Assembly: GCA_029820995.1 (NCBI GenBank)
Contig: JALGUG010000016.1
Span: 1 to 35,539 of the forward strand
DNA: 35,539 nt
Source: Candidatus Zipacnadia bacterium
GTDB lineage: Bacteria > Armatimonadota > Zipacnadia > JALGUG01
Reading direction: 5' to 3'
Shown here: positions 1 through 35,539 of the stretch, in pieces
Layout: every line of letters begins with the position of its first letter
How positions within the stretch are numbered: position 1 is the stretch's first letter
Notes under the pieces: generated by a model
The model's database searches: none
The model's input: the letters and a program-made list of their open reading frames with translations, nothing else
What the model was told of the DNA's origin: nothing
Program-made: the position numbers and the translations under genes

Positions 1-1290
1 GTGGATCGGGGCGTCGGGGCCCGGCGCATAGAAGGCGATGGCCGACTCGTCAACGGAGGGGAACTTGGCGTACAGATCGCCGGTCCGCCGGTAGATCGAG
101 TGCCCCACGGAGGTCTCCATGTTCGCCCAGTATCCGGAGCCGTCGGGCAACTGCACCCACCACTGGGTCACCGGATGGGCGCGCAGCGGCGCGGGCCGGG
201 CGGGGATCTGCAGGGCGCGCAGGAGCGCCGCGGCCAGTCGCTCGTACTCGATGCAGATGGCCCGACCCTCGCGAATCACCTCGGCGGGTGCGTAGCACCA
301 GTCAAAGAAGCTCTTGCCCCAGCCGCCGAAGGTGGTCTGCCAGTTGCCGCAGGTCACATCGTCGGGGAAGTTCCTGGTGAGGTCGTACTCGATATGCTCG
401 ACCACCCACTTGTACACCGCGTGCGCAACCGTCGTCTGCTTCTTCCGGTCAGCCTCGGGCACGCCCGCGATGATCTCCTGCGCCACTTTCCGCACCGCAT
501 GGTGATTGGGGTCAATGCCGCGGCCCGCCTCGAGAAAGGGCTTGACCTTGTCCGGATAGAGCGCCGGATCGAGGACGGCGTTGGGGGGCGGGAAGAGCTT
601 GGGCGCGCCGCCGGCGAGCTGGAGGAGATAGCCCGCGCGGACGGCCAGCTTCTCCTTGCGGAAGGCCTTCTCGGGCACGTCGCGCTCCAGGGTGAGGTTG
701 ACCGCTGTCGCCTGGCCCTCGCGGACGCCGACGCGGCCCTGCTGGGCCTCCAGGAAGCCCTCCTTCCGCGCGCGCACGATGTAGCGGGGCGAGGCCACCG
801 GAAGGCCCTCAAGCGAGAACTCGCCCGCTTCACTGGATTTCGTGGCGAGCTGCGTGCCGTAGACCTCAACGCTCGCGCCGGCGACAGGCCGGCCGCGTTC
901 GTCGCTCACGACGCCCTTGACGCTGCCGGTCGGCAGTTGCCTGGCGGCCGGCGCGATTCTGTCCAGGCCTTCGAGCGCCTGCTGCACCAGCGGCGCGGCC
1001 GTCTTCAGGTCGCCCTGCTCGATCAGCGCGCGCAGGTGGAAGGCCTTCTCTCTCGGCAGCACCTCGTCCACCGGGGCCCGGCGGCGGAGAAGCTGATTGA
1101 GCCAGTCCCAGAGCAGTCGGAAGCGTTCGCGCGCATTCGCCGGTGTGGTCGGCTCCTGAGCGATGGCAGCCCGCAGTTCCGCCACTTCGCCGCCCAGGGC
1201 CACCTTCGGCGGGTCGCCCAGCGTGGCCGGGGGCGGGCCGCCAATGGCGAGATTCCCAACAGCAAGACTAAGAACCACGAGGATCGGCAT
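1..1290 (-). CDS. Secreted transglutaminase-like protein with carboxypeptidase-regulatory-like (Ig-fold) domain, partial (runs off left edge)
   Basis: Manual translation from ATG at 1290 gives 430 codons with no stop: MPILVVLSLAVGNLAIGGPPP... (signal peptide), ...GSVKGVVSDERGRPVAGASVEVYGTQLATKSSEAGEFSLEGL... (CarboxypepD_reg-like), ...AICIEYERLAAALLRALQIPARPAPLRAHPVTQWWVQLPDGSGYWANMETS (transglutaminase-core-like Cys/His region). Not in the ORF track because no stop lies inside the window. Confidence 0.8.
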   Translation of the reverse strand, partial: MPILVVLSLAVGNLAIGGPPPATLGDPPKVALGGEVAELRAAIAQEPTTPANARERFRLLWDWLNQLLRRRAPVDEVLPREKAFHLRALIEQGDLKTAAPLVQQALEGLDRIAPAARQLPTGSVKGVVSDERGRPVAGASVEVYGTQLATKSSEAGEFSLEGLPVASPRYIVRARKEGFLEAQQGRVGVREGQATAVNLTLERDVPEKAFRKEKLAVRAGYLLQLAGGAPKLFPPPNAVLDPALYPDKVKPFLEAGRGIDPNHHAVRKVAQEIIAGVPEADRKKQTTVAHAVYKWVVEHIEYDLTRNFPDDVTCGNWQTTFGGWGKSFFDWCYAPAEVIREGRAICIEYERLAAALLRALQIPARPAPLRAHPVTQWWVQLPDGSGYWANMETSVGHSIYRRTGDLYAKFPSVDESAIAFYAPGPDAPIH

Positions 1291-1310
1291 ATCACACTTC
1301 TGATGTCACG

Positions 1311-2507
1311 TCAGTCCAGGGGCAGGTTGTTGAGCCAGGCTTGTCGCAGTGCCCGGTGGGCTTCGCGGGCGGCCTGCGCGAGGTCCGCGAGACGCCGCTC
1401 CTCGCCGTGGGTGAGCTTGCGCTGGTGTGCCTGCGCGGCGAGCTGCTGCAATCCCTCCCACGCGGTCCGGGCCTGTTGGCGGACCTTTTCGGGCAGCGTC
1501 GGCAAGCCAAGCAGATACTGGAAGTCGTCCTGGTCAAGGTTGGCCGTGGCGATTTCGGTGGGATCGAGGCCGAAGTCCAGCTCTTCGAGACGCTTGCGGA
1601 TCGCAGGAGCGACCCGGCGGAACCTGGGCAGGGCCTGGCGGTAGTTCTCGTCGGCAAAGTAGCCGTAGGCGAGCCGCAGGCTGGTGCAGCCGGGGCGAGG
1701 GTTGATCGAAGCGGCGACGGAGTATGTGCCGGAGGCGCTGAGGCCGGCGATCTCATGGGGCGCGAGCACCAGCAGGCAGCCGGACTCCTCCTGGCTGAGA
1801 TGGTTGTACATGGCCAGGGCCCACTCGGTTGCCGGGTCGAGCTTGGCGGCGCCCTGCTCCATGTTGTAGTCGCCGGTCAGGGTGGCGGTCCAGCGCTCGC
1901 GGGCTCGGGCGGGATCCTTCGAGGTGTTGTAGGGATAGCAGGAGGTTCTGACATTGCTCAGACTCCAGCCCTGAGTGTCGAGCCAGACCTCGAGATAGAA
2001 CCACTTTTCCTCCTGCGGATACTTGACGAAGCGCACGCCCAGCACGCCCGGCGACCGGCCATCGGCGCCGCGGGGGAGCTCCCAGAGCGCGTCGAGGATG
2101 CCCCGCGCGCCCTCCTGCATTCGGGCAAAGCCCAGGGCGCGCTCGCGGCCCATGATCGCGTGGTTCTTGCCATCGGGCCCGCGGACCGTGATCTGCAGGA
2201 AGTCCCAGAGGTTCCAGCCGCCGTTGCCGCGATAGCGGCCGAAGTCGCAGCCGAAGAAGTGGTCGCCGTACTTCTGCTGGATGGGCTTGTCGTCTTCGTC
2301 CGGCTTCACGAAGCCCGCGTACCGGATCTTCAGATTGCCCAGGACCGCCTTGCGGTCAATACGGTCGAAGCCGAGGCGCTCTTTATCCTTTTTCTCCGGC
2401 TTGCGCGTCTGGCTGATGAGCACCTGGAGGCCCGGGGGCTGCTGCTCGGCAGCGCCGACGGCAACAGCGAGAATGGTCAGCATCAGGAGAGACCTGGGCA
2501 TCTGCAC
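1311..2507 (-). CDS. Secreted hypothetical protein (signal peptide; ATG at 2501 is an alternative start)
   Basis: 398-aa ORF with hydrophobic N-terminus MPRSLLMLTILAVAVGAAEQQ and globular composition; lies just after the UroD-family gene and just before the transglutaminase-like gene, same strand. Confidence 0.75.
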   Translation of the reverse strand: MQMPRSLLMLTILAVAVGAAEQQPPGLQVLISQTRKPEKKDKERLGFDRIDRKAVLGNLKIRYAGFVKPDEDDKPIQQKYGDHFFGCDFGRYRGNGGWNLWDFLQITVRGPDGKNHAIMGRERALGFARMQEGARGILDALWELPRGADGRSPGVLGVRFVKYPQEEKWFYLEVWLDTQGWSLSNVRTSCYPYNTSKDPARARERWTATLTGDYNMEQGAAKLDPATEWALAMYNHLSQEESGCLLVLAPHEIAGLSASGTYSVAASINPRPGCTSLRLAYGYFADENYRQALPRFRRVAPAIRKRLEELDFGLDPTEIATANLDQDDFQYLLGLPTLPEKVRQQARTAWEGLQQLAAQAHQRKLTHGEERRLADLAQAAREAHRALRQAWLNNLPLD

Positions 2508-2513
2508 GCCTCG

Positions 2514-3518
2514 CTATGTGGTTGATCGCGCATAGTCAAACAGCGCCTGGATGTTCTCCCGCGGTGTGTCGGGCGGGATCTCGCAGCCCGCGGCGAGGAT
2601 GTACCGCTCCCCGGCCTCCTGACGGCAGCGAGCGCAATCGCGCCACACGATGTCGGGGCTGCTGCGCTCCATCACACGGACCGGGTCCATGTTGCCCATA
2701 ATGACGACCTCGGGCCCGAAGTGTTCGCGGGCGGCCCGGAGGTCCACCATGTAGTCAAGCTCGATGATCTCCGCGCCGGTGTCGGCCATGCGGGGCAAGA
2801 GGTGGTTAGTGTCGCCGCAGATGTGAAGCCGCACCCGAGCGCCGGCGGCTTGGATCGCCTGGACCATGCGCTGCTCGTAGGGGAGAGCGAGCTGCTCGTA
2901 GGTTTCCAGTGAGATGAGCGAGGCGGCGGCGTCGCCGATGCCGATGATGTCGCAACCAGCCTCGATTTGCGCCAGCGCGAAGGCGATCTCCATTTGAGTG
3001 CAGAACTCGAACAGGTCGCGGACGAAGGGCTCGTCCTCGATCAGATCGAGCATGATCTCGTTGATGCCGCGAAGGTCGGCCGCCTCGGCCACAGGCCCTT
3101 CAATCCAGCCGAGGATGGGAACCTGACCGCCCACCTGCTCGCGGAAGAGCGCCGCACCGGCGATGCGGTCGGACATGCGCTCGCCCCGGCGTGGGTCGGG
3201 CATTGGGAGGTGGGCCAAGGCGGACTTATCGGCGAGCAAATGGGCTCTGGCGGCCGGCGGCTGGGCGTCGAAATACGTCAGCTCGGTGCCGCAGTCGCCC
3301 GCCTCGCGCCAGGGGTCCGAGCAGAGGGAGACCATGTCCATGCCGAACTGCTCAACGATGGCAAGCTGGCCCGCGACCGCCACGCGGTAGTCGCGGACGT
3401 AGTCCTCATAGGTGCGGCCGATGATCTTGGCGGCATAGAGCATGAAGATCGGCTGAGCGGGGAGGCGATCTACCGGCTCGCCGGCGAGGCGGGCGAAGGT
3501 GCGCTGGTAGGAAGTCAT
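2514..3518 (-). CDS. Uroporphyrinogen decarboxylase (URO-D) superfamily protein, MtaA/CmuA methyltransferase-like
   Basis: MTSYQRTFARLAGEPVDRLPAQPIFM...GWIEGPVAEAADLRG...VRLHICGDTNHLLPRMADTGAEIIELDYMVDL...MGNMDPV...LAAGCEIPPDTPRENIQAL; H-x-C...C zinc-ligand arrangement typical of MtaA/CmuA. ORF track extends upstream; MTSYQ (3518) is the likely start. Confidence 0.85.
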   Translation of the reverse strand: MTSYQRTFARLAGEPVDRLPAQPIFMLYAAKIIGRTYEDYVRDYRVAVAGQLAIVEQFGMDMVSLCSDPWREAGDCGTELTYFDAQPPAARAHLLADKSALAHLPMPDPRRGERMSDRIAGAALFREQVGGQVPILGWIEGPVAEAADLRGINEIMLDLIEDEPFVRDLFEFCTQMEIAFALAQIEAGCDIIGIGDAAASLISLETYEQLALPYEQRMVQAIQAAGARVRLHICGDTNHLLPRMADTGAEIIELDYMVDLRAAREHFGPEVVIMGNMDPVRVMERSSPDIVWRDCARCRQEAGERYILAAGCEIPPDTPRENIQALFDYARSTT

Positions 3519-3663
3519 CTCAGGCCTCGCGGGATCGGAGATAGTGCCAGAGTAATTCAACGCGCGAAGTGGGATGCCCTGCTTGTGCTGATGCGCGATG
3601 CGGGGAGTAAGTAACGCTGCGGGAGGAGCAAAGGACACAAGAAGCGAAAGCAACAACCGACAG

Positions 3664-3715
3664 ATCGCGGATGAATCCGCAAAGGGAAGGTCGCGGATGA
3701 ACCCGCTCCCACAGG
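3664..3715. repeat. Tandem REP-like palindromic units in divergent intergenic region
   Basis: ATCGCGGATGAATCCGC (3664-3680) and GGTCGCGGATGAACCCGCTCCCACAGG (3689-3715); each forms a GCGG...CCGC hairpin; looks like the REP core class seen in other genomes (TCGCGG-loop-CCGCTCCYACAGG). Confidence 0.6.
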
Positions 3716-3745
3716 AGGAAGCCGCACGAGGCGAGGGGCGCGCAA

Positions 3746-4681
3746 ATGGCGAGAATCTTGGCGGTGCTGTTCAGCGGGCGGCGGCGGGGATACACGGCGG
3801 GGCTGCTGGAGGCGGCGATTGAGGGGGCGCGGGAGGTGGCGGGGACCGAGATTGACTATCTGTGGAGCCACGAGCGGCAATATGGCCCGTGCCGGAGCTG
3901 CTTTACCTGCATTCGAGACCCGGAGCACGTGTGCGTGCAGGACGACGACTTCGGCCGCAAGGGCGAGGGGGACGTCTATCAGCGGCTGCTGCGCGCGCAG
4001 GGGCTAATCTTTGCCGACCCAGTGCACAACTGGGGGCCCAGCGCCGGCTCGCGGCTGTTCGTGGAGCGGTGCTACCCGTTCCTGTGGAGCGGAAAGCTGA
4101 ACGGAATGCCCTTCAGCTCAATCTCGTGCGCGAGCAATCAAGGGATGCAGCACCTGGCGCGGGAGGAGATCTGCAAGTGGGCCTTTGGGCTGGGATTCCG
4201 GTATGTCGGGGGCGTGGCGGCGCACTGCGCGTACTACGAGGAGTCCCGGAACGAGGCACGCGCGCTGGGCCGGAAGGTGGCGGAGGCGGCGCTGAAGGAG
4301 GAACGCGAGGGCCGGCAGCCAATGGAGGACGAGGAGCGATTCCTGTGGTATGCGCGGGAGGCGCCCTGGGTGGCTCTAGAGCACTACCTGGCGAACCTGA
4401 CACGGGGGACCTTCCAGGCGGATCGGTCGCTGATGCAGTACGGGCTAGTGCAGGGGACGTTCGCCAACGCGGAGGCGCGAGAGCTGCTGGAGGAGGCGCA
4501 GGAGGAATTGAAGCGCACGCTATTCCTGTATCACCACGGCGATCGGGAGGAGGCGACGCGCTCACTGGTGAAGGCGAGCGCACTGTGGACGCACGCGACA
4601 TGGAAGGAGTTCCTGGAAGAGAAGGTCATCGGGGCTCAGCAGCCGGAAACATATCGGCCGCTGGGCGAGACGGGGAAATGA
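3746..4681 (+). CDS. Flavodoxin-like / NADPH-dependent FMN reductase family protein with Isf-like cysteine motif
   Basis: MARILAVLFSGRRRGYTAGLLEAAIEGA...YGPCRSCFTCIRDPEHVCVQDDDF; CX2CX2CX7C motif as in iron-sulfur flavoproteins. Confidence 0.75.
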   Translation: MARILAVLFSGRRRGYTAGLLEAAIEGAREVAGTEIDYLWSHERQYGPCRSCFTCIRDPEHVCVQDDDFGRKGEGDVYQRLLRAQGLIFADPVHNWGPSAGSRLFVERCYPFLWSGKLNGMPFSSISCASNQGMQHLAREEICKWAFGLGFRYVGGVAAHCAYYEESRNEARALGRKVAEAALKEEREGRQPMEDEERFLWYAREAPWVALEHYLANLTRGTFQADRSLMQYGLVQGTFANAEARELLEEAQEELKRTLFLYHHGDREEATRSLVKASALWTHATWKEFLEEKVIGAQQPETYRPLGETGK

Positions 4682-4687
4682 CGGGCG

Positions 4688-5653
4688 ATGTCTCAGCTCG
4701 ACTTCCTCCTGGCGCTGCAAGAGAGCCGGAGCCCGCTCCTGACGGTGGTCATGGGCGGGGCAACGATGTTGGGCTCGGAGTATTCTTTTCTCGCGGTCAT
4801 TCCGGTGCTGTATTGGCTGGGGAACCATCGGTGGGGGTTTCGGCTGCTGGCAGTGGTGATGGTGAACTTCTGGCTGAATCACATGCTCAAGGGGGTGTTC
4901 GGCACCGAGCGCCCCTTTGTGGCGCATCCCAAGGAGATTACCCCGTTGCTGAAGTGGACGGCAGGCGGCTTCGCCTTCCCCAGCGGCCACGCAGAGAGCG
5001 CGGTGGTGTTCTGGGGGTTCCTGGCGTGGCACTATCGGCGCGGTTGGCTCTGGTTGGTGTCGCCGGCGGCGATCATTCTCATTTGCTTATCCCGGCTTTA
5101 CCTCGGGTTGCACTGGCCCGTGGACATAGCAGGCGGCGCGGCAATCGGGCTGGGGCTCTTGGTGGCGGCTCTGGTGCTCTGGCACGCGCTGGACTACTAC
5201 GGCGCGCGGCTGGGACCGGGTTGGGGAACGTTGGCGGCTCTGGTGGGCCCTCTGGCGCTGGCGGCGGCCGGGGGGTTCGCGATCCAGGCAATGAAGATCG
5301 CGGGGGTGCTGTGGGGCGCAGGGCTGGGGGAGGTCTGGCGCACGGAACGGCTGGTAAGTCGGGAGGCCTTGACAGCGCGACAGCGGAGTGACTCGGCGCG
5401 CCGGGGTCCTCCCGGCGCACCCACTAGGGTGGCCGTGGAGCGGGGCGAAAGGTGGAAGTTCGCACTGCTTGGCCTTGTCGGGCTGGGCGTGCTATACTTG
5501 CTGCCCAAGGTGCTGTTGCCGGAGTCGGAGGGCGTCCTGATGGTGCGATATGCCCTGTTGGGCGCGTGGATGACGTGGGTTATTCCGCAGTGGCTGTTCC
5601 GGCATGCGGCGGCCCGCGAAGCTGCCACGAGGCCGAAGGAGGAAGACACGTGA
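4688..5653 (+). CDS. PAP2 superfamily phosphatase, integral membrane
   Basis: Tripartite motif KGVFGTERP (KX6RP), FPSGH, SRLYLGLHWPVD, with multiple TM segments. Confidence 0.9.
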   Translation: MSQLDFLLALQESRSPLLTVVMGGATMLGSEYSFLAVIPVLYWLGNHRWGFRLLAVVMVNFWLNHMLKGVFGTERPFVAHPKEITPLLKWTAGGFAFPSGHAESAVVFWGFLAWHYRRGWLWLVSPAAIILICLSRLYLGLHWPVDIAGGAAIGLGLLVAALVLWHALDYYGARLGPGWGTLAALVGPLALAAAGGFAIQAMKIAGVLWGAGLGEVWRTERLVSREALTARQRSDSARRGPPGAPTRVAVERGERWKFALLGLVGLGVLYLLPKVLLPESEGVLMVRYALLGAWMTWVIPQWLFRHAAAREAATRPKEEDT

Positions 5654-5868
5654 AGGAACGGGTGCAGTTGTTCACGCAGGCCTTCGAGATGAGTGACAAC
5701 GAGTTCTCGGAGGAGATCAACACGTGGCTCGCCTCACAGGAGGGCGAGCTGGTGGATGTGCAACTGATCATCCAGGCGGCGATGCAAAGTGCGTCGGCCG
5801 GGGCGGTCACGAGAATGGCGAAGGTGCATAAGGTTGTACTCGTGGTTTGGCGGCCGAAGGAAGCCTAG
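5650..5868 (+). CDS. Small conserved-looking 72-aa protein (possibly Cse60-like); GTG start overlaps preceding stop (GTGA)
   Basis: VKERVQLFTQAFEMSDNEFSEEINTWLASQEGELVDVQLIIQAAMQSASAGAVTRMAKVHKVVLVVWRPKEA; the ORF track start at 5452 is inside PAP2 and unlikely. Family resemblance from memory only. Confidence 0.6.
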   Translation: MKERVQLFTQAFEMSDNEFSEEINTWLASQEGELVDVQLIIQAAMQSASAGAVTRMAKVHKVVLVVWRPKEA

Positions 5869-5967
5869 CGTAGCCCATGGAAACTTTCGGGAAGTCCGGG
5901 TGTTAGACCGAAAGAGAGCGCGTGCGAGCCGGAGGCGAGAACCCGTACGCGGGTCGGAGAGTGTGCA

Positions 5968-8904
5968 ATGCGTCTGAGGCAGAGGGCAGTATTGTTGGCC
6001 ATGGCGGTGCTATGGGCTGCGTCGGCGGCAGCCCAGCAACCCGCTCCACCACCGGTTCCGACGGCGCCCGAACTCACGGGAGCCGAGCAGAAGGCCGAAA
6101 AGGAGTTCGAGTTCGCCAACGGCCTCTACGAGAAACAGATGTGGGAGCCGGCGGCGGAGAAACTGTTGGCGTTCGCGCGAGCCCATCCGCAACACGCAAA
6201 TGCGCCGCTAACGCTGTTCCGGGCCGGGCAGTGCTACTACAAGCTCAAGCGATACGGGGAAGCGCTCCCGCTGTACGAGCAGGTTGCGCAGGATTACCCG
6301 CAGAGCGCGGAAGCAGACGAAGCCCTGTATCGGGTGGGCGAGTGCCATTTTCGGCAGGAGCAGTATGCAGAGGCAGCCGGAGCCTTTAGAGGGCTGGCTC
6401 AGAGGTTCCCCAAGTCCCCTCTGGTCGCCGCGGCGCACTACTGGGCCGGAGAAAGCCTGCAGACGCTGCAGCAATACGATCAGGCCAAGAAGGAGTACGC
6501 CCTGTCGGTCCAGGCGGACGCGAAGGGCGAGCTGGCACCGTATGCGCTGTATAAGGGAGCGATATGCGAGCTGACCAGTGGGCGGCCGGACGCGGCGATG
6601 CCGCTGCTGCAGCGAGTGCTGAAGGACTTCCCGAAGTCGAAGGTGGCCGCGGGAGCGCGGTATAAGCTGGGTGACGTGCTGTATGCGAAGGAGGATTACG
6701 CAGGGGCAGCTCAGCGATACCAGGACGTGCTGGACCAAGGCGAGAAGTCGGAGTTTGGGCCGCTGGCGCTGACGGGGCTGGCATGGTGCCACTACGAACA
6801 GAAGCACTGGGCGCAGGCGGAGAAGCTGTTTCGGCGCTTCGTGCGCGAATACCCGCAGCATCAGAGCCGGAGCGAGGCCCTGTTGCGGGCTGCGGACTGC
6901 GCATATCAACAGGAGAAGTACAAGGAGGCGGCGGCCGGGTACGGTCAGATAGCGGACAAGGGGCCGCCGGAGTTGCGGGTGGAGGCGCTGTTCTGGCTGG
7001 GAGCGGCGCGGAGGCGGCTGAAGGACACCGCGGGGGCTCTGGAGGCGTACAAGCGACTGACCAACGAGGCGCCGAAGAGCAAGTTTGCGCCGCGAGCCTA
7101 CCTGGCACTGGCCGACTCGTACCTGGAAAAGGACGACCTGAACCGGGCGGAGAGCGCGTACCAGAGAGCGACGGAGAGTGAGGAGCCGGCGGTTAGGGCG
7201 CGAGCCGAGTACGGGCTGGCGGTCACGCGGTACCGGAAGACGAAGTCGCTGGAGGAGCTACGGCGGCTGGAGAAGTTGATCGCGGAGGCACCCGAGTCGG
7301 CGCTGGCGGCGCGGATGGCGTACCAGACGGCACACTTTTACTTTGCGGAGAAGCAGTATGCGGACGCCGGGCGCGTGCTGAAGGTGCTGCTGGAGCACCA
7401 CCCTGATGACGAGCACGCGGCCGAGGCGCTGTATCTTCTGGGGCAGGCCTGTGAGGCGCAGCAGGATACGAAAGGGGCACGCCGGGCGTACGAGCGGCTG
7501 GCGAGAGAGCATCCCGAAAGCGAGTATGCGGCGCAGGCGCTGGGAGCGGTCGCGGGTCTGGCGGCGCAAGAGGGCGACCTGAAGGCGGCCGAGGCGACCG
7601 TGCAGCGTCTGCGGCAGGAACACCCGCAGAGCACGGCGGCCGCGGCGGCGAACTTGCGCGTGGCGGAGGCACTGCACCGGGCCGGAAACTGCCCGGCGGC
7701 GCGCCCGCTGTATGAGGCAGCGCTGGCTTCGAAAACGAACGACGAATCCGCGGCGTACGCGCTGTTTGGGTTGGCGTCATGTGATCTGGCGGAGAACCAG
7801 CCGGAACGAGCGCTGGAGCGGTACAGGAAGATCGTGGCGGACTACCGGGACACACCGGCAGCGCCCCCGGCGCAGTTCCGGATCGGCTATTGCTACACGC
7901 AGCAGGAGGACTTCAAGGCAGCAGTTGAGGCCTACGAGGAGTTCTTGAAGAGGTATCCGGAACACGAGTTGGTGCCACAGGCTTTGTACGAGTGCGGATG
8001 GGCGCATTTGCAGCTCGGGCAGTTGGAACAGGCGCAGCGCCGATACCAGGCGGTACTGGACAAGTACGCCAAGTCCGAGGCGGCGCCGTTGGCGATGTTC
8101 GGGCTGGCGGAGATCAAGTATGAGCAGAAGGACTACGTGCGGGCCTTGGCGCTGTATGAGCGGGTGCTGACGGACCACCCGCAGGCAGACTTTCTGGATG
8201 AGGTGAACTACAAGCGTGGCTGGGCGCTGCTGCAGAGGCAGCGACCGGACGAGGCCCTGGCGGCCTTCCGGGAGAGTCTGAAGTTGGGCGGCGAGGGCGA
8301 TGTCGCGGCGGATGCGACGTACCAGATTGGGTTGATCGAGTATGGCAAGAAGGACTACGCGGCCGCGGCTGAAACGCTGAGACCGTTCCTGGACAAGTTC
8401 CGGCAATCGTCGGTGGGATCGCCGGGGCTGCTGGCGCTGGGCGAGGCGCGGCTGGCGCAGGACGACTGGAGGGGGGCGCTGGAGGCCTTCGACTTGGTTC
8501 CGACCGAGGGGCTCGAGGCGGCGCTGGCGGCGCGCAGAGCGCTGGGGCGAGGGCGATGCTTGCAGGGGCAGCACAAGTACGACAGAGCGACAGCGGAGTT
8601 CCGCGTGGCGGCGGATCAAGGCGAGGGCGAGACCGCGGCGCGGGCGCTATACGGGCTGGCGGAGTGCCTGGAAGCGCAGAAAAAGCTCTCAGAGGCGGCA
8701 GAAACCTTCCTGAAAGTGGCGATTCTGCACGGGAACAGCGAGCTGGCGGCACCAGCGCAATACAACGCCGGTCGGTGCTACCAGCAGGCGAAGGACGTCA
8801 CGAACGCTCGGAAGGCATATGAAGCGGTGATCAGGGACTTCCCGCAGGCTGCAGAGTCGGTGAAGCTGGCGCGACAAGCGCTTCAGGCGCTGCAAGGACA
8901 ATAG
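5968..8904 (+). CDS. Large secreted/periplasmic tetratricopeptide-repeat protein (YbgF/BamD-type TPRs)
   Basis: Signal peptide MRLRQRAVLLAMAVLWAASAAAQQ, then many TPR units such as APLTLFRAGQCYYKLKRYGEALPLYEQVAQDYPQSAEADEALYRVGECHFRQEQYAEAAGAFRGLAQRFPKS. Confidence 0.9.
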   Translation: MRLRQRAVLLAMAVLWAASAAAQQPAPPPVPTAPELTGAEQKAEKEFEFANGLYEKQMWEPAAEKLLAFARAHPQHANAPLTLFRAGQCYYKLKRYGEALPLYEQVAQDYPQSAEADEALYRVGECHFRQEQYAEAAGAFRGLAQRFPKSPLVAAAHYWAGESLQTLQQYDQAKKEYALSVQADAKGELAPYALYKGAICELTSGRPDAAMPLLQRVLKDFPKSKVAAGARYKLGDVLYAKEDYAGAAQRYQDVLDQGEKSEFGPLALTGLAWCHYEQKHWAQAEKLFRRFVREYPQHQSRSEALLRAADCAYQQEKYKEAAAGYGQIADKGPPELRVEALFWLGAARRRLKDTAGALEAYKRLTNEAPKSKFAPRAYLALADSYLEKDDLNRAESAYQRATESEEPAVRARAEYGLAVTRYRKTKSLEELRRLEKLIAEAPESALAARMAYQTAHFYFAEKQYADAGRVLKVLLEHHPDDEHAAEALYLLGQACEAQQDTKGARRAYERLAREHPESEYAAQALGAVAGLAAQEGDLKAAEATVQRLRQEHPQSTAAAAANLRVAEALHRAGNCPAARPLYEAALASKTNDESAAYALFGLASCDLAENQPERALERYRKIVADYRDTPAAPPAQFRIGYCYTQQEDFKAAVEAYEEFLKRYPEHELVPQALYECGWAHLQLGQLEQAQRRYQAVLDKYAKSEAAPLAMFGLAEIKYEQKDYVRALALYERVLTDHPQADFLDEVNYKRGWALLQRQRPDEALAAFRESLKLGGEGDVAADATYQIGLIEYGKKDYAAAAETLRPFLDKFRQSSVGSPGLLALGEARLAQDDWRGALEAFDLVPTEGLEAALAARRALGRGRCLQGQHKYDRATAEFRVAADQGEGETAARALYGLAECLEAQKKLSEAAETFLKVAILHGNSELAAPAQYNAGRCYQQAKDVTNARKAYEAVIRDFPQAAESVKLARQALQALQGQ

Positions 8905-9015
8905 AGCCGAACAGCAAACCGGTGAGGCCCCAGGCAAGGTGGGGCGAGGGAAGAACAGACCGCCAAGCTGAGGGCGGGGCTGAATCCATTTCTGTGATGC
9001 TTGAGGTGTAGTGGT

Positions 9016-9660
9016 ATGCCACCGACTTCGAGATTTCCTGTGCTAATGTATTTCGAGCGGGGCGGGGAGTGGATGTGGCCGTTGCTGATTTGCTCGATTG
9101 TGGCAGTGGGGGTCATCCTGTACAAGTTGTGGTCGTTCCTGACGCTGCGTGCCAATGTTGATGCCCTGCTGAAACAGACGGCGGAACGGGTCGCTGCGGG
9201 CGAGATTGACAGTGCGGTGAAGCTGTGTGAGGCCTCGCGTTCGCCGGCTGCGCAGGTTGTTGTCGCGGGATTGCAGAGAGCCGGGGCCGACCGCAGGGCC
9301 ATTCGGGAGGCGGCCGAGGATGAGGGCCAGCACCAACTGGGGCTGTTGGAGAGCGCACTGCCAACGCTGTCTACGGTGGCGAACATCTCGCCGCTGCTGG
9401 GGTTCTTGGGGACCGTTACGGGCATGATCCAGGCGTTCATGGCGATCTCGGAGAAGGGATTGGGTGATCCGGCGGTCGTGGCGGCTGGGATCTCGAAGGC
9501 GCTAATCACTACGGCCACGGGGCTGATCATCGCCATTCCGTGCTTTGCGGCGTACAACTATTTCGTGGCGCGGGTGAGGTCGTTCGGCCTGGAAATGGAG
9601 CGAGCTGCTTCGCACGTAGTGAATCTGCTGACGCCGGGGGCGGATCAAGATGCGGTTTAG
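9016..9660 (+). CDS. MotA/TolQ/ExbB proton channel family protein
   Basis: GGEWMWPLLICSIVAVGVILYKLWSFLTLRANVD...LLESALPTLSTVANISPLLGFLGTVTGMIQAFMAISEKGLGDPAVVAAGISKALITTATGLIIAIPCFAAYNYF: canonical ExbB/TolQ C-terminal TM pair. Start 9016 or 9046. Confidence 0.93.
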   Translation: MPPTSRFPVLMYFERGGEWMWPLLICSIVAVGVILYKLWSFLTLRANVDALLKQTAERVAAGEIDSAVKLCEASRSPAAQVVVAGLQRAGADRRAIREAAEDEGQHQLGLLESALPTLSTVANISPLLGFLGTVTGMIQAFMAISEKGLGDPAVVAAGISKALITTATGLIIAIPCFAAYNYFVARVRSFGLEMERAASHVVNLLTPGADQDAV

Positions 9661-10069
9661 AACTCGGCTGAGTACTGAGAATACGATTCCGATGGCGAGC
9701 ATGGCGGACATTGCGTTCCTGCTCATTGTGTTCTTCATGCTGACCAGCACTTTTGCGAAGGACGCGGGGCTGGACATCAGCTTGCCGTCAGCGGCGTCGC
9801 GGGACTTGCTGCCCAAGCGGGAGGTCAGCATTTGGGTGACGCGAGAGGGCGAGGTTTTGCTGGATCGCCAACCGGTGGCGCCGGAAAAGCTGCCGGCAGC
9901 GATGGCGGCCGCGCTGTCGCAGACTTCGTTGAAGGCGGTCACGATACGAGGAGACCAAGGCGTGCGTTACGGCATCATTGTGGACATCATGGACATCGCC
10001 AAAGGGCTTGGCGCGTCCATCACGCTGGCTGCGGTATACCGCCAACCTGCTGCTGAGCCCCCGCGATAG
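9650..10069 (+). CDS. ExbD/TolR biopolymer transport family protein
   Basis: IPMASMADIAFLLIVFFMLTSTFAKDAGLDISLPSA with the conserved TM aspartate; overlaps the ExbB ORF end. Confidence 0.93.
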   Translation: MRFRTRLSTENTIPMASMADIAFLLIVFFMLTSTFAKDAGLDISLPSAASRDLLPKREVSIWVTREGEVLLDRQPVAPEKLPAAMAAALSQTSLKAVTIRGDQGVRYGIIVDIMDIAKGLGASITLAAVYRQPAAEPPR

Positions 10070-10098
10070 AGCCGTCATTTGGGGGCGCCGGAGGGGCC

Positions 10099-12690
10099 AT
10101 GCCGAGTCGTCCCAGATTCCTGCAGTGTTTGCTGGCCTCGCTATTCCTCCACGTGGTAGTGTTCCTGGCAGTGCCGATCGGCACGCCGGAACCGCGGGGT
10201 AAGATGTTCTGGAGGCGTATCTCCTCCACTTCCCCCGTCAAGTTCATCAAGATCTTCGAGCCGCCACCCCGACCAGAGAAAAAGCCGACGCCCGCCAAGG
10301 CGAAGCAGCGAGTTCGGGTGCGCCGGCACCGGGTGGTGCGGCGCCGTCCGCGTCGGCGCCCGAAGCGGGTGGTGCAAAAGCCGCCGACACCACCGGCGCT
10401 TCCCGAACCCCCGAGGCCGGATGTGGACCGGCCAGCGGAGGCCCCGGCACTGGAGGCGAAGCTGCTCCCGCCACCGAAGCCGGAGCTGGCTGAGCCGGAG
10501 CCGATGCCGACACCTCCGCCGGTGCCCGTTGAACAGCCCCGGCCGGAGGCGGAGCGCGCGCCAGCGGAGTCGCCGGAGCTGCGGCCAGAGATGGCGCAAC
10601 CCGTTGAGCCGGCCGAAACCGCGCGCGAGGTGGCCGAGACGCCGGCTGGACTGCAACCCACCGCGCCACAGCCTGTGGCAGAGAAGCACCTTGAGCCGGC
10701 TGATATGAAGGTCCCCGGACCGGTGAGTGAGAGTCCGGCGCTGCGCCTGGCGGCGCTTCCAACAGAGGCGGTGCCGGGGGCTCCGACCGCGAAGCGAGAG
10801 GAGCCGGCGTCGGGCCCGCTGACGGAGACGCAGCCGAATATCGGGCTGCCGCTGGGGGAGGAGGCGCGCAGCGCGCTGCCGGGGAGCCAGGACGTGAAGG
10901 GGACACCGCAAGCGGCGCCGGCGCCGGTGTTCGGTCCGGGGGGTCAGCCGGCGAGCGTGGCGGTAGGGCCGCTGGAGGCGCCGACCAATAAGCCTTCGGG
11001 GCCCAAGGCGCTGCGAGGGGTGGCGTGGGGAGAGGTGGGGACGCCGGGAGCGCGACGCGGGGAGCCCGGAGAGCCGGGCGATTACGCCGGGGGGCTGCGA
11101 CCCAGTCTGGCGCGGGAGTTCGACCGGCCGGGAGACGGAAGAAGCCCGGGCCAAGCGGGAGGCGGGACGCCGGGGCCGGCCGGGCCGCCGGCGGGGGCGC
11201 CGGTACGGGTGGCAATGGCTCCGCATGGGGACCGGGCAGTGGCGCCGATGGGGCCCCAGCGCGGCGGTGCAGAGGGTGGAGGGCAGCCGCGGGCGCAGAT
11301 CACGCTGGGAGGCGAGGGCGGAACCGGCGGCGGGCCGCGGGGTCGGCGAGGAATGGGCGGCGAAGGGGGCGGAGGGGGCTCCGGAGCGGGCACGGGATCG
11401 CCGCGGCTGGGGGTGGAGTTTGGGGGACGGACGGGCTCGCCGTTCGCGCGGAGAGGGGGCAGCGGCGGCGTAGGCGAGGGTGGGCCGGGGGGCGGTTACG
11501 GAGGCGGCGAAGGCGGGCCAGGGCAGGGAGGCCGGGGCGGCCCGGTGAGTACTCCCGGGGGGCGCGGGGCAGGCGGACCGGGCACTGAGCCGGGGCCGCT
11601 GGGGCTGCCGACGGGTACCGAGAAGGAGGGAGTACCCGGCTACGCATGGCTGCCGGTGGGCAAGGGTGTACCGGGCGGACTGGGCGGGGAGGGATTTGGC
11701 GGTCCGCACCGACGCGGAATGGGAGGCGGACACGGTGGGCCGAGGGTCGACTCGCCGGATATTGGTGGGGTCCCCGAGGGCCGGGGCGCGGGCCCACCCG
11801 GAGGCAAGACCGTCGGCCAGGGCGGACGAGGAGGCGAGGGCAAGGAGCCCGGTGGACCGGGGAGCTTGGGGCCTTTGAGAGTCGGACAGGGCATTACAGG
11901 GAAGCCGGGACCGGCAGGGCTGCTGATCGGCGCCGCGGTCGGTCGGGGGATTCCACTGCTGCCGCCGGGCTGGGGCAAACATGCCGTACCGGGAACACCA
12001 GGAGCGCCGAAGGCCGCACGCACACTGCCCAGCGGGACGCGGATCCTGCCCGGATTGGGCACCGGGGCCGCCTCGCCGGGGGGCCTGTACGTGGACCTGA
12101 CCGGGACCTTCTACATGCCCATGGGCGTCACGAACAGCGACTACAATGTGGACGCGGTCGGGGTCGAGAACCTGCTAAACGAAATCCGCAAGCGGACGAA
12201 GGTGCGCGTCACGGTGACCCGCCGCGAGGTGCCGCTGACATACGAGAACATCAAGGACAGCCCGATCCTGTATCTGGTGGGGCACAAGGCATTCCAGTTT
12301 TCAGACGCAGAGCGAGCGGCGTTGCGCAAATACGTGGAGAGCGGGGGCACGATTTTTGGGGAGGACTGCCACGGCCCGTTCGGGAGCTGCTTCCCGGCGG
12401 AGATGCGGCGGATCTTCGGGCGACCGCTGCGCCAGATACCGCTGAACGATGAGTTGTTCAAGTCGTTCTATGTGCTCAATCGTGTCCCGCCCGGCGACAT
12501 GCAGGAGCGCTATCCCTTGCAGGGCTTGCAGCGGCCCGACGGGACCTGGGCCGTGATCTGGTCGCGGAACGACTACGGCTGCGCGTGGAAAGCGGCGCCG
12601 GGCAGCTACGTGCTCCCGCCCACGAAGGAAGAGGCTTTCCGGATGGGCGTGAACATCTACATTTACACGCTCGCGCACTGGAGGCGGTGA
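10099..12690 (+). CDS. TonB-like N-terminal TM + Pro/Arg-rich + Gly-rich linker + C-terminal DUF4159-like domain (863 aa)
   Basis: N-terminus FLQCLLASLFLHVVVFLAV has an SxxxH pattern in the TM helix as in TonB; long EPPPRPEKKPTPAKAK.../PEPMPTPPPVP stretch; Gly-rich ~11040-11900; C-terminus GLYVDLTGTFYMPMGVTNSDYNVDAVGVENLLNEIRKRTKVRV...SPILYLVGHKAFQFSDAERAALRKYVESGGTIFGEDCHG...AVIWSRNDYGCAWK...RMGVNIYIYTLAH matches the DUF4159 pattern as I know it. Confidence 0.85.
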   Translation: MPSRPRFLQCLLASLFLHVVVFLAVPIGTPEPRGKMFWRRISSTSPVKFIKIFEPPPRPEKKPTPAKAKQRVRVRRHRVVRRRPRRRPKRVVQKPPTPPALPEPPRPDVDRPAEAPALEAKLLPPPKPELAEPEPMPTPPPVPVEQPRPEAERAPAESPELRPEMAQPVEPAETAREVAETPAGLQPTAPQPVAEKHLEPADMKVPGPVSESPALRLAALPTEAVPGAPTAKREEPASGPLTETQPNIGLPLGEEARSALPGSQDVKGTPQAAPAPVFGPGGQPASVAVGPLEAPTNKPSGPKALRGVAWGEVGTPGARRGEPGEPGDYAGGLRPSLAREFDRPGDGRSPGQAGGGTPGPAGPPAGAPVRVAMAPHGDRAVAPMGPQRGGAEGGGQPRAQITLGGEGGTGGGPRGRRGMGGEGGGGGSGAGTGSPRLGVEFGGRTGSPFARRGGSGGVGEGGPGGGYGGGEGGPGQGGRGGPVSTPGGRGAGGPGTEPGPLGLPTGTEKEGVPGYAWLPVGKGVPGGLGGEGFGGPHRRGMGGGHGGPRVDSPDIGGVPEGRGAGPPGGKTVGQGGRGGEGKEPGGPGSLGPLRVGQGITGKPGPAGLLIGAAVGRGIPLLPPGWGKHAVPGTPGAPKAARTLPSGTRILPGLGTGAASPGGLYVDLTGTFYMPMGVTNSDYNVDAVGVENLLNEIRKRTKVRVTVTRREVPLTYENIKDSPILYLVGHKAFQFSDAERAALRKYVESGGTIFGEDCHGPFGSCFPAEMRRIFGRPLRQIPLNDELFKSFYVLNRVPPGDMQERYPLQGLQRPDGTWAVIWSRNDYGCAWKAAPGSYVLPPTKEEAFRMGVNIYIYTLAHWRR

Positions 12691-12875
12691 GCGGGCGCCA
12701 GCCGAAGCGGGCCGGATACTTCGCGTCCGCTACGCGGCCGATCGTACTCCGGCCCCTCCGAACGACTTGGCTTTTTCGGGGCAAGACGGATGATAGAGAG
12801 TTGCGCACCTGAGCACTGGTACGGACCATGGGACGTGGCGGGGAGTGCGAAGGAAGACAAGGAGAGACACAAATC

Positions 12876-13406
12876 ATGGATCGAACGAGAAGAGCAGCAC
12901 TGACCGCACTACTGGTCGTCGCCGCGGCGGCGTCAGTGTGGGCCGGGCCGCGGAAGCTGAAGGCGAAGGTCGTGCGCGTCGAGAAGCCGTACGCGTTCCT
13001 GATCGTGGACTACAAGGGTAAGCGGACGCTGGTCGAGTGCGACACGGTGCGGGGCGATCTGTCGAATATCAAGCCGGGGATGCAGGTGGAGGTGGACGTG
13101 AAGCAGTGGCTGCTGCCGCTGAAGTGCGTGGCGGAGGGGCTGCGAGCGGTGGAGCTGAAGGACCTGGTGTACGAGCGGCCGGGTCCGGTACGGCTGGAGG
13201 GAGTGGTGCGGCACACGGACCCGGGTCGGCGAGCGATCAAGCTGCGACGCGATCACCGGGAGATCTATGTGCCGTATCAGGCCACGATCACGTCGGGAGC
13301 TTTCCGGGGCCGCTTCTACTCGCTGAGAACGGGGGCCTTCGTGCAGATCAAGGGTTGGGCCACCTCACCCACGGAGATCGTTGCACAGCACATTGACGTG
13401 CGCTGA
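12876..13406 (+). CDS. Secreted hypothetical protein, small beta-rich
   Basis: MDRTRRAALTALLVVAAAASVWAGPRKLKAKVVRVEKPYAFLIVDYKGKRTLVECDTVRGDLSNIKPGMQVEVDV...; ATG 12876 preceded by aaggagaga. Confidence 0.7.
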   Translation: MDRTRRAALTALLVVAAAASVWAGPRKLKAKVVRVEKPYAFLIVDYKGKRTLVECDTVRGDLSNIKPGMQVEVDVKQWLLPLKCVAEGLRAVELKDLVYERPGPVRLEGVVRHTDPGRRAIKLRRDHREIYVPYQATITSGAFRGRFYSLRTGAFVQIKGWATSPTEIVAQHIDVR

Positions 13407-13420
13407 GGCAACCGCAATCA

Positions 13421-15433
13421 ATGCCGTCAGAGAATCGGGCAGAGCGACAGGCTGAGAAACGGGGCCGCAAGGGGCAGGCGGCCCCGACTGCTGCCGCCAG
13501 GAGCGGCCCCTCATCGCGGGCTAATGAGGTCACGTGGCGGGGGATTCTGCTGGGGCTGGTGCTGATCCCTCCGAACTGCTACTGGGTGATGAAGGTGGAG
13601 GGGATCTGGCACTGGGGGCACCCCACGGCGGTCAGTCTGTTCTGGAACGTCGTGTTCAACCTGCTGGTTCTGGTGGGCCTGAACTTCGTCCTGAAGCGTC
13701 TGTGCCCTCGGTATGCGCTGACGCAAGCGGAGTTCATCACGATCTACGTGATGATTACGATCGCCTCGGCGCTGGTGGGACACGATTCGCTGCAGCTTGG
13801 CATTCCCAACCTGGCGCACCCGATCTGGTTCGCGACACCGGAGAATCACTGGGAGGAGCTGTTCTGGAGCAATCTGCCGACGTGGCTGACGGTGCGCGAC
13901 ATGAGGTCGCTGGAGGACTGGTACGACGGTGGCTCCACGCTGTACACGGCGCGGCACATCTCGGCGTGGGCGGGGCCAGTGCTGTGGTGGTGTGCGTTCA
14001 TCATGGCGCTGGGGCTGTGCATGGTCTGCCTGAGCACGCTGTTGCGCAAGCAGTGGACCGAGCACGAGAAGCTGGGCTATCCGATCATCACCTTGCCGGT
14101 AGCGATGACGCAGGACGGCGGCAACCGGGAGTTCTTTGCGCCGAAGCTGTTCTGGATCGGATTCGGCCTGGCTGCGTTGCTGGACCTCAACAACGGCCTG
14201 CACGCCTTCTTTCCGGTCTTGCCGCTGCTGGACGTGCGGCACGACCGGACGCACTTCCTTGACTTCCGAGGTTGGCAGGAGCCGTGGCACGTGCTGGGGC
14301 GCATCGGGGTTCCGTTGTACCCGTTCCTGTGCTGCCTGGGGTATTTCCTGCCGCTGGACCTGTCGCTGTCCATTTGGGTGTTCTTCGTAGTGCGCAAGCT
14401 GAACCTGGTGCTGGCGCGATGGCTGCCTCTGCCCTATCTCCCGCGAATGCCCTACTACAACGAGCAATCGTTTGGCGGTTGGTTCGCGATTTTCGCCTAC
14501 GCGATGTGGGTGGGGCGACGGTACTTCGTAGGGCTGTTACGGCAGAGCGTGCTGGGGCAGCTTTCGCGGGACGGCGCCGGGGAGTTGGTCAGCCACCGGG
14601 GGGCGTTCGTGGGCCTGGTGGCGGGAATGGCGTTCCTGATGTGGTTTTGCGTGCACGCGGGGATGACGGTCTGGGTGGTCGTGGCGTTCTTTGCGATCTA
14701 CTGGGTTCTATCCATCGGGATTACGCGGGTGCGGGCGGAATTGGGGCCGCCGGCGCATGAGATGGCGGGAGGGATGAACTCGGGGACGCTCATCACGCTG
14801 GTGGCGGGCACGCGCGGGACCGGAGCGCGGAATATCAGCATGTTCCCGATGTTCTGGTGGATGACCGGCAGGGGCTACCGGACGCACCCGATGCCCTGCC
14901 AGCTTGAGACCTTCAAGATGGCGGAACTGGCCGGCATGAGGCTGAACCGGCTGGGTCTGGCGATGGGGCTGGCATTCGCGGTAGGCGGGTTGACCAGCTT
15001 TTGGACCGGGATCTCGCAGACATATGCCGCGGGCAACAATCCGATGATCGGCCACAATTGGGGGCAGTGGCGACAGGCAGCGACGCGGCTGCAAGTGGCG
15101 ACGGGCACGGACTATGCGGCCCTGGCGGTTTTGGGAACGGCGTTCGGGTTCACCTGGATGATGATGGCGCTGCGGATGCGGTTCCTGTGGTGGCCGTTGC
15201 ACCCGGCGGGGTACGCACTGGCGATGAACTTCGGCGTGGAGTATTTCTGGTCATGTTTAGTCATCGCGTGGTTGGTCAAACTGATTGTACTGCGGTACGG
15301 CGGGTACAAGACGTATGCGAAGACGATGCCGGCGGTGTTCGGCATTCTGCTGGGAGAGCAGCTCCTGGGTGCGTTCTGGAGCGTGCTGAGTGTGGCACTC
15401 AAGCGCCCGATCTATGACTTCTCGCCCGGCTAG
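13421..15433 (+). CDS. Multi-pass membrane protein, DUF6785/DUF6784-like (OPT-transporter-like)
   Basis: 670 aa, many TM segments; VTWRGILLGLVLIPPNCYWVMKVEGIWHWGHPTAVSLFWNVVFNLLVLVGLN...LTQAEFITIYVMITIASALVGHDSLQL...; EHEKLGYPI and RAELGPPAHEMAGGMN stretches. Confidence 0.7.
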   Translation: MPSENRAERQAEKRGRKGQAAPTAAARSGPSSRANEVTWRGILLGLVLIPPNCYWVMKVEGIWHWGHPTAVSLFWNVVFNLLVLVGLNFVLKRLCPRYALTQAEFITIYVMITIASALVGHDSLQLGIPNLAHPIWFATPENHWEELFWSNLPTWLTVRDMRSLEDWYDGGSTLYTARHISAWAGPVLWWCAFIMALGLCMVCLSTLLRKQWTEHEKLGYPIITLPVAMTQDGGNREFFAPKLFWIGFGLAALLDLNNGLHAFFPVLPLLDVRHDRTHFLDFRGWQEPWHVLGRIGVPLYPFLCCLGYFLPLDLSLSIWVFFVVRKLNLVLARWLPLPYLPRMPYYNEQSFGGWFAIFAYAMWVGRRYFVGLLRQSVLGQLSRDGAGELVSHRGAFVGLVAGMAFLMWFCVHAGMTVWVVVAFFAIYWVLSIGITRVRAELGPPAHEMAGGMNSGTLITLVAGTRGTGARNISMFPMFWWMTGRGYRTHPMPCQLETFKMAELAGMRLNRLGLAMGLAFAVGGLTSFWTGISQTYAAGNNPMIGHNWGQWRQAATRLQVATGTDYAALAVLGTAFGFTWMMMALRMRFLWWPLHPAGYALAMNFGVEYFWSCLVIAWLVKLIVLRYGGYKTYAKTMPAVFGILLGEQLLGAFWSVLSVALKRPIYDFSPG

Positions 15434-15461
15434 CGCTCCCCAGATTGGCAGGTGACGTGGA

Positions 15462-18053
15462 ATGCAAGATGACAAGCGGCGATGCGGGCCGGAGGCTTCG
15501 GCCCCGCCAGTGGCCGCGCCTCCGACGCCTGGAGTACGCGGTCGTGGGCATTATCTGAGGGCGTTGCTGATAGCGGCACTCGTGATGCTGTGGGCCGGCG
15601 GGGCGTCTGGGGCCGTGGCTCCCCAGGGTTACGTGAGGAACGGGGACTTCGAGGACTACACGGACGAGGGCGTGCTGTCGTGGGAGACAAGCGGCGCGGT
15701 GGAGCTGGTCCCGGCGCAGGCCTGGCAGAGGCTGCCGCTCAAGTTCAACTCCGGCAAGTATCGGAAGCTGCGACTCTATCTGCGCCTACAGGCTGGTTAC
15801 GGCAAGGTGTGGTTCGACGACGTGTGGGCGCCGGGTTTGAAGCTGGCCGATCCCGGGCTGGAGGAGGTGGCGGAGGGCCGCTTTGTCCGTTGGCAGCAGG
15901 ACGAAGCCGGGACATACATCCTCCCCAGTGACGACCGTCCGCACGGAGGCAAACTGTCGCTGCTGATCGTGGACACGACTCCCGGCGAGCATCCACGGCG
16001 GGTGTGGCAGGATGTTGCGTGCGAGCCGAACACGGAGTACGAGGGCTCGGTTTTCGTGCGGACGGAGGGATTCCAAGGGGACGCCTACGCGGAGATGTAC
16101 GGGCTGAACGAAGACGGAAGCCTGGGGGCGAACATCAAGCACAGTCCGCATGTGAGGAGGGACACCGCGCACGAGCACGGTCGCTGGGTCATGGGCTGCA
16201 AGCTGGGAGATGACGCACCGGCGCGCTTGACGCAGAGACTGACCAGCAAGCCGGATACGAACAATGTGGTGACGGTGGCGTGCCGGGCGGTGGACGTCAA
16301 GGGTGGTCAGTTGGCACTGAGGGTTCGTGCAGTGGGCGAGGAGGCACCGGTTCTGGCGGAACTACGGCCGCGGGCGGAGGCGGAGGGCTGGCAGACGCTG
16401 CGGGAGGTATTCCAGACCGGCAAACAGGCGGAGCTGGAAGTTGAGCTCACGGCACAGGGGGAGGAGGGGCAAGTGCTATTCGACAACGTGAGAATGGCGC
16501 AGGCGGGGCCGAGAACGCGCCCGCGCCTGTTTCGGCCCGGCTCGGCGTCAGAGAACTGGGTGATGCCGGAGAAGGTGCGCTATCATGTGGAGGCGGACCC
16601 GTCGCCGGTGATCGAGGCGGGGCTGGAGTTCTTCGCCGAGGCAGCCGGGGTTGAGCTGGTGAAGGTGGAGAAGGCCGAGGAGGCGCAACTGAGCTTGCTG
16701 GTTCGGTCGCCGTTCACGCAGTCGTGGCCCAAGAACCAGGAGTTTGGGCTCAGTGTCAATACGCGCGGAATGCGAGTGGTAGCGTTCGCGCCGGCGGGGG
16801 CCCTGTACGCATTGATCGCGGCCGGGGAGCTGGTGGACCGGACCCGGGACGGCAAGAAGGTGGTGCTCTCGGGGATCTTGCAGGATCGGCCGGACCTGAG
16901 ATTCCGGGGCACATATATTGCGGCGACGCCGGCGCTGACCGAGGGCCTGCGGGCCAAGCTGCGGCAGTTCGCGCGGCTGCGGCTGAATGCGGTGATGTTC
17001 GAGAGCGAGGCGTTCTTCAAGCTGGACGACGAGGCTGTGCGGCAGGCGGCGCAGGAATGCTTCGCGTATTGCCGCTCGCTGGGGTTGGAGCCGATTCCCG
17101 AGCTGCAGAGCTTCGGCTGGGCGGGAATCCAGTTGAGGATCAACCCGAACGTGGCGGAGGGCACGTTCGTGGAGGGGGAGCGGCATAAGTTAGCGGGCAC
17201 AGAGCCGGTGGCCCTGAAGCACCCGAATGTGATTAGGACGCCGTCGTCGCGGATCAGGGTTTTCAGTGGTGACGGCAAGACCGAGTACCGGGAGGGGGAT
17301 GACTTCCGGGTGGTTCCCGGGGAAATGGCGTATGTGTATCGGCGGGAGGCGAAGCCGTTTGGGATCGTGCGAGTGGCCGGGGGGCGCATCGCGGACGGTG
17401 CGGAGGTGCTGGTAAGCTACGACTATGTGTCGCGTGTGGGGTCCGGCAATTGCCCGTATTGTCCATCGGAGCCCCTGGTATATGAGATCATGAGGCCGGC
17501 GCTGGAGAACACGATCAAGTATTTGGGTCCCAGGTATATCCACATCGGGCACGACGAACCGGGTCAGATGAACACGGACAGCCGGTGCCGGAAGCGGGAA
17601 CTGAGCAACGCCCAGCTCATGGCGGAGGACATCAAGTGGTATCACCAGACGGTGCGAGCGGCGGACCCGGGGATTACGCTAATGATGTGGGCGGATGCGC
17701 TGAACCCGTTCCACAACGGTAACTTCTTCCGCGACGATCCCACGGCAGGAGCAGCGGAGCTGATTCCGCGAGATATCGTGCAGTGTGTGTGGTTCTACGG
17801 GGCCCGGGACCCCCTGAGCCGAGGTCTGAAGAGCATGGAGCACTTCAGGGACCTGGGATTCGCGGTGACAGGCTCACCGTGGGACAATGTGCGTTGCGCC
17901 AGATCGTGGGCGGCGGCGTGCTATGCGGCTCAGCAGCGGAAGGTGAACTGCCTGGGAACGCTGTACACGAGCTGGGACAACAGGTGGGGCGGCCTGGATG
18001 AGTTCGCACGAGCTTCGTGGCGTGTGCCGAAGGAGCTTCTGCCGGAGCCGTGA
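15462..18053 (+). CDS. Secreted glycoside hydrolase family 20-like (beta-N-acetylhexosaminidase-like) protein with N-terminal carbohydrate-binding-like modules
   Basis: Signal peptide; FDDVWAPG / FDNVRMAQ jelly-roll signatures; GH20b-like ALYALIAAGELVDRT; FRGTYIAATPALTEGLRAKLRQFARLRLNAVMFE; PELQSFGW; YIHIGHDEPGQ (GH20 HIGxDE Asp-Glu pair). Confidence 0.75.
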   Translation: MQDDKRRCGPEASAPPVAAPPTPGVRGRGHYLRALLIAALVMLWAGGASGAVAPQGYVRNGDFEDYTDEGVLSWETSGAVELVPAQAWQRLPLKFNSGKYRKLRLYLRLQAGYGKVWFDDVWAPGLKLADPGLEEVAEGRFVRWQQDEAGTYILPSDDRPHGGKLSLLIVDTTPGEHPRRVWQDVACEPNTEYEGSVFVRTEGFQGDAYAEMYGLNEDGSLGANIKHSPHVRRDTAHEHGRWVMGCKLGDDAPARLTQRLTSKPDTNNVVTVACRAVDVKGGQLALRVRAVGEEAPVLAELRPRAEAEGWQTLREVFQTGKQAELEVELTAQGEEGQVLFDNVRMAQAGPRTRPRLFRPGSASENWVMPEKVRYHVEADPSPVIEAGLEFFAEAAGVELVKVEKAEEAQLSLLVRSPFTQSWPKNQEFGLSVNTRGMRVVAFAPAGALYALIAAGELVDRTRDGKKVVLSGILQDRPDLRFRGTYIAATPALTEGLRAKLRQFARLRLNAVMFESEAFFKLDDEAVRQAAQECFAYCRSLGLEPIPELQSFGWAGIQLRINPNVAEGTFVEGERHKLAGTEPVALKHPNVIRTPSSRIRVFSGDGKTEYREGDDFRVVPGEMAYVYRREAKPFGIVRVAGGRIADGAEVLVSYDYVSRVGSGNCPYCPSEPLVYEIMRPALENTIKYLGPRYIHIGHDEPGQMNTDSRCRKRELSNAQLMAEDIKWYHQTVRAADPGITLMMWADALNPFHNGNFFRDDPTAGAAELIPRDIVQCVWFYGARDPLSRGLKSMEHFRDLGFAVTGSPWDNVRCARSWAAACYAAQQRKVNCLGTLYTSWDNRWGGLDEFARASWRVPKELLPEP

Positions 18054-19821
18054 GGGGCGAGACGGGCGAGGGCTGAGGGAGCAGAGGCAGGCGTGTGCTC
18101 GGTTCGGGCGCGCGGCGGTCGTATTGTGGTGGCTGGCCACCGTCAGCGCGTGGGGCGGCGCCAGTGTCAGCTACTTGCATCCACGCATTGCGGACCTGAA
18201 GGTTCACGCGATCTACGTCAACCTGCACGATAAGCGCGTCAAGGTCAGTGTGCACACGGCGTCAAGCTTTCCCGGCGGTGCCGAATCGTTCGGCTCGATG
18301 ATCGGTCGCACGGAGCCGACGGCGGCGGTGACGGGGACCTACTTCTCGACGACTTCGTACCGACCGGTGGGCGACCTGGTGGCAGACGGCCGACTGCTGT
18401 ACTTCGGCGGGTTGGGGACGGCGTTGGCAATCACGCCGGACAATTCCGTGGTTTTCCGGAAGGTCCAGCGGTGCCGACGCGTGGATTGGGGGCAGTTCGA
18501 GACGGTGGTGGCTGCGGGCCCGACGCTGGTGTGGAACGGGCAGGTGGGGGTGCGCGCGGAGGAGGAGGGGTTCACGGACCCCAGCCTGCAGGGGGAGCAC
18601 CGGCGGACGGCGGTCGGGCTCACGGAGAGGAATCGGCTGTTGCTGGTCGTGGTGTCCACGCCGGTGAGCTTAAACCGAATGGCCCACGTGATGCGCCGTC
18701 TGGACTGCATTGACGCGATTAACCTGGACGGCGGCAGCTCGGCGGCGATGTACTATCGGGGCAAGTATGTCGTTCGGCCCGGGCGGCGTCTGGTCAACCT
18801 GATCACCGTTCATGAGGACGTGCCGGTGGTGACCCGGTACGCGGCGAAGCTGCTGCCGAAGGATGCGCTGGCGATCACGCAATATCGCGAGGTGCTGGCC
18901 CACGAGCACTCGCGGCGGGCCAAGGCACACCGTGAAGCCAACGAGCCGGAAGCGGCGCTGCGGGAGCTGGTGGAGGCGTGTCGGCTGGCTCCTCGGCACG
19001 CGAGCTACCGGGTGATGCTGGCAGACGCACGGCTTGCAGCCGGGGACGAGGCGGGGGCCTCGGCGTCGCTGACGGAGGCGGCTGAGATCTACCGAGAAAA
19101 GAGCCGCCCGCAAGAGGCGCTGGCTGCTCTGCGGCAGGCCCTGGCGCTAGACGACCTGAACCTGAAGGCGCTGGGAACGCTGGCGCGAACCTACAGCGGG
19201 CTCGGACAGAAGGAGGAAGCTCGCGAGACGCAGCGCCGGCTCCGGTTGGCGGTTTTGAGGACCAGTGCGAGGCCGCGGCGCTCGGCAGAGATGGTGCGGC
19301 TGGTCAACGAGCAGTGCGCGGCGAGTCCGGGGTGCGTGCTGCCGCCGGGCTGGCCAGCGTCGTCGGGCCCGATTCTGACCGGGGTGGTGCGTGACCGGAC
19401 GTACCGCGACCGGAGGCTGCAGTTCTCGTGGACGAGGCCTCCCGAGTGGGAGCTGCTGGCCAGCGATGACCCGTCGGTGCTGGAGTTGGAGGATCGGGTC
19501 GGCATCACGTACGCGGTGCTGCGGGTGCTCCACGTGCCGATGGAGATTACGTACCAGAACTTCGTGCGGGCCTATTCGGAACGAACGTACGCGGCCGAAC
19601 TGGAAGCACAGGAGTTCCTGCTCGCGAACGCACAAGCGTACTACTGCCGTACGCGGGAACAGGTGGACGAGTTTACGGTGGACGCAACGACGGTGTTCGT
19701 GCGACGGGGGACGGAGATGTTTGTGATCGAGGGCCTGTGTCTGGCGGAGGATTACCCCCGGGCGAAGGCCAAGTTCAAACTGCTGTGGCGGGGACTGGAC
19801 CTACAGTGGACCGGCCTGTAG
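17998..19821 (+). CDS. Phosphodiester glycosidase (NAGPA) domain protein with C-terminal TPR region; start uncertain
   Basis: AAVTGTYFSTTSYRPVGDLVADG...FETVVAAGPTLVWNG...RRTAVGLTERNRLLLVVV...IDAINLDGGSSAAMYYRGKYVVRPGRRLVNLITV (NAGPA DGGSS); later NEPEAALRELVEACRLAPRHASYRVMLADARLAAGDEAGAS TPR-like. ATG 17998 would overlap the GH20-like gene by 56 nt. Confidence 0.8.
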   Translation: MSSHELRGVCRRSFCRSREGRDGRGLREQRQACARFGRAAVVLWWLATVSAWGGASVSYLHPRIADLKVHAIYVNLHDKRVKVSVHTASSFPGGAESFGSMIGRTEPTAAVTGTYFSTTSYRPVGDLVADGRLLYFGGLGTALAITPDNSVVFRKVQRCRRVDWGQFETVVAAGPTLVWNGQVGVRAEEEGFTDPSLQGEHRRTAVGLTERNRLLLVVVSTPVSLNRMAHVMRRLDCIDAINLDGGSSAAMYYRGKYVVRPGRRLVNLITVHEDVPVVTRYAAKLLPKDALAITQYREVLAHEHSRRAKAHREANEPEAALRELVEACRLAPRHASYRVMLADARLAAGDEAGASASLTEAAEIYREKSRPQEALAALRQALALDDLNLKALGTLARTYSGLGQKEEARETQRRLRLAVLRTSARPRRSAEMVRLVNEQCAASPGCVLPPGWPASSGPILTGVVRDRTYRDRRLQFSWTRPPEWELLASDDPSVLELEDRVGITYAVLRVLHVPMEITYQNFVRAYSERTYAAELEAQEFLLANAQAYYCRTREQVDEFTVDATTVFVRRGTEMFVIEGLCLAEDYPRAKAKFKLLWRGLDLQWTGL

Positions 19822-19907
19822 GGCCCGCGCGGGCCAGCGGGCGGGGTAGGGTCCAAAGGGGTATTCCTTGGGCGGCTGAGGCTGTGTTGGGAGGAAGCAA
19901 CGGATTT

Positions 19908-19966
19908 GCCTCACCCCCTGGCTCCCTCTCCGTGCAATCGCTCCGATCGCTTCCGGAGAGGGGGCA
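19908..19966. repeat. REP/MITE-like intergenic palindrome
   Basis: cctcaccccctggctCCCTCTCCG...(21-nt loop)...CGGAGAGGGggcaag; 9-bp inverted arms at 19924-19932 and 19954-19962. Form resembles common dispersed 'cctcaccccctggccccctctcc' intergenic palindromes. Confidence 0.5.
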
Positions 19967-19976
19967 AGCGGGAGGC

Positions 19977-20005
19977 TTGCGACGGGCTGGGGGCTGTGGT
20001 ATACT
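19977..20005 (+). promoter_or_regulatory. sigma70-type promoter upstream of LptD-like gene
   Basis: TTGCGA (19977-19982), 17-nt spacer, TATACT (20000-20005), extended -10 TGg. Confidence 0.65.
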
Positions 20006-20195
20006 TTTGTTCCCGGGAGCTTCCCAACGCGAGGCGCCTCGGGTGTTGTCGGAGGATCTCCGGTCAAGCTGTTGTGCCTCAGCCGCGCGAGACGGGCCGA
20101 GAGTTCGGGCGTGAGCGGCCGGGGCCTGGGCCGACCGAGGACCAAACAGGGCGCAGTGGCTGAGGGCGAAGAGCTATGCGCCGACAGGTGGCAGC

Positions 20196-21713
20196 GTGTT
20201 GAGGCTCCCTCGCGTTGTACTTGTGTTCCTGAGCGCGGTGGCGGTCAGTTGTGCAGCCGGCCCGGAGCAGCTTACGGCGGGAGGGCGAGAGCGCGTCTAT
20301 ATTGATGCGGACCGGATCGAGTATGCTGAGAAGACGGGCGAGGTGAGTGCCAGCGGGGCGGTGGTGGTGGAGTACCGGGGGAACGGGCAAGTCAGGCTCC
20401 ACGCGGATCGGATCCACGGCAATCTGAAGGATGGAGAGATCACGGCGAGCGGCGATGTGCTGGTGGAGCACGGGGAATCGCGGTACAGGGCCAAGGGTGT
20501 GGTCTACAGGGTACGGTCCGGCGATTTCATCATGGACGATGTGCGGGTCGCCGGAGCCTTGGAGCAAGAGGACGGTCGGCGGCTGGTGATTTACTCGGTC
20601 GCCAAGCAGATCAAGCGCGAAGCGGATGTGATGTACATCCTGCGGGGCGAAGTGACGACTTGTGACCGGCCGAAGCCGCACTACGCGCTGATATGCGATG
20701 AATTCATCGTGATTCCGGGCCGACAGCTCATCATGAAGGGCGTATCGGCCCGGTTGTATGGGATCAAGTTCCCGAAGGTACCGAAGATTACCCACTCGTT
20801 GGGCGACGTGGGCCCGCGACGAAGCTGGTTTCCGATGCCCGGCTACAGCGACCGGGACGGGTTTTACGTGTCCTACAATCGGGCGCTGGGGGACGTGGGC
20901 AAGCACTTCAAGACGGAGGCCCAGGTGCGGCTGACGAATTTCCGGGGGATCCGGGGAACGGTGCGGGCGGACTATTTGGGAGGGGGCTGGGGCTCGTATC
21001 TGAAGGTCATGCGGGAGGAGACGGTTCGCTACGACGTGAAGAGGAAGCTGTTTCTGAGTGCGCTGCCCGAATGGGGCGTGACGGCGTCGGGGGAGGTGCC
21101 GTGGTGGTCTGAGCTTTCATATGAGGGGGCGGTGCGGACGGGCGAGTACAAGGAGCGGCCCTGGAATACGAAGGCGGTACGGCACCAGTTGGAGGTGGGA
21201 GTGGGCTATCGTGATGGCGACCGCGCCCGGGGGGTGGGGCGCTGGGGCGGGCTGGGCGTGCAGGAGTCGTTCTACGGCACGGGCGATCAGTATGGCGATA
21301 TCGCCCTGGATCTGGGAGCCGGGATGAGTTTCAGCCGGCGGTTGTCCGGATCGCTGACTTATTATCATCACGTTGAGCATGGAGCTACGCCCTTCGAGTT
21401 CGACGATGTGGACCTGCCGCGCGAGCTGAGGGGGAAGCTGGACGCCTGGGTGACTGATAACTGGGCGGTGGGGTGTTTGGCCCGCTATGATCTACGCCAA
21501 TCCTCGGTGCGGGACTATACGTTGTCACTGACGCGGCGGGCGCATTGTCTGAGCTGGACCGTGCAGTACCGCAACGTGGGGAGCGAGATCGGTCTGCGCG
21601 TCGACGTGAACGGCTTGACGAACAATCTGCGCATGGAGGGGTCTCCCGAAGCCTGGCTGGAGCGAACAGATTCGGGTTCGGGAGCGTCAGACGGGTCTAC
21701 CCAAGCGCCTTAG
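20196..21713 (+). CDS. OstA/LptA-N-domain outer-membrane LPS-assembly (LptD-like) protein
   Basis: YIDADRIEYAEKTGEVSASGAVVVEYRGNGQVRLHADRIHGNLKDGEITASGDVLVEHGESRYRAKGVVYR (OstA-like), then amphipathic beta-barrel-like C-terminal half. Start GTG 20196 or TTG 20199. Confidence 0.75.
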   Translation: MLRLPRVVLVFLSAVAVSCAAGPEQLTAGGRERVYIDADRIEYAEKTGEVSASGAVVVEYRGNGQVRLHADRIHGNLKDGEITASGDVLVEHGESRYRAKGVVYRVRSGDFIMDDVRVAGALEQEDGRRLVIYSVAKQIKREADVMYILRGEVTTCDRPKPHYALICDEFIVIPGRQLIMKGVSARLYGIKFPKVPKITHSLGDVGPRRSWFPMPGYSDRDGFYVSYNRALGDVGKHFKTEAQVRLTNFRGIRGTVRADYLGGGWGSYLKVMREETVRYDVKRKLFLSALPEWGVTASGEVPWWSELSYEGAVRTGEYKERPWNTKAVRHQLEVGVGYRDGDRARGVGRWGGLGVQESFYGTGDQYGDIALDLGAGMSFSRRLSGSLTYYHHVEHGATPFEFDDVDLPRELRGKLDAWVTDNWAVGCLARYDLRQSSVRDYTLSLTRRAHCLSWTVQYRNVGSEIGLRVDVNGLTNNLRMEGSPEAWLERTDSGSGASDGSTQAP

Positions 21714-21805
21714 GCCGGCCCTGATCGAAGGCGACAGAGAGCGGGAGTAACGGGCCCGCGTTGAGATGGCGTGGATGGCCGTGGGAAGTGAGGTGAGCGT
21801 GGAAC

Positions 21806-24679
21806 ATGGCCTTCATAAAGCAACTCTTAAGCCCGAATGAGCGTGAGATCCGGCGGCTACGGCGCCCGGTGCAGCGAATTGCGGAGTTGGAGCCCAAGAT
21901 ACAGGCGCTATCGGATACTCAACTGGCTAAGAAGACGGATGAGTTCCGCAATCGGCTAGCCGACGGGAGCACGCTGGACGATCTCTTGGTGGAGGCCTTC
22001 GCGGTGGTGCGAGAGGCCTTTGTGCGGACAGTTGAGATGCGCCCCTTTGACGTGCAAATGATGGGCGCGATTGTGCTGCATCAGGGCAAGATCGCCGAGA
22101 TGAAGACGGGTGAGGGCAAGACGCTGGTGGCGGTGATGCCGCTGTACCTCAACGCGCTGGAGGGCAAGGGCGCCCACCTGGTGACGACCAACGACTATCT
22201 GGTGTCGTGGCAAGCGGAGTGGATGGGGCAAGTGTTCCAGTTTCTGGGCCTGACGGTCGGGCACATTCAGCACGACATGGAGGCCAGGGAGCGCCGCGAA
22301 GGGTACCTGTGCGACGTCACGTACGTCAACAACAGCGAGCTGGGGTTCGACTACCTGCGGGACAACATGGCGCAGTTCCCGGAGGAGCTGGTGTTGCGCG
22401 ACCTGCACTACGCGGTGGTGGACGAGGTGGACAGCATCCTGGTGGACGAGGCGCGGACGCCGCTGATTATTTCGGGGATGCCGGAGGCGTCCACCGGCTT
22501 GTACAAGACCGTCAACGCGGTGGTAGCGACGCTGCGCAGGGGTGAGGAGAACGACTACACGGCCGACGAGAAGCAGCGGAGCGTCGCGCTGACGGAACAG
22601 GGGACTACGAAGGTCGAGCGAGCGCTGGGGATTGAGAACCTCTCGGACCCCGAGAACTTCGAGCTCAACCACATCGTGCACACGTCGCTGAAGGCGCACG
22701 CGCTGTTTCGCCGGGATGTGGACTATGTGGTGCAAAACGGGGAGGTCGTGATTGTAGACGAGTTTACGGGGCGGCTGCAACCGGGGCGGCGGTACAGCGA
22801 CGGCTTGCACCAGGCGATTGAGGCCAAGGAGAACGTTCGAGTTGAACAGGAGCGGCAGACAGTCGCCAGCATTACGTATCAGAACTTCTTCCGCCTGTAT
22901 GACAAGCTGGCGGGGATGACCGGGACGGCCAAGACGGAGGAGCCGGAGTTCCTAAAGATCTATGGGATGCCGGTCGTAGTCGTGCCGACGAATCTGCCGG
23001 TACGGCGGGTTGACTACCCCGATTGCATTTACAAGACGGACGAGGCGAAGTTTCGGGCGATCTGCCTGGAAATTCTGGCGATGCACGCTCGCGGTCAGCC
23101 GGTGCTGGTGGGCACGCGGTCGGTGGATGTATCGGAGTACTTGGCGACCCGGCTAGCGCCGGACAAGCTGCAGTTTCAGTGCCTGGCGCGATTGCTGCAG
23201 GAGCGGCTACGGGAGACCAAGGCAATTCAGGGCGAGGAGCGGGAGGAATTCGAGGCGCTGCTGCGGGCACCGTTGGGCGAGGTGCAGCGGCATCAACTGC
23301 GACCGATCGCGAAGGCGCTGGGCTCGCAGATGGATGTGCTGGCGGACGAAAATGTGGACGCGCTGGCGACGCTGCTGGGGATTACGCCGGCCGAGGAGGG
23401 CGAGGAGACGCCGCCGGCGTTGCCGGACTGGCGGGACCGGCTGTGCCGGGCGCTGGAGAACGGGATTCCGCACAATGTGCTGAATGCGAAGTATCACTTC
23501 AAGGAAGCCGAGATTATTGCGCAGGCGGGGCGCATTGGAGCGGTAACGATTGCGACGAACATGGCCGGGCGAGGCGTGGACATTGTGCTGGGCGGCAAAC
23601 CGGAGGACGGTCAGCGCCAGACCGAGGATGCGGGTGAGGTGATCCGCCTAGGCGGCCTGCACATTCTGGGTACGGAGCGACACGAAAGCCGGCGGATTGA
23701 CAATCAGCTTCGGGGTCGGTCGGGGCGCCAGGGCGACCCGGGGAGCTCGCGGTTTTACCTATCGCTTGAGGATGAACTGATGCGGCTGTTCGGGCCGGAG
23801 CGGTTCGGGATGTTCCTAAAGTCGTGGCCGGAGGAGGAGGTGCTGGAGCACCGACTGGTCACGCGGTCCATCGAGAACGCGCAGAAGAAGGTTGAGGCGC
23901 GGAACTTCGACATCCGGAAGCATACGCTGCAGTATGATGATGTGATGAACACGCAGCGCTCGGTGATTTACGCCGAGCGACGGAAGGTTCTGATGGGCGA
24001 GGACCTGCACCCGACGCTGCTGGACATGATCCCGGAGGTGTGCGAACGGGTTGTCTCGGAGCACCTGGCACCGGACCCGGAGACCGGCGAGGTGAGCTTC
24101 GATCCGGAGCAGTTGATGGAGGCGTTGTGCCGGGCCATGCCGGGGTTGGAGGAGACGCTGGATCGGCAGCGGTTCCAGAAGCAGGATCAGGAACTGCTGA
24201 TCGAGCGGGCGACGGATGAGGCGCTGAAACGCTATGCGCAGAAGGAGGAGGAGCTGGGGCCGGAGGTGTTGCGGGAGGTGGAGCGGCGAGCGCTGCTGCA
24301 GGTGATTGATACGCACTGGATGCATCACCTGCAGGAGATGGACCACCTGCGCGAGGGGGTTTATCTGCGGGCCTACGGGCAGATGGACCCGCTGATCCAG
24401 TATCAGAAGGAGGCGAGCCGGTATTTCGACCGGTTGCTGGGCCAGATCACGGAGGACGCGGTGCGGCTGTGCTTTGCGGTGCAGGTGGCCGGACAGCAGC
24501 AGTCGCAGCGGCGGCGGCAGCGGATCCGGGATTTGCAGGAGGGCACGCCGATAACGGAGGCGCGGGACGAAATGACGAAGCGCAAGCCGGTGCGAGTGGC
24601 CGCCAAGCCGAGGCGAAACGACCCGTGTCCCTGCGGGAGCGGCAAGAAGTACAAGCGGTGCTGCGGCGCTCATCGGTAG
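21806..24679 (+). CDS. secA: Preprotein translocase ATPase SecA
   Basis: MKTGEGKTLVAVMPLYLNAL, YVNNSELGFDYLRDNMA, DEVDSILVDEARTPLIISG, MTGTAKTEEPEF, NVLNAKYHFKEAEIIAQAGRIGAVTIATNMAGRGVDIVLGG, C-terminal SEC-C zinc motif CPCGSGKKYKRCC. Confidence 0.98.
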   Translation: MAFIKQLLSPNEREIRRLRRPVQRIAELEPKIQALSDTQLAKKTDEFRNRLADGSTLDDLLVEAFAVVREAFVRTVEMRPFDVQMMGAIVLHQGKIAEMKTGEGKTLVAVMPLYLNALEGKGAHLVTTNDYLVSWQAEWMGQVFQFLGLTVGHIQHDMEARERREGYLCDVTYVNNSELGFDYLRDNMAQFPEELVLRDLHYAVVDEVDSILVDEARTPLIISGMPEASTGLYKTVNAVVATLRRGEENDYTADEKQRSVALTEQGTTKVERALGIENLSDPENFELNHIVHTSLKAHALFRRDVDYVVQNGEVVIVDEFTGRLQPGRRYSDGLHQAIEAKENVRVEQERQTVASITYQNFFRLYDKLAGMTGTAKTEEPEFLKIYGMPVVVVPTNLPVRRVDYPDCIYKTDEAKFRAICLEILAMHARGQPVLVGTRSVDVSEYLATRLAPDKLQFQCLARLLQERLRETKAIQGEEREEFEALLRAPLGEVQRHQLRPIAKALGSQMDVLADENVDALATLLGITPAEEGEETPPALPDWRDRLCRALENGIPHNVLNAKYHFKEAEIIAQAGRIGAVTIATNMAGRGVDIVLGGKPEDGQRQTEDAGEVIRLGGLHILGTERHESRRIDNQLRGRSGRQGDPGSSRFYLSLEDELMRLFGPERFGMFLKSWPEEEVLEHRLVTRSIENAQKKVEARNFDIRKHTLQYDDVMNTQRSVIYAERRKVLMGEDLHPTLLDMIPEVCERVVSEHLAPDPETGEVSFDPEQLMEALCRAMPGLEETLDRQRFQKQDQELLIERATDEALKRYAQKEEELGPEVLREVERRALLQVIDTHWMHHLQEMDHLREGVYLRAYGQMDPLIQYQKEASRYFDRLLGQITEDAVRLCFAVQVAGQQQSQRRRQRIRDLQEGTPITEARDEMTKRKPVRVAAKPRRNDPCPCGSGKKYKRCCGAHR

Positions 24680-24699
24680 AAGTCGGGAGGCTAGGGAAG

Positions 24700-25822
24700 A
24701 TGCTGACTGATCTACGGCGTGAGGTAAAGGAGTTGACAACCACCCTCGTGGACATGCGAGGGCGTCTTTGACCTGCCGAGCAAGATCGCGACCTTACAGA
24801 AGTTAGAGGCGGCAACGACCCAGGAGGGCTTCTGGAACAACCCGGAGACGGCACAGAAGCATCTCCAAGAGGTCAAACGGGTGCGGTTAGAGGTGGAGCC
24901 CTGGGAACAGCTCTCGGCGCGGCTGTCGGACTTGGAGACCTTGGTGGAGCTGGGGCTGGAGGAGGGCGACGATAGCGTGGAGGCGGAGATCGAGGAGGGA
25001 CTGGCACAGGCGCGACGGGACCTGCGGCAGCTTGAACTGGCCACGATCCTCAGCGGAGAGTACGATAGCAGCAACGCGATCATGTCCATCAACGCAGGCG
25101 CCGGCGGAGACGAGGCCTGCGACTGGGCCGAGATGCTGCTACGGATGTACCTGCGGTGGGCGGAACGGCACGGGTATGGGCACCGGGTAGTGAGCTACGT
25201 TCCCGGTGAGACGGCCGGGGCCCGGAACGTGGCGGTTGACATTGTGGGGCCGAACGCATACGGGTATCTGAAGGCCGAAGTGGGCGTGCATCGCCTGGTG
25301 CGGATCTCGCCCTTCGACGCGAATAGGCGGCGTCACACCTCATTTGCGAGTGTGGACGTTATTCCGCAGATTGACGAGAATGTGGAGATTGACCTGCGGG
25401 AAGAGGATCTGAAGGTAGACACGTACCGGTCCAGCGGGGCCGGCGGCCAGCACGTGAACAAGACCGACTCGGCTGTGCGGATTACCCACCTGCCGACGGG
25501 CATTACGGTGCAGTGTCAGAACGAGCGGTCACAGCACGCGAACCGGCGGACTGCGATGGCGCACCTGCGGGCGCGGTTGCACGAACTGGAGCGACGCAAG
25601 CAGAGGGAGGAGATCGCCGCGCTGCGGGGCGAGCAGGGCAAGATCGAGTGGGGCAACCAGATTCGCTCGTATGTTTTGCAGCCGTATACGATGGTGAAGG
25701 ATCTGCGGACCGGAGTTGAGACCGCAAATGTGGAGGCGGTGCTGGACGGCGATCTGGACCAGTTCATTCACGCGTACTTGCAGAGCCTGGCGGGAGGCAA
25801 TGGTGACGGCACGGGAGCCTAG
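24700..25822 (+). CDS. prfB: Peptide chain release factor 2, expressed through programmed +1 frameshift: join(24700..24768, 24770..25822)
   Basis: Frame 0: [23 protein letters not shown] then TGA (24769-24771); +1 frame continues [45 protein letters not shown]...; GGQ motif in [25 protein letters not shown]; located right after secA. Confidence 0.97.
24756..24772 (+). promoter_or_regulatory. prfB programmed +1 frameshift site (SD-like GAGGG, CTT TGA C)
   Basis: ...atg cGA GGG cgt CTT TGA C...: internal SD-like GAGGG, 3 nt, then slippery CTT followed by stop TGA and C, as in the well-known RF2 autoregulatory site. Confidence 0.95.
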
Positions 25823-25846
25823 GCTGTACCGGGGGCGTGCTCGGGG

Positions 25847-27778
25847 ATGAGACTGCTGAACCGTGTGCTGACGGTGCTAATCGCCTGCGGCGTTGCAGCC
25901 GCAGGTGTTGTTTGTGTCCAGCGACTGGGGGCCGAGCGACGCAGTGGAGCGGTTGAGATAGTGGTGGACTATCCGGAGGCGGTGGCGCTGGCGGCAGCGA
26001 GCGGGGAGGATGTGGTGACGATACTGCGGGCCCTGAAGGCCGCGGGCGCGACGGGCGTGGCGATCTACGAATCGAGCCTGCAGGATCTGCTGGCTGAGGG
26101 ACGGGTGCGTCTGGCGCCGCCGACAGGCGCCGATGTTCCGTCGGGGACCGTGGTGGTGGATGCCAGGGAGCTGTCGGCTCAAGTGACGGCGCACGTGCGG
26201 GCGAAGGTTGGACCCTGCGAGATCATGCTGCGAAACCCGGACCTGGTGCGCATCCCGGCGCGAGCGCTGACGATCCCGAACCTGACCGTGGGGTACGATC
26301 CGGGCACGGTAATGCAAGTGCTCCAGAGCGATCTGACCGTGATCGCTCGGCCATCGGTGGCAGAGGTGCGGACGCGAGCCGCGCTGCAGCTCGCGGTTGA
26401 CGAGGCGGCCGCCACAGGAGCCCAGCAAGTGGTGTTCGCCGGGCCGGCGGTCCTGGGGTACCGGGAGCTAATCCCCGAGGCGGCGGAGATGCTGAGCAAG
26501 GCAGGGTTGACGTACTGCTCGGTGGAGTTCGGTAGACAGCTTGGCGAGGGTGCGCTGGGGCGCAGGCTCAAGGGTCGGCTGTTGCGGCTGCACAGCATCA
26601 ACGAGAATGAAATGCCGACGATGACGCCGCCGAAGGCGGTGGAACGGTTCGTTCGGGCTGTTCGGGAGCGGAACATTCGCGTTTGCTACGTGCGGCTGTT
26701 CCTGGAGGCCGTGAAGCAGCCGCTGGAACAGAACAAGCAGTTCATCTCAGCGATTTCCGGGCGTCTGAGTGCGGTGGGCTTCGCGGTCGGGACTGCCAGG
26801 CCGCTGGAGGCCTTCGGTGGGAGCGCTGCACGCTATCTGCGGACCATCGCAGGCGTGGGCGCGGCGGCGGCGGGCGTGTACCTGCTGGTATTCCTGTGGC
26901 AGGTGTCCGTCTGGTGGGGATGGAGCCTGTTGCTGATCGGCGCGGCGCTCGCCACAGTGGGGCAGGTGGCGGAGTTAGGCAACGTGAGCAAGCTGTTGGC
27001 ACTGCTGGCAGCGGTCGCCATGCCGACGCTGGGCCTGGCAACACTGCGGCTGGGAATGGAGCCCTTCGCTGAAACGTGGTCCGGGGCCTTGGGGCGTGGG
27101 CTGCGCGCGTTTGTGCTGTGCACGGCGTTGAGCCTGGGCGGTGCAGTGCTCGTAGCCGGCCTGTTGGGCGAGCTGCCCTTCATGGTGGGACTTGACCAGT
27201 TCAGAGGCGTCAAGATAGCACAGTTTCTGCCTCTGCTGGCAGCAGCCGCGATCTATCTGGGTCGCCCCCCAGGAACTGGGCGGAGCCACCCGTTCGGCGA
27301 TTACGTGCGACGATGGCTGGATGCGCTTCGGCAAGCGGTGCGATACGAGCACGCGGTCATCCTGGTGCTGGCTGTGGTGGCCCTGGCGCTGTTGGCCATT
27401 CGGTCGGGCAATGAGCCGGCAATCGGTGTGACGGGCGCGGAGCTCCGGTTTCGCAGCTTGCTGGAGCGGCTCTTGGTGGTTCGGCCAAGGACGAAGGAGT
27501 TCCTGATCGGCCACCCGCTGCTGATTGTGGGCCTGGCGCTGGCGGCGCGGGGGCAGGTTCGGGGGCTGTGGTGGTGCCTGGCGCTAGGGGGCATTGGACA
27601 GGTCTCGATGGTCAACACGTTCTGTCATCTGCATACGCCGCTGATGGTGTCAGTCATGCGTACGGGGCACGGGTTATGGATGGGGGCGGCGTTGGGAGCG
27701 GCGGCCACCGGGGTGTGGATTGGGTGGCTGGGGCCATGGCTGCAGCGGCTGGGTGAGGGCGGTGCGGGGCGCGGTTGA
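25847..27778 (+). CDS. DUF5693-like membrane protein
   Basis: N-terminal TM, soluble domain VEIVVDYPEAVALAAASGEDVVTILRALKAAGATGVAIYESSLQDLLAEGRV..., then multiple C-terminal TM helices; FLIGHPLLIVGLAL, GQVSMVNTFCHLHTPLMVSVMRTGHG. Confidence 0.7.
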   Translation: MRLLNRVLTVLIACGVAAAGVVCVQRLGAERRSGAVEIVVDYPEAVALAAASGEDVVTILRALKAAGATGVAIYESSLQDLLAEGRVRLAPPTGADVPSGTVVVDARELSAQVTAHVRAKVGPCEIMLRNPDLVRIPARALTIPNLTVGYDPGTVMQVLQSDLTVIARPSVAEVRTRAALQLAVDEAAATGAQQVVFAGPAVLGYRELIPEAAEMLSKAGLTYCSVEFGRQLGEGALGRRLKGRLLRLHSINENEMPTMTPPKAVERFVRAVRERNIRVCYVRLFLEAVKQPLEQNKQFISAISGRLSAVGFAVGTARPLEAFGGSAARYLRTIAGVGAAAAGVYLLVFLWQVSVWWGWSLLLIGAALATVGQVAELGNVSKLLALLAAVAMPTLGLATLRLGMEPFAETWSGALGRGLRAFVLCTALSLGGAVLVAGLLGELPFMVGLDQFRGVKIAQFLPLLAAAAIYLGRPPGTGRSHPFGDYVRRWLDALRQAVRYEHAVILVLAVVALALLAIRSGNEPAIGVTGAELRFRSLLERLLVVRPRTKEFLIGHPLLIVGLALAARGQVRGLWWCLALGGIGQVSMVNTFCHLHTPLMVSVMRTGHGLWMGAALGAAATGVWIGWLGPWLQRLGEGGAGRG

Positions 27779-27803
27779 CGCCGCCGGTGGGGCGTGGTAT
27801 ACT
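27775..27803 (+). promoter_or_regulatory. sigma70-type promoter upstream of gap
   Basis: TTGACG (27775-27780), 17-nt spacer, TATACT (27798-27803), extended -10 TGg. Confidence 0.75.
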
Positions 27804-28015
27804 GCGCCTCGTCGCTCAGAGGCCGGAAACAGCACGGATAACGGCGGGTCCCCAGGGCAGTGAAGTCGGGGACGGTTTGCCCCACGAGTCGCAGCCCAAA
27901 CCTCCGATACGTGTGTTTTTCTTTGAACGGCCGCACCAGGACAGGTCGGTCGTACGCGGGCCTGGCCTCGGCGGGTGTATGTTGTGCAAACTGTCGTCTC
28001 CGGGAGGGAGCTACC

Positions 28016-29032
28016 TTGGCAGTGAAGGTTGGGATCAACGGTTTTGGCCGGATCGGTCGGCAGAGCTTTCGGGCCATGCGGGAGTACTATGGGAACAGCA
28101 TTGAGGTCGTGGCGGTCAACGACCTGACGGATGACGAGACATTAGCTCATCTGCTGAAGTATGACAGCAACTACGGCAAATATGAGGCGAAGATTGAGGC
28201 GAAGTCCGGCAAGATCAGCGTTGACGGCCACGAGATGGTGAGTTTGGAGGAGCGCGATCCGTCGAAGCTGCCGTGGAAGGACCTGGGTGTGGAGATAGTG
28301 CTCGAGTCCACGGGGTTTTTCCGCGATGAGGAGAAGGCGGGGCTGCATTTGAAGGCCGGCGCCAAGAAGGTGATCATCAGCGCGCCAGCCAAGGGCGAGG
28401 TTCAGACGCTGGTACTGGGCGTCAACGACGAGGCTTACGACCCGCAGAAGCACAATATCGTATCCAATGCGTCCTGCACGACGAACTGCCTGGCGCCGGT
28501 GGCGAAGGTGCTGCATGACTCGTTCGGGATCGTGCGCGGGCTGATGACGACGATCCACTCGTACACGACGGACCAGAACCTGCTCGATGGTCCCCACAAG
28601 GACCTGCGCCGGGCGCGGTCTGCAGCGTTGAACATGGTGCCGACCTCGACGGGGGCGGCTGCCGCGATTGGGCTGGTGCTGCCGGACCTGCAGGGCAAGC
28701 TGGACGGGATCGCGATCCGGGTTCCGACGCCGACGGTATCGGTGGTGGACCTGGTATGCGACGTGAAGAAGTCCACGACGACGGAGGAGCTGCTGGCGGC
28801 GATGAAGGCGGCTGCGGCCAAGGGGCCGCTGGCGAAGTATCTGGAGATTGCGGAGGAGCCGCTAGTGTCCATGGACTTCAAGGGGAACCCGCATTCCTCG
28901 ATATTCGATGCCGAAAAGAGCTGTGTGATTGACGGGACGCTGGTGAAGGCACTGGCTTGGTATGACAACGAGTGGGGATATTCGTGCCGCATAGCCGACT
29001 TGATTGATTTCATGGCCAAGAAGGGCCTCTGA
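28016..29032 (+). CDS. gap: Glyceraldehyde-3-phosphate dehydrogenase, type I
   Basis: [21 protein letters not shown]..., [28 protein letters not shown]. Likely TTG start at 28016 after gggaggga; the ORF-track N-terminus (27860) is unlikely. Confidence 0.96.
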
Positions 29033-29044
29033 GCAGCCGCTGCA

Positions 29045-29071
29045 GGGGGGCCGCCGCCAGGCAGGCCCCCC
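29045..29071 (+). other. Perfect 8-bp GC hairpin in gap-pgk intergenic region (no T-tract)
   Basis: GGGGGGCC (29045-29052) ... GGCCCCCC (29064-29071), 11-nt loop. Confidence 0.55.
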
Positions 29072-29126
29072 TCATGCGTTGGGTTGGCACCAGCTTTGAA
29101 CGCCGAGTACCGGGGGAGGCTCCACG

Positions 29127-30311
29127 GTGAAAAAGAAGTCGGTTCGTGCGCTCGCGGTGCGGGATAAACGGGTGCTGATGCGCGTTGACTTCAATGTGCC
29201 GCTGGACGCGGGGCAGGTAAGTGATGACACGCGTATCCGGGCGGCATTGGAGACCATCGAATGGTTGCTGGAGCGCGAGGCCGCCGTTGTGCTGATGTCG
29301 CATCTGGGGCGCCCGAAGGGCAAGCGGGTTCCCGAGATGAGTCTGGCGCCGGCGGCCGAGCGGCTGGCCGAGCTGTTGCAGAGGCCGGTGACGATGCTGG
29401 ACGATTGCGTGGGCCCGGAGGTGGAGAGGGCGTGTGGTGAGCTGCAGCCGGGGCAGATTGCCATGCTGGAGAATACGCGGTTCCATCCGGAGGAAGAAGA
29501 CAACGATCTGGAGTTTGCGAAGCAGTTGGCGGCTTCGGGCGAGCTGTTCGTGAACGATGCCTTCGGAAGCTGTCACCGGGCGCACGCTTCAACAGTAGGG
29601 GTGACGCATTTTCTGCGCCCGGCCGTCGCCGGTTTCCTGGTGGAACGAGAGCTGGAGGCCCTGACCCGACTGCTGGAGGCGCCGCGCGAGGGTTTTGTGG
29701 CGGTGCTGGGCGGGGCGAAGGTTGTGGACAAGATCGGCGTGATCAAGAATCTGCTGCCGCGTGTTGAGACCCTGCTCATCGGCGGCGGCATGAGTTACGC
29801 GTTCTTCAAGGTTCAGGGCAAGGAGATCGGCCGGTCGCTGCTGCTGGAGGGGAGCGACACGGCGGCCGCGGAGGTGCTGGCGGAGCTGGACGAGACCGCG
29901 GCGCACCTGGATCTGCCCAAGGATGTAGTGGTAGCCGACCGGATGTCAGCGGATGCGGAGACGAAGGTCACCTCAGTGGACGAGATCCCGAGCGATTGGC
30001 AGGGCCTGGACATCGGACCTGTGACGACGGAGGAGTACGCCGAGATCATCCGCAAGGCCCGGACCGTATTCTGGAACGGACCGCTGGGCGTCTTTGAGAT
30101 GGCGCCGTTCGCCGAGGGCACGCGCAAGGTGGCGGAGGCGTTGGCGGAGTGTCAGGGATATACGGTGATTGGCGGAGGCGATTCGGCGAGGGCGATAAAG
30201 GAATTCGGGCTGGCGGACAAGGTATCGCACGTGGCGACGGGCGGCGGCGCCTCTCTGGAGTTTCTGGAGGGGAAGGAGTTGCCGGGCATCGCCGCGCTGG
30301 ACGACAAGTAG
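29127..30311 (+). CDS. pgk: Phosphoglycerate kinase
   Basis: [118 protein letters not shown] start. Confidence 0.97.
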
Positions 30312-30329
30312 AGACTAGAAGTGGTGTGG

Positions 30330-30383
30330 ATAACCTCAACGACCGACGGCGGTCGCGCGTAAACGCGGTCCTACGAGGGTTAT
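30330..30383. repeat. REP-like unit bounded by a near-perfect inverted repeat in pgk-tpiA gap
   Basis: ATAACCTC (30330-30337) ... GGTCGCGCGTAAACGCGGTCCTACGAGG (30351-30378) ... GAGGGTTAT (30375-30383); internal CGCGT-AA-ACGCG hairpin; core resembles the 3689-3715 unit. Confidence 0.5.
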
Positions 30384-30425
30384 GAAACAGCCACCAGGAG
30401 TTGCGCCAGGGGAGGCGTCAGGTTG

Positions 30426-31241
30426 ATGCGGACACCGATTATTGCCGGCAACTGGAAGATGAACTGCACGTTGGACGAGGCCCAGGCGTTGGCCTCGGGG
30501 GTCGTGGCGGAATTGGAGGAGCCTCTGTGCACGCAGGTGGTGGTATGCCCGCCCTTCCCGTGCCTGGAGGCGGTGCACCAGATCATCGCCACCTCGGGCG
30601 TTGCGCTGGGCGCACAGAACATGTTCTGGCGAGAGTCGGGCGCCTATACCGGCGAGGTCTCGCCGGCGATGCTGACCAGCGTGGGCTGCCAGTACGTGAT
30701 TATTGGGCACTCGGAGCGGCGCGGCCGGTTCGGCACAGTGGAAGAAGGCATGACCGAAGGCCTGCTTAAGGTGTTCGGCGACAACGACGAGACGGTGAAT
30801 ATCAAGGTGAAGGCGGCGTTCAAGCACGACCTGACGCCCATCGTGTGCGTGGGTGAGCTGCTGGCCGAGCGGGAAAAGGGGCTGACGGACGCGGTGGTGC
30901 GAGATCAGGTTTTCGCGGCGTTGGAGGGGCTGGATGCGGCGCAGGTGGCAACAATGGTGTTCGCGTACGAGCCCGTGTGGGCGATCGGAACCGGGGAGGT
31001 GTGCGAGGCGGAGGAGGCCGACCGGGTCTGCAAGGTGATTCGGCAGGCCGTAGGTAGCAAGGTGAGCGAGGAAGCAGCACAGGCCATGCGCGTGCAGTAT
31101 GGCGGGAGCGTCAAGCCGGACAACGTCGAGGGGCTGATGCGACAGCCGGACATTGACGGCGGTCTAGTGGGCGGCGCCTCGCTGAAGGCCGGCGATTTCG
31201 TGACGCTGGTCGAGGCTGCGGGCCGGATCAAGTGCGGTTAG
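30426..31241 (+). CDS. tpiA: Triosephosphate isomerase
   Basis: MRTPIIAGNWKMNCTLDEA; IIGHSERR; FAYEPVWAIGTGEV; RVQYGGSVKPDN; GGLVGGASLKAGDF. Confidence 0.97.
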   Translation: MRTPIIAGNWKMNCTLDEAQALASGVVAELEEPLCTQVVVCPPFPCLEAVHQIIATSGVALGAQNMFWRESGAYTGEVSPAMLTSVGCQYVIIGHSERRGRFGTVEEGMTEGLLKVFGDNDETVNIKVKAAFKHDLTPIVCVGELLAEREKGLTDAVVRDQVFAALEGLDAAQVATMVFAYEPVWAIGTGEVCEAEEADRVCKVIRQAVGSKVSEEAAQAMRVQYGGSVKPDNVEGLMRQPDIDGGLVGGASLKAGDFVTLVEAAGRIKCG

Positions 31242-31248
31242 GGCGCGC

Positions 31249-31277
31249 TTGACAAGGCCCCGGCGAGGCGATATACT
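31249..31277 (+). promoter_or_regulatory. Near-consensus sigma70 promoter upstream of ffh
   Basis: TTGACA (31249-31254), 17-nt spacer, TATACT (31272-31277). Confidence 0.8.
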
Positions 31278-31288
31278 CCGGCCACTGA

Positions 31289-31345
31289 GGGCGGCTCTGC
31301 TGTCTCCCGCCGTTCCGGAGAACTGATGGAGCCGCCGCGTTTTTT
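31289..31345 (+). terminator. Intrinsic-terminator-like hairpin between promoter and ffh (attenuator or sRNA terminator)
   Basis: GGCGGCTC (31290-31297) pairs perfectly with GAGCCGCC (31329-31336), followed by gcg and TTTTTT (31340-31345); nested GTTC-CGGA-GAAC hairpin. Confidence 0.65.
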
Positions 31346-31365
31346 GATGCCTGAGGTGCAAGGGC

Positions 31366-32703
31366 ATGTTCGAAACCTTAACGGAGCGGCTTCAGACGGC
31401 GTTCAAGCGCCTGAGCGGAAAGGGGCTGCTGCGCGAACGAGACCTAAAGCAGGGCCTAAAGGAAGTTCGGTTGGCCCTGCTAGAAGCTGATGTCAATTAT
31501 CGCGTAGTCAAGGACTTCTGCCGTCGAGTGGAGCAGCGGGCTCTGGGGTCGGACATTCTCAAGGGGCTCAATCCGACTGAGCAGGTGGTCAAGACCGTAC
31601 ACGAGGAGCTGATCCACCTGTTAGGGGACGAGCCGGTGGGCATTGACTTCTCGGGCGATCCGCCGGCGGTGGTGATGCTGTGCGGCCTGCAGGGCACCGG
31701 AAAAACGACCTCGTGCGCGAAGTTGGCCTTGCGCCTGCAACGGCAGAACCGCAAGCCGCTGCTGGTAGCGGCCGACATCTACCGGCCCGCGGGCATCGAG
31801 CAGCTTCAGACGGTGGGAGAGCAAGCGGGCATTGAGGTGTTCTCGCTGGGGCAGCAGCCTCCGGTGGAGATCGCGCGGGGAGCCGTGACGCACGCTCGGA
31901 ACCGACAGCTTGATACGGTAATACTTGACACGGCCGGACGCCTGCACATTGACGACGAGATGATGCAGGAGTTGGAGCAGATTCAGGCGGAGATCGAGCC
32001 GCAAGAGGTGCTGCTGGTCGTTGATGCCCAGACCGGTCAGGACGCAGTGAATGTAGCGGAGACCTTCGGGTCACGACTGCAGCTTGACGGGGTGATCCTG
32101 ACCAAGCTGGACGGTGATGCGCGGGGCGGGGCGGCGCTGTCGGTGCGGGCGGTCACGGGCAAGCCGATCAAGTTCGTGGGCATCGGTGAGAAGCTGGAGG
32201 CGCTGGACGTTTTCCACCCGGATCGGATGGCGTCGCGCATTCTGGGGATGGGCGACATCCTGAGCCTGATCGAGCGGGCACAGGAGACGGTTGATCAGGA
32301 GAAGGCGCAGAAGCTACAGAAGAAGATCCTGAGCGCACAGTTCAACCTGGAGGATTTCCGCGATCAGCTTCGTGAGGTCCGCAAGATGGGCCCGTTGACG
32401 CAGGTGTTGGGCATGATGCCGGGCGCCAAGGAGCTGGTGGGGCAGATGCCCTCCGAGGTGGACGAGCGAGAGCTGGACGTGGTGGACGCAATCATCAACT
32501 CGATGACGAAGGATGAGCGGCGCGACCCGGATCTGCTCAACGGCAGCCGGAAGCGTCGTATTGCGCGAGGCAGCGGCACCAGTGTGCAGGACGTCAATGT
32601 GGTGCTGAAGCAGTATCGGGAGGCACGGAGGCTGATGAAAGGCTTGACCGGGGGCCGGAAGGGCAAGATGCCGCCGATGAGGCTGCCGCGGTACGGGCCG
32701 TAG
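31366..32703 (+). CDS. ffh: Signal recognition particle protein Ffh
   Basis: GLQGTGKTTSCAKLALRL, DTAGRLHIDDEMMQEL, TKLDGDARGGAALSVRAVTGKPIKFVGIGEK, Met-rich M domain. Confidence 0.98.
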   Translation: MFETLTERLQTAFKRLSGKGLLRERDLKQGLKEVRLALLEADVNYRVVKDFCRRVEQRALGSDILKGLNPTEQVVKTVHEELIHLLGDEPVGIDFSGDPPAVVMLCGLQGTGKTTSCAKLALRLQRQNRKPLLVAADIYRPAGIEQLQTVGEQAGIEVFSLGQQPPVEIARGAVTHARNRQLDTVILDTAGRLHIDDEMMQELEQIQAEIEPQEVLLVVDAQTGQDAVNVAETFGSRLQLDGVILTKLDGDARGGAALSVRAVTGKPIKFVGIGEKLEALDVFHPDRMASRILGMGDILSLIERAQETVDQEKAQKLQKKILSAQFNLEDFRDQLREVRKMGPLTQVLGMMPGAKELVGQMPSEVDERELDVVDAIINSMTKDERRDPDLLNGSRKRRIARGSGTSVQDVNVVLKQYREARRLMKGLTGGRKGKMPPMRLPRYGP

Positions 32704-32768
32704 GGCGGCGTGAGCCGGGAGCTCCGGGAGGCTGAAGGAGTAGCGACCAAGAAGCGAGGGAAGAGAAG

Positions 32769-33065
32769 TTGGCTACTAGAATCAGATTGCGGCGCATGGG
32801 CGCCAAGAAAAAGCCATTCTACCGGATAGTCGTCGCTGAGGCGTCGGCGCCCCGTGACGGGGGATTCATCGCAACGCTCGGGTACTACGATCCGGGAACG
32901 GACCCTCCGACCGTGGAGGTGAACACGGAGGAGGCGTTGCAGTGGCTGGATCGTGGAGCCAAGCCAACGGACACGGCGCGGTCTCTGCTGCGCCGCGCCG
33001 GGGTTTTGAAGGTTCGGCACGAACGACGGAAGTCGGGCGGCGCGCCGGTCGAGAGCGGGGAATGA
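32769..33065 (+). CDS. rpsP: 30S ribosomal protein S16
   Basis: (TTG)ATRIRLRRMGAKKKPFYRIVVAEASAPRDGGFIATLGYYDP. Confidence 0.96.
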   Translation: MATRIRLRRMGAKKKPFYRIVVAEASAPRDGGFIATLGYYDPGTDPPTVEVNTEEALQWLDRGAKPTDTARSLLRRAGVLKVRHERRKSGGAPVESGE

Positions 33066-33068
33066 GTG

Positions 33069-33299
33069 ATGAAGGAACTGGTTGAGTACGTGGCCAGGGA
33101 ACTCGTGGACCAGCCGGACCAGGTGCGGGTAGCGACGAGCGAGACGCCGACCGGGATTGCGTACGAGCTGCACGTGGCGGAGGAGGACCTGGGCAAGGTG
33201 ATCGGGAGGCAAGGGCGGATCGCCAATGCGTTGCGCGCTTTGGCCAAGGCGGTGAGCGCCAAGAGGAAGAAGCGCTGCACCGTGGAGATCATCTCATAA
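33069..33299 (+). CDS. khpA: KH-domain RNA-binding protein (KhpA/YlqC)
   Basis: MKELVEYVARELVDQPDQVRV...VAEEDLGKVIGRQGRIANALRALAKAVSAKRKKRCTVEII; KH GxxG; position after rpsP. Confidence 0.93.
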   Translation: MKELVEYVARELVDQPDQVRVATSETPTGIAYELHVAEEDLGKVIGRQGRIANALRALAKAVSAKRKKRCTVEIIS

Positions 33300-33353
33300 C
33301 GAAGCGGGCGGCTGCTGCGAGCAGGCCGAATCTGGTGAGCAAAGGAGAAGGGC

Positions 33354-33839
33354 GTGGCCAAGATCACGATACGCAGACCGGTATTTGTGACTGCGATCAT
33401 GACGCCGGATCTGCGCAATGAGCTTGCGCAGGAGTTGCAGGCGGCGGCGGACGAGGTGGATCGCCGGAATGATCAACTGGAGTTCGAGGCAAAACGGATA
33501 CTCGGCCAGAACCGGGACCTACAGCAGGCCATGGCCATTCGCCAGCGAGTGGAGCAAGAGAAGCAGCGGCAGCAGGCCTTGAAGGACGAGATTTTGAAGC
33601 GGCGCGATGAGGTGCTGGCCCTGGAAGACGGCGCTGAGGTATTGCGTGATACCGTGGAAGGCTTGGTGGAAGTGGGCGAAGGCGATCACCTCGATGAGAT
33701 TCTGGCCGGGGCGGAGATCGTGGTGAAGGACGGGGTGGTGACGGAGGTTCGTGAGCGCCGGCAAGAGGCCGCGGAGCGGGTGGATCTGTCGGCGGCAGAG
33801 CCGCGTCGAGTGATTAGGCCCGATCAAACGAATGAGTGA
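33354..33839 (+). CDS. ylqD: YlqD-like coiled-coil protein
   Basis: (GTG)AKITIRRPVFVTAIMTPDLRNELAQELQAAADEVDRRNDQLEFEAKR...; same position between ylqC and rimM as in B. subtilis. Confidence 0.75.
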   Translation: MAKITIRRPVFVTAIMTPDLRNELAQELQAAADEVDRRNDQLEFEAKRILGQNRDLQQAMAIRQRVEQEKQRQQALKDEILKRRDEVLALEDGAEVLRDTVEGLVEVGEGDHLDEILAGAEIVVKDGVVTEVRERRQEAAERVDLSAAEPRRVIRPDQTNE

Positions 33840-34359
33840 CGCGGAGGAGTTTGAGTTGGCGGTGGGCGTTATCGTCCGGCCGCACGGCGTTCGGGGAGAA
33901 GTACGAGTGCGGCCGACGACCGATCGTCCAGAGGTCTTTGACAAGCTGGAGGAGGTGCTGGTGGGGCGCGCCGGGCAACCGTCGCGGCGGCTGAGGATCG
34001 AGGGGGCCCGCATGCACCAGGGAGTAATCCTGGTGAAATTCAAGGGGATAGACGACCGCGAGGCGGCAGAGGAGCTCCGCAGCGCAGAGCTGTGCATTCG
34101 GCGAGCGGACAGCGTCCCGTTGAAGCCCGACGAGTTTCTAGTGGCTGACGTGATCGGCCTGGAAGTGGTGACGACCCAGGGCGAACGGGTTGGGCCGGTG
34201 CTGGAAGTGCTGGCGACGGGCGCCCACGATGTCTACGTAACTGAACGTGGGATGATCCCTGCGGTGTCGGAGTTCGTGAAAGAGATTGACCTGGCGGGCG
34301 GGAAGATGGTGATCGAGCCGCAACCGGGTTTGCTGAAGGGTTTCGGGGGCGATGAGTGA
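33832..34359 (+). CDS. rimM: 16S rRNA processing protein RimM
   Basis: [27 protein letters not shown]...; [64 protein letters not shown]. Confidence 0.95.
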
Positions 34360-35119
34360 GCAGCCGGGCCCCTTGTTGAGCGTGAAGATCGTCACGATCT
34401 TTCCCGAACTGGTGTCGGGCGCTCTGGACTACAGCATCGTGGGGCTAGCTCGCGAGCGGGGCCTGGTGGAAGTGATAGTGCGCAATCTGCGCGATTTCAC
34501 CACGGACCGGCACCAGGTGACAGACGATTACCCGTTCGGCGGGGGCGCGGGGATGGTGATGAAGGTAGAGCCGCTGGTTGCGGCAGTGGAGGCGCTGCAG
34601 GCGGAGGGGCCCGACAGCCCGGTAATCTTCTTCACGCCACAGGGAGAGCCGCTGAAGCAGGCGTTGGTGCAGGAGTTGGCGGAGCAACCGTCGCTGATCT
34701 TGATCTGCGGACGGTACGAGGGCGTAGACGAGCGATTTCGGCAGGGCTGGGTGACGCGAGAGATTTCATTGGGCGATTACGTGTTGAGCGGGGGTGAGTT
34801 CCCGGCGCTGGTGCTGGTGGAGGCGATGGTGCGATTGCTGCCGGGCGCTCTGGGCAACGAGGCCTCGAGTCAGGAAGAATCCTTCACATCGGGGCTGTTG
34901 GACTATCCGCATTATACTCGGCCGCGTGAGTTTCGCGGAAGGATGGTTCCGGAGGTACTTCTTTCGGGGCATCACGAGAACATCCGTCGCTGGCGGCGGA
35001 AACAGGCGCTGCGACGGACAAGGGAACGGCGTCCCGACTTGCTGGCGAAGGCTAACCTGGGCGAGGAGGACGCCGAGCTCCTGGCCGAGTTGGAAGAGGA
35101 AGATGACGCATGGACCTGA
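34352..35119 (+). CDS. trmD: tRNA (guanine37-N1)-methyltransferase TrmD
   Basis: [109 protein letters not shown]. Confidence 0.98.
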
Positions 35120-35463
35120 TTAAAGAGATCGAGCAGGAGCAGTATCAGCAAGAGATCCCCGATTTCCAGCCGGGCGATACGGTACGAGTCAACGTTCGGA
35201 TCAAGGAAGGCGACCGCGAGCGGCTGCAGGCGTTCGAGGGGACCTGCATCGCGCGCCAGGGGTCGGGGCTAAACGAGGTGTTCACCGTCCGTCGCATTAG
35301 CCACCAGGTTGGCGTGGAGCGCACCTTTCCGCTGCACTCGCCGGCGATTGAGAGTATCAAGTGTGTGCGTCGCGGGCGCGTGCGTCGGGCGAAGCTGTAC
35401 TACCTGCGCCAGCGAGTGGGCAAGGGCGCGCGAGTGCAGCAGAGGCGAACGCAACGCGATTGA
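35110..35463 (+). CDS. rplS: 50S ribosomal protein L19
   Basis: [92 protein letters not shown]. Confidence 0.98.
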
Positions 35464-35539
35464 CGTACCCCCGGATCAAAGGCTTCATGTTCGCGTTCCA
35501 GAGTACCTGGCAAGTGGTGGCGCTGATCGGCGGCGTGGT
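35460..35539 (+). CDS. Possible start of a downstream gene, truncated by right edge
   Basis: Open frame from TTG 35460 (overlapping rplS stop) or ATG 35487: [17 protein letters not shown]... hydrophobic. Too short to identify. Confidence 0.3.

Follow-up and report, generated by a model that had tools for sequence, protein, structure and literature searches.

What does an ExbB/ExbD-type motor drive when the adjacent gene encodes a protein with a TonB-like helix at one end and a DUF4159 domain at the other? The question is raised by a locus in the window, that is, the whole 35.5-kb stretch of DNA analysed here, which lies on a 5.5-Mb MAG of 481 contigs. The first-pass annotation of the window had put this locus forward as a candidate for an undescribed system, possibly a pmf-driven device. 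A literature search found no published function for DUF4159 (PF13709).

Gene order and motor subunits

The locus comprises four co-directional genes in the order TPR protein, ExbB, ExbD, and DUF4159 transducer (Table 1). The first two genes are separated by 96 bp, ExbB and ExbD overlap by 11 bp, and ExbD is followed by the transducer gene after 29 bp; this is the spacing that an operon would be expected to show. The coordinates and gene calls of the first-pass annotation were right. Pfam assigned the four products to TPR_6, PF01618, PF02472, and PF13709.

Table 1. Positions of the four genes and of the transducer parts in the window
Feature	Extent	Position	Strand	Characteristics
Secreted TPR protein	978 aa	5968..8904	+	Signal peptide at ~residues 1-22; lipobox Cys absent
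ExbB/TolQ motor subunit	219 aa	9001..9660	+	PF01618 (MotA_ExbB), E = 2e-32
ExbD/TolR subunit	139 aa	9650..10069	+	PF02472, E = 1.7e-25; TM Asp D20 (codon 9707-9709)
Transducer	863 aa	10099..12690	+	TonB-type helix, linker, C-terminal DUF4159 head
N-terminal TM helix of transducer		10120..10173	+	S14xxxH18, codons 10138-10140 and 10150-10152
Motor-box-like segment VKFIKIF	residues 47-53	10237..10257	+	After helix, before Pro-rich linker
Linker		10261..12063	+	Pro/Arg/Lys-rich 55-110, Pro/Ala/Glu-rich 111-230, mixed 231-330, Gly-rich 331-655
DUF4159 head	residues 680-858	12136..12672	+	PF13709, E = 6e-35; flavodoxin/GATase1-like Rossmann fold

The TPR protein matched TPR_6 (E = 6e-81) in 12 separate stretches. 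Its nearest curated models were TPRs of the tol_pal_ybgF/CpoB type, and homologues occupy the equivalent position at at least 13 other loci. For ExbB, the ATG at 9046 is a likelier start than the one in Table 1. The ExbB sequence contains both threonine motifs (GFLGT and ITTATG), and the transmembrane Asp of ExbD, already recognized in the first-pass annotation, is kept in all 11 sequences checked. With these residues and the matches to PF01618 and PF02472, the pair qualifies as an ExbB/ExbD-type motor. Among NCBIfam models, ExbB scored 95.8 bits with tolQ and 67.4 bits with exbB, and ExbD scored 47 bits with tolR and 31 bits with ExbD, each value being under the respective cut-off.

Transducer arm and DUF4159 head

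The likeness of the first transmembrane helix to that of TonB was borne out: when a profile of eight transducer N-termini was compared with E. coli TonB by hhalign, the match (E = 0.003) coincided exactly with the helix. The His was present in all eight sequences and the Ser in seven (Ala in G007), while SxxxH was found in every readable transducer N-terminus except one with an S-to-A replacement. As a control, we inspected all ORFs at these loci whose N-terminus contains a strong hydrophobic segment, 131 in total. Only 17 of them hold SxxxH, 16 being DUF4159 transducers (three with contig-cut N-termini) and one another ORF; the motif occurs in transducers more often than expected by chance. 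The motif of the transducer in one MAG (G243) lies in a different frame, indicating that the gene is frame-broken there. Of the SHLS pattern (S-x3-H-x6-L-x3-S), the window protein has the Ser and His, and the positions of Leu and the second Ser are occupied by V25 and T29 and are variable in relatives.

Just after the helix, the alignment of transducer N-termini revealed a conserved V-x-F-V/I pattern. A motor box has been described (PMC12204202), and the segment VKFIKIF, judged by this pattern and its position, may represent such a box. The linker comprises about 600 aa in total. The long Pro/Arg-rich segment noted at first pass was found in residues 46-110 (26% P and 22% R), and the share of Gly reaches 33-40% in residues 331-655.

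The C-terminal head scored 121 bits with PF13709 against a curated cut-off of 25.9. It matched the PDB member of this family, 4i66 (Hoch_4089), in sequence (E = 7e-13). An AF2 model built from 13 family sequences (pLDDT 81, pTM 0.83) had the same uncharacterised Haliangium protein as its best Foldseek match (E = 1e-13, TM ~0.8), followed by WrbA/flavodoxin, GATase1, and ThuA-like folds with low TM. The head and Hoch_4089 are thus alike in sequence and fold, but the latter is a small protein lacking both helix and linker, unlike the 863-aa transducer. Weak PDB matches to ubiquitin, haemoglobin, and designed TIM barrels were considered artefacts that arise from fusion or repeat chains.

A DUF4159 domain in place of the TonB C-terminal domain had been expected, and this was what we found. 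Pfam search of the 863-aa protein for TolA domain III, TonB_C, and VWA returned only DUF4159 and weak related Rossmann-type matches, and alignment of the head with E. coli TonB gave an hhalign E-value of 0.37. The vWA fold published for other transducers was not supported for this head, being absent from both the Pfam results and the 50 best Foldseek matches of the model. The possibility that DUF4159 is a transplanted N-terminal domain of TolB was dropped (hhalign E = 0.22). When the heads were compared with stand-alone DUF4159 proteins from the class (13 sequences), the two groups had framework residues in common (GH, GG, ND..W, and GN). The stretch EDSHGPF was specific to transducer heads, being replaced by DDNYG in stand-alone proteins, and could have a ligand or binding role. 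VIT-VWA-like proteins with a DUF4159-like C-terminal end were observed at two loci (L005:6977-9715 and L046:9950-12724), which again ties DUF4159 to VWA proteins.

We interpret the four genes as encoding a pmf-driven, envelope-spanning force transducer with a DUF4159 head and a secreted TPR scaffold or adaptor, and estimate the probability of this reading at roughly two in three. ExbB and ExbD would form the inner-membrane motor, on which the SxxxH helix of the 863-aa protein would dock in the manner of TonB and TolA. The ExbBD-TonB and TolQRA systems comprise a 5:2 motor with proton flow (PMC12905483), and by homology with them such flow would load the helix-docked transducer. The Pro/Arg- and Gly-rich linker would then span the periplasm, and the head, taking the place of the TonB/TolA C-terminal domain, would grip an envelope partner. 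It follows from the predicted topology that DUF4159 would be the periplasmic working end. The secreted TPR protein may act in the periplasm as a scaffold or adaptor, or as a receptor. The SxxxH helix, the motor residues, and the conserved gene order give good support to the pmf-driven nature of the putative transducer, as proposed at first pass. Gene content and order, domain identities, conserved motifs, and the patterns of co-occurrence and absence are observations; how the transducer is coupled to the motor, in which direction force acts, what is bound, and which partner is pulled are inferred.

Distribution of the operon

Scanning of contigs with a DUF4159 alignment revealed 27 loci. The same scan with the single 863-aa protein revealed none, which is probably explained by the location of most of its patterns beyond the conserved head. 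Named relatives belonged to Armatimonadota, a phylum usually counted among Terrabacteria, and included Candidatus Zipacnadia and candidate division WS1. The MAG of the window falls within this phylum, in the class to which the named Zipacnadia and WS1 genomes belong. In a survey of 291 genomes of the phylum, 17 of the 46 genomes of the class had a transducer scoring >180 bits; outside the class, this score was exceeded in G047, G250, and G105, which represent three other families. One more class genome (G022) contained the TPR, ExbB, and ExbD genes and the start of the transducer gene at a contig end, so that about 18 of the 46 have the fusion beside ExbB-ExbD. Three genomes (G243, G244, and G245) scored below 180 bits, yet ExbB, ExbD, and the transducer were present. 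The survey recorded ExbB-ExbD-transducer for family f34. The order TPR-ExbB-ExbD-transducer, complete or contig-cut, was observed within the class in G018, G036, G009, G012, G024, G007, and G290, and outside it in G047, G250, and G105. Conservation of the neighbourhood in relatives, on which the first-pass annotation depended, thus extends to many families of the phylum. The operon was missing from some near-complete class genomes (G001 and G014) and is therefore not essential to the class. At three loci of family f34 (L124, L125, and L126), one or two S41/PDZ C-terminal processing peptidases are encoded directly upstream of ExbB.

The ExbB sequences of carriers did not form one clade in the ExbB tree, and a single origin of the motors was not shown by it. 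The ExbB proteins of G018, G039, and G010 (L036:11275-11955, L148:8248-8922, and L149:2128-2754) represent a separate lineage with support of 100/99. Their operon is otherwise the same, and the heads are 57% (G018) and 47% (G010) identical to that of the window. This pattern suggests that the motor may have been replaced within one operon type.

Fusions of an SxxxH helix and DUF4159, about 480-510 aa long, were also observed in Poribacteria (L068:2351-3841, L070:6191-7645, L071:6308-7759, and others up to L076). This architecture is consequently not confined to Armatimonadota. The Poribacteria fusions adjoin macro-domain-like genes and, by sequence reading, DUF58-like genes; no ExbBD was found within about 7 kb.

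The DUF58-like neighbour bears on another reading. DUF4159 is a recurrent neighbour of MoxR-DUF58-BatA modules, and the operon could encode a related envelope chaperone or assembly device, whose motor moves or unfolds a client. Consistent with this, a large BatA-like membrane protein precedes the stand-alone DUF4159 protein in the window genome (L004, by sequence reading), and one of the VIT-VWA-like proteins mentioned above (L005) ends in a DUF4159-like region. However, clustering of the neighbours of the Armatimonadota loci showed no such gene recurring beside the operon, and we consider a device of this type quite unlikely.

Propeller neighbour and relation to Ton, Tol, and vWA systems

In the neighbour clustering, a single partner recurred strongly. 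This secreted PD40 propeller (~345 aa) adjoins the locus in 13 class genomes, being convergent to the transducer gene in nine (G036, G009, G012, G024, G290, G289, G023, G004, and G030) and located upstream on the same strand as the TPR gene in four (G018, G039, G010, and G021). The existence of two arrangements argues for a functional tie. The best NCBIfam model for the propeller was TolB (234 bits, under the cut-off of 343), and its alignment with E. coli TolB (hhalign E = 2.8e-21) covered the TolB propeller only. All top 17 Foldseek matches of the propeller model (pLDDT 92) were TolB structures, and the strand pattern of the model corresponds to seven blades, compared with six in TolB. The propeller gene is not adjacent to the window operon; the best copy in the window genome is unlinked and located on contig C445 (43% over nearly full length). 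No propeller was seen beside the operon at the loci examined in other classes. Together with the TPR protein, the propeller is a natural candidate partner of the head and would be the likeliest further partner of the machine in many relatives. A caveat is the abundance of PD40 propellers in these genomes, where they constitute a large family.

Since Omp85 was encoded in 39 of 41 class genomes, the class is diderm. The only other ExbB of the window genome is MotA in a flagellar cluster, and its assignment to TolQ was rejected. In several other carriers (G004, G009, G018, G023, and G024), the sole other ExbB adjoins a MotB-type OmpA domain. In many carriers, therefore, this locus encodes the only non-flagellar ExbB-type motor. 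Pal was not found: the only OmpA-domain match in the window genome is MotB beside MotA in the flagellar cluster, and nearly all OmpA-domain matches in the 41 genomes lie beside MotA-type genes. These matches were rejected as Pal, as those checked were MotB beside MotA-type genes (a few in G007, G012, G027, and G031 fell outside the neighbourhood check). TolB_N was detected in 3 of the 291 phylum genomes, with no carrier among these three, and the propeller stands alone. Both TonB_C and the plug of TonB-dependent receptors were absent from 8 of the 15 carriers searched, all these absences being called in draft MAGs.

The same data bear on uptake of the Ton type, in which the head would open a specialised outer-membrane transporter, or the ExbBD pair would also serve an ordinary TonB and TonB-dependent receptor. 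The helix is TonB-like, and contig C380 of the window genome (L159:1842-4720) contains a TonB-dependent receptor gene directly followed by the gene for a TonB that has an SxxxH helix of its own. No own ExbBD was found for this TonB, which may borrow the window motor, whose ExbB is the sole non-flagellar one in that genome, or its own motor may be unassembled. On the other hand, TonB_C and the plug are both missing in the eight carriers noted above, the head has no similarity to E. coli TonB, and receptor genes were not observed next to the operon, which makes Ton-type uptake unlikely. In view of the frequent lack of receptors and the recurrence of Tol-like parts, a role of the force transducer in envelope maintenance appears preferable to one in nutrient uptake.

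Compared with TonB-ExbB-ExbD, the operon shares the motor, the SxxxH helix, and the proline-rich linker, but its head is not TonB_C and its carriers often have no TonB-dependent receptors. Its resemblance to Tol-Pal (TolQ-TolR-TolA-TolB-Pal-CpoB) consists in the TolQ/TolR-type motor, the TolA/TonB-type helix, the CpoB-like TPR protein, and the TolB-type propeller present in 13 relatives from the class. In contrast to Tol-Pal, TolA domain III and Pal were not found, the propeller has no TolB N-terminal domain and seven blades according to the model, and the TPR protein is encoded upstream of the motor and comprises about 900 aa. Tested by the features that define them as families, the locus falls outside both Ton and Tol-Pal, though it probably works like them.

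Tol-Pal has been reported solely in Gracilicutes (PMC12204202), and most Terrabacteria diderms are described as lacking the well-characterised systems of outer-membrane attachment (PMC10628300). The motor locus, found in a phylum usually assigned to Terrabacteria, brings a new head together with TolQ/TolR-like and CpoB-like proteins and, in many genomes, a TolB-like one, while Pal is missing. This combination bears on the origins of TolA and TolB. A tentative and rather doubtful extension of our reading is a Pal-less Tol-like machine of Terrabacteria with a TolQR-type motor and a TolA-like arm. Its DUF4159 head would act, directly or via the TPR protein, on the secreted seven-bladed TolB-type propeller, so that the outer membrane would be organised or anchored in lineages from which a Tol system is considered absent.

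The closest published loci are those of the vWA force transducers of the PVC group (Williams-Jones et al. 2025; PMC12204202), with genes for TPR, TolQ-like, and TolR-like proteins upstream. These transducers have an SHLS-type helix, a disordered linker, and a foreign head, and two TolR-like genes are frequent in PVC (PMC12204202). The upstream TPR, TolQ-like, and TolR-like genes, a helix with the Ser and His of the SHLS pattern, a disordered linker, and a head unrelated to TonB/TolA are common to both groups. Unlike the vWA transducers, the operon has a DUF4159 head of flavodoxin/GATase1-like fold, one TolR-like gene in the loci read rather than two, a Gly-rich linker of about 600 aa rather than one of about 100 aa, a TolB-type propeller beside many loci, and Armatimonadota as hosts. 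The general plan of TPR, TolQ, TolR, and an SHLS-helix transducer with a foreign head was published in 2025, with vWA as the head, and lay outside what the first-pass annotation could see. What is new is the DUF4159 variant of this plan, which is itself uncharacterised. A second kind of foreign head is thereby added to the vWA transducers, and exchange of the head, with the motor arm kept in common, seems to be a general rule. DUF4159 gains its first testable setting.

Motility has been suggested for the vWA transducers (PMC12204202), and the pairing of a TPR protein with a TolQR-like motor is a common theme of gliding or secretion motors of the Agl/Glt or Gld type. However, assignment of the operon to such motors is highly improbable: the match to the GltC TPR is very weak (19 bits), the neighbour clustering showed no recurrence of Glt, Gld, or T9SS genes in the vicinity, and many carriers have flagellar MotAB.

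As for the genes flanking the operon in the window, a short ORF of about 72 aa (5650-5868) lies between a PAP2 gene and the TPR gene. Directly 3' of the transducer gene, the ORF at 12876-13406 encodes a small secreted protein whose match to DUF5666 is weak and under the threshold; this protein is not kept at other loci. Farther downstream, a DUF6785/DUF6784 membrane protein is encoded at 13421-15433; G036 and G009 have members of this family close to the operon as well, whereas those in G002 and G243 lie farther away.

Follow-up and report, generated by a model that had tools for sequence, protein, structure and literature searches.

One known leader of the type considered here is the rimP-leader, a conserved bare terminator with no visible antiterminator in most species, for which the authors inferred a terminator-recognising protein and named NusA as the first candidate (Naville and Gautheret, 2010; PMC2965389). 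In Alphaproteobacteria, a single covarying hairpin upstream of ffh has been reported as the ffh motif, and its transcripts were found among small RNAs (PMC2704228); the gap between dapF and ffh is the predicted site of the S. meliloti candidate sm5, which is listed with a sigma-70 promoter (PMC2573895). For E. coli, a 2024 review stated that there was no information on the regulation of the trmD operon (PMC10931766), and the 5′ end mapped at -34 (PMC2760140) falls within the hairpin located between ffh and rpsP. Leaders of the terminator type are thus known as a kind; one ahead of an ffh operon in Armatimonadota is apparently undescribed in the open-access literature checked.

The locus analysed here lies in a 35,539-nt stretch of Candidatus Zipacnadia bacterium DNA (the window), in which a promoter and a terminator-like hairpin precede ffh. 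The rimP-leader is its nearest precedent, since both have a bare terminator, here a predicted one, in the leader of such an operon, which for the rimP-leader encodes translation and transcription factors. The two differ in that the rimP-leader precedes rimP-nusA-infB and carries a conserved GGGc...gCCC stem, whereas the ffh leader has neither this gene context nor this stem, its own stem varies by family, and it matched no Rfam leader family. With the alphaproteobacterial ffh motif it shares a single hairpin directly upstream of ffh; the motif, compared by description, belongs to another phylum and is a hairpin whose bulge carries two nearly invariant cytosines. As far as described, the Armatimonadota leader works like this motif, which is a likeness of type and not a claim of homology. 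For the E. coli trmD operon (rpsP-rimM-trmD-rplS), the MG1655 ffh-rpsP gap (L293 4687-4940) likewise contains a hairpin of terminator type, CCGGACTCC...GGGGTCCGG and then TTGTTTT, but this one stands before rpsP and behind ffh, not ahead of ffh, and could be the terminator of ffh. One leader hairpin of the class (G024, GACCGGAC...GTCCGGTC-TGTTTT) resembles it. Homology to the E. coli hairpin was rejected, as sequence likeness to the class hairpins was near chance with G024 excepted.

The original prediction had described a promoter, an RNA start near 31284, a hairpin closed by gcgTTTTTT and a 20-nt gap to ffh, and all of these matched the DNA base for base; the operon it had named, ffh-rpsP-khpA-ylqD-rimM-trmD-rplS, agreed with Pfam for all seven genes (SRP54, S16, KhpA, YlqD, RimM, TrmD and L19). 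The features are collected in Table 1. The -35 hexamer TTGACA (31249-31254) and the -10 hexamer TATACT (31272-31277) are separated by a 17-nt spacer, and the hairpin begins about 6 nt past the predicted start. It is 47 nt long, with an outer stem of the 5′ arm GGCGGCTC (31290-31297) and the 3′ arm GAGCCGCC (31329-31336) and an inner stem around TCTCC/GGAGA. Three bases, GCG, separate the 3′ arm from TTTTTT, and 20 nt lie between the T-run and the ffh ATG (31366). With its 3′ end predicted near 31345, the leader RNA would be some 62 nt long.

Table 1. Features of the ffh leader and operon in the window, with the basis of each assignment
Feature	Position	Strand	Basis
Sigma-70-type promoter TTGACA-N17-TATACT	31249..31277	+	read directly; same type recurs before ffh in relatives
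Predicted transcription start A	31284	+	inferred from promoter position, 7 nt past the -10 hexamer
Terminator-like hairpin	31290..31336	+	direct reading, folding, stem/T-tail score, counterparts in relatives
T-run TTTTTT	31340..31345	+	direct reading; T-rich tails behind hairpins of most relatives
Likely ffh ribosome binding site GAGGTG	31353..31358	+	direct reading
ffh, signal recognition particle protein	31366..32703	+	Pfam SRP54, SRP54_N, SRP_SPB
rpsP, ribosomal protein S16	32769..33065	+	Pfam; behind ffh in relatives
khpA, KH-domain RNA-binding protein	33066..33299	+	Pfam; kept in relatives
ylqD	33354..33839	+	Pfam; kept in relatives
rimM	33832..34359	+	Pfam
trmD	34352..35119	+	Pfam
rplS, ribosomal protein L19	35110..35463	+	Pfam

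When a terminator sits some 55 nt past the promoter that feeds it and no further promoter follows, the arrangement amounts to an attenuator. On the sequence evidence we therefore regard the module as probably (about two chances in three) a promoter-proximal intrinsic terminator serving as a transcription attenuator of the predicted kind for the seven-gene operon. The promoter is followed by a G+C-rich hairpin and a U-run, all ahead of the first gene, and no further promoter was found between terminator and gene; the weakness is the 3-base GCG spacer, which should weaken termination in the window. An alternative antiterminator fold, a mark of the classical form only, was not found. RNA polymerase would start near 31284, complete the hairpin in the first 55 nt or so, and then either stop in the U-run near 31345 and release the leader RNA or read through into ffh. 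Termination at the hairpin would thus occur in vivo, and the fraction of readthrough would set the output of the operon. Such a terminator would yield both alternatives of the original prediction, namely attenuation and a discrete short RNA. Tuning would come from a protein or from the state of the polymerase itself and not from a leader-encoded antiterminator; by analogy, the hairpin may be read by NusA, a general factor, or by one of the operon's own products (KhpA, S16, L19 or Ffh). A constant attenuator, which merely lowers output, is an equally plausible alternative to a regulated one.

TTGACA-N16-18-TATAMT had a single match in the window, against none expected from 100 shuffles, and the ffh promoter was the top-scoring promoter site of the whole window. 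The fold of the 65-nt leader RNA (-25.3 kcal/mol, z -1.68) was not exceptional by itself, because in such G+C-rich DNA 14 of 200 shuffles folded equally well. A stock terminator scan of the window did not report the ffh-leader hairpin, presumably owing to the length and interruptions of this hairpin and to the three bases between stem and T-run. We used a combined score of hairpin stability and T-tail, with home-made scores and thresholds, which gave 11.98 for the window leader; none of 40 shuffles of the same leader scored as high. The window alone would not settle the matter, and the better-than-chance status of the element rests mainly on its recurrence in relatives.

The window genome belongs to the Zipacnadia/WS1-type class of Armatimonadota, with 46 genomes in the collection, and is the sole member of its family there; the genomes are drafts, and relatives of one family are not independent of each other. 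When the ffh promoter was sought by a fixed search in the 39 class genomes with usable upstream DNA, matches of at least 10/12 were obtained in 37 (all except G007 and G034) and of at least 11/12 in 36, nearly all of them TTGACA with TATACT. The combined score of the 37 class ffh leaders averaged 8.88, as compared with 3.54±0.79 for shuffled leaders, and the highest mean among 40 shuffle sets was 5.52. A score of at least 8 was reached by 27 of the 37 leaders (10.4 expected), leaving about a quarter below 8, and several (G002, G016, G022, G023 and G027) had poor T-tails or no call.

The same data bear on a second reading, in which the hairpin is a non-terminating, structured 5′ UTR of the ffh mRNA that acts on stability or translation, for instance as a protein-binding or RNase site. 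It would suit the 2-3 nt that separate stem and T-run both in the window and in several relatives, the interrupted T-runs (TTTTTGTTG), and a possible outer stem enclosing both hairpin and T-run in two families (permutation fraction 0.023 in f5 and 0.011 in f6). However, most of the hairpins are followed by T-rich tails, stem and T-tail jointly score far above shuffles, and the outer stem around the T-run was unsupported class-wide (permutation fraction 0.12). We consider this reading rather unlikely.

Covariation, proposed as a check in the original prediction, supported the hairpin in three families of relatives. In families f5, f6 and f9, whose hairpins follow the pattern GGCCGGATC...GGTCCGGCC, covariation scored 0.286 against 0.211±0.026, with 2 of 500 shuffles as high and lower values at every other register. 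The window hairpin's own sequence is beyond the reach of close covariation, being from the only genome of its family. Stem sequences vary between families (GCCGCC/GGCGGC, GCGCCGG/CCGGCG, GGGGCCGG/CCGGCTCC and others), and across families the arms paired better with their own partners than with permuted ones (0 of 3000 permutations as good), a test biased by the hairpins having been hand-picked for pairing; the stem and T-tail shuffle test is free of such choice. No conserved antiterminator was found in the class leaders: ahead of synthesis of the 3′ arm, 5′-arm pairing was 0.64 against 0.56 in shuffles. A transient hairpin of -12.3 kcal/mol was predicted in the window's own leader. SD-like starts occurred in 12 of the 37 class leaders, with no shared position or sequence that would indicate a leader peptide. 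In the window, the 3′ portion of the hairpin contains an ATG with GGAG ahead of it (31326-31345); the frame of this ATG enters ffh out of phase and has no counterpart in relatives.

The module might instead be a self-contained small RNA gene, complete with promoter and terminator, the product acting in trans and ffh lying merely downstream. A separate RNA some 50-80 nt long is indeed predicted, the alphaproteobacterial ffh motif transcript is among small RNAs, and sm5 was predicted in a comparable place, between dapF and ffh. This reading is made quite improbable by the position of the module, which is always before ffh, and by the lack of an ffh promoter behind it: in none of the class genomes tested did the stretch from hairpin to ffh contain a promoter scoring above 8/12, so that transcripts from the leader promoter reach ffh only by readthrough. 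The hairpin sequence also varies by family, and in a covariance-model search for second copies in the class the source ffh leaders stood out, while the other hits were generic terminator-like stems and none was convincing.

Several identities of the leader RNA were rejected. No covariance-model match to SRP RNA was found in the leader, and an ordinary SRP RNA (77 bits) is encoded elsewhere in the genome. An SRP mimic was likewise discarded, with the pairing of leaders with the SRP loop at the edge of shuffles (-24.62 vs -23.34±0.61). Known riboswitches and r-protein leaders gave no Rfam match, even at relaxed thresholds.

As a control, the combined score was obtained for 52 hits at TTGACA-N-TATAMT promoters of three class genomes. 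Their mean was 3.65, similar to shuffles, and the set contains a few duplicates and one ffh leader (G011), which makes it slightly conservative. The terminator-like excess is therefore specific to ffh compared with other strong promoters. At another strong promoter of the window's genome (L201, G000 C253:12550-12872, reverse strand), a perfect hairpin GCGGCTC...GAGCCGC was seen within 30 nt, followed by ATTTTC, just before an apparent tRNA gene.

Outside the class, an ffh promoter of the same type was found in 47 of 60 sampled genomes from other Armatimonadota classes. After this sample was enlarged by seven, 33 leaders of at least 50 nt had a mean score of 6.86 against 2.79±0.68 for shuffles, and 18 of them reached at least 8 (6.3 expected); in 21 of the 54 other Armatimonadota with the promoter, leaders were shorter than 50 nt, and no hairpin was sought or found there. 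On these counts, the module is widespread yet patchy across Armatimonadota. For 77 ffh loci from other phyla there was little excess (2.7 vs 1.5). Chance, by which hairpins form anywhere in G+C-rich DNA and the T-run is accidental, could account for the modest z-score of the window fold and for the silence of the stock scan, but it is contradicted at the class level by the ffh-specific excess over shuffles, which extends through the phylum, and we regard it as very improbable.

The genes upstream of ffh were compared as well. In the window, the ffh promoter is preceded by the co-directional tpi, the last gene of gap-pgk-tpi, which ends at 31241; among the class relatives compared, Tpi was found upstream of ffh solely in the window's genome. 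Co-directional ribF takes this place in several relatives, and in five (G004, G019, G023, G042 and G044) the upstream gene is divergent, with products including a PKD-domain protein, a type IV pilin-like protein, SPOR, MttB and an ABC ATPase. Downstream, S16, KhpA and YlqD follow ffh in class relatives wherever the sequence extends far enough. That the hairpin merely terminates the upstream gene or operon (here gap-pgk-tpi) and happens to sit behind the ffh promoter would fit the co-directional tpi and ribF, but it is hardly credible, since in the five relatives with a divergent gene promoter and hairpin are kept in the same order and the hairpin cannot be that gene's terminator. The promoter-hairpin module is thus tied to the ffh operon and not to the upstream gene. 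With upstream genes that vary or diverge and no promoter behind the hairpin, RNA made from the ffh promoter has to pass the hairpin, which supports the original proposal of a terminator between its own promoter and ffh.

The ffh/trmD cluster is widespread, and a recurrent predicted terminator that separates its first gene from the only promoter visible offers a specific and testable site, in a phylum for which transcript data are scarce. As an attenuator, the leader would couple protein targeting in a simple manner to the maturation of ribosomes and tRNAs. It also joins the rimP-like class of leaders, in which a terminator is present without a recognisable sensor. A wider proposal, which we hold only tentatively and consider doubtful as a whole, is that these leaders form an undescribed, phylum-wide but patchy family of bare terminators read by a trans-acting protein, possibly KhpA, S16, L19 or Ffh, with feedback coupling the output of the SRP protein to that of ribosome maturation. 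If the trans-acting protein were real, feedback would control an operon for which, even in E. coli, regulation is reported to be unknown.

A second leader in the window was observed ahead of gap. The region 27775-28021 contains TTGACG-N17-TATACT, which resembles a promoter and has TG just ahead of its -10 element; the gap leader, with a likely start at about 28022, is longer than 200 nt and contains GTTTTTCTTTG. It gave no Rfam match, and no similar DNA was found in 45 class relatives. Further upstream of gap-pgk-tpi, positions 25847-27778 encode a 643-aa protein with a full-length DUF5693 match.
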